This document shows, one piece after another, positions 1 through 64,000 of a stretch of 64,000 nucleotides of DNA; within the stretch, counting starts at the first letter, position 1, and each line of letters starts with the position of its first letter. This stretch comes from Pirellulaceae bacterium (lineage in GTDB: Bacteria; Planctomycetota; Planctomycetia; Pirellulales; Pirellulaceae). The notes beneath the pieces were generated by a model. That model did no database searches. It had not been told where the DNA came from and saw only the letters and a list, made by a program, of their open reading frames with translations. The DNA is taken from assembly GCA_026004795.1 (NCBI GenBank), contig BPJV01000001.1, positions 372,001-436,000 of the forward strand. Direction: 5' to 3'. The translations under genes and the position numbers were made by a program.

Positions 1-2
1 TT

Positions 3-245
3 CGACGCTCCTGGTACACCGCCGCCATGCGCTGGGCTCCCGGCCTGGCAATGGTGATCGCCCTCACGATGGTTCATGCCGTATTCTGGAGCAACATGCG
101 CATGCGATGTCCGGCAATGCCCGCCGTCTACCTGCTCGGCGTCTGCGGGTGGAGGACACTAGCTGACCGGTTCCACCAACGTCTCGCCGCGGTCGGGGGA
201 GCTCATCATAGCCTGGGCGCTTCTTTGCCTAAGGATCCACGTTAA
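3..245 (+). CDS. C-terminal fragment of a polytopic membrane glycosyltransferase-like protein (5' end outside window)
   Basis: The frame is open from the window edge to a TAA at 243-245, so only the last 80 residues are seen. It starts with a hydrophobic helix and then shows HAVFWSNMRMRCPAMPAVYL. An aromatic/His residue, then R-x-R-x-P-x-x-P and a hydrophobic run, is the usual C-terminal signature of GT39/ArnT-like membrane mannosyltransferases. The gene at 8675-10006 ends with the related RYAAP motif. The gene converges on purD and their stop codons overlap by 2 nt. The family assignment rests on this one motif; another multi-pass protein is possible. Confidence 0.45.
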   Translation, partial: RRSWYTAAMRWAPGLAMVIALTMVHAVFWSNMRMRCPAMPAVYLLGVCGWRTLADRFHQRLAAVGGAHHSLGASLPKDPR

Positions 246-1561
246 CCTTCGGCGGCCAGTTTCTCCATGTATTCCTGCGCCTTGTCGCCAATGTCTTTAC
301 GACACCATGCACCTGGCCAACGGACCTTTTGCACTGCCGTGTACGCGTTCAACTTTGCCTTAGCCAGCGTTTCTCCAAGCGCCGTAACCCCCAGCACTCG
401 CCCCCCAGCGGTGACGACGGTATCTCCCTCCAATCGTGTCCCGGCGTGGAACACCTTGACATCCTCCATCTCGTCAGCCGCATTGATTCCAGAGATCGGC
501 TGCCCCTTTTCGTACTCTCCAGGATATCCCTTGGCTGCCATGACGACGCAGATGGCTGGCCGTGGATCCCAGACCGGTGGATCGATCTCGTGCAATCGGC
601 GGTCGACGACCGCTTCTAAGATATCCATGAGATCGCTCTTCAAGCGCATCAACAAGGGTTGACACTCCGGGTCACCAAAGCGGACGTTGTACTCGAGTAC
701 TTTGGGACCCGACATCGGCGTTAGCATGAGCCCAGCGTAGAGGACCCCTCGAAATGGCCGGCGATTGCGTTTCATGGTGTGGATCGTGGGCACGAGCACA
801 TGCTCTTCGATCCATGCCATCTGGGCGTCATCGACCATGGGAGTGGGGCAATATGCTCCCATTCCGCCCGTGTTCGGACCTGTGTCGCCATCAAATGCAG
901 GTTTGTGATCCTGACACGGGGGCAGGGGGAGGATCGTCTTGCCATCGGTAATCGCCAGTACGCTAGCTTCCTGCCCCTTCAATCTCTCCTCGATGATCAA
1001 CTGCGCCCCCGCTTCGCCGAACTCGCGGCGACGAGCGATGCGGTCGATGGCATCAAGGGCATCTTGACGGCGGCGGCACACGATAACCCCTTTCCCTGCG
1101 GCCAATCCGTCGGCTTTGACGACGACTGGACACCGATCCCGCTCCCCAGCATAGCGCCCCTTGATGTAACGCATGGCATCGTCGGGGTCACGAAAGACTT
1201 GAAAGTCGGCTGTGGGAACGTCGGCCTGCCGCAGCAGATTCTTGCAAAACACCTTGCTGCTTTCCAACTGCGCTGCAGCACGACTGGGGCCAAATACGCG
1301 CAGCTTTTCCTCTTCGAAAGCATCCACGATCCCCAGCGCCAACGGTGCTTCAGGCCCGACGACCGTCAGGCCGATATTCTCTGCTTTGGCAAATCTAACG
1401 AGCCCCTCGATATCGGTGGCGGAAATGTCCACATTTTCAGCGTCCATCGCCGTGCCGGCATTGCCCGGCGCTACAAACACCTTGTCAACCCGCGGACTCT
1501 GCCCGATCTTCCACGCCAACGCATGCTCACGTCCACCGTTTCCAACAACCAGCACTTTCAT
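242..1561 (-). CDS. purD: Phosphoribosylamine--glycine ligase (GARS)
   Basis: This cytosolic ATP-grasp ligase joins 5-phosphoribosylamine to glycine in the second step of de novo purine synthesis. The protein (439 aa) opens with MKVLVVGNGGREHALAWK, the PurD N-terminal fold with its GGREHA loop. It continues with APGNAGT, VVGPEAPL, the ATP-grasp lysine region VVKADGLAAGKGV, GPNTGGMGAYCP, and LEYNVRFGDPECQ. Length is normal for the family (about 420-430). The frame stays open for 73 codons upstream, but the ATG at 1561 starts exactly at the conserved N-terminus, so the extension is not used. No other purine gene is nearby. Confidence 0.97.
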   Translation of the reverse strand: MKVLVVGNGGREHALAWKIGQSPRVDKVFVAPGNAGTAMDAENVDISATDIEGLVRFAKAENIGLTVVGPEAPLALGIVDAFEEEKLRVFGPSRAAAQLESSKVFCKNLLRQADVPTADFQVFRDPDDAMRYIKGRYAGERDRCPVVVKADGLAAGKGVIVCRRRQDALDAIDRIARRREFGEAGAQLIIEERLKGQEASVLAITDGKTILPLPPCQDHKPAFDGDTGPNTGGMGAYCPTPMVDDAQMAWIEEHVLVPTIHTMKRNRRPFRGVLYAGLMLTPMSGPKVLEYNVRFGDPECQPLLMRLKSDLMDILEAVVDRRLHEIDPPVWDPRPAICVVMAAKGYPGEYEKGQPISGINAADEMEDVKVFHAGTRLEGDTVVTAGGRVLGVTALGETLAKAKLNAYTAVQKVRWPGAWCRKDIGDKAQEYMEKLAAEG

Positions 1562-1935
1562 AGATTCAGCTCGATCTGTTCCAAGTAAATGAAGCTTCCT
1601 CGGCCTGCAGGCACATTCTAAGCCAAAGACGAGAATGAGGAAGACGAACGTCGTGTCCTGTAGAAACTGCGTTGATCCCTCCCCGCTCTCAACCCTCGCC
1701 CAGTGGACCATCGAACATGAACCGGCCGAAAAAGGCCCGCAGTCGTCGTATCGGCGTGCCCCCTTGGACACTCGCCCCACAAGACAACCGCTGTTTCCTC
1801 CCGTCCTGCCGGAGGTGGGTCGATTGTTGAGCCTCTCGTTTGCGGATAGACTGGTCCCACCGTCGATCCCAGACGTTTCTATTTCGCCACAAGCAATCCA
1901 CGTAGATACCGTTGTTGAATTCGGGAGACTAGAGA

Positions 1936-2787
1936 ATGAAATACGGGATGAACCTGCTGTTGTGGGGCGCAGAAGTCACCGACACGATGATGCCGACGAT
2001 CGCAAGGTTAAAGGAGATCGGGTTCGACGGGGTGGAACTCCCCATGTTCAATCTCGATCTTGACTACACCAAACTCGGTAAACAACTGGACGACCTGGGG
2101 CTTCAGCGCACGGCCGTCACCGTGCGCAATGCGGAAGATAACCCTATCAGCCCTGACCCTGCTGTGCGAGCCAAAGGTGTGGAACTAACCAAGAAAACCC
2201 TCGATCGCTGTGCTGAAGCCGGCGTGCAGACCTTGTGCGGTCCGTATCATTCGGCCCTCGGGCACTTTACTGGTCGTGGGCCGACGGACGACGAGTGGAA
2301 ATGGGGCGTCGAAAGTATGCGTCAGGTCGCTGAACATGCCGGGAAGGTGGGCGTCCAATTGGCCATCGAACCTCTGAATCGTTTCGAGTGCTATTTCCTT
2401 AATGCGCACGCCGATGCCGCTCGATTCGCCCGCGAAGTCAATCACCCCGCATGTGGCATCATGTACGACACCTTCCACAGCAACATTGAAGAAAAAGATA
2501 TCGTGAACACGTTCGAGGAGATCAAAGACGTACTGCGCCATATCCACATCAGCGAGAACGACCGCAGCACTCCCGGCAAGGGCAATGTAAACTGGGAAAA
2601 AAACTTCTCTGGCCTGGCGCGGATCGGTTACGACGGATGGTTGATGATCGAAGCGTTTGGGCTGGCATTGCCGGAATTGGCCGCCGCCACGCGCATTTGG
2701 CGCCGCATGTTTGATGACGAGTTTACCCTGGCCAAAGAAGGCCTAGAGTTCATGAAGGCGCAGGTTGCCAAGCACTTCGGCAAGTAG
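1936..2787 (+). CDS. Sugar phosphate isomerase/epimerase (AP-endonuclease-2 TIM barrel; D-tagatose/D-psicose 3-epimerase-like)
   Basis: A 283-aa cytosolic TIM barrel of the xylose-isomerase-like superfamily. The four metal ligands expected for ketose 3-epimerases are in order: E145 (AIEPLNRFE), D178 (MYDTFH), H204 (HIHIS) and E239 (MIEAFG). GYDGWLMIEAF and ENDRSTPGKGNVNW are typical of the epimerase branch. The family interconverts free ketoses at C3 with Mn or Co; the substrate here cannot be read from sequence. The start ATG follows GGGAGACTAGAGA. No signal peptide is present. It stands alone between purD (divergent) and the Rpn locus. Other members of the superfamily act on inosose or hydroxypyruvate, so the exact reaction is open. 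Confidence 0.85.
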   Translation: MKYGMNLLLWGAEVTDTMMPTIARLKEIGFDGVELPMFNLDLDYTKLGKQLDDLGLQRTAVTVRNAEDNPISPDPAVRAKGVELTKKTLDRCAEAGVQTLCGPYHSALGHFTGRGPTDDEWKWGVESMRQVAEHAGKVGVQLAIEPLNRFECYFLNAHADAARFAREVNHPACGIMYDTFHSNIEEKDIVNTFEEIKDVLRHIHISENDRSTPGKGNVNWEKNFSGLARIGYDGWLMIEAFGLALPELAAATRIWRRMFDDEFTLAKEGLEFMKAQVAKHFGK

Positions 2788-2955
2788 CCTGCCAGACGGC
2801 CCGGCGCTTACATTCCCGCAGAGCGTACCCCTCCAGTACACCGTCATGGGTGCTGCACCGCGGCACCCCAAATCGTCGCATCGAATCGCAAATTCGTTGT
2901 CCGCACTGGTAAGGTAATACGCTGAGGCGGCTAAGCTCCACCTCTATTGCTTAAG

Positions 2956-3243
2956 TCAAAGCACCTTTCGTGAAGGCAAACGCTGCTGCAATTCAGCGGC
3001 CATGGCTTCCAACGTGGCTTGGTCCTTCGTCATTAATTCTTCGTCCGGTGTCACCGGATCCCCCAGGACTTGCTGCAGAGCCTGAATCGTGCCGGCAAGT
3101 TTGCCTTCCGAACGCCCTTTCTGCAGCCCTTTCTGCATTCCTTTCTGCATTCCTTTCTGCATTCCTTCTTCCAGGCCTTCTCGGCGGGCGCCGGAGATGG
3201 CGAACTTGAAGTCGAGGATGGCTTTCTCCCGAGCGTCATACAT
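2956..3243 (-). pseudogene. Duplicated C-terminal fragment of the neighbouring Rpn-family nuclease
   Basis: This 95-codon frame repeats the last third of the adjacent gene (3295-4221). Both contain MYDAREKAILDFKFAISGA, the same GxQKG repeat tract and the LGDPVTPDEELM tail. It lacks the PD-(D/E)XK catalytic part, so it is a 5'-truncated tandem copy rather than a nuclease. It has one extra tetrapeptide unit (four xQKG units against three) and a different C-terminus. Whether it is translated, for instance as a regulatory C-terminal product, is unknown. It lies just downstream of the full gene on the same strand. Confidence 0.75.
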
Positions 3244-3591
3244 GTGCCTGTCCTCCGTCTTGGCCGTGGAGCGCGCAACTCTGAGCGGGTATTTTCATTC
3301 ACCGCGAGCTCGAATGCGCTGCTGCAACTCAGCGGCCATGGCTTCCAACGTGGCTGGGGCCTTCGCCATTAATTCTTCGTCCGGTGTCACCGGATCCCCC
3401 AGGACTTGCTGCAGAGCTTGAATCGTGCCAGCAAGTTTGCCTTCCGAACGCCCTTTCTGCAGCCCTTTCTGCAGCCCTTTCTGCATTCCTTCTTCCAGGC
3501 CTTCTCGGCGGGCGCCGGAGATGGCGAACTTGAAGTCGAGTATGGCTTTCTCTCGAGCGTCATACATGTGTCTGTCCTCCGTCTTGGCCGC
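2985..3591. repeat. Tandem duplication of about 280 bp at the 3' end of the Rpn gene, with internal 12-bp repeats
   Basis: Positions roughly 2985-3270 and 3318-3591 are near-identical direct copies. Inside each is a 12-bp microrepeat (CTGCATTCCTTT type): four units at 3121-3168 and three at 3457-3492. The copies differ in length by one 12-bp unit, which points to slippage or unequal crossing-over after the duplication. Confidence 0.85.
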
Positions 3592-4221
3592 GATGATCTC
3601 GATCGTTTTGATCGCTTGATCAAACTCGATACCAGGCAATAAACGCCGCAGCGTAGCTCCATCGTAGTCCTGCGCATTGCGCAGAAAAAACACCCACTGC
3701 TCCAGCCGACTGGCGTGACTGATCGTCTCTTCCTCCAAATTGTACTTGGGCAACTCGACCGTGTGTACTTCGATCGTCTCCTCCAGCACCCGGCCGCTTT
3801 CGGTATCGGTCAGCCGAAATCGATGATGTGCCTGGTCCCCCTGACGAAACAACAGATGATTCAGGAAGCAGATCGAAATGGCGGGCGAGAGTTCGATGTA
3901 CTGGACACCTGTGGCGAGCTGGCTGGCGTACATGCTGGCCGCGTAGTAGACCAGTCGCTGCAGCATTCCCGCGTACGCCCCGACTTGCATTTCCACGTTG
4001 AGCCACCGGCCGGACGAATCCTGGCAGCGAACATCCAGCGCGATTTCCTTGCTCTCTTCGAACTCTTTGTAGTTGAAAGGGTTGAGGATCTGGACGTCGG
4101 TGATCGGAGTTCGCGGTTGCAGGACCGCATCGATCAGGCTGATCAGGGCCTGCTTGTTCGCCGGAGTACCGAAGATCTTCTTGAACGCAAAGTCGACCAT
4201 CGGGCGTATTCCTAGCGGCAT
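3295..4221 (-). CDS. Rpn family recombination-promoting nuclease / PD-(D/E)XK transposase-like protein
   Basis: A 308-aa protein of the Rpn (YhgA-like, transposase_31 related) family. The N-terminus (GIRPMVDFAFKKIFGT) is the usual VDFAFKKLFG entry, and the nuclease signature is D63 followed by E77-x-Q79 (LNVEMQ). Known family members cut DNA and promote RecA-independent recombination. The C-terminus is the expected coiled tail with the tandem tetrapeptide run GMQKGLQKGLQKG, then LAGTIQALQQVLG. The start is the ATG at 4221, matching the family N-terminus. The 3' end is duplicated just downstream. The tail repeats are a known site of length variation in Rpn proteins and may affect oligomerization. 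Confidence 0.85.
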   Translation of the reverse strand: MPLGIRPMVDFAFKKIFGTPANKQALISLIDAVLQPRTPITDVQILNPFNYKEFEESKEIALDVRCQDSSGRWLNVEMQVGAYAGMLQRLVYYAASMYASQLATGVQYIELSPAISICFLNHLLFRQGDQAHHRFRLTDTESGRVLEETIEVHTVELPKYNLEEETISHASRLEQWVFFLRNAQDYDGATLRRLLPGIEFDQAIKTIEIIAAKTEDRHMYDAREKAILDFKFAISGARREGLEEGMQKGLQKGLQKGRSEGKLAGTIQALQQVLGDPVTPDEELMAKAPATLEAMAAELQQRIRARGE

Positions 4222-4354
4222 GCCAACCTCCTCTCTCTTCGAATCTATTGCGCACCTTCGCAGCTACCATCGGCAACGTATGACATTGTAACGGGTGCAC
4301 AGTCCGTCGCCGGGGAAGCTTCTTCCTGATGCGTTTCTTTTGCTGCAGCGCCTT

Positions 4355-7240
4355 ATGCTAAAATGGCTGACCATAACGACGTGGCGAAGCAAACAGAGGC
4401 GGAGGGGATTCCAAGCATGCGAAACGGGTCGCGGGGGGATGTTCTTGTGGGTGGGGCTGATCGTGCTCGCTGCCTCGCAAGCTGTGGCGGCTGAGTTCTT
4501 TGTGGCATCCTCTGGCGATGACCGCAATCCTGGGACTCGGGACCAACCGGTCCGCTCCTTGAACCGCGCGGTGGCCTTGGCCCGCCAGTCGCCGGGGCCT
4601 GATCAGATCGAGATCGCCAGCGGAACACGGATTCAGCTCGATGCGACGTTACACCTCGATGAACGCGATTCGGGCTTAGCGATCATCTGTTCCGACGGCA
4701 CGGCCGTGCTCAGCGGCGGCGTCCAAGTCGAGGGATGGACTGCTCAACCGGATGGCACCTGGCGGGCAGCCTGCCCGGTCCCGAAAGCGCCGCGCGAATT
4801 GTACGTCAATGGTCGCCGCGCGCAGCGAGCCAGGTTTCCTAACCAGGGTTGGCTGCGCGTGCAGTCAAGTTTGCCCGATCGCCGTAGCGGTTTCACGTTC
4901 AATCCAGATGACATTCCGATGTCGATCGGTGCTGGTGAGGGATGCGAACTGGTTTTTCTCCATGACTGGTCGATTTCACGGATTCCTGTCGCAAAGATCG
5001 ACTGGGAGCATGCAACCTTGCGCACCATTTCACCGATCGGGTGTGCGGCTCCCCATTATGCGATCGATCATTTCGAACCACATCCGCGTTTCGCCCTGGA
5101 AGGCGCGATCAGTCTATTGGATCAGCCCGGCGAATGGGCCTTCGATGACGGATCGATCGTCTACATGCCACGGCCGGACGAGTCGCTCGAAAAGATCGCG
5201 GTCGTCGTGCCAGCGCTACCGCAATTGCTGACGATATCATCAGCAGATGGCCGGACGCGGCCAACGGATATTCGCATCGCGGGTTTGCGCTTCGAGCATT
5301 GTCGCTTCGATATCCCAACTGCTGGCTATGCATCGGGGCAAGCCACGATGTACGAACCGCGCGACGGCAGGTCAGGCGCCGGCCGAATCTTCATTCCCGC
5401 CGCAGTGCGAGTGGAAAACGCGGAACAGATCGAGTTTCATGAGTGCCGGTTCGCTCACCTGGGAGGCAGCGGCTTGTGGATCGGCGCGGGTTCCGAACGG
5501 TGCCGCATCGAGCGGTGCCATTTCACCGACATTTCAGGCAACGGAGTGAACATCGGTTCGCCCAGTACCGACAACGTGGCACGGGAAATCCACTTGGTGC
5601 ACAGCCGCGTGCACCAGTGTGGTCAACAGTTTTTTGGCAGTGTGGGAGTGTGGATCGGAATGGCGGCCGATTGCTCGATCGAGCAGTGCGATATCTCGGA
5701 TTTGCCCTACACGGGGATCTCCGTTGGCTGGCGGTGGAATCCATCCCCCAGTCCTTGTCGGGGCCATCGCGTGATAGGCAACGAAATACATCATGTGATG
5801 CAACTACTCTCCGACGGCGGGGGCATCTATACGCTCGGGCGTCAGCCGGGAACGCGGCTGGCCGCCAACCACATCCACGATGTGCCGCGCAACGCCGGGC
5901 GTGCCCAGAGCAACGGAGTGTTCATGGATGAAGGTAGTACGGGGATCGTAGTGGAAGAAAACGTGATCCATCGAATCGCCATGTCTCCCATCCGGTTCCA
6001 CAAGGCTGGTGCCAATCTCATTCGCCGAAACGTGCTCGGCCTCAGTCCCGCTGCCGCCGCCTTTACCTACAACGCTACCGATCCGCAGGTAATTCGATTC
6101 GAGAAAAACCGGGAGGTTGCCGAGGGTGCGACCGAGTTGGAGCAGGCGGTGGCGACTTGGAAGTCGAACCGACCGCACGTCGCGTCGCGGGCGGCGTTCA
6201 GTGACGAAGACATTTCCGTTTTGGTCTATCCGGCCGATGCGAAACATCCGCGGTACACCGAGGGATCGATCGTCGAATTGGAGGATGGCAGCCTCTTGTT
6301 CGCCATCACCGAATTCGAAGGCGGCGGCACGGATTTTTCGCGCGCACGGATCGTTGGACGTCGATCGACCGATGGTGGCCGCAGTTGGAGCGAGCCCGAG
6401 GCTTTGCAAGAGAACACGGGGCAGCAGAACGTGATGAGCGTCACCCTGCGGCGGATCGACCGCGACGACGGCACGAGCGAGCTGGCCATGTTCTACCTCG
6501 AAAAAAACGGCTTCGACGACCTCCGAATGTTCTTGCGATTCTCCTCGGATCAGGGCCGTTCGTTCGGGCCGCCCGTGCTGGTCACTCCGGATCCAGGATA
6601 TCACGTCGTCAATAACGATCGCGTCACCATCCTCTCCTCGGGGCGTTGGATCGTCCCGGCAGCTTCCACGCGCGACGTGCGGCAGGAAAATCACTTCGTA
6701 TCCCGTTGTTATATCTCCGACGATCGAGGACGCAGTTGGCGGCCGGGCCGCGGCGTCGTCGACGCTCCGCGGCGAGGCGCGATGGAACCGGATGTCGTCG
6801 AACTTCGCGACGGCCGGCTGCTGATGATCATCCGCACCCAACTCGGGTATATCGGCCGGAGTTATTCGACCGACGGAGGGGACACGTGGAGTCCCATGGA
6901 AACGATGGGCGTCCGATCTCCTGAAGCTCCCGCTACGATCCGTCGCATTCCCGCAACAGGTGATCTGCTGTTGATCTGGAACGACATCTACACGCCTGGG
7001 GCCGATCATGGTGGCCGCCGGACACCCCTGGTCGCTGCCGTATCGAGCGACGACGGGCAATCGTGGCACGTCGTCGGTGAACTGGAATCCGATCCCGCCC
7101 GCACCTTCTCTTATCCCAGCCTCACCTTTGTTGGCGCTCGCGTCCTCCTTTCCTATTGGGAATCCGATCCTCAGACCGGATGGCTATCCACTCGCTTCCG
7201 TTCCCTGCCCCTCGCCTGGTTCTATCGCCACGAACGGTAG
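4355..7240 (+). CDS. Secreted right-handed parallel beta-helix protein fused to a sialidase (BNR/Asp-box) domain
   Basis: A large exported protein of about 961 aa. After an n-region rich in Arg/Lys comes the signal core FLWVGLIVLAASQAVAA. The N-terminal part (AEFFVASSGDDRNPGTRDQPVRSL, then many short GN-I repeats such as RCHFTDISGNGVNIGS) is a parallel beta-helix of the polysaccharide lyase/GH141-like type. The C-terminal third has Asp-boxes (STDGGRSWSEP, SSDQGRSFGPP, STDGGDTWSP, SSDDGQSWHV), indicating a six-bladed sialidase-fold propeller. It likely binds and cleaves complex, perhaps sialylated, glycans outside the cytoplasm. Starts at 4295 (GTG) or 4439 (ATG) are also possible; 4355 keeps the positively charged n-region. 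The 3' half lies in a 1.7-kb repeat copied at 15792. Confidence 0.8.
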   Translation: MLKWLTITTWRSKQRRRGFQACETGRGGMFLWVGLIVLAASQAVAAEFFVASSGDDRNPGTRDQPVRSLNRAVALARQSPGPDQIEIASGTRIQLDATLHLDERDSGLAIICSDGTAVLSGGVQVEGWTAQPDGTWRAACPVPKAPRELYVNGRRAQRARFPNQGWLRVQSSLPDRRSGFTFNPDDIPMSIGAGEGCELVFLHDWSISRIPVAKIDWEHATLRTISPIGCAAPHYAIDHFEPHPRFALEGAISLLDQPGEWAFDDGSIVYMPRPDESLEKIAVVVPALPQLLTISSADGRTRPTDIRIAGLRFEHCRFDIPTAGYASGQATMYEPRDGRSGAGRIFIPAAVRVENAEQIEFHECRFAHLGGSGLWIGAGSERCRIERCHFTDISGNGVNIGSPSTDNVAREIHLVHSRVHQCGQQFFGSVGVWIGMAADCSIEQCDISDLPYTGISVGWRWNPSPSPCRGHRVIGNEIHHVMQLLSDGGGIYTLGRQPGTRLAANHIHDVPRNAGRAQSNGVFMDEGSTGIVVEENVIHRIAMSPIRFHKAGANLIRRNVLGLSPAAAAFTYNATDPQVIRFEKNREVAEGATELEQAVATWKSNRPHVASRAAFSDEDISVLVYPADAKHPRYTEGSIVELEDGSLLFAITEFEGGGTDFSRARIVGRRSTDGGRSWSEPEALQENTGQQNVMSVTLRRIDRDDGTSELAMFYLEKNGFDDLRMFLRFSSDQGRSFGPPVLVTPDPGYHVVNNDRVTILSSGRWIVPAASTRDVRQENHFVSRCYISDDRGRSWRPGRGVVDAPRRGAMEPDVVELRDGRLLMIIRTQLGYIGRSYSTDGGDTWSPMETMGVRSPEAPATIRRIPATGDLLLIWNDIYTPGADHGGRRTPLVAAVSSDDGQSWHVVGELESDPARTFSYPSLTFVGARVLLSYWESDPQTGWLSTRFRSLPLAWFYRHER

Positions 7241-8063
7241 CAGAACTGGTCAAGCCTACGGTTTCCAAGCTGTCTTGGCGACTTGGCTAAGAGTTTCGTG
7301 TACATCAGGATCCGCCAACACAATTCGACGCGGAAGCCCGAATCGAACAAGCGTATCGCTTTATTAAACAGATTCCCTGAATCGGGGCGCAGCCGATCGA
7401 CTCGCCCCGTGGATGCGTCGCCGAACCCGGAGGTGCTACTGAAAACCGTGGCGTCGTCCCCAACGTCGACGTGCGATGCTCATTCGACTCGTGGTCCCCA
7501 ACGTCGGGCCACTGGTCACGCTCGCATCCGACAAAGCGACTGGCATCTATCCAGGACAGTCGCCAGCGGCATCGGGCTGACCAACGCGTGGCTTGGCGAA
7601 CAAGGACGGATCCGCATGAAGACTTTATAGTCCGGACTTGCTCCTCTTCGCGGAACCGCCTGATGCGGCCCCGCATGTCAGGCGGTGTGAGGAGGGCCAT
7701 CCGCAAGAATAGAGGTGATTCGCAATTCTTGGACCATTGGCGAGCGAGAATAGGATAGAGGTCAAGCCTGCGGTCGCTCGCTGCCGGAGGTTTATTCGCT
7801 GGTGGGCAGCCGCTAGGCCACGCCTCGGCATCCACGCGGTAGACGTGACTGAGCTGCCGGATCACCTACTCCGTCTCTTCGGGGAACACGTCGACCAGGC
7901 CCACGAAGTTCCGCCGCGCGTGGGCCAGACAGTGGGCCACGATCGTCCGTAGCTCATCGGACGTGTTCCGCGACAGTGCATCGCCCCTCTGGATCGGTCT
8001 CGCCAGTTCTTCCCCACCGCCAGCACGTTCATGAATACCAGCACGATGCGCCAGTAAGTGAAC
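6368..8063 (+). repeat. Left copy of a 1,696-bp direct repeat
   Basis: This segment matches 15792-17487 at a constant offset of 9,424 bp with no indels and only scattered substitutions. It includes the last 873 bp of the sialidase-fusion gene, an intergenic stretch and an IS66 transposase relic. The boundaries are sharp: homology begins at ACCGATGGTGG and ends at CCAGTAAGTGAAC. Confidence 0.95.
7241..7865. other. Non-coding/degenerate stretch downstream of the sialidase
   Basis: No intact gene is recognisable. The distal part on the minus strand still reads VIRQLSHVYRVDAEA in frame after a TAG, which continues the IS66 transposase relic described next. The remainder is decayed. The same sequence recurs at 16665-17289. 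Confidence 0.6.
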
Positions 8064-8066
8064 CAA
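7866..8066 (-). pseudogene. IS66 transposase (TnpC) fragment, left copy
   Basis: The minus-strand frame reads RGDALSRNTSDELRTIVAHC then LAHARRNFVGLVDVFPEE. This matches the conserved IS66 transposase segment CDALSRN...ILANCLAHARRxFVDVAExFPxE. An in-frame TAG follows at once, after which the same frame continues with VYRVDAEA, as expected for IS66. The N-terminal region is in another frame and the DDE catalytic region is gone. It is a dead remnant. Confidence 0.75.
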
Positions 8067-8493
8067 CTATTCTTGGCGGACCAGTTTACTGAGCGTGGCC
8101 AGGTCGGGCGGTGTGCTTCCCTTCCAACGCAGAGTCAGCTTGGTGCCGCTGCCGTTTTCGAATTCCAATTCGCATTCCGCTTGGGGACTAATGTTCGTTA
8201 CCGGCGCCAGCTCCACAAATGCCCCGGCACCGCCACGACGACATTTCTTCGGAGCGTCAGCAGCCTTACTCGGTGCCCCACCACGGCTGTCCATCCGTCT
8301 TTGCAGGGTATAGTAATCGAGCTTTAGCGCCCCGGCGGTCTTCGCGACGCCATGCTTGCGAGCGACCTGACCCGCCCAATCCCACAGTTTATCTGGAATC
8401 CGGCCGGTGTCCCGACTTCGCAGCCCTCCACTGCCTGAACGCCTCCCCAGCCTGCTCGAAAAGACTATCGTTAGTTTCAGCGAGTGGTTCCAT
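8067..8493 (-). pseudogene. IS66 accessory protein TnpA-like gene, broken by a frameshift
   Basis: The ATG at 8493 has a good AAGGAGC site and encodes MEPLAETNDSLFEQAGEAF followed by RQWRAAKSGH, then stops within a few codons. A second frame continues with GRIPDKLWDWAGQVARKHGV and LKLDYYTLQRRM to a TAG at 8067. Together they give the usual TnpA layout: an FRQWR helix, an IP-x-x-LW HTH, a LDY-x-x-L helix and an FVEL...LATLS C-terminal domain. One frameshift, located around 8391-8430, separates the halves. It sits directly upstream of the TnpC relic in the same orientation; TnpB is missing. The break could also be a sequencing error. Confidence 0.7.
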
Positions 8494-8674
8494 CGAACGC
8501 AGCTCCTTTCGGCTAGAGGATCAAACACACCTCCACCTTACCTGTCCCACCAAGAAACTCTCACACACGTTTAGTGCAAACTCACGATTCTTTCGCATCG
8601 CCAGCCTCCCAGAGTCCTCTCCAAAAAGCCGACCATCCACGCCCCACCCCTTCTCTCAACCAGGCATCCAATTG

Positions 8675-10006
8675 TTACCCTTCACTCACGCTCTTCAAAA
8701 CCGCCATCCCGTGAAGGATGAGAATGCACTTGATGCCAATCAGCGGTGCGGCGTAGCGGTCGCCGTAGCTGATTAGGACATAGGGAAAGAGATGCAGGAA
8801 ATATATGAAAACTGCAGAAGTGAACTGCCGGTCGTGCGCCTTGCGGAGCAATAAAACGATTGCCACGGATAAGATTGTCCACGGAAACACGCACCTTTTA
8901 ATCATCAACCACCACTCGCGATACGGTGGCTCGTCATAATAGGAATAGTACCAAAGGAACGCCGCCAAAAACCGGTTCCCGACACGACGAGCATAACCGA
9001 GCTTGTCGCGGAGCACACATCTCCAGGCTTCTTGCTGTTTCCTTCTTAGGAACTCTGGTTCTCCCAGTTGCAAATAGAGCTCGCGCTGCTCACGACCTGA
9101 GCTGACGAACGGATGTTTCCTTGTCAATGATTGATTCAAGACTCCGTCGTCATCGAGGCACTGGCTTTGCCATAGTTCGAACGGCGCATTGGACTTAATC
9201 GGAATCAAGCGACCGAACAACCGGTAGTTACGAATGGTCCAGGGAGTCACGACAAGGATCGAACACAAGCCAGCCAACACGACTCGGAGCAAGGCCGAGT
9301 CACCAGTTGCCGATCTTTCACTGACCTTGCCGCTCGATCTTGAATTCGATTGCATGTAGCGTCCGAGGCGCGCCCTGACTGGCGCCAGAACGCCAGAAAA
9401 AACTACCGTCGCCAAGGCCCAATTCAAGCCGATCACAGGACTGCAAAGCGCGGCCATTCCGCCGAAGACACCCCAGGCAACTGATCGCCACAGACTCGTC
9501 GGCCGCCAAAAGTAATTCAGCCCCAGCCACATTAAATCTACACACAGCAGATTCAGCCATAAATCGTGCGTGATCTGAAATAAATCGCGAAAATTGGCCA
9601 ACATCGCTACCGGAATCATCAAACGGCCGATCCATAACAAACCAAGGCGTCGAGACTCGGAAAGTACCATTATCCCGGTGAGCACGATCACGAGTGCCTT
9701 CAGGGCGAGGACGAACTCGATCACGCTGGGGGGATGGTAATCGGTCAACCAATACAATCCCGCCAGAATGTACGGAAGCGCCGGTGGCATCCACGCCGTC
9801 GGGCCCGATTCGACGCGAAAAGGGTCAGCAAAACCACGCCCTTTAAAGATCGCCTTGGCTATCTCGTTGTATTCCGCTCCCAAGTGCCAGTTGATCGTCT
9901 CCGGCAAGACTTCGCGCGGGAAGTCGTTCCGCGCGGCCTGTTCGGCTACCCACGTGCCGAACATTGTCCAGCCCAATACGTAGGCGGCGTCAATCACATA
10001 CCTCAT
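8675..10006 (-). CDS. Polytopic membrane protein, GT39/ArnT-like glycosyltransferase family
   Basis: A 443-aa integral membrane protein with about nine or ten hydrophobic helices. An extracytoplasmic loop after TM1 (LGAEYNEIAKAIFKGRGFADPF) matches the acidic/D-E-Y-x-x-x-A motif region of lipid-linked sugar transferases. After it come PPALPYILAGLYWL, VVTPWTIRNYRLFG and the C-terminal YGDRYAAPLIG motif. Such proteins transfer sugars from polyprenyl-phosphate donors at the membrane. The start at 10006 leads directly into TM1. It is divergent from the cluster beginning at 10422 and lies inside the repeat-flanked cassette. Donor and acceptor are unknown. Confidence 0.7.
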   Translation of the reverse strand: MRYVIDAAYVLGWTMFGTWVAEQAARNDFPREVLPETINWHLGAEYNEIAKAIFKGRGFADPFRVESGPTAWMPPALPYILAGLYWLTDYHPPSVIEFVLALKALVIVLTGIMVLSESRRLGLLWIGRLMIPVAMLANFRDLFQITHDLWLNLLCVDLMWLGLNYFWRPTSLWRSVAWGVFGGMAALCSPVIGLNWALATVVFSGVLAPVRARLGRYMQSNSRSSGKVSERSATGDSALLRVVLAGLCSILVVTPWTIRNYRLFGRLIPIKSNAPFELWQSQCLDDDGVLNQSLTRKHPFVSSGREQRELYLQLGEPEFLRRKQQEAWRCVLRDKLGYARRVGNRFLAAFLWYYSYYDEPPYREWWLMIKRCVFPWTILSVAIVLLLRKAHDRQFTSAVFIYFLHLFPYVLISYGDRYAAPLIGIKCILILHGMAVLKSVSEG

Positions 10007-10421
10007 TCTCGCGTCTACCTACATTCTGTTCGCGTTGCCGATAAAGGATCGACTGTTGCCGCAGGCAACTGCGTTGTAAATGGAGGCGCCATCATGACTC
10101 GATTGGTTTACCTGGCGATTTCACTCGGCATTGAAGTTGGATATTGCGCCATGGCTACGAGCGCAATTCACTTCCCAGTCGTTCCCACAAGATAACAGCG
10201 CCGAGTCCGTCCTGGTGGCAGTCCGCAGACTCGGTAGCATCGAAAGACTCTCGACGGCCCTCGAGATTACCATACCAACGCAGGCCGGTCGGGGGTAATA
10301 CATCAGAAAAAGCACGATCACACAATTCACGCCAACCCGAACACCATTGTAGGTGCTCGACGTAGGAAACCATTACCTACTACTGAAATGGCGAGGTCTT
10401 ATCTACTTTTCACGTCAGGGG
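10007..10421. other. Intergenic region upstream of the Cys-rich peptide cluster
   Basis: A divergent control region between the membrane glycosyltransferase and the cluster. It holds one weak candidate, a 33-codon ORF at 10094-10195 (+) preceded by GGAGG. I see no homology or conserved motif in it and do not call it a gene. Confidence 0.4.
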
Positions 10422-10450
10422 GTTGACGAGACTCGGCAGTGCGTTATAAT
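10422..10450 (+). promoter_or_regulatory. Consensus sigma-70-type promoter of the cluster
   Basis: TTGACG at 10422-10427 and TATAAT at 10445-10450 are separated by exactly 17 bp. This near-perfect housekeeping promoter is the strongest in the window. It directs transcription rightward into 10561 and beyond. Confidence 0.8.
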
Positions 10451-10560
10451 CTCCGAGAGAGAAGGTACTGAAGGTAAGGAACCAAGTTAGTTCGGCTAAC
10501 AGAGTGTTTCTCGCCTAGTAACCTGGATCGGCAGGTGAGTCTTTTCGGGAGGGTGAGGCT
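10451..10560 (+). promoter_or_regulatory. 5' leader of the cluster transcript
   Basis: About 100 nt separate the -10 box from the first ATG. A small hairpin (GTTAG-TTCGG-CTAAC, 10486-10500) with a UUCG-like loop is visible. A GGGAGGGTGAGG purine tract just before the ATG at 10561 serves as a strong ribosome binding site. Confidence 0.5.
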
Positions 10561-11198
10561 ATGCGAATGCAAGGCCTCTTGACAAGAGCGTTCCTGGCAG
10601 GTGCCGTAAGCCAGTGGTTCTGTTCCGCTCTCTCTCTCTCTCTCTCTCTCTCTTGTTGTTCGTTCCGGCGTCTAGCTCAATCTTGCGGTGGTGTCTCGGG
10701 GGGATCGCGCCCCCGTCTCGCATTGTTCATCGTAACTGGCTCGCCACGATCTCGGCCGATAAGAATGGTGTGGCGCCCTCAAGTCGTCCGTCTGTGTCAA
10801 TGGAAACACCAAGAGTTGTTCCTCCTGTTCACCCGACGGTGCGGTTTCGCAAACTTGCCGCACTGATGAATAATGGTGAGGCCGAAGGCGTGGCGACACA
10901 GAAAATGGGTGCAGTGTTACAACTGAGTCACTCGTTACTGTTTTTCAGCGCAGCGACGTGCAAAGAAACGTTACGCGACGCCATGGCTTACTTGCATGAT
11001 TTGTCAAGCTGCGGTTGGCAATGGGCTCAGCAGGTCAGTATAAGGCTGCGTCGATTGCAGTTGTCGGACCGCAGGGTGGCTGCGCCGTGCTCCGATGCCT
11101 CGTCGCTCAGGCGGGGAGGAAACGATGTGTTGGGTCGACTTCTTCCGAGTATTTACCGCGCTGCGTGTTGCGTGGTTCTGTTCCTTTCGTGTCTGTGA
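10561..11198 (+). CDS. Putative phase-variable first gene of the cluster, out of frame as sequenced
   Basis: The ATG at 10561 follows a strong ribosome binding site and the consensus promoter. The N-terminus (MRMQGLLTRAFLAGAVSQW) then enters a (CT)13 tract encoding Ser-Leu repeats. As sequenced, the frame ends at 10866 after 101 codons. Losing one CT unit, or gaining two, would join it to a second frame open through 11198 and give about 211 residues, ending 13 nt before the next gene. This is the design of a contingency gene. I recognise no domain in either frame, and an assembly or sequencing slip in the repeat is possible, so coding status is uncertain. Confidence 0.35.
10628..10653 (+). 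repeat. (CT)13 dinucleotide microsatellite
   Basis: Thirteen perfect CT units lie inside the first reading frame of the cluster, 67 nt after its ATG. A tract of this length is prone to replication slippage and changes the reading frame by 2 nt per unit. Confidence 0.95.
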
Positions 11199-11211
11199 AG
11201 GAGGAAATTGA

Positions 11212-11550
11212 ATGAACGCTACAGCTTATCAGCGAGAATCTTCGTTCCTGGCGCTGAGTGTGATCGCAGCAGCGGTCATGTTTAGCGCACCAGCGAATGT
11301 GAACCGGCAGGTGGTCGGAGGTCAGCCCTGCACGGTGCAGGACGAGTTGTTGTCCAAGAACTGTCCCGTTGCGCCAGGTCGTACGGCCTGCAGTCGGTAT
11401 AGGAATAAGTGCAACAGCGCTACCGGAACTAAAACGAAGCTGTGTAACGAGAATGCGGGCGGCGGCAATTGCAGTGACGGCAACCCAAATTGCGGTGAGT
11501 TCTTTCATGATGAACTCTCTAGCACTGCCTGCGAAGAAAACTACAGCTAG
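11212..11550 (+). CDS. Small Cys-rich secreted peptide with a Gly-Gly motif
   Basis: A 112-aa protein preceded by a textbook AGGAGG 7 nt before its ATG. Residues 12-26 (FLALSVIAAAVMFSA) form a hydrophobic export signal. A double glycine follows at 36-37 (NRQVVGG), and the remaining 75 residues carry eight Cys (C40 onward; QPC, KNC, TAC, NKC, KLC, GNC, PNC, TAC) among Asn, Gly and Lys. That pattern suggests a disulfide-rich exported peptide. A C39-type (Gly-Gly leader) protease-like protein is encoded two genes downstream, with redox proteins beside it. Whether the GG is a processing site is inference. No family is recognised. Confidence 0.7.
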   Translation: MNATAYQRESSFLALSVIAAAVMFSAPANVNRQVVGGQPCTVQDELLSKNCPVAPGRTACSRYRNKCNSATGTKTKLCNENAGGGNCSDGNPNCGEFFHDELSSTACEENYS

Positions 11551-11640
11551 GAACGCAACAGTTAGTTAATGCCGGCACGCAGTCGCGGGCTACCAGGGTC
11601 GGAAAGCAGGCTTTGGTGCGTGCGTTGGATGTTTGTAAAT

Positions 11641-11674
11641 GAGGGGTGGAATCCACGCGGTTCGACCCCTCTTT
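11641..11674 (+). terminator. Hairpin after the Cys-rich peptide gene (terminator or attenuator)
   Basis: GAGGGGTGGAA (11641-11651) pairs with TTCGACCCCTC (11661-11671) around a 9-nt loop, with one mismatch, followed by only three T. The stem is strong but the U-tract short, so partial termination is likely. The peptide gene would then be expressed in excess over the genes from 11893. Confidence 0.55.
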
Positions 11675-11892
11675 GGGAATGATCCGTTACTAAGATTGTT
11701 ACGGGCTTATCGCTTTTTCCTCTCGCTTTCCTCTAATTATTTCTTGCGGAATATAGCGTTTTTTTGCTTGCTGTGTGTTTTTGAATAAAAGCTTTCATTT
11801 CTTTGTTTCTTCCCCGGAACCTCCTCTGTGTTCGCGCTAATGCGTAACGTCCAAATAGGCTAGGTGTGCGTGTTTCATTGCTGAAGTGTATT
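11675..11892. other. AT-rich spacer before 11893
   Basis: A T-rich stretch (runs of TTT around 11711-11800), unlike the GC-rich surroundings. No gene is visible. It could hold a second promoter for the membrane-protein genes, but I see no convincing -35/-10 pair. Confidence 0.4.
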
Positions 11893-13113
11893 ATGTCGTC
11901 TCGAATATTGCATGCATGGTCAACCCCAGGCGCCTGCATCGTTGTGCTTGCGTTTTTTTCCACGGCAGGAGTTAACGCGAATCAGACCGTCAACGAGGAA
12001 ACCTGTAGGAAAGAATTAATTCGTTTGTCAGAGGCGCTGGACGGGCGCGTGATTGACCTGAAAGAGCACGAGATTCGCCGGAAGAGTTCTGAATTCAATT
12101 CTCGTCCGGGATGGCAATCACTCGAGCGCCTGTCTCCGCCGCCTGGCGATGCTTGGTCGGCAATTACGTCCGTAACATGGAATGGGGAATTGAGCTGGGA
12201 GGTCAGAGATATTAGACGAGGAGCCGTCAATGAGAACCCGGAGGAAGGGGGCGGTAGAGACGAGACCATAACTTCATTGGTTCCGTTCCCGGGAATCCCA
12301 GTGCGCAATGCATTTTGGTTTACCGTAGGCTGCGGCTCAGTTCGCAATGCAAATGAGTGTAGTGGTTTTGTCGAAGACAAGAATTTCGCTTCGCTTGGTA
12401 TCAAGGCGATCCACGGCGCTGCAGGGGTGTTTGTGGGGATGCTGAATGGTTTTCGAAAAGGGGCGCGAAATTCTTTTCGATCCTGGGCACAAAATCCAAC
12501 GTTAACGTCACGGCGGTCGCCCTCTGGCGGTATCGAACTGAGTTTGAAAGATCCGATTGATGGAAATGTGCAGATAGTGTTCGACGTCGGTGTGGCTGGC
12601 CCTCGTCTTCGCGAGGTGCGGATGTCGGGGGGCGTGGATGCTGGTTCTGCGATTGGCAACTATCCATTTGGAATCGAATATCAGAATAGATATAGATACG
12701 ACTATGACGAATCGCGATCTCAGGGCTGGGGTCTCGGCGTGTTTCCGGTTTCTGTTCAGACACTCTCTTTGGTTCGCTATAAGTCCGAGGGAAGGTTTAC
12801 AGGATATTTTATGGCCCATGATACGACAATCCTTGCAATCAGCGAGCGGATTCCGAGGCCGAATAATCTGGAAGAGCTGTTAAATCGCTTTGATGTGGCG
12901 TGGCCCGATGGTATGAGCGTCACCATCGCCTCACACGAGGGCATCGACTTCGAGTGGCGCGATGGTGCGATTGTTCGGCGGATTGATCGCAAACGGCTTG
13001 ATTCGATCTCGGGGTTTCGGTTGAGCAACGCCCGGTGGACGATTCCGGTGCTCGGACTCTTCGTGCTCACGTGCGTGGCAGCGTTCTTGTATTGGCGGAG
13101 GAAGTTCAAATGA
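11893..13113 (+). CDS. Exported type-I membrane protein of unknown function
   Basis: About 406 aa. A signal peptide (ACIVVLAFFSTAGVNA) is followed by a long extracytoplasmic domain. It starts with a helical stretch around QTVNEETCRKEL, then a beta-rich body with paired Cys at VGCGSVRNANECSG and the Arg/Tyr run YQNRYRYDYDESRSQGWGLG. It ends with one membrane helix (IPVLGLFVLTCVAAFLYW) and a basic RRKFK tail. It looks like an anchored extracytoplasmic partner protein. The next gene starts within its stop (ATGA), so the two are translationally coupled. An alternative GTG start lies at 11866; the ATG gives the better signal peptide. No family is recognised. Confidence 0.7.
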   Translation: MSSRILHAWSTPGACIVVLAFFSTAGVNANQTVNEETCRKELIRLSEALDGRVIDLKEHEIRRKSSEFNSRPGWQSLERLSPPPGDAWSAITSVTWNGELSWEVRDIRRGAVNENPEEGGGRDETITSLVPFPGIPVRNAFWFTVGCGSVRNANECSGFVEDKNFASLGIKAIHGAAGVFVGMLNGFRKGARNSFRSWAQNPTLTSRRSPSGGIELSLKDPIDGNVQIVFDVGVAGPRLREVRMSGGVDAGSAIGNYPFGIEYQNRYRYDYDESRSQGWGLGVFPVSVQTLSLVRYKSEGRFTGYFMAHDTTILAISERIPRPNNLEELLNRFDVAWPDGMSVTIASHEGIDFEWRDGAIVRRIDRKRLDSISGFRLSNARWTIPVLGLFVLTCVAAFLYWRRKFK

Positions 13114-14252
13114 GGCGATGTCACCTGGGCGATGTGTGCGCTTTGCTAGCCATCGTTACCTTGGGACTGGCGGCCATTTCCGGGATGAGAGCGACGCGCG
13201 CTTCGGAGCCGTACTGCGGTGTATATTCTGTCTACATTGCCGCGGACGTCTTGGAGCATCCGATAGAGTTCGAGTCACTATTGTCTAACGAGTATGTACT
13301 CGGTTGGGAGGGAAGCAGTATTAATGCCCTGACCGAGGCTGTAGAAGATCATGGGCTGGTCGCATGCAAAATTGGGGCTTTGTCGTATTGGGACCTGCGT
13401 CTGGCTTCGTTTCCAGTAATCCTTCATGTGCGATCGGACATCTCACTGCCGCGCTTCGATCACTGGGTGGTGTATTTGGGTGAAAAAGCCGGAAGGGCTC
13501 GTATTCTGGATCCGTCCCATGGGGAGCAGGTGATTGACTATGCACACTTATTGGCTCTCTGGGATGGCGCAGGGCTAGCCGTTAGTGACTCTTCAGGTAA
13601 GGTCGTAGCATGGCGAGTATTGGGCATTCTCTGGCGTCTAATGGTGATCGCAGTAGTAGCCGTCTTGTGTTGCGGCCACGTCAAGATTATGGCCACACTC
13701 TGGCAATCTCAGCGTAGTGGCTCGCATCGATCTCGAGTCCCAGCCTCGTGCGTAGTCGGCAGCCTGACGATGCTGATGGTGACTGCGGTGTTCTTGGATG
13801 GGGTTTTTGGTCCCCGGATTTGGCGCCAGAGCTACGTGACTCAAAGCATCGCTACAATGATCTTGCCACGACAGTTTCCCAGAATCGGTACCGAAGAGTT
13901 GCGGCAAGCGCTCTTTGGAAATGATGGCTCCGAATTGGTCTTGGTTGACGCTCGACTGGCAAGAGATTACGAGTATCGTCAACTGCCTCGCGCGATCAGC
14001 GTGCCGGTCGACGCCGCGCCAAATCAGGAGGAACAAGCGTTGGCGAACATTTCGCGTGATGCTCCAGTCGTAGTCTATTGTCAGTCATCGGAATGTACCT
14101 TCAGTGATGTTGTGGCACAGAGGTTGTACGCGCGCGGATTTAAAGACATTCGCATTTATCGCGAGGGAGTAGTCGGTTGGTTCGGTAGGCCTGCTCAATC
14201 GGGGCCGTCGAAGAATCGGACGTCGGGAAACGGTGGGGAGGACGAAGGATGA
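13110..14252 (+). CDS. Membrane protein with N-terminal C39-like papain-fold peptidase and C-terminal rhodanese domain
   Basis: A 380-aa protein. TM1 or a signal anchor (residues 8-25) leads into a C39-type domain with C36 (YCGVYSVYIAADVL), H118 (FDHWVVYLG) and D134 (RILDPSHG), in the order and spacing of the C39 catalytic triad. Two membrane helices follow (about 172-195 and 215-235). The C-terminus is a rhodanese domain (LVLVDARLARDYEYRQLPRA...VVVYC) with loop CQSSECTFS (C324, C329). C39 domains usually remove Gly-Gly leaders; rhodaneses move sulfane sulfur or act in thiol redox. It is ATGA-coupled to both neighbours. I infer a role in maturing Cys-containing exported proteins of this cluster. 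Confidence 0.75.
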   Translation: MRRCHLGDVCALLAIVTLGLAAISGMRATRASEPYCGVYSVYIAADVLEHPIEFESLLSNEYVLGWEGSSINALTEAVEDHGLVACKIGALSYWDLRLASFPVILHVRSDISLPRFDHWVVYLGEKAGRARILDPSHGEQVIDYAHLLALWDGAGLAVSDSSGKVVAWRVLGILWRLMVIAVVAVLCCGHVKIMATLWQSQRSGSHRSRVPASCVVGSLTMLMVTAVFLDGVFGPRIWRQSYVTQSIATMILPRQFPRIGTEELRQALFGNDGSELVLVDARLARDYEYRQLPRAISVPVDAAPNQEEQALANISRDAPVVVYCQSSECTFSDVVAQRLYARGFKDIRIYREGVVGWFGRPAQSGPSKNRTSGNGGEDEG

Positions 14253-14764
14253 AACGTGCGTTGGCTAGGACTCGACTGCGAATTGGCAGCGGTATGGCTA
14301 TGGCCTGTGTGCTCTTCATCGGCGGCACGTTCGCAGTAAGCGGATTAGGACATATCACCAATCCAGTTCGGTTGTTCGAGCACATTTTGCGATACGACCT
14401 GCTCCCCTATTGGGTCGCTGTCTTTGCCGCCACCGTGCTACCATGGCTGGAACTCGGGCTGGCCGTACTGCTGCTGCTTGGACTGAGTCGTCCGGTGGCG
14501 TTCGCCTGCAGTGCTTTGTTGTCCACCGGTTTCGTGGTGGCACAGAGCTGGGCGCTATGGCGTGGGCTCGAAATCGACTGCGGATGTTTCGGGGCGCTGC
14601 TACAGCGGTCAGTGGGCGCCGAGTCTTTGAGTCTAGCGGTCGCCGTTTTGGTGGCATCCGTGATAGGCATGTCACTAACGACAGGCAGTGAGCCGTCATT
14701 GAAATCAAATCTCACTGGCAAGGCTGCATGTGAGACGCCGGGAAGGCGGTTGGTGGTACAATAG
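14249..14764 (+). CDS. MauE/DoxX-family redox-associated membrane protein
   Basis: A 171-aa protein with four predicted membrane helices ([37 protein letters not shown], then two more). It has the family motif IDCGCFG with C111 and C113 at a helix end. MauE-type proteins supply thiol/disulfide redox power across the membrane, as in methylamine dehydrogenase maturation, and are often paired with thioredoxin-like or rhodanese partners. It begins inside the stop codon of the rhodanese gene (ATGA). Together they form a plausible electron or sulfur relay for disulfide formation in the exported products. No MauA/B/D genes are present, so methylamine oxidation is not implied. Confidence 0.8.
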
Positions 14765-14840
14765 GGTTCGTGGTACTGTAGAGTTGGGAAAAGTTGTTCT
14801 TCACGATGCGAGATCGACCTGGATTGGCCTGGAGATTCCG

Positions 14841-15791
14841 ATGTTTACTGAACCGGTATTTCACCTAGCACTTCCCACTGGCATCGTTCAGTTGGGAATT
14901 GCCGGCCCACACGGCGGGCGACGATCGACTCGCTACGGTTTTACCCTGATTGAGTTGTTGGTAGTGATCGCCATCGTGGGTGTGTTAAGTTCGCTGCTGT
15001 TGGCAGGCGTTCAAGCGGCGCGGGAAGCGGCCCGGAGGGTACAGTGTCAGAACAATCTGCGTCAGGTCGGGATGGCATTGCAAAACCATGTCTCCACGCA
15101 CGGCGTCTTCCCGTCGAATGGCGGTTACGATGGCAAGAGCACAGTCGTTTCGAAGCAAGGTATTCCGGTAGTCGTGTCGACTTATGACAACAAGCTGAAG
15201 CAACTGTTCAAATGGGGTATCGGCGCGCCGGGAATTCGGCCGAAGGATCAACCAGGAAGTTGGGCTTATTCCATTCTCCCGTTCTTGGAACAGCACCACG
15301 CGTACGAACAGCTTGATTTTCGTGTAATCCAACCTGTGTTCCTGTGTCCGACACGGTCGCGCCCCGTTCCCTTGCCGACCGTGGACGATGCTTACGGACG
15401 GTACGAATCAGGCGGCTGGGGATGGGCAAAGACCGATTACGCCGCCAATTTGCTGATGATTCGAAATCGTCCCCAAGTTTTAGGTCCGGGAGCAATCACT
15501 GATGGATTATCCAACACGATTGCGGCTGGAGAGAAAGCTTACGACCGCGTTATCCACACGGCCACAACGTGGTACTGGGATGAGCCGATATTTACTGGAG
15601 GATCGCAAGGAACTTCCCGCGACGGTGGTTTGTTGGTACCGGATGGAGATCGGTACGAGTTCAAGGCTAATTGGGGCTCGCCCCACTCCGGTGTTCACTT
15701 CGTACGGGCCGATGGGTCGGTCCATTTGGAGAGCTTTCAAATTGACTGGCGCGTGTTCGACGGGTTGCGCACTCCGCAAGGGGGAGAGTGA
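14841..15791 (+). CDS. DUF1559 pseudopilin (prepilin-type N-terminal methylation signal)
   Basis: A 316-aa protein of the abundant planctomycete DUF1559 family (SBP_bac_10/H-X9-DG type). A leader ends at the prepilin cleavage site [17 protein letters not shown], followed by [20 protein letters not shown] and the family blocks [13 protein letters not shown] and [17 protein letters not shown]. The C-terminus has [11 protein letters not shown] (H-X9-DG-like). A type IV prepilin peptidase encoded elsewhere would process it. The start is the ATG at 14841 with GGAG 9 nt upstream. A GTG at 14730 would add 37 residues. The stop codon abuts the right 1.7-kb repeat, so a few C-terminal residues may have been lost. 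Likely the main structural product of the cluster. Confidence 0.85.
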
Positions 15792-16664
15792 ACCGATGGT
15801 GGCCGCAGTTGGAGCGAGCCCGAGGTCTTGCAAGAGAACACGGGGCAGCAGAACGTGATGAGCGTCACCCTGCGGCGGATCGACCGCGACGACGGCACGA
15901 GCGAGCTGGCCATGTTCTACCTCGAAAAAAACGGCTTCGACGACCTCCGAATGTTCTTGCGATTCTCCTCGGATCAGGGCCGTTCGTTCGGGCCGCCCGT
16001 GCTGGTCACTCCGGATCCAGGATATCACGTCGTCAATAACGATCGCGTCACCATCCTCTCCTCGGGGCGGTGGATCGTCCCGGCAGCTTCCACGCGCGAC
16101 GTGCGGCAGGAAAATCACTTCGTATCCCGTTGTTATATCTCCGACGATCGAGGACGCAGTTGGCGGCCGGGCCGCGGCGTCGTCGACGCTCCGCGGCGAG
16201 GCGCGATGGAACCGGATGTCGTCGAACTTCGCGACGGCCGGCTGCTGATGATCATCCGCACCCAACTCGGGTATATCGGCCGGAGTTATTCGACCGACGG
16301 AGGGGACACGTGGAGTCCCATGGAAACGATGGGCGTCCGATCTCCTGAAGCTCCCGCTACGATCCGTCGCATTCCCGCAACAGGTGATCTGCTGTTGATC
16401 TGGAACGACATCTACACGCCTGGGGCCGATCATGGTGGCCGCCGGACACCCCTGGTCGCTGCCGTATCGAGCGACGACGGGCAATCGTGGCACGTCGTCG
16501 GTGAACTGGAATCCGATCCCGCCCGCACCTTCTCTTATCCCAGCCTCACCTTTGTTGGCGCTCGCGTCCTCCTTTCCTATTGGGAATCCGATCCTCAGAC
16601 CGGATGGCTATCCACTCGCTTCCGTTCCCTGCCCCTCGCCTGGTTCTATCGCCACGAACGGTAG
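15792..16664 (+). pseudogene. 5'-truncated sialidase-domain fragment (duplicate of 6368-7240)
   Basis: The reading frame is the same as in the full-length gene and ends at the same stop (PLAWFYRHER). It keeps three of the four Asp-boxes but lacks the signal peptide, the beta-helix and the first box. The frame is intact, so duplication is recent. A start around 15828 would give a 278-aa cytosolic fragment with no obvious use. Confidence 0.85.
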
Positions 16665-17487
16665 CAGAACCCGTCAAGCCTACGTTTTCCAAGCTGTCTT
16701 GGCGTCTTGGCTAAGAGTTTCGTGTACATCAGGATCCGCCAACACAATTCGACGCGGAAGCCCGAATCGAACAAGCGTATCGCTTTATTAAACAGATTCC
16801 CTGAATCGCGGCGCAGCCGATCGACTCGCCCCGTGGATGCGTCACCGAACCCGGAGGTGCTACTGAAAACCGTGGCGTCGCCCCCAAAGTCGACGTGCGA
16901 TGCTCATTCGACTCGTGGTCCCCGATGTCGGGCCACTGGTCACGCTCGCATCCGACAAAGCGACTGGCATCTATCCAGGACAGTCGCTAGCGGCATCGGG
17001 CTGACCAACGCGTGGCTTGCCGAACAAGGACGGATCCGCATGAAGACTTTATCGTCCGGACTTGCTCCTCTTCGCGGAACCGCCTGATGCGGCCCCGCAT
17101 GTCAGGCGGTGTGAGGAGGGTCATCCGCAAGAATAGAGGTGATTCGCAATTCTTGGACCATTGGCGAGCGAGAATAGGATAGAGGTCAAGCCTGCGGTCG
17201 CTCGCTGCCGGAGGTTTATTCGCTGGTGGGCAGCCGCTAGGCCACGCCTCGGCATCCACGCGAAAGACGTGACGGAGCTGCCTCAGCACCTACTCCGTCT
17301 CTTCGGGGAACACCTCGACCAGGTCCACGAAGTTCCGCCGCGGGTGGGCCAGACAGTGGGCCACGATCGTCCGTAGCTCATCGGACATGTTCCGCGACAG
17401 TGCATCGCCCCTCTGGATCGGTCTCGCCAATTCTTCCCCACCGCCAGCACGTTCATGAATACCAGCACGATGCGCCAGTAAGTGAAC
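15792..17487 (+). repeat. Right copy of the 1,696-bp direct repeat
   Basis: A near-identical copy of 6368-8063. It starts one base after the DUF1559 stop codon and ends in the IS66 relic. It carries a 5'-truncated sialidase and the same degenerate downstream sequence. Confidence 0.95.
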
Positions 17488-17499
17488 GAATACCAGCAC
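17290..17499 (-). pseudogene. IS66 transposase (TnpC) fragment, right copy
   Basis: Same relic as 7866-8066 (GDALSRNMSDELRTIVAHCL, then FPEE and an in-frame TAG). Here the sequence beyond the repeat end differs: a short imperfect duplication (GAATACCAGCACGAAGCGCCAG after GAATACCAGCACGATGCGCCAG) extends the upstream side, and no TnpA follows. Confidence 0.75.
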
Positions 17500-17712
17500 G
17501 AAGCGCCAGCGAGGACGTCCAATTCACACCGCTCACGAGTGTGCATCACACTAGGTCCGCACCGTTCACCGTCGATGCACGCCAATTTCAGCCTGTGCCC
17601 CACTGCCGTGGAGGAGTAGGTCCCAAACGTCACCCTCCCTCGGTCTACCGTGGTCTCTGCGGCGAGAGCGTCGCCCCATCCAAAATCGACTCCTAAGCCG
17701 TCTTCACTGGGG
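17500..17712. other. Spacer between the right repeat and tRNA-Lys
   Basis: No gene or repeat is recognised here; short open frames lack motifs and ribosome binding sites. Confidence 0.4.
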
Positions 17713-17740
17713 TTGCCAACAGGATCGCATGCGGTATTAT
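17713..17740 (+). promoter_or_regulatory. Promoter of tRNA-Lys
   Basis: TTGCCA (17713-17718) and TATTAT (17735-17740) are separated by 16 bp and lie 32 bp upstream of the tRNA 5' end, a suitable sigma-70-type promoter. Confidence 0.6.
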
Positions 17741-17772
17741 CAAAGCATGCTGTTGGTTCTTTCAGCAGCAGA

Positions 17773-17848
17773 TGCCTCCGTAGCTCAGTTGGTTAGAGCA
17801 GCTGACTCTTAATCAGCGGGTCCGGGGTTCGAGTCCCTGCGGGGGTAC
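17773..17848 (+). tRNA. tRNA-Lys (anticodon CTT)
   Basis: A full cloverleaf. Acceptor TGCCTCC pairs with GGGGGTA (two wobbles). The D-arm is AGCTCAGTTGGTTAGAGC. The anticodon stem GCTGA/TCAGC has loop CTCTTAA and anticodon CTT. The T-arm has GGTTCGAGTCC. No CCA is encoded. Its 3' part (from 17804) is the attachment site of the element that follows, and integration kept the gene functional. Confidence 0.95.
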
Positions 17849-19268
17849 TTTGGCACGCTCTCGCATTGTGCCGCAATTCAACGCTTAAGTCCTGGATTTG
17901 CAAGGGCTTAGGCGTTTTTTCTTGCGCTTTATGGTCATCCGCCTCATCGCAATGCTTTGCAGGCATTCGCACCGTTTCGCGTCCCAACTGCTGCGCCAGC
18001 TGCAGCGCGCTGCAGTAGCCATCCAGGGGTGAAGCGGCTCCATCGGTCCCGGTTGCCGCCAAGGTGTCCGGCTTTTCGGCCGAATTACCCAGCATCCCCC
18101 GCATCCGCTCCACCGCGTCCGCCTCTTGCCCTGGGAACAGGTGGCCGTAGGTGTCCATCGTCAGCGTGATGCTCGAATGCCGCATCACCGATTGCACGAC
18201 CTTCGGATTCACCCCTGTCATGGCCAACCATGCCCCGCAGGTGTGACGCAGGGCGTGAAAGTCGATCGATTCCCCTTCGTGGTTCTCGGCCGCCAGAAAG
18301 TCGCTTTCCTGCCGTCGTGCGTACTCCTGGGGATCCTCGATCGCTTCGGCAGCCCACAATCTTCGCGCTTCAGCCAAATCGTCGCGTAACATTCGTGCCA
18401 GGTTCGATTCATGGGGCAGGTTGAACACGGCCGCCTTGGGGGCCTTGCGGGCCACGTGGTCGCGAAGTGCCGCCGCTAATTCCGGTTGTACGTACTGCTT
18501 AGCATCCTTGCGGTTCTTCGTGGCATCGGCCTTGCACATCAAGTAGGGCGGATCGGCATCGACAAACAACAGCCCCGGCGTCAGGCTGCGCAACTCCTTA
18601 GATCGTAAACCAGTCTGAATCGCCGTCTCGTACAGCAACACTCGCTCGGCAGGAGTCATCCCGTAGCGTTCTGGGCCGCGTTGAGTCGCCCACTTAAGCC
18701 ATCGCCATTCCTCGGGCAGCAGCATTCGCCGCTCAATCCGCCGGTCTGTCTTGGGACTCGGCTTTTTCAGTCCCATTAGCGGATCATGGGGCAGCTTTCG
18801 CGACTCGGCCAGCCATTTGGTGAAGCTCTTGATCGCCGTCAGGTAAGCTTGCACCGTCCGCGCCGATCGTCCTTTATCTCGCAAGCAGGAAGCGTAGCGA
18901 GTCACACCCTCGGCCTGAATGTCTCGTATTCGCCGAAAGCCGGCAAAGTCAGCAATGGACCGAATATAACGTGCAGTTATCGCAATGTGCTTGGGATCGC
19001 GTCCCGCAGCCTTCATCTTCGCCACGAAGTCCGCCAGATGCTCATCGATCGTCCGACGCGACTCCCGGGCCACCACGTCCGTTTCCGGATCGATGACGCC
19101 CTCACGTCGCAGGGCAGTTTGCGATTCCAACTGCTTGGCGATTCGCTCCGCCGTCGCCTTGTCGGTGGTTTTGGTGCATCGGGTTCGTCGCTTGCCCTGA
19201 TGGTCATACCACTGGACGTAGTAGTAACCCTTGGCCTTTTTGCCGCCCCGCTTGAAGATTGTCGCCAT
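17793..19268 (-). CDS. Tyrosine recombinase/integrase of the tRNA-Lys element
   Basis: A 491-aa site-specific recombinase that catalyses excision and integration at the 46-bp att site. The N-terminal arm-binding region (RGGKKAKGYYYVQWYDHQGK) precedes a SAM-like core-binding domain (ADFVAKMKAAGRDPKHI...LTAIKSFTKWL). The catalytic domain has R222 (TGLRSKELRSL), H338-x-x-R341 (HALRH), H364 (RHSSITLTMDTYGHL) and nucleophile Y374. The last residues (AGTRTPDPLIKSQLL) are the antisense reading of the tRNA, so the frame runs through att and its stop lies in the tRNA D-arm. The real C-terminus therefore changes on excision. The ATG at 19268 fits the family. Confidence 0.92.
   Translation of the reverse strand: MATIFKRGGKKAKGYYYVQWYDHQGKRRTRCTKTTDKATAERIAKQLESQTALRREGVIDPETDVVARESRRTIDEHLADFVAKMKAAGRDPKHIAITARYIRSIADFAGFRRIRDIQAEGVTRYASCLRDKGRSARTVQAYLTAIKSFTKWLAESRKLPHDPLMGLKKPSPKTDRRIERRMLLPEEWRWLKWATQRGPERYGMTPAERVLLYETAIQTGLRSKELRSLTPGLLFVDADPPYLMCKADATKNRKDAKQYVQPELAAALRDHVARKAPKAAVFNLPHESNLARMLRDDLAEARRLWAAEAIEDPQEYARRQESDFLAAENHEGESIDFHALRHTCGAWLAMTGVNPKVVQSVMRHSSITLTMDTYGHLFPGQEADAVERMRGMLGNSAEKPDTLAATGTDGAASPLDGYCSALQLAQQLGRETVRMPAKHCDEADDHKAQEKTPKPLQIQDLSVELRHNARACQSTPAGTRTPDPLIKSQLL
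17804..17849 (+). repeat. attL: 46-bp attachment site inside tRNA-Lys
   Basis: This 46-bp stretch, from the anticodon stem through the acceptor 3' end, recurs identically at 25365-25410. The bases on either side differ, so the ends are exact. Confidence 0.9.
17882..17920 (+). terminator. Intrinsic terminator after tRNA-Lys, inside the integrase gene
   Basis: CGCTTAAGTCC (17882-17892) pairs with GGGCTTAGGCG (17904-17914), with two wobbles, followed by six T. It terminates the tRNA transcript on the plus strand. It is supplied by the element, in the antisense of the integrase 3' end. Confidence 0.75.
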
Positions 19269-19460
19269 GTCCTCAACTCCATCGGTTGAAGTCCCATAAG
19301 GAAAGAAAACGCTACGGCTTCCCGGTATGGGGCCGGTTTTCGGGCCGTCGCCCTAGCCGTAGCAGTTCCACTCTATCCGATCGTCCTGCCCGTCGGCCAC
19401 AGCCAGCAGGCAAACTTAGCGCGAATCCGTCACTTTTGCCGATGTCGGCATCTCGCGCCT
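19269..19460. other. Non-coding upstream region of the integrase
   Basis: Promoter-side sequence of the leftward integrase gene. I see no confident -35/-10 pair or gene. Confidence 0.35.
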
Positions 19461-19590
19461 GTGTCTAATCTGAACGATACTCACGAAGGTGGGACCGTTT
19501 GAGGCAATCTTGCCTCAAACGCTTTCCTCTCGGTGTCTAATCCGGGGCGATGCTCGCGAAGGTGGGACAGTCCCTCATTTTGTCCCGCTT
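19461..19590. repeat. Two iteron-like direct repeats each followed by an inverted repeat (candidate origin or regulatory site)
   Basis: GTGTCTAATC...GAAGGTGGGAC occurs at 19461-19495 and again at 19533-19568 (72 bp apart). The conserved outer parts surround a variable middle. The first copy is followed by a perfect palindrome, GTTTGAGGCAA-TC-TTGCCTCAAAC (19497-19520). The second is followed by GGGACA...TGTCCC (19564-19586). In an element with primase and AAA ATPase genes this is a reasonable origin candidate; paired terminators or small-RNA genes are alternatives. Confidence 0.55.
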
Positions 19591-19692
19591 CAACAAAACA
19601 AACTCTGTCCTCTCCCGTGGCTGGTTCCCCTGCCCATGCAACAGCGTTTCGGTTTGGTAGTACCTAAATCGAATCTGCCCCACCTACACCGC

Positions 19693-20202
19693 TCAGCTAC
19701 CATGTGACTCCACCAGGTCCGGCCAATCAATCAAACCGGCCGCCAGGTAGTCGGCTCTGGCGATGCCGTTGCCATCGAGCACCCACGCCAACCGATAGCA
19801 CCGCTTGCACCGCCAGCCATCGGCTTCAGCCCGCAGCCGGTCGCCCCGCTGGCACCAGGGGCAGATGATGCCCTCGATCGGCTCGATGTCTGCCGGATCA
19901 GTGCCGCAGGCCGGCGCGTCCGCCAGTTCAGCCGAATCCGCCTCATCAGCCGGCGCGTCCAGGTTTTTGGCCAGTGCCTCACCAGCCGGCGCGTCCACGT
20001 TGTCGGCTGGGGTGAGAACCTGGGGATCGTCGGCCGCCTGACCACCGGCCAGCAGGGCCAGCATCTCCGCCTTGTGCGCTCGCAGTGCCTCCACCAGGTC
20101 CGGCGTCAGGGCATCCTTGGGGGCGAACCGCAGCCGGTCGCCCACTGGCACCAACTTCACCCCTCGTTTCCTCAGTTCCGTCAGTAGCCCCGCAGCACCC
20201 AT
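19693..20202 (-). CDS. TubC_N-like domain protein with a C-terminal zinc ribbon
   Basis: A 169-aa protein. Its N-terminus (AAGLLTELRKRGVKLVPVGD, RLRF, then LTPDLVEALRAHKAEMLALL) is the small TubC_N-like fold often seen in proteins next to plasmid or phage primases. A linker of imperfect repeats (DAPAGEALAKNLDAPADEA) follows, then a zinc ribbon with CPWC and CKRC. The ATG at 20202 overlaps the stop of the AAA ATPase gene (TGATG), so it is the last coupled gene of the replication operon. It probably assists the helicase or primase; the function is not established. Confidence 0.65.
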   Translation of the reverse strand: MGAAGLLTELRKRGVKLVPVGDRLRFAPKDALTPDLVEALRAHKAEMLALLAGGQAADDPQVLTPADNVDAPAGEALAKNLDAPADEADSAELADAPACGTDPADIEPIEGIICPWCQRGDRLRAEADGWRCKRCYRLAWVLDGNGIARADYLAAGLIDWPDLVESHGS

Positions 20203-21605
20203 CACACCTCTCCCCATTCGTCGCTTTCCAAGGTTGCCAAGTCTTTAGTTGGCAATGTTGGCAATGTTGGCGTTTTCCTTGGGTTTTCTGCAAGGTTGCC
20301 AAGGTTGCCAGTTACATTGTTGGCAATGTTGCGTGTCGCTTCGTCGGTCAGCCGCCACCACCACGGACCGGGTATCTCCGGCCGGTAGGCGTCTACCCGG
20401 AGTCGCTTTCGTGCTCGGTCCAGCGTCCGCTTGCTCCCCCCCTCGCCGTTGGTCCATTCGTCGATCATGTCTTTTGCAGGCTTTGGGCCGTCGCTGAGGC
20501 GTTGCCCAAGCCACTCCACGGCGTCGGCCACGCCTCCACCGTTTGCGCCGGCTTCGGCTTGGGCCGCCAGCGCCTCATCGGCCGTCATCTCCACCGGTTC
20601 ACTTTCCCATACCAGCCGCGCCGGCTCTCCCTCGATGCGATACGCCAAACCAGACTGCCGGGCCGCCACATTGCACTTGCCCGGTAAAAGCAACCGCCGA
20701 TGCTCGTTTTCGGCATCGGCCGACACGTGCCAAACCGCCCGCGCCAATCCCGTGAACGCTCGGCTTCCCAGCGCCGAATCGTCCGCACTTCCGGCCGTTC
20801 CTTTCCGCCGATGGGCGACCACCAGCACAGCCGCCCCCGTTTCTTCGGCCAACTGGACCACTGGGGCCAGCACCGAACGCACCTCGTTATCCCGGTGCGC
20901 GTCCGTTCTTCCGCCCAGAAACGAACCGATCGGATCAATGACGATCAACCGGCAGTCACCAACTCGCTCAACCGCCTCCCGCAGTACGTCCACGTCGCCC
21001 AATGTCACCATCACCGTTCGCTCGTTCGCATCATCCCCGATCAAACCACCGGCCAGCAGATGCACCCGTGACACGTCGGCTCGGTGCGCATCCAGTCGGG
21101 GGCGAATCGTGTCATGCGGATCATCTTCGGCCGTCATCAGCAGCACGCTACCGCGCTCGCACTCTGAAGCGTCCGGCCAGGGCGTTCCGGTCGATATGCG
21201 GGCCGCCATGTCGCAGGTCAGGAAACTCTTGCCGGCACCCGGAATGCCAACCAGCAGCGTCACACGTCCGGCCGGTATCCGGTTCCGCCACAACCACCGC
21301 ACTGCTCGCGGCTCGATGTCTGCCAAGCATACCAACTTGGGACGAACAACCGCCCGCGATTCCGGTCGCGTTTGGCCGTTCAGCAACCGCAACCTGCCGA
21401 TACGGGCAATCAGATCATCGCGGATCGCTTCCAGCGCCGGCACCTCTGCAATCAGCAGGTCCGCGACTCGCTCCCGGTCGCTGGTGCTGGCCAGGTCGCA
21501 CCGCTCACGACGCAAAACACGCCCGCCGTACTCTGCCACCACAAACGCCGCTCCATCCTCGCCACATTCTGCCCGTAGGCTTACCTTTCCATTGCTCTCA
21601 CTCAC
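20202..21605 (-). CDS. RepA-like AAA (RecA-fold) ATPase of the element, putative replicative helicase
   Basis: About 467 aa. The RecA-fold ATPase of the plasmid RepA/AAA_25 type starts near residue 95 with ADIEPRAVRWLWRNRIPAGR. It has Walker A GIPGAGKS (about 119-127), a Walker B strand CRLIVIDPIGSFLGG, and VLVVAHRRKG as motif H3/sensor. The C-terminus is a winged-helix-like region (KRTLDRARKRLRVDAYRPEI). It would unwind DNA at the element origin. The GTG at 21605 overlaps the primase stop (GTGA), which fixes the start; an upstream extension to 21692 lies within the primase gene and is not used. Confidence 0.82.
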   Translation of the reverse strand: MSESNGKVSLRAECGEDGAAFVVAEYGGRVLRRERCDLASTSDRERVADLLIAEVPALEAIRDDLIARIGRLRLLNGQTRPESRAVVRPKLVCLADIEPRAVRWLWRNRIPAGRVTLLVGIPGAGKSFLTCDMAARISTGTPWPDASECERGSVLLMTAEDDPHDTIRPRLDAHRADVSRVHLLAGGLIGDDANERTVMVTLGDVDVLREAVERVGDCRLIVIDPIGSFLGGRTDAHRDNEVRSVLAPVVQLAEETGAAVLVVAHRRKGTAGSADDSALGSRAFTGLARAVWHVSADAENEHRRLLLPGKCNVAARQSGLAYRIEGEPARLVWESEPVEMTADEALAAQAEAGANGGGVADAVEWLGQRLSDGPKPAKDMIDEWTNGEGGSKRTLDRARKRLRVDAYRPEIPGPWWWRLTDEATRNIANNVTGNLGNLAENPRKTPTLPTLPTKDLATLESDEWGEV

Positions 21606-22627
21606 GCCCTCGCCTCCAGTGCAATTTGCTGTTTCTTTGCTGCGTCGGCCGCCCGCTCGATGTCGCCTGCCGTCGCTCCCGCATTCACCCACGCCCGCGC
21701 GTCTTTGCCGATCGCTGGAACAATCACCCGCACCGGTGCCAGCAGTACAAGCAGATGTGCCAGACGCTCGGCACTCGATCGCCCCGCCTCATCGGCATCG
21801 GCCACAATCGCGACCTCGCCAGGTCGCAGCCGGCGCAACAGCTTGACCAGCTCGTTGAAACAACCCGATGCACTGGGCAACCCGATCGCATCCAGCCCCA
21901 CCGTCAACAGGGCCGCCGTGTCAGTCGGTCCCTCGACGATGTAGACTCGTTCCAGCCGGCGCCTCTGCATTCCCGGATCGAAGAACAAACCGGCTCGCGA
22001 ACCGCGCTCCGCCCACTTGCGCCCAGTCGCATCTCGCAGACGGATTCCGATGATGTCGCCGGACGCATCGCGCATCGGCCACGCCGTCACGCCGTCCGGT
22101 CGGCACCCCATCCCCAGCCGAGTGAGAGCGTCCGCCGAGACGCCCAGCCGGTCCGCCGTCTCGGCCACGATTCCGGGCCGCACCGCAGCCGCCTTGCGGT
22201 ATTCCTCCGCCGTCGGCCGCCAGTTCCTAGCCGGCGCTGGTACGTCGATCGTCACCACGGCCGGGCCACCGTGACGGATGATCGCGCCCGAGCCGTCCAG
22301 CCAGGACCGCAGCCACCGGATAGACTCCGCTGCATCGCACTGAAACCACCATCGCAGCGTAGCGATTCCATCACCGGGCCGGGGATCGGTCAATTTGTTG
22401 AAGCAGTGCCGACATAGCACCGCCCCACGGTCGTCCAGGTCCTTCATCGGGTTGAACCGATCGCGACCACCGCACCGGGGGCAGGGCCGTCCGCGCCGGC
22501 CTTCCAGGACGTCGGCCGGAATGCCTGCATCGGTCAGAATCTCCCGCCACCTGCCGCGTGCTGCCGCCAGCAGGTCGGGTATGGTAGGATGTTGGTTGAA
22601 CGCTCTTGCGGGGTGTCGGTCAGTCAT
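21602..22627 (-). CDS. TOPRIM primase of the element with N-terminal zinc ribbon
   Basis: A 341-aa primase-like protein. A zinc ribbon (PCPRCGGRDRF...VLCRHCF) near residues 50-75 matches the CHC2/Prim_Zn_ribbon type. A linker follows (VSADALTRLGMGCRPDGVTA, a typical DnaG-like 'L-G.G' region), then a TOPRIM domain with VYIVEGPTDTAALL and the acidic VADADEAGR motif. It likely makes primers for element replication with the neighbouring ATPase. The ATG at 22627 overlaps the HTH gene stop (ATGA). Short compared with chromosomal DnaG, as expected for mobile elements. Confidence 0.88.
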   Translation of the reverse strand: MTDRHPARAFNQHPTIPDLLAAARGRWREILTDAGIPADVLEGRRGRPCPRCGGRDRFNPMKDLDDRGAVLCRHCFNKLTDPRPGDGIATLRWWFQCDAAESIRWLRSWLDGSGAIIRHGGPAVVTIDVPAPARNWRPTAEEYRKAAAVRPGIVAETADRLGVSADALTRLGMGCRPDGVTAWPMRDASGDIIGIRLRDATGRKWAERGSRAGLFFDPGMQRRRLERVYIVEGPTDTAALLTVGLDAIGLPSASGCFNELVKLLRRLRPGEVAIVADADEAGRSSAERLAHLLVLLAPVRVIVPAIGKDARAWVNAGATAGDIERAADAAKKQQIALEARA

Positions 22628-22821
22628 GGCCGCGCCCCCTTTTGTTTTTGATCGTCGATCCACCGCCGCAGGTCGGCCAAGTCATACCGCACCGCGCGCC
22701 CTATGCGGACCGCCGGAATCTGACCGCTGGCCGTCATCTCCCACAGCTTTCGCGGACTGATCGCCAGCGCCTCAGCCGCCTCCTGTGGCTTCAGAAGTAG
22801 CCGCATCGCCTCACCGCTCAT
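22624..22821 (-). CDS. Small MerR/excisionase-type helix-turn-helix protein
   Basis: A 65-aa DNA-binding protein. The LLLKPQEAAEALAISPRKLW motif, then GQIPAVRIGRAVRYDLADLRRWI, is the standard HTH_17/excisionase (AlpA-like) fold. It may act as recombination directionality factor for the integrase or as repressor of the replication operon. It overlaps the upstream small gene by 11 nt and the primase by 3 nt. A second in-frame ATG (22806) would remove only five residues. Confidence 0.85.
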   Translation of the reverse strand: MSGEAMRLLLKPQEAAEALAISPRKLWEMTASGQIPAVRIGRAVRYDLADLRRWIDDQKQKGARP

Positions 22822-23005
22822 CGGCCACCCCCTTACCCTCAGGGCGTCCGCTTGTGCGTCGTGCGGATGGTAACGGTTTGGTCTGCTCAAGACGGCGTAG
22901 CAACCGCCATACGCTCCGCAATTGCCGCAGCCGGCGCGACACCTCAGCCATTTCGGCCGCCACCTGCCGAGATTCGGGCAAGCGTTTGAGAATTGATTTG
23001 CTCAT
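22811..23005 (-). CDS. Small basic helical protein heading the replication operon
   Basis: A 64-aa protein, rich in Arg and Leu, with a heptad-like stretch AAEMAEVSRRLRQLRSVWRL that suggests a short coiled coil or DNA-binding helix. A clear GGAGG lies 7 nt upstream of the ATG at 23005. Its end overlaps the HTH gene. No family is recognised. Confidence 0.6.
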   Translation of the reverse strand: MSKSILKRLPESRQVAAEMAEVSRRLRQLRSVWRLLRRLEQTKPLPSARRTSGRPEGKGVADER

Positions 23006-23158
23006 GCGAGTACCTCCGTAAATGAGTCACTCGCATTTTGCGTATCCGCTCCGCTAAAAAAACCGTGTTCGGTTTTTGCGCTCGGTTTTTCTGATGCTCA
23101 CCTCTGTTTTCGCTTGGCGAAATGGCAGCCAGCGGGAAAAGGGTGTTCGGTTTTTCGG

Positions 23159-24232
23159 TTACGGTGTTCGGTTTTTTCGCGGACGGCCACGACGTTCCGG
23201 CTTTGGTAAACCTGTGAAACCGCAATACTCCGTTAGGCGCCGCCGTATCGAATCCTCGCCAATCGGCTCCCAGCCGCGCTCATGGGCCAGCCTGTCGATT
23301 TCCTCGACAATCTCAGCGTTGGTACAGCCTTGGATTGCCCGTTCGTAAATCAGTTCATCGCGCCGATACGCATCTTCGCCTGCCGGGTACTTCCCTGGAT
23401 CAACAGATCTCGCTTCCTCTTCGCATAAGGCAGTCAGAGCCAGCTCGGAAGCGAGGATGAAATCATCGACAATGTACGAGAATCCTCGGTGGCACGGGAA
23501 TGCATCATGCGTTCCAAGTTGCCGAGGAACATCATCATCTGATGAACGTGGTTGCAACGCCTGCAACTTTTCGTGCACTTGCTCAGCATCAACCGTTGTC
23601 GTCGAACCGACGAACGGAATCACGCCGTCACTTTGCAAGAGATAAATCAAACTCAACCAGCGCGCTAGCCCCGAAATCCCATCGGTCGGGCCAATTCCTA
23701 GACTGCTTAATTCAACAGATTTCAATAAATCTCCCGCGTGTATTCCCAACTTGACCGCTTCATCCGCGATTGGAAGCAGCCAACTTGCACTTGGAAACGT
23801 CTCGCCGCAGTAATAATTGTCATGGATGGCATTTGTCCCATAGTTATCACCTTGGACCTCTATAGTGTGCCGCGGATTGGAAAGAATCTCCTGCAATTCC
23901 GCCTCCGAACGCAAGGACTCGATGCCGATATGCACACTGACTCCGTATGTTGTGACGCAGGCTTTCCCACCTACTTTGACGACTTCTAGCAGAACCTCAA
24001 TTGACGCTAATCCTCCTCCAAGAAAGACCCATCTCGGATCCCGTCCTGCGTAAGAGTGGGGGTGATTATTTGAAGGCACATACTGCGGTAATACTAGTAA
24101 TCGCAGCGAAACTTTATCGTTCGTGCTTAGCGCCTCAAATCGGCGTAGTAGCAAACCAAGTGCCCTGAAGACAGTTGGAGAAACCTGTTGTGAGATTCCC
24201 CCAGCAGGACCATCTGATGAACGCTCAGCCAT
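23159..24232 (-). CDS. Unknown cargo protein of the tRNA-Lys element, with a C-terminal HTH-like region and AT-hook
   Basis: A 357-aa protein with no signal peptide or membrane segment. The first 250 residues show no motif I recognise; features include LRLLVLPQYVPSNNHPHSY and DNYGTNAIHDNYYCGE. The C-terminus (NAEIVEEIDRLAHERGWEPI then DSIRRRLTEYCGF) looks like a helix-turn-helix, and it ends in the AT-hook-like PERRGRPRKN. So it probably binds DNA. It is separated from the replication operon by about 150 bp and would have its own promoter. A regulator or a defence/addiction cargo are both possible; I cannot choose between them. Confidence 0.6.
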   Translation of the reverse strand: MAERSSDGPAGGISQQVSPTVFRALGLLLRRFEALSTNDKVSLRLLVLPQYVPSNNHPHSYAGRDPRWVFLGGGLASIEVLLEVVKVGGKACVTTYGVSVHIGIESLRSEAELQEILSNPRHTIEVQGDNYGTNAIHDNYYCGETFPSASWLLPIADEAVKLGIHAGDLLKSVELSSLGIGPTDGISGLARWLSLIYLLQSDGVIPFVGSTTTVDAEQVHEKLQALQPRSSDDDVPRQLGTHDAFPCHRGFSYIVDDFILASELALTALCEEEARSVDPGKYPAGEDAYRRDELIYERAIQGCTNAEIVEEIDRLAHERGWEPIGEDSIRRRLTEYCGFTGLPKPERRGRPRKNRTP

Positions 24233-25142
24233 TGAAAGATGTCCTTTGCTACCGCGTAGATGGGCCGATCCAGCCGGCGCGATGCAAAGGACAACATCGA
24301 CACCGGCCGAACCGTGCGCGGGGAGCTACCCCGCTACCCTGGATGATGCGGTTACCAGCCGCATTCGATCAGCGCCGGTTGGTAGGCCGGCGCCCCTGCA
24401 ATCTGCCATATTTCCCGCCGCCCGCCAACCCGTTAGCCTCCCGATTCGGCGCGTGATGCACACCCGCACAGCCACGCCGGTAAGCGCGAGCGCCTGCTGT
24501 ACAAGCCACTGCACGAAACGCCGTCGCGTCAATCAACCCCCTGCACCGGCAACAGCACCCCCGCACCGATTGCGAAAACCCCACGAAAACCAACACTAAA
24601 CGCCGATCGGCCGCCCATCGCCACCGCCCCGCCTGACTCGATCGCTCACCGCCACCGCAAGCGCTCGTTGCGCCGGCGCTCGCGCTTACTTACCGGGGAT
24701 TTCGCCCGTGCGCGCACAGAAAATGCCGCCCATGTCCGGGCTACGCCCCGCAGGCACCCCCCTGGGAAGGACCCGCAGACGGATGCCCAACCCAGTAGCA
24801 ATCGTGCTGCCTCCCGAAACATCATCACATGCCGCTGACAAGCAAGTGTGCCATCTCTGCCGGTTGTTCCCTGTAGGGGGCCAAGCCATCTGCAAAAAAA
24901 GGACCCGCTACGCTTCACCGAATGTCCAATGCCAAGCATGTATGAGTCGGACCGGGGAAACAGCACCGCCGCGTCCGCACCGCACGCCGAACCGTGCATA
25001 CTTGCCACAATCCTGCACGCTTGGCACCATCCTGCACAACTGACACCATCCAGCACCATCGTACACACCTGGTCTATTTCTGCCCGCTTTCGTGCCGTCC
25101 GCTCATGGGCCACGCCTTCCCGCCGTCGCGACAAGTAGGTTA
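24233..25142. other. Gene-poor right arm of the element
   Basis: About 900 bp with only motif-less open frames. It is Cys/Pro/His-rich in translation, which is typical of non-coding GC-rich DNA. Around 25003-25066 there are short degenerate repeats of CACCATCCxGCAC type. No promoter or RNA is recognised. Confidence 0.45.
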
Positions 25143-25358
25143 TCACCGCTCGCCGCTCCCGCACCGCTCCGCCAGTATCCTTGCGCTAGCCAGCAACTCC
25201 CGGCGGGCCACCTTATCCAGTGCATCCCATAGTTCAACCAGCTCCGACAGCCGGGGGCTTTTTCGACCTATTTCCGGCTCAACTGCTGCGCCTACTGCAG
25301 CGCGCCCCAGAAGGGGAATCATGCAAGTCCTTGTTATCATGAAGCTTAGAACGATCAT
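25143..25358 (-). CDS. Possible small helical protein near attR
   Basis: The C-terminal part (SPRLSELVELWDALDKVARR, then ELLASARILAERC) reads as two amphipathic helices of natural protein composition, unlike the shadow frames around it. The N-terminal 20 residues look less real, and the ATG at 25322, beginning MIPLLGRAAVGA, is a likelier start. It lies just inside attR. Unknown function, weak call. Confidence 0.35.
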   Translation of the reverse strand: MIVLSFMITRTCMIPLLGRAAVGAAVEPEIGRKSPRLSELVELWDALDKVARRELLASARILAERCGSGER

Positions 25359-25364
25359 CCGATG

Positions 25365-25410
25365 GACTCTTAATCAGCGGGTCCGGGGTTCGAGTCCCTG
25401 CGGGGGTACT
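25365..25410 (+). repeat. attR: 46-bp duplicate of the tRNA-Lys 3' end
   Basis: Identical to 17804-17849. Only the tRNA 3' part is present (the 5' half is absent), so this is the displaced right attachment site and not a second tRNA gene. Confidence 0.92.
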
Positions 25411-26249
25411 AGTGCAACTTTCTGCAAAAGGCTGGGGCCATCCCCAGCCTTATTTTTGTTGGGTTTTCTCGATTCGTGACGCTCACTGATGGGGCCAGAT
25501 AGGTCGCGGACAAGGGGACCGGCAAGGGGACCAACAAGGGGACCGGGTTTGATTGCCCGCTCCCAGTGCTCATCCGTCACCTGCAAGTAGTGTTCACGGG
25601 CAACCGCCGTCGAATGCCCCAGCCACGCATCTACCGCATGGGAGGGGAATTGCTCTTGCAGGTCGGTCCGGCAACTCGACCGCAAGTTCTGGAACAACTT
25701 CGGCCAGGGCTTCACCATCGCCCTTTCCAGTATCCGGCCGAATTGCGTTCGCAGATTGCCGGCGCTCCCTTGGTATCGCTCGATGACATGCGTTGCCCCC
25801 TCGGGGGCCGCTTCCCATGCCTCAGAAAGCACATCACGAACGATCGGGAACAGCGGGCAGAATCTCAACCCCGTCTTGGGTGAGTCAATCCGCATTCTGC
25901 CCGTGTCCCAGTCAACGTCAGTCCACCGAATAGCCAGCACCTCAGACGGGCACCGCAAACCCGCCCACCTGCACAGGACGAAGATTGCCCTCCACTGAGC
26001 ACCAGGGCAGGCATCGAGCACTCGTTGCGCCGTCTTGGCGTCGATATAGGCCATGCGGTCCGGGTTCGATTCCTTGCCACCCTTCAGCTCGGCAAACGGG
26101 CTTTCCGTCAATAGCCGATCCTTGACCGCTTCGGCAAACATCGTCTTGGCTCGCTTGACGTGCTTGGAAACCGTAGAAACCGCCAGGGGCCGGGCCAGCA
26201 TCCACCGCCGCCATCGCTCCGCGTCGGCCGGGGTGACGTCCCAGTAGGG
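25374..26249 (-). pseudogene. Remnant of an older tyrosine integrase at the same tRNA site
   Basis: The frame is open from a TAG at 26250-26252 (TGGDVTPADAERW-like entry) to the stop in attR. It contains most of the core-binding and catalytic domains: GLRCPSEVLAIRW (catalytic Arg), NLRSSCRTDL, and WLGHSTAVAREHYLQV (His and nucleophile Tyr). The N-terminal arm-binding and first core helices are missing and no start with a ribosome site is seen, so it is probably dead. The last residues (VPPQGLEPRTR) are again tRNA antisense. It differs clearly from the integrase at 17793, so it came from another element. Confidence 0.8.
25428..25457 (+). terminator. Intrinsic terminator right of attR
   Basis: AAGGCTGGGG (25428-25437), loop CCAT, CCCCAGCCTT (25442-25451), then ATTTTTG: a perfect 10-bp stem with a T-tract. 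It would have ended the tRNA transcript before the newer element was inserted. Confidence 0.85.
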
Positions 26250-26342
26250 CTACAGGAGCAACTGAACTACCCTGTGGCCGGGTGGTAACTACGCGAGGTG
26301 GCCGATTGCCAACCGTCGTAGGGCGCACGACCAGCGCTACCC

Positions 26343-28157
26343 TCACTGGTGGTCCTCGGGGGCTGCGAAACGCCAGCTAGGTTGCAGATCGGCCGACAGA
26401 GGCTGACCGGTCATCGCCATGCGGAGAACTTCGATGGGAATGGAGTGTTCGCGCAGCACGGCATCGTGAAATTGACGATTGGTCATGCGGCCGTGCAGGA
26501 CTAGTTCATCATGTAGCTTCCGAAGTTGAAGGCCTCCCAGCATGTACGCTGCTTGGTACAAGGGCCCATAGCCACCCATGATCGAGCGTCGGACTTCAGC
26601 GGCGGCTGCCGATGGCTCGTGCCCCACTTGGTCGATCAAGAACTGAACACACTGTTCGGGAGTCATGTTACCGAGGTGGTAGTTCAGCGAGAAGATGATC
26701 CGCGCGCAGCGATGCTTCCGCCAGAACAGCATGCCCATTCGATCTTCCGGCCCCCGCGCGAAGTCCAAATCCCAGAGCAGCATTTCCCAATACAATGCCC
26801 AACCTTCCATCCAGAATGGCGTGCCAAACAATTCGCGGTAAGGGCGATACCGTCGCAGCGCGTAATATTGCAGGTGGTGCCCCGGAATCAGTTCATGATG
26901 AACGGTTGCGCGGGCAAAGTGCACATTGTTGCTGCGCATGCTCATCAATTTCTCCGCGTGCGTCATCGTGTCCGTGGGATAAGAAACGATGATCGAGTCT
27001 CCACCCAAGAAATAAGGGTTCAACCGTTGGCGATCCGGGCTCATCATGTTCACCCGCCATCCGTTGGCGGCCAGCGGCGGCACGGTGATCAAATCGTGAG
27101 CTTCAAGGAACCGGATGGCTTCCCATGCCAGCTCTCGAATCAATTGCGGTTGCTCACCTGGTGGAACGTGATGCTCTTTCACCTGTTGCAGCGCAGATCG
27201 CCAGTCCTCCCCCAAGCCCATTTGGCGGGTCGCGGCCAACATTTGCTGTTCACACCATTGCATCTCCCGCTCGGCCAATGCAATCAGTTCCTCCGGGTGA
27301 TGAGCGATCCATTCGTGGCGTAACTCGATCGCCAATCCCTCGCGACCGATCGGTTGCCCGATGATCGTATCGTCATCTTCCTCGGCGACTCCGACGATGC
27401 GCTCGCGGATCGCCTTCCGGTGAGCCGCCAGTGCTTTCGTAAGCCGTTCCATTGGTTGCCGACACCACCAGGAATAGTCAGGGTCATAGCCGTTGTAAAA
27501 GCGATCCATGTCCGTGAGCTGGCGTTGGAAAGCCTGCAACAGCTCGGCTGCTCGTAGGCCATCTAGCCGTTGCGGCGTGTTCACTAGATCGTCGCCGTTG
27601 GTTTTGTGCAATTGCTTTACTAGACGTTCGGCGGTGGCGGCGATCTCGTCTAGCGTGCCAGCCAGCGATTCGGCTTGGGGCTGTTCCGCTTCCTCTCTCG
27701 CCTTTAACAAGTCGACTAGCGGGGAATGATAAGGCAACAACGCGGCGGCACTGCGCTGGCGTTTTCTCTCCAGTTCGAGTTGCTGCAAACGATACTCTAA
27801 CTCCGCCCGCAAGAGCAGATAGTCGATCTGCGCAGCGCGGCTGAGGGCAGCAAAATCGGCTTGCTTCAACCGTACCAACCAATTGCGCAGCACCTGTGCG
27901 CGTAATTCGTGGGCCGCTTCGTCGAGAGGAACTCGATAACGATGGTCCAGCGTTTCCAGGTCAGCGCTGACCTGAGTCACCCATTCCGCTAAGCCCCAGT
28001 CGTGCTGGGCGCGCGCCACTGGCGGCCAAGTCGCGAAAATCGCTGCCACCATAGCAATGGTCCAGCCAAGCCCGTATCCCCCTCGAATGGTCACGCCAGA
28101 TGGCTTGAGGCGACGCCAATTACGATAGCTCCCTAGCCGACTCGCTGATTCGATCAT
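26343..28157 (-). CDS. Exported DUF885-family zinc-metallopeptidase-like protein
   Basis: About 604 aa. A signal peptide (GLGWTIAMVAAIFATWPPVARA) is preceded by an Arg-rich n-region. The rest is the helical DUF885 fold with the zinc motif HHELIPGHHLQY and a downstream WMEGWALYWE that provides the third ligand Glu. Family members are predicted metallopeptidases, possibly carboxypeptidase-like. The start is the ATG at 28157, chosen because it leads directly to the signal sequence; the upstream extension to 28367 is not protein-like. It borders the decayed integrase at its 3' end. Confidence 0.85.
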   Translation of the reverse strand: MIESASRLGSYRNWRRLKPSGVTIRGGYGLGWTIAMVAAIFATWPPVARAQHDWGLAEWVTQVSADLETLDHRYRVPLDEAAHELRAQVLRNWLVRLKQADFAALSRAAQIDYLLLRAELEYRLQQLELERKRQRSAAALLPYHSPLVDLLKAREEAEQPQAESLAGTLDEIAATAERLVKQLHKTNGDDLVNTPQRLDGLRAAELLQAFQRQLTDMDRFYNGYDPDYSWWCRQPMERLTKALAAHRKAIRERIVGVAEEDDDTIIGQPIGREGLAIELRHEWIAHHPEELIALAEREMQWCEQQMLAATRQMGLGEDWRSALQQVKEHHVPPGEQPQLIRELAWEAIRFLEAHDLITVPPLAANGWRVNMMSPDRQRLNPYFLGGDSIIVSYPTDTMTHAEKLMSMRSNNVHFARATVHHELIPGHHLQYYALRRYRPYRELFGTPFWMEGWALYWEMLLWDLDFARGPEDRMGMLFWRKHRCARIIFSLNYHLGNMTPEQCVQFLIDQVGHEPSAAAAEVRRSIMGGYGPLYQAAYMLGGLQLRKLHDELVLHGRMTNRQFHDAVLREHSIPIEVLRMAMTGQPLSADLQPSWRFAAPEDHQ

Positions 28158-28917
28158 TCTCGTTTCGTCAAAAAATGTGAATTGGCGACTTACTTGACTG
28201 CACGGCATAAAGTTGGCTCTTGACGAGAGGTATTGATGACTAACGCCTTCGATGCCCAACTCACGCAGTATAATTCGATCCACGTCACTTGGCGATTCAA
28301 AATGCTCATGGAGTAGACGCTTGTCCAAGCTTTGGGTTGACAGTGTCGCGCCGTGCACAGGGAGCAAGGCAGGGCGAGCAGCATAGCATCACAGCGAACG
28401 TCCCTTTGCGGCACTTACTACATCGAATTCTCAGCATCTCCATAGGCACAAGACTTCAAGGGCACAAGACAGCGCGGGACTTGTCAGCACCGTCGAAGAC
28501 GCATGTGGCCACCGAGGTGGTGGCAGCTTTTTGCGGAAACGGCGGCGGCAGTGCTGACTATCTAGCAACGTAAGCAGCCGGTGACGAAGAGGGCGAGGGG
28601 CACACTCGGCGCTGTAGGAGGGCCACGCAGCTATTCGCCTCCGAAGGCATGGCAAAGGCGGTTGTTCGCGCGACGGGAGCAAGTTGGCACCATGGCCGTC
28701 GACAATGAGCGCTAAATCGCCCGACGTTGGTCGAGACACGTCGTGCGAGACTCCTGAAGGAGCGGGCGGAATCGATTACAATGGGAACATCACATCGTCC
28801 TACCTTTTACCTCGGCACGGCACCGCAGCACTGCCGGTGATTGCGGTGCAGCCAAGCGTACCATCCGCCTTGGCGCCCGCTGCCATGATCTGAGCCGCCA
28901 GCCGAAAGTCCCTCTTT
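28158..28917. other. Long divergent intergenic region
   Basis: Some 760 bp between the DUF885 gene and the first sulfatase. Open frames here have no motif, ribosome site or plausible composition. Upstream sequences of two divergent genes would be expected to hold promoters, but I see no strong pair. Confidence 0.4.
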
Positions 28918-30771
28918 ATGAACATGTTGATGCCCGGAAAACTCAGGTCTGTTCGATTCTCTTTTATATGGTTGAGCAAGTTGAGACGCCGTATTGGCAG
29001 TGTTTGGCTGGTGATTGCCATCGTGGCCATAGTTGCTCCGGCCGTCCGCGCGTCGCCACCCAACCTGTTGGTTATTCTCACCGACGATCAGGGATGGGGT
29101 GATTTAAGCGCGCACGGCAATCGCAACTTAAGCACACCGCATCTCGACTCCCTCGCGCGGGACGGCGCCCAGTTCGAACGATTCTATGTATGCCCCGTCT
29201 GCTCACCGACGCGAGCGGAGTTTCTGACGGGAAGATACCATACTCGCGGTGGCGTCTATGCAACGTCGGCAGGAGGGGAACGCCTGAATCTGGACGAGAC
29301 CACCATTGCTGAGACGTTCAGAGCAGCGGGGTATCGGACAGGAGCATTCGGCAAATGGCATAACGGGATGCAATATCCTTACCATCCTTGCGGTCGCGGC
29401 TTTGACGAGTTCTATGGTTTCTGCAGTGGACATTGGGGAGATTACTTCAACCCCATGCTGGAGCACAACGGGAAGTTGGTGCAGGGAGAGGGATACTGCG
29501 CCGACGACTTTACGAATCATTGCATGGAGTTCATGGAGTCGGCGGCGCGGGAGGGAAAGCCGTTTTTCGCCTATTTGCCACTGAACATCCCTCACGCGCC
29601 CATGCAGGTTCCGGATGTTTTTTGGAACCGATTCAAAGACAAATCGCTGGTGATGCCGCATCGTGACGCGGACCGTGAGGATGTGGCCCATACGCGTGCT
29701 GCCTTGGCGATGTGCGAGAATGTCGACTGGAATGTTGGGCGACTTCTGGAAAAACTCGAGCAGTTGCAGATCGCGGAAGACACCATCGTCGTCTACTTCT
29801 GCGACAATGGTCCCAACGGCTGGCGGTGGAATGGCGATATGAAAGGCCGCAAAGGATCGACCGACGAAGGCGGAGTTCGGTCCCCGCTATTCGTGCGCTG
29901 GCCGGGAAAAATCCCTGCGGGAACCGTCGTGCGGCCGATTGCGGGAGCGATCGATCTATTGCCAACATTGGCTGACCTCGCAGGCATCGCATTGATAGGA
30001 AAAAAGCCTTTGGATGGAATCTCGGTCGCTCCCTTGTTGACCGATCCGGAACAGGCGGAGCAATGGCCCGATCGGACGATCATTTCCCATTGGCGCGGTA
30101 GGGTCAGCGTGCGGAACCAAAGGTTTCGTTTGGACGATCAAGGGGCCTTGTTCGACTTGGAACGTGATCCCGGACAACGCCACAATATCGCTGCTCAACA
30201 TCCGCAAGCGTTAGAGCAATTGCGATTAGCGCAGCAGCAGTTCAAACGCGAGTTTCGCAATATTGACCAGGACACGCGGTTGTTTCCGGTGGGGGCAGCA
30301 GAGTTCAAATACACGCAGCTTCCAGCTCGCGACGCTGGGGCGACGGGGAACATTCAACGAAGCAACCGTTTTCCGAATTGCTCGTTCTATACCAACTGGG
30401 TCGACCCGGATGACTTCATCTACTGGGACGTCGAGGTCCTCGCCCCCGGACGGTTTCAGGTGGAGGTGTACTATACCTGCCGCGCGGCGGATGTAGGTGC
30501 GGAACTTGAGTTGTCCTTCGGGAATAGCGCGGTGCGTGCTACGGTGACCGAGGCCCATAATCCACCATTACGCGGTATGGAGCACGATCGAGTCCCGCGC
30601 CCTGAATCCTACGTTAAAGATTTTCAACCACTTTCGATGGGAATCATCGACCTGCCTCAGGGGGAGGGGCGAATGATTCTTCGCGCCACGAAAATGCCTG
30701 GCCAGCAGGTTATCGACTTTCGCCTATTGATGTTGACTCGCGTGGATGAGGGAACTGGAAAGGTTGAATAG
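28918..30771 (+). CDS. Exported arylsulfatase (formylglycine-dependent) with C-terminal beta domain
   Basis: A 617-aa sulfatase. A long basic n-region and a hydrophobic core ([16 protein letters not shown]) form the signal. The catalytic domain has the metal-binding [15 protein letters not shown], the formylglycine motif C95-S-P-T-R ([13 protein letters not shown]), and FGKWHNG with later CDNGPNGW and [14 protein letters not shown]. Residues about 440-617 form an extra beta-rich domain ([20 protein letters not shown]). The enzyme removes sulfate from sulfated glycans in the cell envelope or outside. Cys95 needs formylglycine maturation encoded elsewhere. It precedes another sulfatase on the same strand. 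Confidence 0.93.
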
Positions 30772-30899
30772 CTTAGTCGCCTACTGGTCGTGCGAATCCT
30801 CGCTGCTATCTGCGCGATTCCTTAAACCAGTCCAATGCCCCAGTTGTCAACCATGCGACACTAGATTCTGCCGATTAATGAATTGGGAAAGGAGCTATT

Positions 30900-33083
30900 A
30901 TGAAAAAGCTTTTGGTACTCGCCACATTTTTGATGTTGCTTGGTAGTTATCGCACCGCTTGGCCGGCCGATCGGCCGAACATCCTCTTCATTTTTTCTGA
31001 CGATCATGCCTGTCAGGCCATTGGCGCATACGGGTCAAAGATCAACAAGACGCCGAACATCGATCGCATCGCCAAAGAAGGGGCCGTATTTCGCCATTCT
31101 TTCTGTGCTAACTCGATTTGCGGCCCCTCGCGGGCATGTATTCTCACGGGCAAGCATAGCCACAAGAATGGATTTCTGCGCAACGGCAATCGCTTCGATA
31201 GTTCGCAAATGACCTTCCCAAAGTTGCTTCAGCAGGTGGGCTATCAGACGGCTATCATCGGCAAGTGGCATTTGAGCAGTGATCCTGTCGGCTTCGATTA
31301 TTGGGAGATTCTTCCCGGACAAGGGAGCTACTATAACCCGGACTTTATTCAGATGGATGGAAGTCGCAAACGGTTTGAAGGGTACTGCACAGACCTGATT
31401 ACCGACAAAGCGATCGATTGGTTGCAGGAGGGGAGGGATGCGGACAAACCGTTCATGCTGATGTGCCAGCACAAGGCTCCCCACCGCAATTGGGCGCCAC
31501 CGCCTCGTTATTTGACGCTATTTCAGGATCAGGAGATTCCCGAGCCGGCGACCTTACGCGACGATTACTCCGGACGCAGTAAACTGCTGAAGGAGAACGA
31601 GATGTCCCTGGCACGCCATTTCTCCTGGGGCCATGACATGAAGTTGAAAGAGCCGAATCTTTTTCCAGATCGATTTCCCTCGTTGGGTAACGGCGAGTAC
31701 CGAAGGATGACAGCCGAGCAGAAGGCTGCTTGGGACGCCGCCTACGAGCCGGAAAACCAAGCATTCATTGAGGCGATGAAGGCAGGAAAGCTCACCGACG
31801 ATGATATTTTGAAATTCAAGTACCAGCGTTACATCAAGGATTATTTGCGATGCGTCCAAGCCGTCGATGACAGTGTCGGCCGCTTACTGAACTGGTTGGA
31901 GGACAATGGGTTGGCGGATAATACGATCGTCATCTACTCGTCGGACCAAGGGTTTTATCTGGGCGAGCATGGTTGGTATGACAAACGGTGGATGTTTGAA
32001 GAATCGTTGAAAATGCCTTTCTTGATTCGTTGGCCCGGCGTGCTGACCGGAGGGATCGAGTCGGACGCTTTGATCCAGAACATCGATTACGCCCCAACGT
32101 TTTTGGAAATTGCCGGAGCGGAGATTCCAGAAGAAATTCAAGGTCGATCGCTCGTTCCGGTGCTGAAGAATAATGGGCAAGCGCCAGCGGATTGGCGGGA
32201 TGCGATTTACTATGCTTATTATGAAAACGCGGCGGTCCATAACGTGCCGGTCCATGATGGTGTGCGCACGGACCGCTACAAGCTGATGTATTTTCCTCGC
32301 ACGCGAGAATGGAATCTGTTCGATCTGGAACGTGATCCGCAAGAACTCAATAGCGTGCACGATGAGCCTTCCTACGCGGAGATTTTGGCGGGTCTGCAGA
32401 AACGTTACCGCGACCTGCGCAAATTCTACGAAGTCAACACGGCGACGATTCCCGCCACACGCGGGGACGAGCCAGGATGGCGCCAACGCAATCAGTTGCT
32501 CATCGAACGGGCCCAACAAGCGGCCGACGCACAGATCGCCTTCATAGGCGACTCGATCACTCAGGGTTGGGAGGGAGCCGGCAAGAAGGTGTGGGAAGAG
32601 TTTTACGCGCCGCGCCAGGCGATCAATCTAGGGATTGGCGGCGACCGGACGGAGCACGTCATCTGGAGGTTGACCCACGGTAATCTGGGACGTATTCAAC
32701 CCAAGGTCGCCGTCCTGATGATCGGAACCAACAACACGGGGCATCTCTTGCAGGATCCCCAAGAGGTGGCTCAGGGAGTGCGCAAGATTCTCGACATCCT
32801 CCGCGAGAAGCTACCCGACACGCATATCGTGCTTCACGCCGTCTTTCCTCGAGGGCCGCATGAAATGGATCTGATGCGTCTCAACAATGTGGCGATCAAC
32901 CAGATCATCCGCCGCTACGCGGACGATGAGTTCATCCATTACGTGGATATCAACGATCATTTCCTTGAGCCAGACGGTACGATATCGCGCAGCGTCATGC
33001 ACGATCTGCTGCACTTAACCGAAGCTGGATACCGGCGCTGGGCCAATGCATTGGAGCCCACGTTGAAGGAGCTGGGGTTGTGA
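30900..33083 (+). CDS. Two-domain exported enzyme: sulfatase fused to SGNH/GDSL esterase
   Basis: A 727-aa protein with a strong ribosome site (AAAGGAG) and signal peptide MKKLLVLATFLMLLGSY. Residues 27-500 are a sulfatase: PNILFIFSDDHACQAIG, formylglycine C74-G-P-S-R (ICGPSRACILTGK), IGKWHLSS and YSSDQGFYLGEHGWYDKRW. Residues 540-727 are an SGNH hydrolase with the GDSIT block (Ser552), GGDRTEHV (block II Gly), GTNN (block III Asn) and DLLHLTEAG (block V Asp/His), resembling the PAF-acetylhydrolase-like bacterial esterases. One chain would therefore remove sulfate and acyl esters from the same polysaccharide. All key residues appear present in both halves. Confidence 0.92.
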   Translation: MKKLLVLATFLMLLGSYRTAWPADRPNILFIFSDDHACQAIGAYGSKINKTPNIDRIAKEGAVFRHSFCANSICGPSRACILTGKHSHKNGFLRNGNRFDSSQMTFPKLLQQVGYQTAIIGKWHLSSDPVGFDYWEILPGQGSYYNPDFIQMDGSRKRFEGYCTDLITDKAIDWLQEGRDADKPFMLMCQHKAPHRNWAPPPRYLTLFQDQEIPEPATLRDDYSGRSKLLKENEMSLARHFSWGHDMKLKEPNLFPDRFPSLGNGEYRRMTAEQKAAWDAAYEPENQAFIEAMKAGKLTDDDILKFKYQRYIKDYLRCVQAVDDSVGRLLNWLEDNGLADNTIVIYSSDQGFYLGEHGWYDKRWMFEESLKMPFLIRWPGVLTGGIESDALIQNIDYAPTFLEIAGAEIPEEIQGRSLVPVLKNNGQAPADWRDAIYYAYYENAAVHNVPVHDGVRTDRYKLMYFPRTREWNLFDLERDPQELNSVHDEPSYAEILAGLQKRYRDLRKFYEVNTATIPATRGDEPGWRQRNQLLIERAQQAADAQIAFIGDSITQGWEGAGKKVWEEFYAPRQAINLGIGGDRTEHVIWRLTHGNLGRIQPKVAVLMIGTNNTGHLLQDPQEVAQGVRKILDILREKLPDTHIVLHAVFPRGPHEMDLMRLNNVAINQIIRRYADDEFIHYVDINDHFLEPDGTISRSVMHDLLHLTEAGYRRWANALEPTLKELGL

Positions 33084-33347
33084 GCCGACGCTTGTCGTGG
33101 CGGACCTGTCGACGATCGCGCTGCTCTTCTCGATGCATGGCGGCGCGATCGCACAAACTGTTTGCGATTTCCTACAGAAGCGGCTAACTTAGTGGTTTAG
33201 CCGATCTCCGTGAGTGAAGCCCGCCGTGCCCACTGGCCAAAGGGCCAGGAGAACTTGTCGTTTACGCGCGGTCGTCGCCCAGGATAATGGCGAACGTTCG
33301 GCTGCTGAGGTTAACCGCTTCTGCTCCAGGCTCGTGGGAGGGTTCAG

Positions 33348-35246
33348 GTGAGTGGGGATGGAGACGTCGTGTTCCTATCGTTTCGCTGTCCGCAATGTGA
33401 CAAGCGATTGAAAGTGGCGGCGCGCCATGTGGGGCGGACCGTTTCGTGCCCAAGATGTGGTGCGAGGTTTCCGATCCCCGCTGAGAGTGGGCCCTCGGCG
33501 GCTTCGGAAAATGCTGCATCTGCCAACGGAACTCCCTTGCCGACATCGGAACGGGCAGCTCGCCAATCGGGCTCAGCCATCGACATCTCGGACTTGTTGA
33601 CCGAGGAGCCTGCCGCGGAGAGCCCATCGGCAGGCGGCCCACCATCCCCTCCATCGGCTCAGGAAGAAGAAGATGTTCTGAAGTTGGCGACTCCGGCGAT
33701 CGGTGACGTCGATGCGCGGGTGCAATCGGCCAAGGATGCGAAAGAGGCGAAACGGAGGCAGCAGCAGGAACGCTCGCGCCGTCGATCGTTTCGTGATGTG
33801 CCCCCTGGAAAAGTCGAACCGGTACAATCGGCACGCGGTAAACCTCCGTCGCCATCGGCCGGGGCTTCCTCGGAGGCGACGGCTGTTGAACCAGCTGCCA
33901 AGGCCGATCAGCAGCCGAGCGGCACCATTTTTGACGATGACTTGCCCGCCCTGCAAGAAATTGAGGACTTGTCTAGTAAGGGCAAGTCCGAGGAGGAACT
34001 ACTCGCTGCGGCGCTGGGCTATTCTGCTGACGACGAATCGGCATACGCGTCCATGGAGCAAGCATTGGACGAGGAGCTTGGGGCGTTCGACGTCGATGGC
34101 GATCCGTATGAAGACGCCGCGGCGGAGAATTACCGCATCACCTGCCCCACTTGCGGTACACCACAGTATGTTTCGTTGGTCACCGTAGGCAAGAAAGTAA
34201 AGTGCCCCGACTGCTTTTCCCAGTTCACCGTCCCACAACCGCCTAGGGATTTCGTGCCGAAGAAGACGCGTCGGCCCCAGCTGGAGGAAGACGGCACACC
34301 GCGGATTCAAGAAACGGCTGCAGATCAAGATACGTCGGACTTGATGCGGCGCGGGCAAACACAAGAGATTCTAAAACGCGCCGCTCAAGAATTGAGCGAG
34401 GAGGAGAAGGACGAACTCTATCGCATGGAGTTCGACACGGCGGGATTTTTCCGCCGTACATTCGGCTTTCTTACCGACCTCATCGTTGTCTCCCAGATCG
34501 TAGGGTATGGACTCGTATACGCGCTGATCTTTGCCTTGTTCTCCATCAGCTTCGCCGACACCGATTCGTACTACGGACGTGGGCTGTTGTTGGTTAGTTT
34601 TATTTTGGCACCACTAGTGCTGCTCTTGTTCGGTCTACCGATGATCAGTGGTGGGTTGAGCCTGATCGAGTCGGTGGCCAACAAGCAGCCTCGTCAAGAA
34701 GCCATTCCGTCGTTCAATGTGTTCGAAAACTTCGGTGAGTTGTTGCTATTGGCTGTGGCCATTGGTGTTTCTGCGGCACCGGGCTTCATCATCGGCGGCA
34801 TCTTCGCGGGGGAGGATCCGGGGCAATGGCATGTGCGGTTGATCTGCACCATGAGCACGCTGATGGTGCTGCTCCCCGTGGTGTTATTGTCGATGCTCGA
34901 AGAAGGCTCCTTGTTTTCAGTCGTATCGCCGACGGTCTTGAGGAGTATTCCCAAGGCACTGGAGGCGTGGGGGGCCTATTATTTAAAGGTGCTCGCAGGA
35001 TATGGCAGCATAACGGTTTTCTGGTTGATGCTGCTTGGATTTGGACCGATCGGTTTCGGCATCATCGGAGCAACGGTCCCCTTATTGTTCTTTTTTACCT
35101 GCCAACAACTGGGCCTGTTGGCCGACGACATCAGCGACGAATTGAGCGTGGCATTCACCCCTGGCCAGGAGGCCGAGGAGGAGCAGAGCGACGAGGAGGA
35201 TGAAGATCAATCGCGGCGTCACGACCTGGATGACCTGGAGTCGTGA
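33348..35246 (+). CDS. Planctomycete membrane protein with two zinc ribbons (MJ0042 type)
   Basis: 632 aa, GTG start (a second GTG at 33369 is equally possible). The cytosolic N-terminus has an MJ0042 ribbon (FRCPQCDKRLKVAARHVG, CPRC), then a long low-complexity Ala/Glu/Ser linker. A second ribbon near residue 263 (ITCPTCGTPQ...CPDC) follows, and residues 373-585 carry five or six membrane helices (LIVVSQIVGYGLVYALIFAL onward). The tail is acidic (EEEQSDEEDEDQ). The architecture is common in Planctomycetes but has no assigned role. It stands alone on the plus strand. Confidence 0.75.
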   Translation: MSGDGDVVFLSFRCPQCDKRLKVAARHVGRTVSCPRCGARFPIPAESGPSAASENAASANGTPLPTSERAARQSGSAIDISDLLTEEPAAESPSAGGPPSPPSAQEEEDVLKLATPAIGDVDARVQSAKDAKEAKRRQQQERSRRRSFRDVPPGKVEPVQSARGKPPSPSAGASSEATAVEPAAKADQQPSGTIFDDDLPALQEIEDLSSKGKSEEELLAAALGYSADDESAYASMEQALDEELGAFDVDGDPYEDAAAENYRITCPTCGTPQYVSLVTVGKKVKCPDCFSQFTVPQPPRDFVPKKTRRPQLEEDGTPRIQETAADQDTSDLMRRGQTQEILKRAAQELSEEEKDELYRMEFDTAGFFRRTFGFLTDLIVVSQIVGYGLVYALIFALFSISFADTDSYYGRGLLLVSFILAPLVLLLFGLPMISGGLSLIESVANKQPRQEAIPSFNVFENFGELLLLAVAIGVSAAPGFIIGGIFAGEDPGQWHVRLICTMSTLMVLLPVVLLSMLEEGSLFSVVSPTVLRSIPKALEAWGAYYLKVLAGYGSITVFWLMLLGFGPIGFGIIGATVPLLFFFTCQQLGLLADDISDELSVAFTPGQEAEEEQSDEEDEDQSRRHDLDDLES

Positions 35247-35434
35247 CAGGATGCCATTGACGTGGCGACGCGGCCCGTGGCCGATGCTTTTCCCGATGCA
35301 CGTGCCCTCTCCCGCCTGCATGTTGCTCGTTATGGCGAAGCCTGAATCGGGTCGCGGTTCCCGGTGGTGCGGACACATGGCCGCGACAGACAGCCGACCG
35401 ACACAGGCGTTGGCGAGAAACGGACCAGTACTCC

Positions 35435-37390
35435 TCAGGTAGTCTGCGGAGGCGATGAAGCTTCGTTTGTGGCCATATTCGGTCCAGCTTTGCGAAAATC
35501 ACCTTCGCGGCGAGTGATTCCTTGGCGGTCGAAGTATTCGAGCAGGGGGATGGTATGCTTGCGCGTAAGTTGCCATCGATCGCGCACTTCAGCCACCATA
35601 ACCTGTTGCCGCTCGTTCAGTAGTTCCTGCAACTCGTAGCAAAGCACGTTGAGGACGGAGCGACCAATTAAAAATCCCTTTCCCACATCGACGAGAAAGC
35701 CTTGATCGATCGCGTAACGAACTAACGCCTTGGTTTGGTCGACGGTGGTTGCCAGGTGCTGCGCCAGTTCGTTCAACGTTGGCGGCATGCGATTGTCTCG
35801 GAATGCTACCAAGAGTTTCTCTAGCTGCGCGCGCTGCTTCTTCGACAGTGCGTTCTCCGGTACTACCTCAGCAATCATGTTCTCCACACGCGCTAGCCGC
35901 TGCTGGTCAGTCATGATTTGAACAACGTATTGCACGATCTCCGCCGGAGCCTCAGCAGCCAGATGCCGCTGCAGAGCATCGAGGTGCATCCAGGAATCTG
36001 CTTGCCGCTGACGATGCCGCCCGAGGGCTTGGGAAACTCGTTGTGCGAGCCCTTGGAGCCAGGATTGGGAAGCAAGGTGGTTGGGCAACCACACGATGGT
36101 CGGCATGCTGGCCTGAAACGCCTTCCAGGACGCGGGATCGCCCACGGCGCTGCGCGCCCATTGTAGAAAATAGGCGTCGTCCAGCGCCACGTAGCCGGCC
36201 ATCTCTACCCAGGAGGCGAGTCGGTCGGCTGGTGCGGCCGTCCCCGCCAGTCGTTCCGCTGCCTCCCACAGTTGACGCCGCTTCCAGCGATGTGTCGGGG
36301 GCAGCGATGCCAAGACGCGTCCTCCGGCGAAACAGCCAATCGGATGCGGCAAACGGAGCAACAGTGGTTGGCCCCACGTAGCGACGAGGGGGCGTGAGGC
36401 GATGATCAGAGCTGGTCCTCGCTCGCCGCTGGCAATGGTACGTGGGGCTTGCACCTCCACCTCCTGCGCGCCGGTTCCAGTATGCATGAGCAGACGAACG
36501 CCAGGCTTGATGGCCGGACGCCCCGGAAAAACATTCAACTCTACCAAAAGGCGAGGGGACAACAGATGACCCTCGGCAGCGATCAGTTCATCGCCGCGGA
36601 CCACCTCACGCGGTACGTCACCGACCAAGTTGATTGCCGTCCGCAATCCGGCAAAGGACTGCGGTTGATCCTGCCCATGAACCTCAATCGAACGGACGCG
36701 CAGCGGTGTACGCTCCCCGGCGATGCCCACATGATCCCCGACGGCCACCTTGCCTTCCCACACGCATCCGGCTACTACTAAGCCCCGTCCCGGCACATGC
36801 AGGACACGATCGATAGGCATGCGGAAGGGACGTTGCCGCGTCTCGACGCGATCGGCGGCCGTGTTCTCCTCTAGGTCGCACAGCGTGCGTTTGAGCGCGT
36901 CGAGCCCGGCTCCCGTATGAGACGATACTGCGATGACCGGAAAACGTTCGAATCCCCAGTCAACCAAAAAGACCTCGAGTTCTTCTCGAAGCGCCTCTAT
37001 CTGTTCATCCGTCGCCAGATCGATGCGCGTCATGGCCACCACCAACCGCGGCACCCCCAGCGAGTGAAGAATGGCCGTATGCTCCAAGGTCTGGGCCTGA
37101 ATCCCCTGATCGGCCGCCACGACCAGCAATCCGATGTCAACTCCGGAGACTCCGGCCAGGAGATTCGACACATACCTTTGGTGGCCAGGAGCATCGACAA
37201 ACGCCAGTACCTGGTCGTCCTCTTCCAGGGCTGCGAAGCCGAGATCGATCGTGATACCGCGTTGTTTTTCCTCGGGATGGCGATCCGTATCGACGCCGGT
37301 CAACGCGCCCACAAGACGAGTCTTACCGTGATCGATATGCCCCGTGACGCCGACGATGCGATAGCGTCGCCCATCCGGTAACGTGGTCAT
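35435..37390 (-). CDS. selB: Selenocysteine-specific elongation factor
   Basis: 651 aa. The GTPase domain has G1 GHIDHGKT, a G2 region EEKQRGITIDLGFA, DAPGH (G3) and a G4-like TRID in MTRIDLA. Domains II and III follow (FRMPIDRVLHVPGRGLVVAG, a SelB hallmark), then C-terminal winged helices (KQRAQLEKLLVAFRDNRMP and VGKGFLIGRSVLNVL) that bind SECIS RNA. SelB delivers Sec-tRNA to UGA codons, so the organism probably makes selenoproteins. selA, selC and a Sec-containing gene are not in this window. The ATG at 37390 follows a GTG at 37393; either may be used. Confidence 0.93.
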   Translation of the reverse strand: MTTLPDGRRYRIVGVTGHIDHGKTRLVGALTGVDTDRHPEEKQRGITIDLGFAALEEDDQVLAFVDAPGHQRYVSNLLAGVSGVDIGLLVVAADQGIQAQTLEHTAILHSLGVPRLVVAMTRIDLATDEQIEALREELEVFLVDWGFERFPVIAVSSHTGAGLDALKRTLCDLEENTAADRVETRQRPFRMPIDRVLHVPGRGLVVAGCVWEGKVAVGDHVGIAGERTPLRVRSIEVHGQDQPQSFAGLRTAINLVGDVPREVVRGDELIAAEGHLLSPRLLVELNVFPGRPAIKPGVRLLMHTGTGAQEVEVQAPRTIASGERGPALIIASRPLVATWGQPLLLRLPHPIGCFAGGRVLASLPPTHRWKRRQLWEAAERLAGTAAPADRLASWVEMAGYVALDDAYFLQWARSAVGDPASWKAFQASMPTIVWLPNHLASQSWLQGLAQRVSQALGRHRQRQADSWMHLDALQRHLAAEAPAEIVQYVVQIMTDQQRLARVENMIAEVVPENALSKKQRAQLEKLLVAFRDNRMPPTLNELAQHLATTVDQTKALVRYAIDQGFLVDVGKGFLIGRSVLNVLCYELQELLNERQQVMVAEVRDRWQLTRKHTIPLLEYFDRQGITRREGDFRKAGPNMATNEASSPPQTT

Positions 37391-37448
37391 CACCTACTGT
37401 CTCTAGTGTGGGGAAAGCGAAGTCGCCCGGTCGGTAGGTCAGGTTCGA

Positions 37449-39131
37449 CTAACTGGCCGTCGGGTTCTTGGCCAGGCGCTTCAGCAACGGGACCAGATAA
37501 CTTCGCCCGAATAAACAAAAGGCGAACTCTCTGGAACCAGCGACTCTCGCCTGCTCTAGCGCTTGCTCCAGATGCTCGACCTGTTGTTCGGCGGCGTCGG
37601 CGAATCTCGCGGCCAGGGCTTGCAAAGACTCTTTGATCCCCCGCATCTGCTGGTGCCATTCTGATTTCTCACCGCGCGGAGGAATGTGTTGGAGTAATTC
37701 CTGCTTGCGGTGGACCAGCGTACGGATTTGGCGGCGATCGTGTTCGGGCAACTGGTGATCAGCGCGATCGACCAATTGCTCGAGATACTTGTCTGCATTG
37801 TGTTGCAGGTCCCAAGCCGCTTGTTTGGCCATTCGCAACTGCTCCTCGATTTCATCGACCGATCGAATCGCTAACCGGTCACGTTGCGGCAAGGGGATGG
37901 TGGCGGACGCTACGGCCAATGGGGGCGGCACGAGCTGGAAGAACTCCTCGATGATCCCGTTGGTCAGCTGGTCGTACTTGCCCCCCCCGATACCGTGGAG
38001 GAACAGATCGCTGACAAACAACCGCAAGTACATGGTCGTCAGCAGCGCGCGGGGGCGAAGGCAAATACCATCGGCCAGAAATTCGAGCCACTGGCTGGCG
38101 GCACCATCACAATCCAAGCGGCCTTCAATGACCGCCTGCCATCCGGCTCGATCGCTGAGGATCAAACTGTCGTTGGCCATACGGACCCACAAAGGCCTGC
38201 GCGTCGGATCGCTGGACCGATAGACCCACCAGGGAGCTTCCAGCCAATCGCCTTGTTCCTCCAGCGGCGGCACGGGGTGCGCCTCATTGCGAATCTTGTG
38301 TGCCTGGCGATAGCGATCGCGCTGCGAATTGTAAACCAGTTGGAACCGCGGCAGATCGGCTAGCAGGTGGATGCTGAAGCGAGCGAAGGAACGAGTCGAG
38401 ACCAGGCGGCTAAGTGGTACCTCGAGAGTATGCAAGCCCTCCTCGCGTTCAAGTCGATGTCGCCCCTCCGCCAACGCCATGCCGAGATGATAACTACGGC
38501 GGAGCGCCGTGGTGGCCGGTCCCCAAAGGTAGTCGAGCAGCAGGTCGTCGGCCGGATCGACCATCGTCGCCCGCACCTGGTGCGGAAAATTCTCCCAGGT
38601 AGCCCACGATTCGATGCGACGCATTTCCCACGGGATCGGCGGTCGAGGCTCATCAAAGGCCACGGTCGTTCGGTGCCAGCGCCGGTGTTCGTCAAGCCGA
38701 GGAACTTGGATTGCCGTACTGCGACAAACGTCGTTGTCGACCAGGAAGTTGATCGACAGCGCACCGGTCGCCTCAGCCAGATGCGAAAGCAGAAAATTCT
38801 TGTACCACACACCGGGATGGAACAATTCCGGCTGGTGTCCTGATAGCACCATGCACCGACGGTCCAAACCAGCGATTGTTTGCTCGCTGATATCCGCATA
38901 TCCTCGCGTATACTCCCACGCCAGGCGAGCGACTTCGGCCCGCGCATACTCGCGCGCTTCCTCGAGCGATTTACCACAGAATTCTAGATGCCCCCCACCG
39001 TCAAAACTCACACGGCGAGTTGCCAGTTCCTCCACGTCGCCAAGTTCGGGTACTACCATCGCCGTATTCGGTTTCGCAGGGGCGCGATAGCGTGGATAGG
39101 TCGATGTCGAATCGGCTGTCGCCACGGTCAT
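37449..39131 (-). CDS. BshC-like protein (putative cysteine-adding enzyme family), uncertain
   Basis: 560 aa, cytosolic. A conserved block near residue 95 (LSGHQPELFHPGVWYKNFLL, then LSINFLVDNDV) parallels the TGQQxGLFxGPLYTxxK...PVFW.A.EDHD block of BshC, the last enzyme of bacillithiol synthesis. As in BshC, a C-terminal coiled coil (about 420-530, QLRMAKQAAWDLQHNADKYL onward) precedes the end. Length matches BshC (about 540). The Gln-Gln becomes His-Gln and other family motifs are weak, so this may be a distinct planctomycete branch with another substrate. It starts 9 nt before the upstream glycosyltransferase stop and follows it in the same direction. Confidence 0.45.
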   Translation of the reverse strand: MTVATADSTSTYPRYRAPAKPNTAMVVPELGDVEELATRRVSFDGGGHLEFCGKSLEEAREYARAEVARLAWEYTRGYADISEQTIAGLDRRCMVLSGHQPELFHPGVWYKNFLLSHLAEATGALSINFLVDNDVCRSTAIQVPRLDEHRRWHRTTVAFDEPRPPIPWEMRRIESWATWENFPHQVRATMVDPADDLLLDYLWGPATTALRRSYHLGMALAEGRHRLEREEGLHTLEVPLSRLVSTRSFARFSIHLLADLPRFQLVYNSQRDRYRQAHKIRNEAHPVPPLEEQGDWLEAPWWVYRSSDPTRRPLWVRMANDSLILSDRAGWQAVIEGRLDCDGAASQWLEFLADGICLRPRALLTTMYLRLFVSDLFLHGIGGGKYDQLTNGIIEEFFQLVPPPLAVASATIPLPQRDRLAIRSVDEIEEQLRMAKQAAWDLQHNADKYLEQLVDRADHQLPEHDRRQIRTLVHRKQELLQHIPPRGEKSEWHQQMRGIKESLQALAARFADAAEQQVEHLEQALEQARVAGSREFAFCLFGRSYLVPLLKRLAKNPTAS

Positions 39132-39140
39132 ACGGTCTCC

Positions 39141-39881
39141 TCACGAATTGGGGGAACTGCTCGCCAGCGGCGGGAGATGGTACCCGCGGGCCCGCATGCG
39201 ATCGATACTGCGTCCTAGAACTTCATTGTAGTGCTGCCACCGCCGCTCCGCGTCATCAAGCGAGCCACCAAACGAACGAGACAGGTCGAGATACAGCAGC
39301 GGAACTGCTATCTCGATGACGCGCAGCCCCAATGCTGCCACCTGCACCCAAACCTCCAATGGCATGGCATAACCGGTCTCGTGAATGTCCAATTGTCGCA
39401 GTGCTTCGACGCGATACGCTTTAAAACCACAGAACGCATCGGTTATTCCCAAGCCGAAAAGACGATTCAACAACTCGGTAATTTGGCGGTTGATCCGCAT
39501 CCGGTCCTCAGGGGGCTGGCTGTCACCAGGAAAGGGGCGCAGGTATCGGCTACCGGAGACCACATCGGCCTCGGCGCATGCCTCCACGAATTGCGGGATC
39601 ATGCTCGGCTGATGCTGCCCATCGCAGTCAAGCGTTACCAGGCAGTCATAACCACCGTCGATGGCGTATTGGAATGCCGACTTCAGAGCAGCACCATAAC
39701 CCAAGTTGGTCTCGTGACTAACGGTCTTCACCTGTGGCCACTGCGCCAACCGCTGGGCCGTGGCGTCGGTCGAGCCATCGTTGACTACCAAGACATCATC
39801 AGCGTATTTGCAAACTTCACCTAACACGCTATCGATGTATTTTTCTTCGTTGTATACCGGCAGTGCTGCCAACCACCTCAC
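39141..39881 (-). CDS. Family 2 glycosyltransferase (dolichyl/polyprenyl-phosphate mannose synthase-like)
   Basis: About 246 aa. It opens with LAALPVYNEEKYIDSVLGEV and has the GT-A motifs VLVVNDGSTDATAQRL, VTLDCDGQHQPSMIP (DxD-like DCDG), VSGSRYL, and GLGITDAFCGFKAYRVEAL. These are typical of polyprenyl-phosphate sugar synthases, which make lipid-linked sugar donors at the cytosolic face. The C-terminus has no membrane helices. The GTG at 39881 was chosen because it aligns with the family start; the open frame extends to 39965. It could feed membrane transferases such as the one at 8675, though they are far apart. Confidence 0.85.
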   Translation of the reverse strand: MRWLAALPVYNEEKYIDSVLGEVCKYADDVLVVNDGSTDATAQRLAQWPQVKTVSHETNLGYGAALKSAFQYAIDGGYDCLVTLDCDGQHQPSMIPQFVEACAEADVVSGSRYLRPFPGDSQPPEDRMRINRQITELLNRLFGLGITDAFCGFKAYRVEALRQLDIHETGYAMPLEVWVQVAALGLRVIEIAVPLLYLDLSRSFGGSLDDAERRWQHYNEVLGRSIDRMRARGYHLPPLASSSPNS

Positions 39882-39966
39882 TATGATGCTCCCTGTGCGA
39901 GCTGGAAACCGGATCTCGCTTAGATCCTCGTCACCATATCGCAACTGGGCCGATCTGCGAACCACC

Positions 39967-40010
39967 CCTGTAGGGGCCCGCCTCGGGGGAGCTGCGAGGG
40001 GCCCTGCAGG
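39967..40010. terminator. GC-rich hairpin between 40063 and 39881
   Basis: CCTGTAGGGGCCCGCCTCG is nearly complementary to CGAGGGGCCCTGCAGG (39995-40010) across a short loop. It follows the minus-strand gene at 40063 and may end its transcript, but no T-tract follows. Confidence 0.35.
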
Positions 40011-40062
40011 TAGAGCAGGCAGGGTACCCGTGGTGGGGCGGGTGAACGCGATGCTGTCCAGC

Positions 40063-40779
40063 TTAGGCGGTCAACGGCAGTGGGCTATGGGCCAACGCGA
40101 GGTAGGCGGCGCCTAACTGTTCGCGGGAAGGCAGCGTCGGGTAAAGGTAGAGCCGCATGCGGGCCCACCGTATGACGCCTTTTTCCAGAAATTGACCGAA
40201 CACACGCAGCGTGACGGGGCGCAAATCCGCCTCGGTGGCCCCTGCAGCGATTTGCGCTAAGTCATTCGGGCCCACCATGATAGCTACTGCAACTGGCCCC
40301 ACTTGGCCCAACCACATGACCTCCGCGTCGAGGGGCACGACTCCGGCCTCCAGACCGTCACCGGGGGCCGGCAGCAGGTCGCCGAGTCGAATTCTGTTCC
40401 ACTGAACATCGGCCGCCAAAGGGCACAGAATGGCTGGCGAGCTATCGAGGAGGGTCGTTTGGATACTGATCCGCCACTCTATGGCACCTGCCGAAGGGGG
40501 TACGAGTTGCTCGTCGTTGACCATGCGCCAGTCGAATTCCACAGCGCAGGCATCGGTGGATGATTGGCGATAGCGGACGACCAAGTCCTGTTGGCGCGCA
40601 AAGAGTTCTTCGAGCTGGAACTGATGAGGCGGCTGGCAGTCGATGGTCAGAAGCTGTCGGCGTTGGCCGTCGGCCCCGGCAATGGCGATACCGTCGGTGG
40701 GATGTTGCGGATCGAGAAGTAGGCGTCCACCGGCCAGCGGTGCTTGGACGCTATCACGCGCGAATTGCCAAACGTTCAT
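40063..40779 (-). CDS. Conserved-looking protein of unknown function
   Basis: 238 aa, no signal or membrane segment, starts with an ATG (MNVWQFARDSVQ). It is a beta-rich sequence (LLTIDCQPPHQFQLEELFAR, IEWRISIQTTLL) ending in MRLYLYPTLPSREQLGAAYL. I recognise no family. The composition and codon pattern are those of a real gene, and it is divergent from the RraA-like gene at 40956. Confidence 0.6.
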   Translation of the reverse strand: MNVWQFARDSVQAPLAGGRLLLDPQHPTDGIAIAGADGQRRQLLTIDCQPPHQFQLEELFARQQDLVVRYRQSSTDACAVEFDWRMVNDEQLVPPSAGAIEWRISIQTTLLDSSPAILCPLAADVQWNRIRLGDLLPAPGDGLEAGVVPLDAEVMWLGQVGPVAVAIMVGPNDLAQIAAGATEADLRPVTLRVFGQFLEKGVIRWARMRLYLYPTLPSREQLGAAYLALAHSPLPLTA

Positions 40780-40955
40780 CGCTTCAGTTCCCTATGGCTG
40801 ATTGGCTTGTCCATCCCATGTCGGTTCCCCGGCAGTTGCGGGTATCATAAGACGGCTCAGCATAGCCTCAGCGACCTGTATCCGGCCGCCCCTTCCATGC
40901 TGCTGACCATCCGGTGCTTCGTTCCAAGTCGCGATCGACCTAGGTGATTGTTCCC

Positions 40956-41735
40956 ATGTCCAGAGATATGCCAGTATCCCCCGTGCCCACCCAACCACTT
41001 ACCCACGGCCAATTGTTGCAGTTGAAACGCTGGAATACGCCGACGATCTACAACGGATGGGAGCAGGTCACCAAGATGGACGCGGCGGCACCGGTTGTCA
41101 ACCTGGAGGAAACCCACGACTTCATGCCGCAGATGGGCCCCATGGTGGGCTACGCCATCACCCTGGTGATTGAACCGAGCAACAAGTCGCACCGACAGAA
41201 TCTCGACGCCTGGTCTGGCTACCGCCAGTATGTGGCCGCACAACCAGGCCCCAAGATTGTTGTCGTCCAGGATCTGGACCATCCCCGCGTCCTGGGATCG
41301 TTTTGGGGTGAAGTCAACGCCAACGTGCATCGCGCCTTGGGGTGTGTAGGGACGATCGTCGACGGTGCCATCCGTGACGTCGACGAGATGACCAACGCCG
41401 GTTTCAAAGCTCTGGCCAGGCGGTTGTGCGTCGGCCACGCCCACAGCATCCCAGTCCGCTGGGGATGCGAAGTGGAAGTCTTCGGGACGAAGGTGATACC
41501 AGGTCAGTTGCTCCATGCCGACAAGCATGGCTTCATCGCCATTCCACCGGGGGACGAGGTGGGATTGTTGGAGGCAGCGGCGCAGATGGATAAGAATGAA
41601 TGCGAGACGGTCATCGCCGCGGCCCGCAGTGGTGTGGGTGTGGATAGCAATGCGTTGCTACAGCACCTCAACCAGGCGGCGGCCGAGTTTCGCCACCGGG
41701 TGCAGCAACAGTTCGGCGGGAAAGGAGAGCATTGA
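40956..41735 (+). CDS. RraA-like / HMG aldolase-family protein
   Basis: About 259 aa. The core has GCVGTIVDGAIRDVDEM and VFGTKVIPGQLLHADKHGFI, the conserved metal- and ligand-binding blocks of the RraA/4-hydroxy-4-methyl-2-oxoglutarate aldolase fold (typical GTVIDGxxRD and ADxDGVxxIP). Family members include class II pyruvate aldolases and the RNase E inhibitor RraA. The N-terminal part is longer than in RraA, and the KHGF replacement of DGV suggests an aldolase-like branch. The ATG at 40956 was chosen over an upstream alternative. It overlaps or abuts the MMPL gene. Confidence 0.8.
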   Translation: MSRDMPVSPVPTQPLTHGQLLQLKRWNTPTIYNGWEQVTKMDAAAPVVNLEETHDFMPQMGPMVGYAITLVIEPSNKSHRQNLDAWSGYRQYVAAQPGPKIVVVQDLDHPRVLGSFWGEVNANVHRALGCVGTIVDGAIRDVDEMTNAGFKALARRLCVGHAHSIPVRWGCEVEVFGTKVIPGQLLHADKHGFIAIPPGDEVGLLEAAAQMDKNECETVIAAARSGVGVDSNALLQHLNQAAAEFRHRVQQQFGGKGEH

Positions 41736-41737
41736 CG

Positions 41738-44590
41738 GTGGGGGGAACGCGGTACAAGTTGTTTGCCAGCCGTATCGTCACCCGTCATTGGTCCTGGGTG
41801 TTGCTGGCGTGGCTCGTCCTCGCCGTAGCGCTCAAGGCGACGGCCCCACGGTGGGAAACGATCGCTGCCGACGGGGATTTGGCTTTCTTACCTCCCGACG
41901 TTCCCAGTGCGATCGGCCGCCGCGTGTTGGAGGAAGCATTCCCCGGTGCCCACGCGCGGAGTAGCCTGGCAATCATTTTCGCCGTTGCCAGCGGAGAGCT
42001 GTCGACTGGCGACAAATTGGCGGCCATGGAAGTGGCTCGCCACCTGCATTGGTTGGCTGCTGCGTCGGCGTGGAAGGATCTGGGGCAGATCGACCAACAG
42101 GTCACTGCCGCCGCTGCCACGGCGTCTCCGCGTCTGCTTCAGCGTCGTACGATTAGCCGCCAACGGGTGCTGGCCAACCTCACCGAGATCATCGAGTTGG
42201 AGCAAGCGATGGCGAAGACGTTGGCCGAGTTGGGGGAAGACGCCCCGATGAAACGAATTGCAACCGCCTACCGGTGGCGAGCGGAGTTGCACGAGGCCAC
42301 TGGCGATCAGGAGACAGCCGCCGTCGATCGCGCCACAGCGTCGTTGATCATCGAACAGGGGTGGGACTTCCAGCCGGAGACCCCTTCCTGGCACCGGGCG
42401 GTTCACGACGTCTGGAGCTGGCGCAGTGCGATTGTGGGGCACAAGATGGGGGCGGACAACCCTCAGGCTCGACTGATCAACATGCAGTTGGATACCGATT
42501 TCGCGGCCGTAGCCAACCTTCAGATCATGAGCGACCTGCGGCGGTGGATGGCCGGCGCCGTTGAGCGCTATCGGCGATGGACTTCGGCCGAGCTGGAGCA
42601 CGGTGTGAGCGGTGCTGCGGCTGTAGGAGCCGACATGCTGCGGGCGGCGGCCGGGGGAATTCGCATTACCGAGATCGTCACAGTGGTCCTGGTGCTGTTG
42701 ATCCTCACGGGCGTCTACCGCGCTCCCTTTTTGGTCGCCATTCCGGTGACCAGCATCGCCGTCAGTCTCATCGTGGCGACCAGCCTGATCGCCCACCTGG
42801 CGCGCGATCCAGCGGTGCCGGAGAGTTCCGGTTTGGGGGTCTTTTCCACCACTCGTATCTTCATCGTCGTGATCTTATTCGGCGCGGGAACCGATTTCTG
42901 TTTGTTCTTTCTGGCGCGCAATCGCGAACTAATACAGCAACGGGCCGTGATCAGGCGACGTCAGATGCATCGCGTTGTAGAGAAAAGCTGGCTTAGTGTG
43001 CACAACGCACTGGTGGCCAGCGCGTTGACGACCATTGCCGGTTTGGGGTTGATGTGGTTTTCGCGATTCGAAAAGTTCCGCTACAGTGGCCCGGTGATTG
43101 CCATTTCGTTGGCCGTCACCTTGTTGGTCTGCTTGAGCTTCACCCCCGCCTTGCTCAGCGGGCTGGGGACCACCGCTTTCTGGCCGTTGTTGCGGCGGTC
43201 CAAGCATTCCGGCGCGGGAGACAGAGCCTGCGCGACCAGTGGCGAGGCGGCTGATGCCGCTGCCGGACCTCCTGGTTCGCCTGCTGCTTGCCCCGCGGGG
43301 CGTCCCGTGCCGTGGTGGGGACGTTACTGGGATTGGTTGGCCGAGGGGATTGCCCGATGGCCCGGCTGGGCGTTGGCTCTGGCCGCGTTGCTGCTGGCCA
43401 TTCCCGCCGCCTACGGTATTGGTCATCTCGGCCACGTAACCTATGACTTCACCAAGGAGCTCTCTCGTAACGCTCCCAGCCGTACGGGAGCGGCGTTGAT
43501 CGGACGCTTCTTTCCTCTGCGCGACGCCAGTCCGGTAACGATCCTGGTTACTCGCCCCCAGCCGTTTGACGACGACCGCCAACTTCTCGAGGCATGCGAG
43601 CAGTTGGCGACGCAATTGTATGTCGAGGGGGTGGAGTCGGTACGCAGTTTGGCCGATCCGCTGGGCGACTTTCCACCGGGAAAAACGATGAGTCTTTTCG
43701 AACAAGATGCGTGGCGACGCCGCACTTTACGCGCCAGCCATATTGCCCAAGAACAGTTTCTCAGCTCCGTACCCCAGCTCGCCCGACGAGTGGCCCGCTT
43801 CGATGTCGTCCTGCGATCCAACGTGTTTTCGATGGAGTCGAGTCGTGCTATCGCCGGGCTGCGAAAACAACTGGAGGTCGAGTTTCAAAATGCGGATTCC
43901 CCTTGGTGGGGAAGCACGGCCACGTTTAGTGGTACCGCCGTGGGAATCGCGGATCTGCGTCAGGTCACCCAAGCAGATCAACGACGCATCCAGATGCTGG
44001 TCACCGGCGGCGTATGGTTGGTCTTGTGGGCCATGCTGCGTCACCTCGGCATCTGCACCTACTTGATCCTCTCGGTGTTGTTCAGCTACTTCGCCACACT
44101 GGGCATCACGCATGCCGTTTTCGGCCAGTGGTTCGCTGGTGACTTTTACGGTCTGGACTGGAAGGTTCCGTTGTTTTTGTTTGTAATTCTGGTGGCGGTG
44201 GGGCAGGACTACAATGTCTACCTGGTATCACGCATCTTCGAAGAACGGAAGCGTCACGCGTTGCGTGATGCTGTGGTTCTGGGCCTGCGACGGACCGGGG
44301 GGATTATCACTAGCTGCGGGGTGGTGATGGCCGGGACGTTTGCTGCCATGACCAGTCCAGCACTGGTCCAGGGGCTGGCCGGATTTCTTCCCCACGACTG
44401 GCTCGATCCCCAACAGCCGGTATTGCGAGGGATCACGGAGTTGGGATTCGCTCTTTCCTGCGGGGTCTTGCTGGACACGTTCATCGTTCGTAGCATCCTG
44501 GTACCATCGTTTCTATTGCTCATGCAGCGGGGGTGGGGCACGTCGACACGCGTTTCCTCACGGATTAGTTTTAAGGCCCCGAATGATTAG
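41738..44590 (+). CDS. MMPL/RND-superfamily transporter
   Basis: About 950 aa with the MMPL layout in duplicate: TM1 (WSWVLLAWLVLAVALKA), a large extracytoplasmic loop, then a helix bundle (ITEIVTVVLVLLILTGVYRA, VILFGAGTDFCLFFLARNRE). A second half repeats it (IARWPGWALALAALLLAIP ... LFLFVILVAVGQDYNVYLVS). The GTDFCLFF and GQDYNVYL motifs with Asp residues are the proton-relay helices of MMPL proteins. It probably exports lipids or other hydrophobic molecules by proton antiport. A TTG at 41732 overlapping the RraA stop is an alternative start; the GTG at 41738 has better spacing from GGAGAG. Confidence 0.88.
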   Translation: MGGTRYKLFASRIVTRHWSWVLLAWLVLAVALKATAPRWETIAADGDLAFLPPDVPSAIGRRVLEEAFPGAHARSSLAIIFAVASGELSTGDKLAAMEVARHLHWLAAASAWKDLGQIDQQVTAAAATASPRLLQRRTISRQRVLANLTEIIELEQAMAKTLAELGEDAPMKRIATAYRWRAELHEATGDQETAAVDRATASLIIEQGWDFQPETPSWHRAVHDVWSWRSAIVGHKMGADNPQARLINMQLDTDFAAVANLQIMSDLRRWMAGAVERYRRWTSAELEHGVSGAAAVGADMLRAAAGGIRITEIVTVVLVLLILTGVYRAPFLVAIPVTSIAVSLIVATSLIAHLARDPAVPESSGLGVFSTTRIFIVVILFGAGTDFCLFFLARNRELIQQRAVIRRRQMHRVVEKSWLSVHNALVASALTTIAGLGLMWFSRFEKFRYSGPVIAISLAVTLLVCLSFTPALLSGLGTTAFWPLLRRSKHSGAGDRACATSGEAADAAAGPPGSPAACPAGRPVPWWGRYWDWLAEGIARWPGWALALAALLLAIPAAYGIGHLGHVTYDFTKELSRNAPSRTGAALIGRFFPLRDASPVTILVTRPQPFDDDRQLLEACEQLATQLYVEGVESVRSLADPLGDFPPGKTMSLFEQDAWRRRTLRASHIAQEQFLSSVPQLARRVARFDVVLRSNVFSMESSRAIAGLRKQLEVEFQNADSPWWGSTATFSGTAVGIADLRQVTQADQRRIQMLVTGGVWLVLWAMLRHLGICTYLILSVLFSYFATLGITHAVFGQWFAGDFYGLDWKVPLFLFVILVAVGQDYNVYLVSRIFEERKRHALRDAVVLGLRRTGGIITSCGVVMAGTFAAMTSPALVQGLAGFLPHDWLDPQQPVLRGITELGFALSCGVLLDTFIVRSILVPSFLLLMQRGWGTSTRVSSRISFKAPND

Positions 44591-44715
44591 CCGACGTTCA
44601 TCCGGGGGCAGTTCGGTGAAAAAAGCAGGTTGCGGCGGCGACGCCTCGACGGCTGCAAGGTTGGCAGACCAGGCCTGATAGGAACTGTTGTATTGTTGCA
44701 AAAGGCAATTGTTTC

Positions 44716-46026
44716 ATGATGCATCGATTTCCGCGCCCCAGATCTCCTCAGGACGTCCTGGTCTTGTGCCGCGAGCACGACGTGAGCATGGTCGAATTGC
44801 GGTTCCTCGATCTACGAGGAAACCACCACGGTGTTTGGTTGCCTGCGTCGCAGTTTTCCAAGCAGGTATTCGAAAACGGCGTGCGTCACGTGCCGTCCCT
44901 TCCGCTCGATTTTCAGTTAGGTGAGCTACCTGACCTACTCTTGGTTCCGCAACCGGAAACGGTCTGGATCGCGCCCCATTGGCATTCGATGACGGCGGTA
45001 CTGCTGTGCGAACGCCAAGACCCGGTGACGCGTGAAGAGGTCGCCGATGATGGACGAACCATTGCGCGTCGAGCCTGGCAATATATGGCTCAAGCAGGAA
45101 TTGCCGACGAACTGCTCATCGCCCCGGAGATCGAAGTGGAGTTGTCACCCACGGCGGCTGCGTTCCTGCAATCGGATGGTCAGTCCGCGGCGCTGTCTCT
45201 TTCCCCCACGAGCGGACGAGGAGAGCAGCGAGTAGCGCCGCGGCCGTCGACCTGGTCGGATGAACTGCTGCAGTTTCTCCAGTTCTGCGACCAAAGCGGT
45301 TTGGACATTCAAGCCTGCAGTTGGGACGGTCGCCTTGCCACCCGATTTCGTATCCAGTTGCGCCCCGCTCCGCTGCTCACCGCAGCCGACCACATGGTCG
45401 TGTTCGAAAGTCTGCTCGGCGCGCCATGGAGCAGCGGGATTGCTCCGGACAAGACGGAGGCCGCCGCTAGGGGGATTCGCCTGGCCCATCTGCGCATCCA
45501 ACTGGCGATCATCAAACAGGATCGGTCATTGCTGGCCGGCGCCGGGTACGCGGGACTCAGCGAAACAGGGTTGCACGCTGTCGGCGGCTTGATGCGCCAC
45601 CTGCCGGCCATTCAAGCATTGACCTTTCCCGTCGCCGATGCCCACGTCGCATCACCATCCCCCGTATTCGGCGTGGGACAGTGTCGCATGGATGCCGTCT
45701 GTCGCATTCCGGCGGGAAGCCCCGATCCGCGTGAGCGGATGATCGAGTTTCAGTTGCCGCAGGGGCGTTTCAATTGCTACGTCGCTTTCGCGGCCGTAGC
45801 CATGGCGCTGGTCGATGGCATTCAGAACAAAGTCAGCCCCCCGCCTCCGTTGGATGGCCAGTCGCAAGAGGGAGCGAACGCCCCGTCTCGGCCCGCGTTC
45901 CTTGAACCGAATGAAGCGCAGGCCGCGCTTGATCGCGACTATCGGTTCTTAACACGTGGCGACGTCTTCTCCGATCGCTTGCTCCAATCGTGGATCGCAA
46001 GCGCCGCCGCTACTACAACCGACTAA
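44716..46026 (+). CDS. Glutamine synthetase-like protein with altered active site
   Basis: 436 aa. The N-terminal beta-grasp (VSMVELRFLDLRGNHHGVWL) and the C-terminal end (AQAALDRDYRFLTRGDVFSD, LQSWI) match GlnA. The acidic APEIEVEL aligns with the EPEFF metal motif, and CRMDAVCRIPAG and ERMIEFQLPQGRFNCYVAFA align with NRSAxxRIP and RRIExRxPDxxANPYL. However, the second strand of Glu ligands, the NGSGMHxH motif and the E-x-R of the active site (here IEFQ) are replaced. Glutamine synthesis is therefore doubtful; it may be a pseudoenzyme or act on another amine or acid. The ATG at 44716 is followed by a second ATG at the next codon. Confidence 0.75.
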   Translation: MMHRFPRPRSPQDVLVLCREHDVSMVELRFLDLRGNHHGVWLPASQFSKQVFENGVRHVPSLPLDFQLGELPDLLLVPQPETVWIAPHWHSMTAVLLCERQDPVTREEVADDGRTIARRAWQYMAQAGIADELLIAPEIEVELSPTAAAFLQSDGQSAALSLSPTSGRGEQRVAPRPSTWSDELLQFLQFCDQSGLDIQACSWDGRLATRFRIQLRPAPLLTAADHMVVFESLLGAPWSSGIAPDKTEAAARGIRLAHLRIQLAIIKQDRSLLAGAGYAGLSETGLHAVGGLMRHLPAIQALTFPVADAHVASPSPVFGVGQCRMDAVCRIPAGSPDPRERMIEFQLPQGRFNCYVAFAAVAMALVDGIQNKVSPPPPLDGQSQEGANAPSRPAFLEPNEAQAALDRDYRFLTRGDVFSDRLLQSWIASAAATTTD

Positions 46027-46078
46027 CGCACCAAGCAAGCAGCGCTTGGGCGCTCAAGCGGAACACACGGCCCATTGA

Positions 46079-46297
46079 TCAGATGACGCCGCCGTGCACG
46101 CGAAATGGTGTCATATGATCCGGTTGATCCACCATCCAGAATCGCTCCCACTCTTGCAACAGCAGACGGAGGTTTTCTGAGGTGTACACCAGTTGCTCGG
46201 CTCGGCGCGTCGGATCCGCCGAGTAGATGGGCAGCGCGCATCCGGTGGCGGCCGATATCGACCCCAATAACAGGGCAACACAAATCAAACGACGCAT
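46079..46297 (-). CDS. Small planctomycete lipoprotein
   Basis: 72 aa: a signal with lipobox-like SAATGC (Cys20) then a 50-residue helical domain ending FWMVDQPDHMTPFRVHGGVI. The W-x-x-DQP-x-HMTP-x-RVHGG ending is one I associate with small conserved planctomycete proteins. It is probably anchored in the cell envelope; its function is unknown. It lies between the GS-like and HU genes. Confidence 0.7.
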   Translation of the reverse strand: MRRLICVALLLGSISAATGCALPIYSADPTRRAEQLVYTSENLRLLLQEWERFWMVDQPDHMTPFRVHGGVI

Positions 46298-46445
46298 CGA
46301 ATCACTCCTCCGTGAACAATTCCTGCCAAAGCCTTAAACCGTTGCGTGCTAGCCAATCCTCCGCTGGCCTCAAACCGATTCGACCGGACCGTCGTGGTCG
46401 GTTCGACTCACACGTTCAGCCCCGCGACTACCATCGCCGACGGAG

Positions 46446-46775
46446 CTAGTCATCGGATTCGCCTTGTGGTGCAAACGAGGCCACGCCTTGCTCGCCTTCC
46501 AAATCGCGAACCCGTGCCTCCATCTCCTTACCGGGCTTGAATGCTACTACCAATCGTTCCGGCACATCAACTTGCATTCCCGTTTGAGGGTTACGTGCTT
46601 TGCGAGGTCGCCGGTACTTAATCTCGAAAACGCCGAAATTCCTCAGCTCCACCCGTCCGTCGGATATGAGGGTCTCGATGATGTTCTCGAGCGTTAATTG
46701 CACTACGCGCTTGACCTCCTGTTGGGTCAACCCCGTCTGATCTGAAATCGTTCGAACGATCTCTTTCTTGGCCAC
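46446..46775 (-). CDS. HU-family nucleoid DNA-binding protein
   Basis: 109 aa. [20 protein letters not shown], then [20 protein letters not shown] and [20 protein letters not shown] are the standard HU/IHF fold with beta-arm and conserved RNPxTG. It binds and bends DNA. The GTG at 46775 follows AGGAGTTCTGCCC and is the best start; the frame extends to 46826. An acidic C-terminal tail ([17 protein letters not shown]) is present. Confidence 0.93.
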
Positions 46776-47079
46776 GGGCAGAACTCCTGGGCGAAATGTA
46801 AACTGGCGTAAGTCTTTTACAGCCAATAGGTTAATCGCTGGAGTCTAGTCCTCGCAACCTGGGGCGTCAAGATTATTGGCAACACGGCTACGTGACGATA
46901 TACCGCCGCTTTGCCTGCTGACCAATCTATCTTCGACGCACCCCAGACATCGTCTATCCACCCAGTCAAACTTGACAAAATCCGCGCAATCGGCCGCAAC
47001 CGCATATCTGCTGCAGGAGACATCATGCGGATAACCGGAATGCTAGCACGGAGCATTTCCATCGGCAGGCAAGGCTATC

Positions 47080-47613
47080 CTAGGGCTCATCAATCGGAGC
47101 AGAGTGTCTCTGAGGTGCTCGGGCGCCACCTGGCTGTCCGAAGCTGCTTCCCTGCAGACAACGGCGCAAAAACATCAACTGCCCCAGATGGTAGGCGTTG
47201 TGATCGGCCACCAACAGTGCCTCACGAAGGATGGTTTGTCCGTCGCCATGCGAGATGGGGGCGAGTAGATCGACGGCCGGATCAGCCACCAATTGCTTCA
47301 TCGCTCGCAGATCACGGCGGAACTGCTCGACGCTCTGATTCCACGCGGCCGTCGAGGAGGGCTCGTCGTCCGGTGGCCAATAACCGTCGGGGAATGCGGG
47401 TGAAACGTGCTGGGGATTGCGTGAGAATTCCAGGATATCCCATTGGCAGATCCGCATGTGCTCCAGCAATCGCCACGCCGTATGCGGACTTCCCGGTACC
47501 TTTTTTCCCTGCCATTCGGGCGGCCATCCGTGGATGGCTCCCTCGAAATCGACATGCGCGCCACCGCCGTTGAGCAAATACAGCACATGGTCGCGAACCG
47601 CTTGGTCGTTCAT
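47080..47613 (-). CDS. DinB/YfiT-like metal-dependent helical bundle protein
   Basis: 177 aa, cytosolic. Three metal His positions of the DinB family are visible: [12 protein letters not shown] (first), [11 protein letters not shown] (second) and [13 protein letters not shown] (third, the strongest motif). Family members are thiol transferases or damage-induced proteins; the specific role is unknown. Precise ATG at 47613. Confidence 0.85.
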
Positions 47614-47667
47614 GGGGAAACGGGTTTCTGTCTATGGGGAATACCTGAAAAGCGGACCGAATGTGGA

Positions 47668-48630
47668 TCAGAATTCGAAATAATTGCGGAAACGGTCGGC
47701 CAATAGCGTTATCTCTTGCAGGATTTCCGGCGCCACGTGCAGACGCATGGCGGCCGCCGTTTCGCGAATTTGCTCCGGTCGCTTCGCACCACACAAGGCC
47801 ACCGACACGCCGGGATGCGCGATGGTCCACGCGACCACTAGCTGAGCGACGGTGCAGCCAAGATCGGCAGCTATCTCCCGCAGTCGATCTAGCAAGTCTT
47901 GCGCTCGCTGCCAGGCTTCTCCCTGAAAGATCGGGTAGGTCAATCGCTTATCCCGCGGGTCGAAACGATGATCCCGCGGCAGTTTCCCGGCTAGCAGCCC
48001 TTTCATCAACACCCAGTAACCTACGACGCTGATGCGTTTCTCTTGGCAAACCGGCTGCAGTTCGTGCAGGCACCGCTGCTGCAGCATATTGAACGGAGGT
48101 TGCACCACGATCGTCTGGGGGCAATGTCGGACGAATTGCCGCAATTGTTCGGCGTCGACATTGGAGACTCCACCGTATCGCGCCATCCCGCGACGCACGA
48201 TCTCAGCGATAGCCCCCGCCGATTCGGCCAAGGGAACGTGGGGATCGGGCTGATGCAAATACATGATATCTACAGCCGAAACGCCGAGTCGACGCAGCAC
48301 TTGTTGGGCGTGTCGCAGCAAAGTTGGTGGACGCCCATCGATGTGGCGCACGCGACGAGCATCGAAGTACTGTCCCACCTTGCTGGCGATCACTACTCCC
48401 TCGCGTTTCGGTATTCCCGCACGCACCAACAACCGGTCGGCTTCTCCGTCGTACCCGTAGGCGTACGCCGTATCGAAGAAATTGATGCCGCATTCCAGGG
48501 CAGCATGCAACGTGGCCACGCTGGCTTCTTCGGTTACTCCCAGGCTGGACACCCCCGCGATCGGCCAGCAGCCGAAGCCGATGGGGGTAACGCGCAGCGG
48601 TGTACTACCGAGCTGTCTGAGGCCGTCCAT
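47668..48630 (-). CDS. Aldo/keto reductase
   Basis: About 320 aa NAD(P)H oxidoreductase with the AKR TIM barrel. The catalytic tetrad is visible in order: Asp/Tyr in INFFDTAYAYG, Lys in VVIASKVGQ, His in DIMYLHQPD. The nucleotide-binding segment GVSVALCGAKRPEQI is near the C-terminus. Start at ATG 48630 (GTG 48633 also possible); it begins directly after the stop of the upstream RNase gene, so the two are likely cotranscribed. The substrate cannot be inferred. Confidence 0.9.
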   Translation of the reverse strand: MDGLRQLGSTPLRVTPIGFGCWPIAGVSSLGVTEEASVATLHAALECGINFFDTAYAYGYDGEADRLLVRAGIPKREGVVIASKVGQYFDARRVRHIDGRPPTLLRHAQQVLRRLGVSAVDIMYLHQPDPHVPLAESAGAIAEIVRRGMARYGGVSNVDAEQLRQFVRHCPQTIVVQPPFNMLQQRCLHELQPVCQEKRISVVGYWVLMKGLLAGKLPRDHRFDPRDKRLTYPIFQGEAWQRAQDLLDRLREIAADLGCTVAQLVVAWTIAHPGVSVALCGAKRPEQIRETAAAMRLHVAPEILQEITLLADRFRNYFEF

Positions 48631-48633
48631 CAC

Positions 48634-49962
48634 TTAAACCACGTTGAATCCGCGCTGTGTCAACTCCTGCTGCAAGGCCATCTTGGCAGGGGGTTCGCCA
48701 TGCACGAGCCGAATGGCGGCCGGAGGCGTCTGAAACCCTTCGACGAAACGGAGCAAATCGGATTGATCGGCATGAGCCGAATAGCCGCTGAGGACGTGCC
48801 GCGCAGCGCGAATCGTGTAGCGTTTTCCATCCAATCTCACCCAATCGGACTCTTGGATGTACCGCCCCGGTGTCCCCTGAGCCTGGTAGCCTACGAACAC
48901 GATATCGGTGGTTGGCTCTTCAAGGAACGCTTTCAAATAGTTGACCACGCGCCCCCCGGCACACATGCCGCTGGCGGCAATCACTACCGCTGGCAACTTC
49001 GACTCGCGCAAGTACTCGATCGTGTCGATGTGTTCGGCGTGATTTTCGACTTGCACCAAGTTTTCGAATACCAGCGGCTGATCGTCGTACCGCAACACCT
49101 CGTGCGCCTCGCCATCCCAGTACTGCTGCAAGTCATTGTAAATCGCAGTAAACCGCTGCGCCAATGGCGAATCGATGATAATATCGATCGAGCGCAGCAT
49201 CGAGCATCCCAACTTGCGGCCGATGCCATCGAAGATCATGTTCATTTCGTACAGCAGCTCCTGCGTCCTCCCCAAGGCGAACGCCGGGATAATGGTTACC
49301 CCTTTGTTTTCCAACGTTTTACACAGGATTTCCTCCAGCGCTTGAACCCGTCGCTCGCGCCCCTCGTGCAGGCGATCACCGTAGGTCGATTCGAGCACCA
49401 GAAAATCCGCTCTTTCGGGACTGACCGGGTCTTTCAGCAGAGGTTGCATGCGACTGCCCAGGTCACCGCTGAAGACGAAACGTTCGTCATCGCGTTCGAT
49501 TTCGACAATGGCCGATCCGAGGATGTGACCGGCCGGCGTCAGACGCAACCGCACGCCGCCATCCAACTGGTGCCATTTGTAGTAGGCTAGCGGTCGCACA
49601 TGCTTGCGCAAATCGTGAAGAAACCGTTCAATCAGCCGCTTGTTGCGCGTGATGCCTACTCGCATGGCGTCTTCAAGCATCAAGGGCAGCAGCTTTGCCG
49701 ACGGCGGACTGCAGTAGATGGGGCCATTGAAGCCGGCGGCAATGAGATAAGGAATCCTGCCTACATGATCCAAGTGCACGTGCGTAACGACCAACCCTTG
49801 AATGCCATCGAGGGCAAAGTCGATTCGCTCTTCGTCACGCTCACTAGCCTCAGCCCCCTGGAACATGCCGCAATCGATCAACAGGGAACGGTGATCGTCT
49901 ACGAACAGTTGATGGCAGGAGCCCGTAACGCCCTCGATAGCCCCGTGGTGGACGACATGCAT
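48634..49962 (-). CDS. MBL-fold/beta-CASP RNA-processing exonuclease
   Basis: About 442 aa metallo-beta-lactamase ribonuclease of the YSH1/CPSF-73-like bacterial family. The metal site HxHxDH is in VVTHVHLDHVGRIPY, later ligands in PAGHILGSAI and FSGDLGSR. The beta-CASP insertion has FALGRTQELL and IAASGMCAGGR, and the last ligand region is GYSAHADQ. It likely trims or cleaves RNA. The ATG at 49962 with AAGGA upstream begins at the fold (MHVVHHGAIEGVTGSCH); the extension to 50097 is not used. Coupled to the aldo/keto reductase downstream. Confidence 0.92.
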   Translation of the reverse strand: MHVVHHGAIEGVTGSCHQLFVDDHRSLLIDCGMFQGAEASERDEERIDFALDGIQGLVVTHVHLDHVGRIPYLIAAGFNGPIYCSPPSAKLLPLMLEDAMRVGITRNKRLIERFLHDLRKHVRPLAYYKWHQLDGGVRLRLTPAGHILGSAIVEIERDDERFVFSGDLGSRMQPLLKDPVSPERADFLVLESTYGDRLHEGRERRVQALEEILCKTLENKGVTIIPAFALGRTQELLYEMNMIFDGIGRKLGCSMLRSIDIIIDSPLAQRFTAIYNDLQQYWDGEAHEVLRYDDQPLVFENLVQVENHAEHIDTIEYLRESKLPAVVIAASGMCAGGRVVNYLKAFLEEPTTDIVFVGYQAQGTPGRYIQESDWVRLDGKRYTIRAARHVLSGYSAHADQSDLLRFVEGFQTPPAAIRLVHGEPPAKMALQQELTQRGFNVV

Positions 49963-50056
49963 GAACAAATCCTTGGTAAAACTCCTTGCGAGTTCCCGTA
50001 CCACGCCGCGCCGACGATGCGTCGACGACTGCGCGGCGCCAGGGCGGTGATCAGGG

Positions 50057-50416
50057 TCAACGCATCGACTCCAAGCGGCGCGATTCTGCCATGGCATCCT
50101 CGGCTAGCTGGATGTACTTGGGGTCTTGCGTGCCGGCGAAGACGCGCTGATAGGTGACGCTGAGTGCAGTGAAGTTGAAGGGTTCGTCTGGCTCCAGTTC
50201 GCATGCCTTTCGACCGTGTTCCACGGCCAACTCATATTGACCGGTCAGCGTGTAGATGCGGCCGAGTGTCAAGTGGGACAGGACATGGTTGGGATCCTCC
50301 TGCAGGATTTCTTTAAGCAGGGCCACCGCCTCGTCGTATTTCTTCTCGTCTTTCAGTTTTTCTGCCGCGTTGTACTTGGCAACGATTTCCGGCTGAGGTC
50401 CCTGGTTCTCGCTCAT
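50057..50416 (-). CDS. TPR repeat protein
   Basis: 119 aa, cytosolic. Two to three tetratricopeptide units: AAEKLKDEKKYDEAVALLKE, ILQEDPNHVLSHLTLGRIYT, then GQYELAVEHGRKACELEPDE. Likely a protein-interaction module; partner unknown. The ATG at 50416 precedes the natural first helix. It lies 94 bp upstream of the RNase gene, in the same direction. Confidence 0.85.
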   Translation of the reverse strand: MSENQGPQPEIVAKYNAAEKLKDEKKYDEAVALLKEILQEDPNHVLSHLTLGRIYTLTGQYELAVEHGRKACELEPDEPFNFTALSVTYQRVFAGTQDPKYIQLAEDAMAESRRLESMR

Positions 50417-51134
50417 GCTGCGATAGCTCCTCATTCGACTAACGTGACTCGGTTTACCGTGATGCGCAATTGGGGGCTGTCCCCCGTTTTCCGCAGATGC
50501 GGATTAGCATACCAGATCAATCCGATACCGCGACCGGAGGCAGACGCGGCCCGCGGCGCCTTCGCCGGTGAAGCGGGACTGGCGTCTATGGCTACGCTAC
50601 TTGGGGCAGCGCCCAACCGCCCGTAGGGGCCTGGCCAAGAGGAGACGCGGCACTTCTATGGCCCTGGCGGGGGAATCGCAGCCGTCGCCGGCAGGGGGGC
50701 GGCGTGGCTCCTGCCGGTGATGATTCTACCACCCCGGTGGCCGCAAAAGGCGTCCTTCCCGCCATGCGGCGACGCCACGGGTACTCGGCGGCGGTGATAA
50801 TCAGGAACATAATGGTTTCACCGAGCCGGGAGGAGGACCGGGCAAAGGACGGCTGAACTCCATCCGCATGATGGGGGCCTATGCGGGGCGAGACGAATAA
50901 ATGGTGCCTTGGCCTAATGCGGCTCGCCCATTGACGCTGGGATTTCATGAGGCTGGGGCGACGTTCTCCCCCATGGCGGCAGCTTGCAGACCCGACGGCA
51001 TTTCGTCTCCCTCCAGTCCTACGGGCAGCGGCGCCGTGTGATCCGCCTTGCCGGTGCCCCGCGGTCCAGGCCATCGCGGTGATTGATTCGTGGAAGGTAC
51101 TTGAATCTTACTTTTGGGCGTAAGGGATCAACCA
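50417..51134. other. Intergenic region between the TPR and LarA-like genes
   Basis: About 720 bp of divergent intergenic sequence. The open frame on the minus strand around 50592-51074 is Arg/Pro/Gly-rich with no motif and is not called. No terminator or RNA is recognised. Confidence 0.4.
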
Positions 51135-52409
51135 ATGGCGATCTATTTTCAGCGAGGGAGCGCGAACGCCGACCTGGGGGCGCACGATTTCCAGGATGCA
51201 CTAGCCGCAGCGTTCGACGCGGCCGGCAATCCGCGGCGCGTTTTGGCTTTGCCTCCCGATCATACCCGCGCCGACAGCCGCGCTGGCGAGATCACGCAAT
51301 TGGCCTACCAGATGTTGGGGGATCGTCTGACCGATGTCATGCCGGCGTTGGGGACGCACGCGCCCATGACGGCCGATGAGTTGACCTACATGTTCGGTTC
51401 GCTACCTCAGGAATTGATCCGCGTCCACGACTGGCAAAATGACGTGGTGACGTTGGGCGAGGTGGACGCCGACTTCGTGGCGGAGGTAACCGAGGGGATC
51501 TACCAGCGGCCGTGGGCGGCTCAAGTCAATCGGTTGCTAGTCGAAGGAGGCCATGATCTCATTCTCTCGATCGGCCAAGTGGTGCCGCACGAAGTTATTG
51601 GGATGGCCAACTACAACAAGAACGTGTTCGTCGGCACCGGTGGCAATCGGGGGATCAATGAAAGCCACTACCTCAGCGCCCTGTACGGAATGGAGCGTAT
51701 CATGGGCCAGTGCGACACCCCCCTTCGACGCATTCTCAATGAGGCGCAGGACCGCTTTTGCAAGTCGATGCCGCTGATGTACGTGCTCACCGTGGTGGAG
51801 TCCACACCCGAAGGGCGTCGTATCGTACGCGGCCTGTTCGTCGGGGATACCCATGACGTGTTTTTCGCCGCCGGAGCGTTGTCGCAAGAAGTCAATTGTT
51901 TCGACATCGAACCGACACCGCAGACGGTGGTGGTCACCATGAACCCCAAGAAGTACAAACGGATGTGGGTGGCCAATAAAGCCATCTACCGTACCCGGAT
52001 GTTGATTGGCGACGGGGGGCGACTGGTGGTGATCGCCCCCGGCGTAGCCCATTTCGGGGAAAGCGACACCGTCGACCGATTGATTCGCAAGTACGGATAT
52101 CGCCCCACCCCTCAAGTGTTGCAGTTTGTGGCCGAAAATGAAGACCTACAACAAAACCTGGGGACGGCAGCCCATTTGATCCATGGGACCTCCGAGGGGC
52201 GATTCGAGATCGTTTACGCGCCCGGCGGACTTTCGCGGCCAGAGATCGAATCGGTTGGTTACTCCTTCGGGGATTGGCGCGAACTGATGGACCTCTACCA
52301 GGTGGAAGGATTGCGTGACGGATGGCACGAGGATCGAGAAGGCAATCCCTTCTTTTTTGTCAGCGACCCGGGATTGGGACTGTGGCGTCGGCAGCACCAT
52401 TCAGTCTAG
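51135..52409 (+). CDS. LarA-family (DUF2088) nickel-pincer racemase/epimerase-like protein
   Basis: About 424 aa. LALPPDHTRADSRAGEITQL, GTHAPMTADELTYMFG and VVPHEVIGMANYNKNVFVGT are the DhTRp, GTHxxMTxxEL and PHxFxGYxGGxK-like blocks of LarA, including His and Lys positions that bind the nickel-pincer nucleotide. LarA interconverts D- and L-lactate; many homologues act on other 2-hydroxyacids or sugars. No larB/C/E genes for cofactor synthesis are here. The start is the ATG at 51135; the open frame extends slightly upstream. Confidence 0.85.
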   Translation: MAIYFQRGSANADLGAHDFQDALAAAFDAAGNPRRVLALPPDHTRADSRAGEITQLAYQMLGDRLTDVMPALGTHAPMTADELTYMFGSLPQELIRVHDWQNDVVTLGEVDADFVAEVTEGIYQRPWAAQVNRLLVEGGHDLILSIGQVVPHEVIGMANYNKNVFVGTGGNRGINESHYLSALYGMERIMGQCDTPLRRILNEAQDRFCKSMPLMYVLTVVESTPEGRRIVRGLFVGDTHDVFFAAGALSQEVNCFDIEPTPQTVVVTMNPKKYKRMWVANKAIYRTRMLIGDGGRLVVIAPGVAHFGESDTVDRLIRKYGYRPTPQVLQFVAENEDLQQNLGTAAHLIHGTSEGRFEIVYAPGGLSRPEIESVGYSFGDWRELMDLYQVEGLRDGWHEDREGNPFFFVSDPGLGLWRRQHHSV

Positions 52410-52452
52410 CGCCTGGGGCCCAACAGTGTTCCGCACGGGAGAATAGAGTACG

Positions 52453-53079
52453 GTGGTGCACCGCCCTACAAAACCGAAACCATTGATCGTTGGTAAGCTT
52501 GAGTCGGATCGCAGGTGGGAGCAAGGCGCCTGGTTATTCCTTGTTTCCTTGACCGTCTTTTTCCTGGCGTGCATGATCTTGTATGCGGTCTACGTTGGCA
52601 TGCGTCTGGGCCAACCGAACGCAGCAATCCAACCGTTCTACCTCCCGCCACTTTTCATCGTGACCACGGTCAACCTGATCGCCATCAGCACGGTTCTGCA
52701 CTTGGCCGTGCAAGCGGTGCGCTGTGAACGGCGAGGAGATCTGCTGCGGTACATCGTCATCGCGTATGTGCTGGGGTTCTGCTTTTTCTTGATCCAAGGC
52801 ATCGGGCTGTCGCAAATGATGTGGAGGATGCAGCAGCCGGGTAGGGCCATGGCCAATTTGTACGGCATGACCTTTTTCCTAGTGGTGGTCCATGCCGCAC
52901 ACGTCGTCGGTGGCATGGCGGGGCTGACCTTCGTTTTGTTCGGTATCCAGCGGGGACGCTATGATCATGAACGCAATTTTCCGATTCGCTTCTGCGCACT
53001 CTATTGGCATTTCCTCGATATCGTATGGCTGCTCATGTTGTCCGGATTTATCTACGCCGCCATCGTCTCCAAATCGTGA
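52453..53079 (+). CDS. Cytochrome c oxidase subunit III-like protein
   Basis: 208 aa with five membrane helices (GAWLFLVSLTVFFLACMILY; IVTTVNLIAISTVLHLAV; YVLGFCFFLIQGIGLSQMMW; TFFLVVVHAAHVVGGMAGLT; LDIVWLLMLSGFIYAAIV). HAAHVVGG and ALYWHFLDIVWL are the conserved subunit III signatures. It is a structural subunit of haem-copper oxidases. GTG start. No subunit I or II gene is adjacent; subunit III here is alone, near the cytochrome-like gene at 53171. Confidence 0.85.
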   Translation: MVHRPTKPKPLIVGKLESDRRWEQGAWLFLVSLTVFFLACMILYAVYVGMRLGQPNAAIQPFYLPPLFIVTTVNLIAISTVLHLAVQAVRCERRGDLLRYIVIAYVLGFCFFLIQGIGLSQMMWRMQQPGRAMANLYGMTFFLVVVHAAHVVGGMAGLTFVLFGIQRGRYDHERNFPIRFCALYWHFLDIVWLLMLSGFIYAAIVSKS

Positions 53080-53170
53080 CCGCGTTCCGAGTTGCGGTTT
53101 GCTACAATAGAAGAATTGATGTCCCACCTCGCATCTCCTCTATCCTCGATCGCCTTCCTCCGAGATTGCC

Positions 53171-56023
53171 ATGACTGGTTACCTGTCCTTGTTTCGATTG
53201 GCCCTGATTGGGCTTAGCACGCTGTCCTTGTTATCGGCCATGCAGGTTCCGCTTGCGGCGCAATCCTTGCGGTCTGAACTGCCTGCACAGGCCATGGCGA
53301 TTCTGACCAAGTATTGCGTCGGTTGCCATAACGATCAGGAGGCGGAAGCCGATCTGTCGTTGCAGTCGCTGCTGGCAGGAAAAGAGGCCACGATGTTTCG
53401 GGAGCTGGTCTCTCCCGGCCTGCCGGAGCAAAGTCGTTTGCTGCAGGTCATCACGGGCGAGGCAGAACCGCGAATGCCGCCCGAGGGCGAATCGGCACCG
53501 TCGGCCGAGGAGGTCGCCGTGTTGCGGCATTGGATTGCCAGCGGTGCAAAGCTGGAGCCACCTATGCCTTCGCTGCAACAGTTCGTTCCCTTGGCTACTG
53601 CTGGAGCGGCTGATCGGCGATTCCACCAGGTCGCTGCGGCGTGCATGGTCGAAGGGGCGTTGCTGATGGGCCGTCTTGGCCGATTGGAGCGTCTTGAGCT
53701 GCAGACGGGAACTTCGACCGATTGGCTCGGCCAGTTGCCTGGCGAAGTGACTGCGCTACGGCCCACCGCCGACGGGAAACTTGTGGCAGTTGCGGTGAGC
53801 GTTGCCGGGGTGGGGGCTGAGGTACTACTCATCGACGCCGTCCATGGGACGCGGCGGCAAACCTTTTCTGGACACCACGACGCAGTCTATGCCTTAGCCA
53901 TCTCTGCCGACGGCTCCATGATCGCTTCCGGCGGCTACGATCGGCAAATCATCGTATGGGACGTCGCGTCGGCAACTCCTCGCTGGCGCTTCACAGGCCA
54001 TAACGGCGCCATCTACGACTTGGACTTCCATCCCACCGGCAAGGCACTGGCATCGGCCAGCGCCGACCAAACGATCAAGCTGTGGAGCATCCGGCGGGGT
54101 GAACGACTCGACACCTTCAGTCAGGCCGAAGGTGAGATGACCTGCGTGCGGTTTTCCCCCGACGGCCGATTCCTGTTCGGGGGCGGTTATGATCGGCAAC
54201 TGCGCCAATGGCGATTGGTCTCGCTCGATCAGCCGGCGATCAATCCGCTGGTCCGCTCGCGATTTGCTCACGAGGGCCCGATCGTTGGCTTGGCCCTGGT
54301 AAACAACGATTTACTGGTAAGTATTTCCGAGGACCGCACGATCAAGCTGTGGGAGAGCGACCAATTGGGCCCGGCGGGAGTCTTGGCCGAGTGTCGGGAT
54401 GTTCCGGTCGCCATCGCCACCGAACGCGGTTCCAATGCAGTGATCGTGGTGGACCTGTTCGGTAGGCGGTATGAGCTGCCAAGGGACAACTGGCCCTCGC
54501 GACGCCCTCAGCAACGAGCTGCGCGTCAGGAAAATCGCCTGCCCGCGACGGAAAAGGCTTTCGATGTTACGGCCGAACCGGCAACAGTGTTTGCCGAGCG
54601 GGAACCGAACGACAGCCCGGATGAGGCCCAGTCGATCCAATTGCCGGCCACCCTGCAAGGCATCATCGGCGAAGGGGCACCCCACAAGGCTTTAGTGGGG
54701 GACGTCGACGTCGATCTTTACCAATTCGATGCCGTCGCCGGCCAGCCGTGGATCTTCTCCGTGCGGGCTGCCGTCGACGGGTCGTCCCTGGACAGTTTGA
54801 TCGACATCCTGGATGAGGCGGGGCAACCTGTACTGCGCACGCGTTTGCAAGCACTGAGAGAATCGTACTTCACCTTTCGAGGCAAGGACGCCGACACCAG
54901 CGATGATTTCCGCTTGCACAAGTGGGAGGAAATGGAGCTCGACGAGTATCTCTACTCCAGTGGTGAAGTCACTCGTTTGTGGCATTACCCCCGTGGACCA
55001 GATTCCGGTTTCAAAGTCTATCCCGGCTATGGCCAGCGTCACACGTTCTTCGACACGACGCCCATCGCCCACGCTTTAGGGGAACCGGCCTATATCGTCC
55101 GCCCATTGGCTGCGGACGAGGAGCCACTACCCAATGGCTTGCCCGTTTTTCCACTGTACTTCGAAAACGATGACGATCCTCTCAGGCGAACCGGGCGAGA
55201 CTCGCGTTTGACTTTCGTGGCGCCTCGCGACGGAAGATATCTATTGCGTGTTCGCGACGCGCGAGGGTTTGGTGGTGATGATTACCGCTACACCATCGAC
55301 GCGCGACGACCAGCGCCAGATTTCAAACTGAAGATCACCGGTGCCAAGCTGCGGATGGCGGTGGGGTCTGGACGTGAATGGTCGGTGGAAGCGGAGCGAA
55401 TTGACGGGTTTGATGGCGCGGTGGCGATCGACTTGGTAGGATTGCCTGACGGATTTCGGGCAACGAATCCCGTGATCATCGAAGCGGGGCAGCAGCGCGC
55501 TTTTGGCTCTGTCTTCGCCACCGAGCAGGTCGGTCTGTCCGGCGAGGAAGGCACCATGCCGGTCGAAGTAGCTCTCATCGCCCGCGCCGCCTTGGGCAAC
55601 CGTCAAGTGGAACGCGAGCTGACGGAAAAACTGCGGATCGAAGTGACCGACGAGCCCGAGGTACTGGTGCGTCTGTACACCGACGAAGGGCTCAACGAAG
55701 AGTTGCAGGTGTTGACGATCCGCCCCGGCCATACCACCAGTGCCGTGGTGGCCGTGAACCGCAACGGTTTCGAGGGGAGAATCGAGTTCGGCAAAGACGA
55801 TTCAGGGCGAAACCTACCCCACGGTACCTATGTGGACAACATCGGATTGAACGGACTGCTGATCACGGAAACCCAAAACGCTCGTGAGTTCTTCATCACT
55901 GCTGACGCCAAGACGCAGCCCGGACGCTACCAGTTTCACTTGCGGAGCAGCAGCAAAGGCAATCCGACCAGTCCCCCCGTGTGGTTGGAGGTCCTTGCTC
56001 CCTCGCCGCAAGCCGATCGGTGA
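53171..56023 (+). CDS. Exported planctomycete cytochrome c / WD40 / PPC-domain protein
   Basis: 950 aa with a signal (ALIGLSTLSLLSAMQVPLAAQ). Residues 38-130 carry a Planctomycete cytochrome C (PSCyt1-type) domain with haem motif YCVGCH and axial Met region AEPRMPPEGE. WD40 repeats follow (about 195-430; SGHHDAVYALAISADGSMIA, RQIIVWDVA, IKLWS, repeated). Then comes a PPC-like beta domain (VFAEREPNDSPDEAQSIQLP, DVDVDLYQFDAVAGQPW) and a second similar region. It is likely an extracytoplasmic, possibly surface-linked, multi-domain protein with electron-transfer capacity. Confidence 0.88.
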   Translation: MTGYLSLFRLALIGLSTLSLLSAMQVPLAAQSLRSELPAQAMAILTKYCVGCHNDQEAEADLSLQSLLAGKEATMFRELVSPGLPEQSRLLQVITGEAEPRMPPEGESAPSAEEVAVLRHWIASGAKLEPPMPSLQQFVPLATAGAADRRFHQVAAACMVEGALLMGRLGRLERLELQTGTSTDWLGQLPGEVTALRPTADGKLVAVAVSVAGVGAEVLLIDAVHGTRRQTFSGHHDAVYALAISADGSMIASGGYDRQIIVWDVASATPRWRFTGHNGAIYDLDFHPTGKALASASADQTIKLWSIRRGERLDTFSQAEGEMTCVRFSPDGRFLFGGGYDRQLRQWRLVSLDQPAINPLVRSRFAHEGPIVGLALVNNDLLVSISEDRTIKLWESDQLGPAGVLAECRDVPVAIATERGSNAVIVVDLFGRRYELPRDNWPSRRPQQRAARQENRLPATEKAFDVTAEPATVFAEREPNDSPDEAQSIQLPATLQGIIGEGAPHKALVGDVDVDLYQFDAVAGQPWIFSVRAAVDGSSLDSLIDILDEAGQPVLRTRLQALRESYFTFRGKDADTSDDFRLHKWEEMELDEYLYSSGEVTRLWHYPRGPDSGFKVYPGYGQRHTFFDTTPIAHALGEPAYIVRPLAADEEPLPNGLPVFPLYFENDDDPLRRTGRDSRLTFVAPRDGRYLLRVRDARGFGGDDYRYTIDARRPAPDFKLKITGAKLRMAVGSGREWSVEAERIDGFDGAVAIDLVGLPDGFRATNPVIIEAGQQRAFGSVFATEQVGLSGEEGTMPVEVALIARAALGNRQVERELTEKLRIEVTDEPEVLVRLYTDEGLNEELQVLTIRPGHTTSAVVAVNRNGFEGRIEFGKDDSGRNLPHGTYVDNIGLNGLLITETQNAREFFITADAKTQPGRYQFHLRSSSKGNPTSPPVWLEVLAPSPQADR

Positions 56024-56369
56024 CTGCTGCTCGATCGTTCCGCCGCAGTAGGCCCTCACCAAGGCCCTACGCTCGCGCTTACCCCCAATCGGATTGATCG
56101 TCTTACCGCCAGCAGCGAACGCAGCCCGATTGGCCTGCCGACGACTACGGCAGCCAATCTCGTTGGCGGGAATTGGGCAGGAGACGAACGGCAGGAGGAA
56201 ATGGAGCTAAGCGGCTGTTTCACTCTTTCTTTGGTCGGAGTTGTGCTATACCTACGACGAGACGCCTCCCGTGGGCTCGGTTCCCCGCATGGGAGTGTGG
56301 ACGGACTGGTGTTATCATCGGAGTCCCTTGGTGACGATGATGGAGATCCCTTCCCGTCGGGATACGCTG

Positions 56370-56972
56370 ATGAACCAATCACCGTTTGGTAAACCGCTGC
56401 CACCACCGGATTCGGACCAGTCGTCTGAGGAGTTCGAGGCTTTTCGATCCTACTTGCATGTGCTGGCTGAGACACAGTTGCAAGCCAGGCTTAAGAGCAA
56501 GGTCGACGCCTCGGATATCGTCCAACAAACGCTGTTGCAAGCCTACCGAGCGCGCGATCAGTTTCAGGGGACGAGCAGGGCGGAGAAGGCGGGATGGCTG
56601 CGACGGATCCTGGGCAACGTGCTGTTCTCGGTGTTGCGCGATTACTCTCGCCAGCGGCGGGATGTTGGACGCGAGCAATCAATACAAGCGGTCGAACAGA
56701 GTTCACTACTGTTAGGAAATCTTCTGGCCTCGGAAGTGTCCTCGCCCAGCAACGCCTTGCACCGCGAGGAACAGGCCGCTCAACTGGCTGAAGCGATGTT
56801 GGAGCTGACGGAAGAACAGCGGCAAGCGATTATCCTGAAGTATTGGCACAATGCGTCCTTAGTGAGTATTGCGGAGCAGTTGGGCAAAAGCCCGGAGGCG
56901 GTGGCAGGGTTGATTTTCCGCGGTATGCGACGGTTGCGAAGTCGCATGCGGCAAGGGGATGAAGATGCATAG
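56370..56972 (+). CDS. ECF-type RNA polymerase sigma factor
   Basis: About 200 aa. Region 2 is around QLQARLKSKVDASDIVQQTL LQAYR, then WLRRILGNVLFSVLRDYSRQ; region 4 is AMLELTEEQRQAIILKYWHN with the HTH VSIAEQLGKSPEAVAGLIFR. It belongs to the planctomycete ECF group (SigH-like) that lacks an anti-sigma gene and is paired with a kinase. An ATG at 56337 would add 11 residues. The stop overlaps the start of the kinase gene by 14 bp, so they are co-expressed. Confidence 0.9.
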   Translation: MNQSPFGKPLPPPDSDQSSEEFEAFRSYLHVLAETQLQARLKSKVDASDIVQQTLLQAYRARDQFQGTSRAEKAGWLRRILGNVLFSVLRDYSRQRRDVGREQSIQAVEQSSLLLGNLLASEVSSPSNALHREEQAAQLAEAMLELTEEQRQAIILKYWHNASLVSIAEQLGKSPEAVAGLIFRGMRRLRSRMRQGDEDA

Positions 56973-58605
56973 GGAACAGGAGGAGTTGAGTCGCACCGTC
57001 GATTCGGTGATGGCCGAACTCATGGTGGCCTTGGACGCAGGCGAAGACGTCGACGTAGAAGCGTGGTTGCGGCGCTATCCGCAATTCGCCGACGAATTAC
57101 GGGAATTCTTCGCCATGCACGAACAGCTCTCCGGATTCCGACCGGACAAACCCGACTCCAACCGAGATGACCTTCGAGACGAGCAGGTCACCAGCAGTCT
57201 TACCAACTCTCCCCCTCGCTCCCTCGGCGATTACGACATCCTGGAAGAGATCAACCGAGGCGGGATGGGGATTGTATACAAAGCCAAGCATCGGACCCTG
57301 GGGCGGGTGGTGGCGCTCAAACTGATCCGTTCCGGGGAAATGGCATCGGCCGAGGAGGTGGAACGATTTCAAAGCGAGGCGGAGGCCGCCGCCGCTTTGA
57401 ACCACCCCGGTATCGTCCCCATCTACGACGTGGGCATGTACAACGGCCTGGTCTACTACACGATGGCTTTCATCGAAGGGCACAGCCTGGCCGAACTGGT
57501 GGAACACGGTCCAGTGGATCCAATAGAAGCGGCCAGGATCGTGTACAAATTGTGTCTGGCGGTGCAGTTCGCCCATGAGCAAGGTGTTTTCCATCGCGAC
57601 CTGAAACCGGCCAATATCTTGGTAAACAAGGAAGGCCAGCCTGTCATCATCGACTTCGGGCTGGCCAAGATGATCCATCGCGATACCGATTTAACGCATA
57701 CGGGACAGATCCTAGGTACACCCGCTTACATTCCTCCCGAGGCGGCCACAGGGGGAGGCAAAGCCAGCGGGATGGCCAGTGACGTCTATGCCTTGGGCGC
57801 CATCTTGTACTGCTTGTGTGCTGGCCAAGCACCGTTTACCGGGCCGACGCCGTTCGACGTGCTGTTGCAAGTGCTCGATGTTTCCCCTCCCCCGCCGTCG
57901 CATATCAACCGTCGCGTCAACCGATCGCTGGACTACATCTGCTTAAAAGCTTTGGAGAAGGATCCCGAAGCACGATACCAGTCCGCGGGAGAGTTGGCCG
58001 AGGATCTTCAACACGTGTTGACCGGGCAGCCGATCAACCGCCCCCACGTCTCGTTCGTCCAGCGGATGCACAATTGGTGGCAGCGGGCACCGATCCTCGT
58101 AGCCCACGTCATGGCCATCGGATTGTCCGCGATCATCGTCACCATTGCTTACTTCGTAAAATCGTATGCCGCCACGCGTTTTCCGTTGCGGATGAGTGTC
58201 TTGGCGTCGTGGTTGGTGATCTCCTTCCTGTTGCAGGTCTGGGTCTATCGAGCTCGCTGGCGGGATGTGGCCATCATCTCATGGTTGGCGATCGACGTGA
58301 TCATCCTTACTGGCATGATTTGGTTGGCGGCCCCGCCACGTTCCTTGCTGCTGATCGGTTACCCGTTGATGACCGTGGCGAGCAGCTTGTTCTATCGACG
58401 TCGGTTCGTTACCGTAACCACCGCGCTGAGCGTCGCTGGGTTTCTGTTCCTCAACTGGCAATGTGCGGACCAGGATTTCGTCCGTCGCGACTTCAGCGCG
58501 ATTTTCATCACCGGTATGATGATCATCTGGTTGTGCTTGATCACCATGATTCATCGCATGCGAGGTTTAAGCCGCTTTTACGAAGGTGGGTTGCCGAACG
58601 CCTGA
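56959..58605 (+). CDS. Membrane Ser/Thr protein kinase (PknB-like)
   Basis: 548 aa. The kinase domain (about 90-350) has Gly-rich loop EINRGGMGIVYKA, invariant K121 (VALKLI), catalytic loop HRDLKPANILV (D214) and DFG (D232), then GTPAYIPPEAA and DVYALGAILYCLC. A helix rich region (about 380-540) with four or five membrane segments follows (LVAHVMAIGLSAIIVTIAYF onward); there is no PASTA or sensor domain visible. The gene overlaps the sigma factor, so it probably controls that sigma factor's activity, as inferred for planctomycete ECF/STK pairs. An ATG at 56965 is an alternative start. Confidence 0.92.
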   Translation: MKMHREQEELSRTVDSVMAELMVALDAGEDVDVEAWLRRYPQFADELREFFAMHEQLSGFRPDKPDSNRDDLRDEQVTSSLTNSPPRSLGDYDILEEINRGGMGIVYKAKHRTLGRVVALKLIRSGEMASAEEVERFQSEAEAAAALNHPGIVPIYDVGMYNGLVYYTMAFIEGHSLAELVEHGPVDPIEAARIVYKLCLAVQFAHEQGVFHRDLKPANILVNKEGQPVIIDFGLAKMIHRDTDLTHTGQILGTPAYIPPEAATGGGKASGMASDVYALGAILYCLCAGQAPFTGPTPFDVLLQVLDVSPPPPSHINRRVNRSLDYICLKALEKDPEARYQSAGELAEDLQHVLTGQPINRPHVSFVQRMHNWWQRAPILVAHVMAIGLSAIIVTIAYFVKSYAATRFPLRMSVLASWLVISFLLQVWVYRARWRDVAIISWLAIDVIILTGMIWLAAPPRSLLLIGYPLMTVASSLFYRRRFVTVTTALSVAGFLFLNWQCADQDFVRRDFSAIFITGMMIIWLCLITMIHRMRGLSRFYEGGLPNA

Positions 58606-58735
58606 ACGCGTAGCGCAGCGTGCGACCAAGCGAGGATGCAGGAGACGCATTGCGCCGCCATCCACCTCGCTCCCTTGAGCCACGGTATTGACTTCTGCAA
58701 CGCTCCACCAATCGCATCAGAAAGGTTAATGACCC

Positions 58736-60682
58736 ATGGGTTGCAACGCATTGTTCTTTAGGTCCGGGCCGGTGCGCCGTTGGATATACCAAGTTGGTGT
58801 CCTGGCGACGTTGCTATGGATTGGTCCCGTCCTCGTACTGGCGCAGCCGCCTGAGGCCGAGCAGTCGCCGCGCCTGGTCGCACCACGAGGAGAGGATGGG
58901 GATGGTTCGGTGGCAGTGAGCGGCGAGCTTCGACAGTGGCATAAGATCACTTTAACCCTTGATGGGCCATTCGCCCATGAACGCGACCGCGATCCGAATC
59001 CGTTTACCGACTACGCCCTGGAAGTGATCTTCCTCCATGGATCGGGAGTTCGCTACGAGGTACCGGGCTATTTTGCCGCCGATGGCCAGGCGGCGGATAC
59101 TGGCGCAGAGGCGGGGACGAAATGGCGCGTTCACTTTACGCCGGATCGCACTGGAACATGGCGTTATCAGGTGCGTATGCGTCGAGGGCGAGATGTGGCG
59201 ATCGGCGGGATGGGGGACCATCTCGTGGCTTTCGAGAGCGAGGGGCAGTTCGCGGTGACTACCTCCGACAAGAAGGCCCCTGACTTTCGCGCTCGCGGCC
59301 GCTTGCAATACGTGGGTCAACATTATCTGCGGTTCGCCGGCTCGGGGGAGTACTTCTTGAAGGCGGGGCCCGACGCCCCCGAAACGCTACTTGCCTATGC
59401 CGATTTCGATAACACGGTAGCCCGCAAGAAGAACGCACCGCTGAAACAATGGGAAGCCCATATCCGCGATTGGCGCAATGGAGATCCCACATGGAAAGGT
59501 GGCCAAGGGAAAGGTTTGATCGGCGCCATCAATTACCTTGCCGAAAAAGGATGCAACTCGATCTCGTTCCTCCCTTACAACGCCGGTGGCGATGGAGACA
59601 ACGTGTGGCCGTTCGTCGAACGCGAGGATAAGGAGCATTACGACTGTTCCAAACTCGACCAGTGGGGCATCGTGTTGGACCACGCCACCGAGCGAGGGCT
59701 CTTCTTACACTTCAAACTCCAAGAAACGGAAAACGATGATCAGCGAATTGGTGGGGGTAGCAAGACGGGGGATGTTCCGGCGTCTCTGGATGGTGGCAAG
59801 CTCGGGCGCCATCGCAAGTTGTATCTGCGGGAGCTGATTGCACGCTTCGGCCACGCGCTGGCCCTGAACTGGAATCTGGGTGAAGAAAACACTCAGTCGC
59901 CTGAGGAACAACGTGAGATGGCGAGGTACATTCTCGATACCGATCCATACGATTCGCCGATCGTCATTCACACCTATCCCAGCCAACAGGACAAGGTCTA
60001 TACCCCGCTTCTCGGCGATCAGTCGGTTCTCGCCGGTGCTTCGCTGCAAAACCCGTGGAATGAGGCGCATGCCCGCACTCGCCAATGGCGCGAGGCCAGC
60101 GCCCGAGCCGGTCGGCCGTGGGTGGTTTGCAATGACGAACAGAATCCGGCCGCGTTGGGTGTTCCACCCGATCCCGGATATGCTGGCCATTCCGGCATCG
60201 CCGAAACCGACGATATGCGGTATGACCTTCATGACATTCGCAAGCATTGCCTGTGGGGAACGCTGCTGGCTGGAGGTGGAGGCGTGGAGTACTACTTCGG
60301 TTACCAGCTACCGCAGAACGATTTGAATTGCGAGGACTTCCGCAGCCGAGATCGCTCGTGGGATTACTGTCGCATCGCTTTGCAATTCTTCCGTGATCAT
60401 GCCATCCCCATCACGGACATGAAGTGCCTTGACGAATTATTGTCCTCATCGAAGAACTACTGCTTTGGTAAACCGGGAGCGTTGTACCTGGTCTATCTTC
60501 CCGAGGGAGGTACGTGCGGTCTGGCCGTTTCCCATTCCGACCAATACCGGCTGCAGTGGTTTAACCCCCGCGAGGGAGGTGAGTTGGTTGATGGAGAGGT
60601 GACGGTCGAGTTGGGCGAAGTCCACTTCGCAGCGCCGGACGAAAACGATTGGCTGGCAGTCCTACGTCGACATAAGAACTGA
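58736..60682 (+). CDS. Exported glycoside-hydrolase-like protein (DUF5060 plus TIM barrel and C-terminal beta domain)
   Basis: 648 aa with signal (WIYQVGVLATLLWIGPVLVLA). Residues 55-170 form a DUF5060-like beta domain (LRQWHKITLTLDGPFAHERD, NPFTDYALEVIF). The barrel has NSISFLPYNAGGDGDNVWP, GLFLHFKLQETEND, LALNWNLGEENTQSPEE (candidate catalytic Glu), and VVCNDEQN (second acid). The end is a Putative-collagen-binding-like beta domain (LYLVYLPEGGTCGLAV). Such proteins act on pectic or other complex glycans (GH140-like). Substrate not determined. Confidence 0.82.
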   Translation: MGCNALFFRSGPVRRWIYQVGVLATLLWIGPVLVLAQPPEAEQSPRLVAPRGEDGDGSVAVSGELRQWHKITLTLDGPFAHERDRDPNPFTDYALEVIFLHGSGVRYEVPGYFAADGQAADTGAEAGTKWRVHFTPDRTGTWRYQVRMRRGRDVAIGGMGDHLVAFESEGQFAVTTSDKKAPDFRARGRLQYVGQHYLRFAGSGEYFLKAGPDAPETLLAYADFDNTVARKKNAPLKQWEAHIRDWRNGDPTWKGGQGKGLIGAINYLAEKGCNSISFLPYNAGGDGDNVWPFVEREDKEHYDCSKLDQWGIVLDHATERGLFLHFKLQETENDDQRIGGGSKTGDVPASLDGGKLGRHRKLYLRELIARFGHALALNWNLGEENTQSPEEQREMARYILDTDPYDSPIVIHTYPSQQDKVYTPLLGDQSVLAGASLQNPWNEAHARTRQWREASARAGRPWVVCNDEQNPAALGVPPDPGYAGHSGIAETDDMRYDLHDIRKHCLWGTLLAGGGGVEYYFGYQLPQNDLNCEDFRSRDRSWDYCRIALQFFRDHAIPITDMKCLDELLSSSKNYCFGKPGALYLVYLPEGGTCGLAVSHSDQYRLQWFNPREGGELVDGEVTVELGEVHFAAPDENDWLAVLRRHKN

Positions 60683-60967
60683 AATGGCCGGAGAAGTCCG
60701 CCCCAAAGGCGCACGGCAACCTTTGTATCGACCTTTGTATCGTGTCGAGCGATCTGGCATGCGGTGGTGGCCGCAGCAGCGTAGGGCCGCTGCGGTCGCT
60801 GGGTGCGGCGCCGAGAGATGAGCGTGCCCCGCAGGTGCCAGCCACGGGTCGCGGACGATCTTACTTCCCCGAGCTCCTCTTCGATCATGACCGTGGACGG
60901 CTTGGGCAACCTCGGCGGATCAATCTGTTGGTCCATCTGCAGACGTGCCCGATTGGGACGGGAAAGT

Positions 60968-61594
60968 CTAATCGGCGTCTGCTCCCGGTTCAACGATGCG
61001 TTCCGTGGTGAAACGATAAACGCGAAGATTGGGGGACCAAAAATCTGGTGGCAACCCAGCCTTCAGCTTTAGCTGTCGCCAGAAGAGGTCCCGATCGGGC
61101 AATGCCTTCCACACGATGGGGAGAAGAATGCCCCGATGGCTGCCGTATTCCAGCAGCAGTCCTTCGGTACCCGGCCGTATTTGACGCAACAGGTCGTCCT
61201 CAGAAGCAAACTCCATGGGCATCAGCGGGCTCAACACCGAGATGGAAATCCGCACCGCATCGAATTCCTCAAGACGCAGCGGCGGGAAGCGCGGGTCATC
61301 AAACGCCGCATGGTAGGCGTTGATCGCCACATCTTCGATCAACGGACGTACCGGCACCACGGTTCCGATGCAGCCGCGAAGTTGACCATGGCGATATAGA
61401 GTGACGAAAGTGGCGGCTTCTTGCTGCAATGTTCGGGGGTAGCCCCGTGCGTCGACTGGTAACATATGCTTGTTCACCAGGCCGAAGCGGATGGCCGCTC
61501 GTGCCGTCTCCAGCAACGTTTGGCGATCCTCTTCGGTCAAACCCCAAGCTAGGGACGCGTTGAAATCAGGTTTAGTAGAGAACATAGCTGCCAT
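60968..61594 (-). CDS. amrA: AmmeMemoRadiSam system protein A (AMMECR1 domain)
   Basis: 208 aa. The AMMECR1 fold has ATFVTLYRHGQLRGCIGTVV, DPRFPPLRLEEFDAVRISIS and LLEYGSHRGILLPIVWKALP. It forms the conserved three-gene system with a Memo protein and a radical SAM enzyme; the biochemical product is unknown. The gene overlaps the end of the Memo gene by 23 nt, so the pair is coupled. An ATG at 61585 would remove three residues. Confidence 0.92.
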   Translation of the reverse strand: MAAMFSTKPDFNASLAWGLTEEDRQTLLETARAAIRFGLVNKHMLPVDARGYPRTLQQEAATFVTLYRHGQLRGCIGTVVPVRPLIEDVAINAYHAAFDDPRFPPLRLEEFDAVRISISVLSPLMPMEFASEDDLLRQIRPGTEGLLLEYGSHRGILLPIVWKALPDRDLFWRQLKLKAGLPPDFWSPNLRVYRFTTERIVEPGADAD

Positions 61595-62384
61595 ACCCCA
61601 CTACGCGATGCTTATCACCACCCGTGTCACCACTGTTGCGCAAATCGACCGCCTTGACCTGCAAGTCTCGGTCCGTGGCCACTTTCAGCAGGCCGCGGAT
61701 GCCCATGAACCCACAGGCCCGTTCTCCTGACAGATATTGCCACTGCTTTTCCTCGATTAACCGAGTCGTCTCGCTGTCGATAGCCCTGGCCGTCCAATAA
61801 TCGTGGTAATGGCTCAAGTCGGAGCTGGCGATTACCACCGTCCGATCATCTTTCCACAAGCTTTCCAAAACCTCAGCGACATCGGTGGCGCTGGCATTAC
61901 CGATAACCAACGGCACGATGGGGAGCGGGCCCAAGGTCCGCTGCAGGAAGGGCAAGTGCACCTCGATACTATGTTCCAGACGGTGGGCATCGTCCCGCAA
62001 TTCGACCTGCGGCCAATGCAAAATAGCATGGATCGCCTCTTGGTCGACAGGGACTATCCCCAGCGGCGTTGCGAACGCATCGGATCGAGGAGCCGCCATA
62101 CCATAAAACGGAACGTGGTGCGATGGCCCCATCACAACCACCCGCGTCACTTCGCCCTTGCGCTGTTGCAGGAGCGCGTACGCGGTGGCGGCAACCGGAC
62201 CGGAGAATACATAGCCCGCATGCGGGGCAATCATCGCCTTGGGACGCGGCCCGATGCAGCTGGCCTCTTCCAAGAAGGCATCCACCATCCGCTGCAGCGA
62301 AGTAGGATTCGCTGGGTAAAAGGTACCAGCCACCGCGGGCGGCCGTACATTTTTCCATTGAACTTTCTCGTGTAGCGTCTGCAT
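61572..62384 (-). CDS. amrB: AmmeMemoRadiSam system protein B (Memo family)
   Basis: 270 aa. NVRPPAVAGTFYPANPTSLQ, PKAMIAPHAGYVFSGPVAAT, MGPSHHVPFYGMA, EHSIEVHLPFLQ and VIASSDLSHYHDY are the metal and active-site blocks of Memo, a class III extradiol-dioxygenase-like fold. The ATG at 62384 has AGGAGG upstream with normal spacing; the longer open frame (to 62840) is Arg/Ser-rich and not homologous-looking. The radical SAM partner (AmrS) is not encoded here. Confidence 0.93.
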   Translation of the reverse strand: MQTLHEKVQWKNVRPPAVAGTFYPANPTSLQRMVDAFLEEASCIGPRPKAMIAPHAGYVFSGPVAATAYALLQQRKGEVTRVVVMGPSHHVPFYGMAAPRSDAFATPLGIVPVDQEAIHAILHWPQVELRDDAHRLEHSIEVHLPFLQRTLGPLPIVPLVIGNASATDVAEVLESLWKDDRTVVIASSDLSHYHDYWTARAIDSETTRLIEEKQWQYLSGERACGFMGIRGLLKVATDRDLQVKAVDLRNSGDTGGDKHRVVGYGSYVLY

Positions 62385-63084
62385 CTTTCTCGCCTCCTCA
62401 ATGTTTGGGAGAAAAGGAGGCATCACGTAGTCATTGACGTGACCAGATTCGCCTGCATGAACCTCGTGACAACCCGATCTCTTAGGACCTGTGGATTGGT
62501 CCCAAACACTCGCTTTCTCCGAGGGACCATCGTGGTTGTGCAGCAAGCGGCGTGCCAAGCCCACCAGTAGCTCGTCGACGGGGGTTGGCACGGCTATAGT
62601 GACCGGCCGCCGCGTGGCAACACGACGAATTGACGAGATTCCTACCTTTGGATCTCTATTTGATTGCGTTTGGGTGCCGTCCTGCCAGGATGCACGACAA
62701 TCGATCGCCTGCCAGGCGAATGCCGGACTACGGGATTGCGTCCATAGGCCGAAGTACAAAAGCCAGCGCAGTGTTGAGAGGAAACGGGCCTGAACGGGCC
62801 CCGTCGGCACCGGAATGGAAGGTACTTTATCGATTCTCATGCGCTAAATCTCAAGAACATTCCTCTACCGAGGCAAAATCCTCGTCCATGGGGAACCACC
62901 CCACTTGAGGGAGGTTAAAATGGGGATAGGGCGTTTACCCGCCGCTATCTCGTCCCATTGCTTATCCTTTTGCATCGATAGCGCAGAGAATCGGCGGCCC
63001 CCAATCGCCCCGCTTTCCAGCCATTGAAGATGTTGCCAAACTTCTCATGAGCAGGTGTGTCCGAACACAAGGATCCTGAGGGAA
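62385..63084. other. Divergent intergenic region
   Basis: 700 bp between amrB and the terminal gene. The minus-strand frame upstream of amrB has no motif. It should contain promoters for both genes, but no strong consensus pair is visible. Confidence 0.4.
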
Positions 63085-64000
63085 ATGAACCAACCGCCTG
63101 GAGTGACATTCGATGTGGCCAACTTGGTTCCGGAGGAGCCTGTGCCGCAGATTGATCCGGAAGAGGTACACGAGCGGGCGGCGAGACGGAAGTTGCTGCT
63201 GACCGCCATGCCGAGCTGGCTGATCAGCCTGTTCGTCCACGTCATGGTAATCCTCATTCTTGCCAGCATCACGCTTGATCCGGTGCAACAAGTGGTGAGT
63301 TTGTTGGAAGCCAGCACCGCGCCACAAGAGACGCCCATCGAGGAGTTCGATATCCAAGGGCCGTCGATCGATTCGGTGGAAGCGCCCGAGGACCCGCTGC
63401 CGGCAGAAGCCACGATGGTCGATCCCACGGTTGCCCTGCCCGAAATCTCGGCGCCGGAGTTGCCTGATTTCGCCCTGGAAGCCGAGGCGCTACAACTGGA
63501 TAACATTGCCGAAAAAGTCATACCGTCATCGCTGCTGAGTTCGTCAATGCTCGCCCAGGCATCGGCGGCTTTGAACAGTCGCACCGGCGCCACCAAGGCG
63601 GAGATGCTGGAGAGGTATGGCGGCAATGCGGCTAGTGAAAAAGCAGTAGCCCTGGCGCTGAAATGGATCGCCGACCATCAACTTCCTGATGGAGGTTGGA
63701 CATTTGCTCACAGCATCGCTTGTCGCAATCAGTGCAAGGATTTCGGTGAATTGGCTGAATCTCGCAATGCGGCCACTGCCATGGCGCTGCTCCCATTTCT
63801 GGGCGCCGGACAGACCCACCTGGAAGGAAACTACAAACGGACCGTGTTCCGAGGTCTCAACTTTTTGATCAACAGGATGAAAGTATCGCCGGGCAATCCT
63901 CCCCGCGGTTCGTGGCATGAACCTGGCGGGCGAATGTACGCACACGGGTTGGCCGCTATCACGGTGTGTGAAGCCTATGCGATGACACGTGATCCCGACT
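63085..64000 (+). CDS. Squalene-cyclase/prenyltransferase-fold repeat membrane protein (3' end outside window)
   Basis: The frame runs from the ATG at 63085 (GAGGGA upstream) to the window edge, 305 codons. A cytosolic N-terminus (VPEEPVPQIDPEEVHERAAR) is followed by one helix (SWLISLFVHVMVILILASIT) and a Pro/Glu-rich linker. The catalytic-type alpha/alpha toroid then begins: ALALKWIADHQLPDGGWTFA (QxxDGGW repeat), ATAMALLPFLGAGQTHLEGN, YKRTVFRGLNFLINRM, RMYAHGLAAITVCEAYAMT. This is a common planctomycete membrane protein; I see no DXDD acid motif yet, so cyclase activity is not implied. Confidence 0.88.
   Translation, partial: MNQPPGVTFDVANLVPEEPVPQIDPEEVHERAARRKLLLTAMPSWLISLFVHVMVILILASITLDPVQQVVSLLEASTAPQETPIEEFDIQGPSIDSVEAPEDPLPAEATMVDPTVALPEISAPELPDFALEAEALQLDNIAEKVIPSSLLSSSMLAQASAALNSRTGATKAEMLERYGGNAASEKAVALALKWIADHQLPDGGWTFAHSIACRNQCKDFGELAESRNAATAMALLPFLGAGQTHLEGNYKRTVFRGLNFLINRMKVSPGNPPRGSWHEPGGRMYAHGLAAITVCEAYAMTRDPD

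Follow-up and report, generated by a model that had tools for sequence, protein, structure and literature searches.

The window, that is, the whole 64,000-nucleotide stretch of Pirellulaceae DNA analysed here, carries on its forward strand a gene cassette around an intact open reading frame (13110-14252) for a 380-residue protein in which a C39 peptidase domain is joined through two membrane helices to a rhodanese domain. Ahead of this fusion gene are genes for a small secreted Cys-rich protein of 112 amino acids (11212-11550), a candidate propeptide, and for a secreted protein of ~400 amino acids with a single C-terminal membrane helix and no known family (11866-13113), weakly similar proteins occupying the same place in relatives. 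The small protein has a hydrophobic helix at about residues 12-24, the sequence VVGG at residues 34-37 and then eight cysteines; its predicted cleavage motif, G36-G37 with V34 as P4, is encoded at 11317-11322 and was assigned from the sequence and the motif statistics given below. The fusion gene is followed, again on the forward strand, by a gene for a MauE family membrane protein with a DCGCFG motif (14249-14764; PF07291, E 6.3e-22, CGC motif present) and by one for a DUF1559 prepilin-like protein (14841-15791), which ends the cassette and, judged by eye, is found in some of the relatives only.

Two copies (98.3% identity) of a direct repeat of 1,696 bp, the left at 6368-8063 and the right at 15792-17487, form the exact borders of a ~7.7-kb block (8064-15791) in which the cassette lies; the right copy begins directly behind the last base of the DUF1559 stop codon. 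GC content per 1-kb bin is 0.522-0.575 in the eight bins that cover 8000-15999 and 0.589-0.614 in the six surrounding bins. Because direct repeats flank an interval of lower GC, the arrangement fits acquisition of the cassette as a block, with a single crossover as one mechanism that might have produced it. The left repeat copy takes in the end of a gene for a BNR/beta-helix protein (4295-7240), of which only the 3' part is kept in the right copy. The block also holds, on the reverse strand (8675-10006), a gene for a 443-residue multi-helix membrane protein with no Pfam match at E 0.01, and large multi-helix membrane proteins lie alongside other cassettes too. Elsewhere in the window, a short direct repeat (2981-3266 and 3317-3590) has 92.7% identity over 286 columns.

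Pfam-A searches with the fusion protein return Peptidase_C39 (PF03412) over residues 32-161 (13203-13592), at E 4.6e-8 and 33.4 bits against a cut-off of 22, and Rhodanese (PF00581) over residues 272-357, at E 2.1e-12 and above the curated cut-off; the rhodanese domain as a whole spans residues 253-362 (13866-14195). These are the only families matched up to E 1, and ABC transmembrane and ATPase domains are absent. In an alignment of 28 sequences, comprising the window fusion and 27 relatives, the C39 profile is matched at E ≤0.01 by 26 and the rhodanese profile by all 28. The peptidase residue C36 (13215-13217) is Cys in all 26 aligned rows that have the position, H118 (13461-13463) is conserved in 28/28 and D134 (13509-13511) is Asp in 26/28. 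The rhodanese loop, CQSSEC in the window, has the C-x4-C form in 27/28 sequences, with Cys in 27/28 at C324 (14079-14081) and in 28/28 at C329 (14094-14096). An AlphaFold2 model built from the window protein and its 27 natural relatives has a mean pLDDT of 83.4, rising above 90 over most of both domains. Residues 32-161 of the model superpose (VIA-align) on the ComA peptidase 3k8u (Z 16.9, 124 residues, rmsd 1.9) and on the LahT peptidase-leader complex 6mpz (Z 16.7), while the rhodanese part superposes on 3o3w (Z 15.6, 105 residues, rmsd 2.5) and on GlpE 1gmx (Z 13.6). A preliminary description of this DNA had proposed a C39-type peptidase joined through membrane helices to a rhodanese, with C36, H118 and D134 placed as catalytic residues and C324 and C329 in the rhodanese loop, and had named profile searches and structure prediction as checks; both profiles proved significant, both folds were matched and all five residues are conserved as counted above. 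Full-length relatives recur at 22-34% identity, so the fusion is more than a chance open reading frame.

The membrane region corresponds to model helices 162-203 and 212-233 (13593-13808), and the stretch between the helices, at about residues 189-212, contains many Lys, Arg and His. Because this stretch is basic, peptidase and rhodanese are both predicted to face the outer side of the membrane, which agrees with the same-side topology proposed earlier. The N-terminal helix and the helix layout of the model are likewise consistent with an extracytoplasmic C39 domain, at what is a predicted location. C39 domains are leader-cutting peptidases best known as parts of export pumps. The earlier remark that they normally belong to ABC exporters, and that none is present here, stands as far as the fusion has no ABC ATPase, but C39 proteins free of ABC domains are known from FapD (PMC5557850) and NapP (PMC11798529), and all seven C39 matches in the window's own genome lie in open frames of 221-416 amino acids.

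A feature that bears on activity is the Gln six residues before the catalytic Cys, at the oxyanion position, which is present in 1/26 members and missing from the window fusion; within the same genome, L116 and L121, two further C39 proteins, retain it. In LahT this Gln lies 4.3 Å from the oxyanion, the His may substitute for it and its catalytic need has been questioned (PMC6363468). Peptidase activity of the Gln-less domain is thus a prediction that we hold as uncertain, yet possible, since the His may take over as suggested for LahT. The absence of the Gln in 25/26 members, together with the occurrence of the C39-like domain 3zua among the fold matches, would also suit a domain that has ceased to cut and, in the manner of the C39-like domain in HlyB, binds double-glycine leaders and keeps the precursor at the membrane. 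A pure binding domain would have no need of the conserved Cys, His and Asp, however, and the members without the catalytic Cys are confined to one genome, making this the least probable of the alternatives we consider. The Cys-less members (L103 and L104, at 5.77 and 5.69 Mb) are near-copies of the fusion that have large upstream proteins beside them in place of a precursor with the Gly-[Gly/Ala/Ser] motif (G[GAS]), a co-occurrence that we count in favour of a cutting peptidase that matures such precursors.

C39-rhodanese fusions form a planctomycete family that is patchy in its distribution and recurs in the same kind of cassette. Counting the window's own genome, matches were found in 22/396 genomes of the order (E ≤1e-12), 24/241 of the family (E ≤1e-35) and 16/392 of the phylum (E ≤1e-20), the genome draws for order, family, phylum and genus overlapping. 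Among the 16 phylum genomes, seven have a full-length match, one has the two near-copies without the catalytic Cys and eight have the rhodanese part with little or no C39. The pattern is patchy even within the genus, where two of 14 other genomes match, one of them in full length. In a search that used a less divergent subset of the alignment, relatives were found on 14 named contigs, of which 13 bear the title Planctomycetaceae, Planctomycetia or Planctomycetota; the remaining one (L097), titled Nitrospira, is possibly mis-binned. The relatives are not independent of each other, L098/L105, L161/L162, L119/L120 and L103/L104 being near copies.

Neighbourhoods read by eye reveal a recurrent gene order of small Cys-rich secreted protein, ~400-residue secreted or transmembrane protein, C39-rhodanese fusion and MauE, followed in some cassettes by a gene for either a DUF1559 prepilin-like protein or a large membrane protein with multiple helices. 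The small and ~400-residue proteins are placed downstream instead in L047, L048, L098 and L105. A MauE-like open reading frame with a CGC motif adjoins the peptidase gene in 38/40 loci, the search having been extended to 4.2 kb downstream for L047 and L048; the two misses are L049, with an apparently broken frame, and L045, whose C39 gene is truncated ahead of the rhodanese. The same neighbour is present in 15 of the 17 loci examined later (misses L163 and L165).

The ~400-residue partner is less sharply defined. Its members have 11-21% identity to the window protein in alignment, and since identity is this low the 'family' rests on place, size, the C-terminal helix and a thin profile. No recurring Pfam family was found among them (one of 27 members matched Ta0938), the model of the protein has a pLDDT of 60 and Foldseek returned no match at E ≤0.001; with neither a confident fold nor a Foldseek match, the idea of a LolA-like protein is unsupported. 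Its connection to the peptidase is clearest in L055, where one open reading frame of 726 amino acids combines a member of the family with a C39-rhodanese and the N-terminal part matches the family profile at 5.2e-21 (E values here being for six sequences). Two more fused frames, L159 (709 amino acids) and L164 (706 amino acids), have N-terminal parts that match weakly (5.8e-6) and without significance (0.082), respectively. The profile check is therefore clear for L055 only, and we do not treat all three as fusions of this family. No hydrophobic stretch was seen in the sequence at the junction between the front part and the C39 domain of L159 and L164, hence the two parts should share a compartment.

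The candidate substrates are the small proteins, which have a hydrophobic N-terminus, a linker and then 6-10 cysteines; in the window protein the residues around the predicted cut read NRQVVGG/QPC. The double-glycine motif takes the form Gly-Gly, Gly-Ala or Gly-Ser, and in LahT the leader residue Val-4 sits in a hydrophobic groove (PMC6363468). We found G[GAS] within the nine residues that precede the first Cys after the helix in 23/25 small proteins from 22 loci, as compared with a mean of 6.4 and a maximum of 14 of 25 in shuffled controls (5000 rounds, cysteines set aside) and with 21/152 later cysteines of the same proteins. The 25 were curated by hand as Cys-rich frames with a hydrophobic N-terminus in cassettes, and the nine-residue limit was picked afterwards. 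An automatic precursor filter missed some of these curated frames (L048, L050 and L099) and passed others, in L051, L061, L015 and L103, that were excluded by hand as unrelated. Because the discovery set was curated and the nine-residue limit chosen post hoc, 17 further loci were examined under a rule fixed beforehand, and G[GAS] was present in 13/14 upstream small frames. The raw count is 13/19 same-strand frames, the five set aside, none with the motif, being four internal-start pieces of MauE and one frame judged spurious (L158, at -2677); the opposite-strand control (2/5) is too small to weigh. Under the nine-residue rule the motif is missing from L014 and L016 in the discovery set and from L165 in the new one.

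Further properties of the small proteins point the same way. Of the 23 that bear the motif, 19 have V, A, I, L or F at P4, in line with the hydrophobic Val-4 of the LahT-bound leader. In five tandem precursors from two related genomes the leader has a mean identity of 74% and the core 47%, as expected for a leader read by a shared enzyme. The small proteins thus have, at the level of sequence, the RiPP-like pattern of leader, core and cleavage motif, the conservation of the leader being drawn from the five tandem copies. By the rules used, no small precursor was found at L056, L015, L043 and L100 despite adequate flanks, and that at L064 is doubtful; among the 17 new loci no upstream small frame was found at L160 (where the flank is short), L162 and L172, and at several other loci the flanks are too short to judge.

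We examined 16 loci that match in the rhodanese part only, chosen by likeness to the fusion family, two of which resemble ArsR-type regulator-rhodanese proteins. The CxxxxC loop is present in 14 of them, so that, contrary to the view that it is special to the fusion, it is not unique to proteins with a C39 domain. A MauE-like CGC frame lies near the rhodanese gene in 4/16 (L075, L076, L078 and L079), with no C39 domain within the 2.5-3.5 kb examined, and these are possibly independent redox pairs. As the pair occurs in these four stretches without C39, rhodanese and MauE look like a thiol module that existed beforehand and became linked to the peptidase. It has been speculated that disulfides in methylamine dehydrogenase are formed by MauE, and homologues of mauE have been reported in candidate RiPP clusters with precursors of at least eight cysteines (PMC7794033). 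Sequence alone does not separate redox chemistry from sulfur transfer by the rhodanese. A true sulfurtransferase that, with MauE as its partner for electrons or sulfur, places sulfane sulfur onto peptide cysteines or supplies persulfide would be consistent with the significant Rhodanese match, the fold and the conservation of the loop residue C324 in 27/28 sequences; we nevertheless consider it unlikely, since the second loop Cys, conserved in 28/28, suits a dithiol/disulfide pair and no further sulfur-metabolism gene was noticed among the neighbouring frames of relatives read by eye.

The genome of the window offers a comparison with C39 proteins of a different make. Besides the fusion, its seven C39 matches include four short membrane-anchored proteins without rhodanese, L117-L120 (contigs C1 at ~986 kb, C10 at ~94 kb, C12 at ~6.5 kb and C2 at ~726 kb), of which the C12 and C2 copies are near-identical. 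All four keep the catalytic Cys. No MauE-like CGC[FYW] motif was found in the 8 kb around them, and one CGCL occurs in L119 within a 43-residue frame. Cys-rich proteins with GG before the first Cys lie beside three of the four (L117, L118 and L119, the last as a 214-residue frame), which argues that the double-glycine part of the system is more general than the rhodanese part and that rhodanese and MauE are dispensable for some such peptides. These loci may represent the system in a simpler form, in which disulfides may form without the rhodanese-MauE pair. The same neighbours could be taken to mean that the pair tracks the type of peptidase and not the cysteines of the peptide, and, with the rhodanese covalently fused to the peptidase and MauE a frequent neighbour, that the pair serves the enzyme by keeping C36 reduced, or by switching it, outside the membrane, as in a redox-gated leader peptidase. 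We regard this as unlikely, because the membrane C39 proteins of this genome that lack rhodanese keep their Cys with no such partner nearby and because, in the stretches examined, the four loci described above have rhodanese and MauE together without C39.

Built on the observed domains and folds, conservation at the catalytic positions, the recurrent set of genes, the motif statistics and the one clear fusion, our main reading is that the genes of the cassette produce a small, secreted, disulfide-rich peptide and carry out its maturation with no ABC exporter involved; we assign this reading a probability of about 0.57. The hydrophobic N-terminus of the small Cys-rich precursor (11212-11550) would direct it through the membrane along the Sec route. 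Anchored in the membrane and facing outwards, the C39 domain would then cut after Gly-Gly (Gly-Ala or Gly-Ser in relatives) before the first Cys and free the core. The CxxxxC loop of the rhodanese and the CGC motif of MauE could form a thiol relay, which would most likely oxidise the core cysteines to disulfides, the direction of the redox reaction being presumed. The ~400-residue protein (11866-13113) may serve as a holder or chaperone beside the peptidase, and the released peptide may be bacteriocin-like, a signal or a surface protein.

Parts of such a system are known already, in the form of periplasmic C39 peptidases such as FapD and of MauE beside Cys-rich RiPP candidates. FapD is a C39 homologue with a Sec signal peptide that acts in the periplasm in secretion of the Pseudomonas Fap amyloid, and its C38A mutant does not support FapC secretion (PMC5557850). 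Like the fusion it is a C39 protein without ABC domains, but the available part of that source describes it without a rhodanese, and its substrates are amyloid, with an unsettled target and without canonical C39 sites, whereas the candidate substrates here have clear G[GAS] sites (PMC5557850). The AMS/PCAT exporters LahT, ComA and PCAT1 share with the fusion system the C39 fold, the Cys-His-Asp residues, the GG/GA/GS motif, a hydrophobic -4 residue and a conserved leader with a variable core (PMC6363468; 3k8u, 6mpz). The fusion differs from them in having no ABC domains and no oxyanion Gln, in its attached rhodanese and in a peptidase predicted to be outside rather than cytoplasmic. In Streptomyces, candidate RiPP clusters likewise place MauE, as a proposed modifier, beside precursors with at least eight cysteines; one family of them also has MauD, and the accessible portion of the report does not mention a C39-rhodanese fusion (PMC7794033). 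By analogy with these clusters, the fused rhodanese could here take the role of thiol partner. NapP, from the nap island of Neisseria, resembles the cassette as a potential C39 peptidase with small GG peptides, in an island that has a FapF-like outer-membrane channel; those peptides are cationic and microcin-like, and a redox partner is not mentioned in the text available (PMC11798529). A survey of papain-like families places PF03412 in fusions to ABC transporters and the related PF13529 in single-domain proteins (PMC10318531). Among the matches listed from the open-licence PMC literature, outside which most subscription papers lie, we found no description of a C39-rhodanese fusion or of comparable GG peptides from planctomycetes. 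Proteins of the NVEALA and C39-VKOR types in Bacteroidota, considered as possible analogues, did not turn up in the literature search and are not used as evidence.

More broadly, these loci may represent a planctomycete class of secreted, variable, disulfide-rich peptides that are matured outside the membrane by a Gln-less, membrane-anchored C39 peptidase with a covalently attached rhodanese and MauE as partner, double-glycine processing having moved from ABC export to the Sec route and the system having spread on mobile cassettes; we put this forward tentatively, at somewhat less than an even chance. If it is true, removal of double-glycine leaders would not be tied to ABC export and would run outside the membrane, coupled to thiol chemistry in one protein. 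FapD-like peptidases, whose target was left unsettled in the Fap report (PMC5557850), would gain a relative with a directly testable substrate and site. The Planctomycetes, for their part, would gain a family of secreted Cys-rich peptides that can be searched for and whose cut site is predicted.
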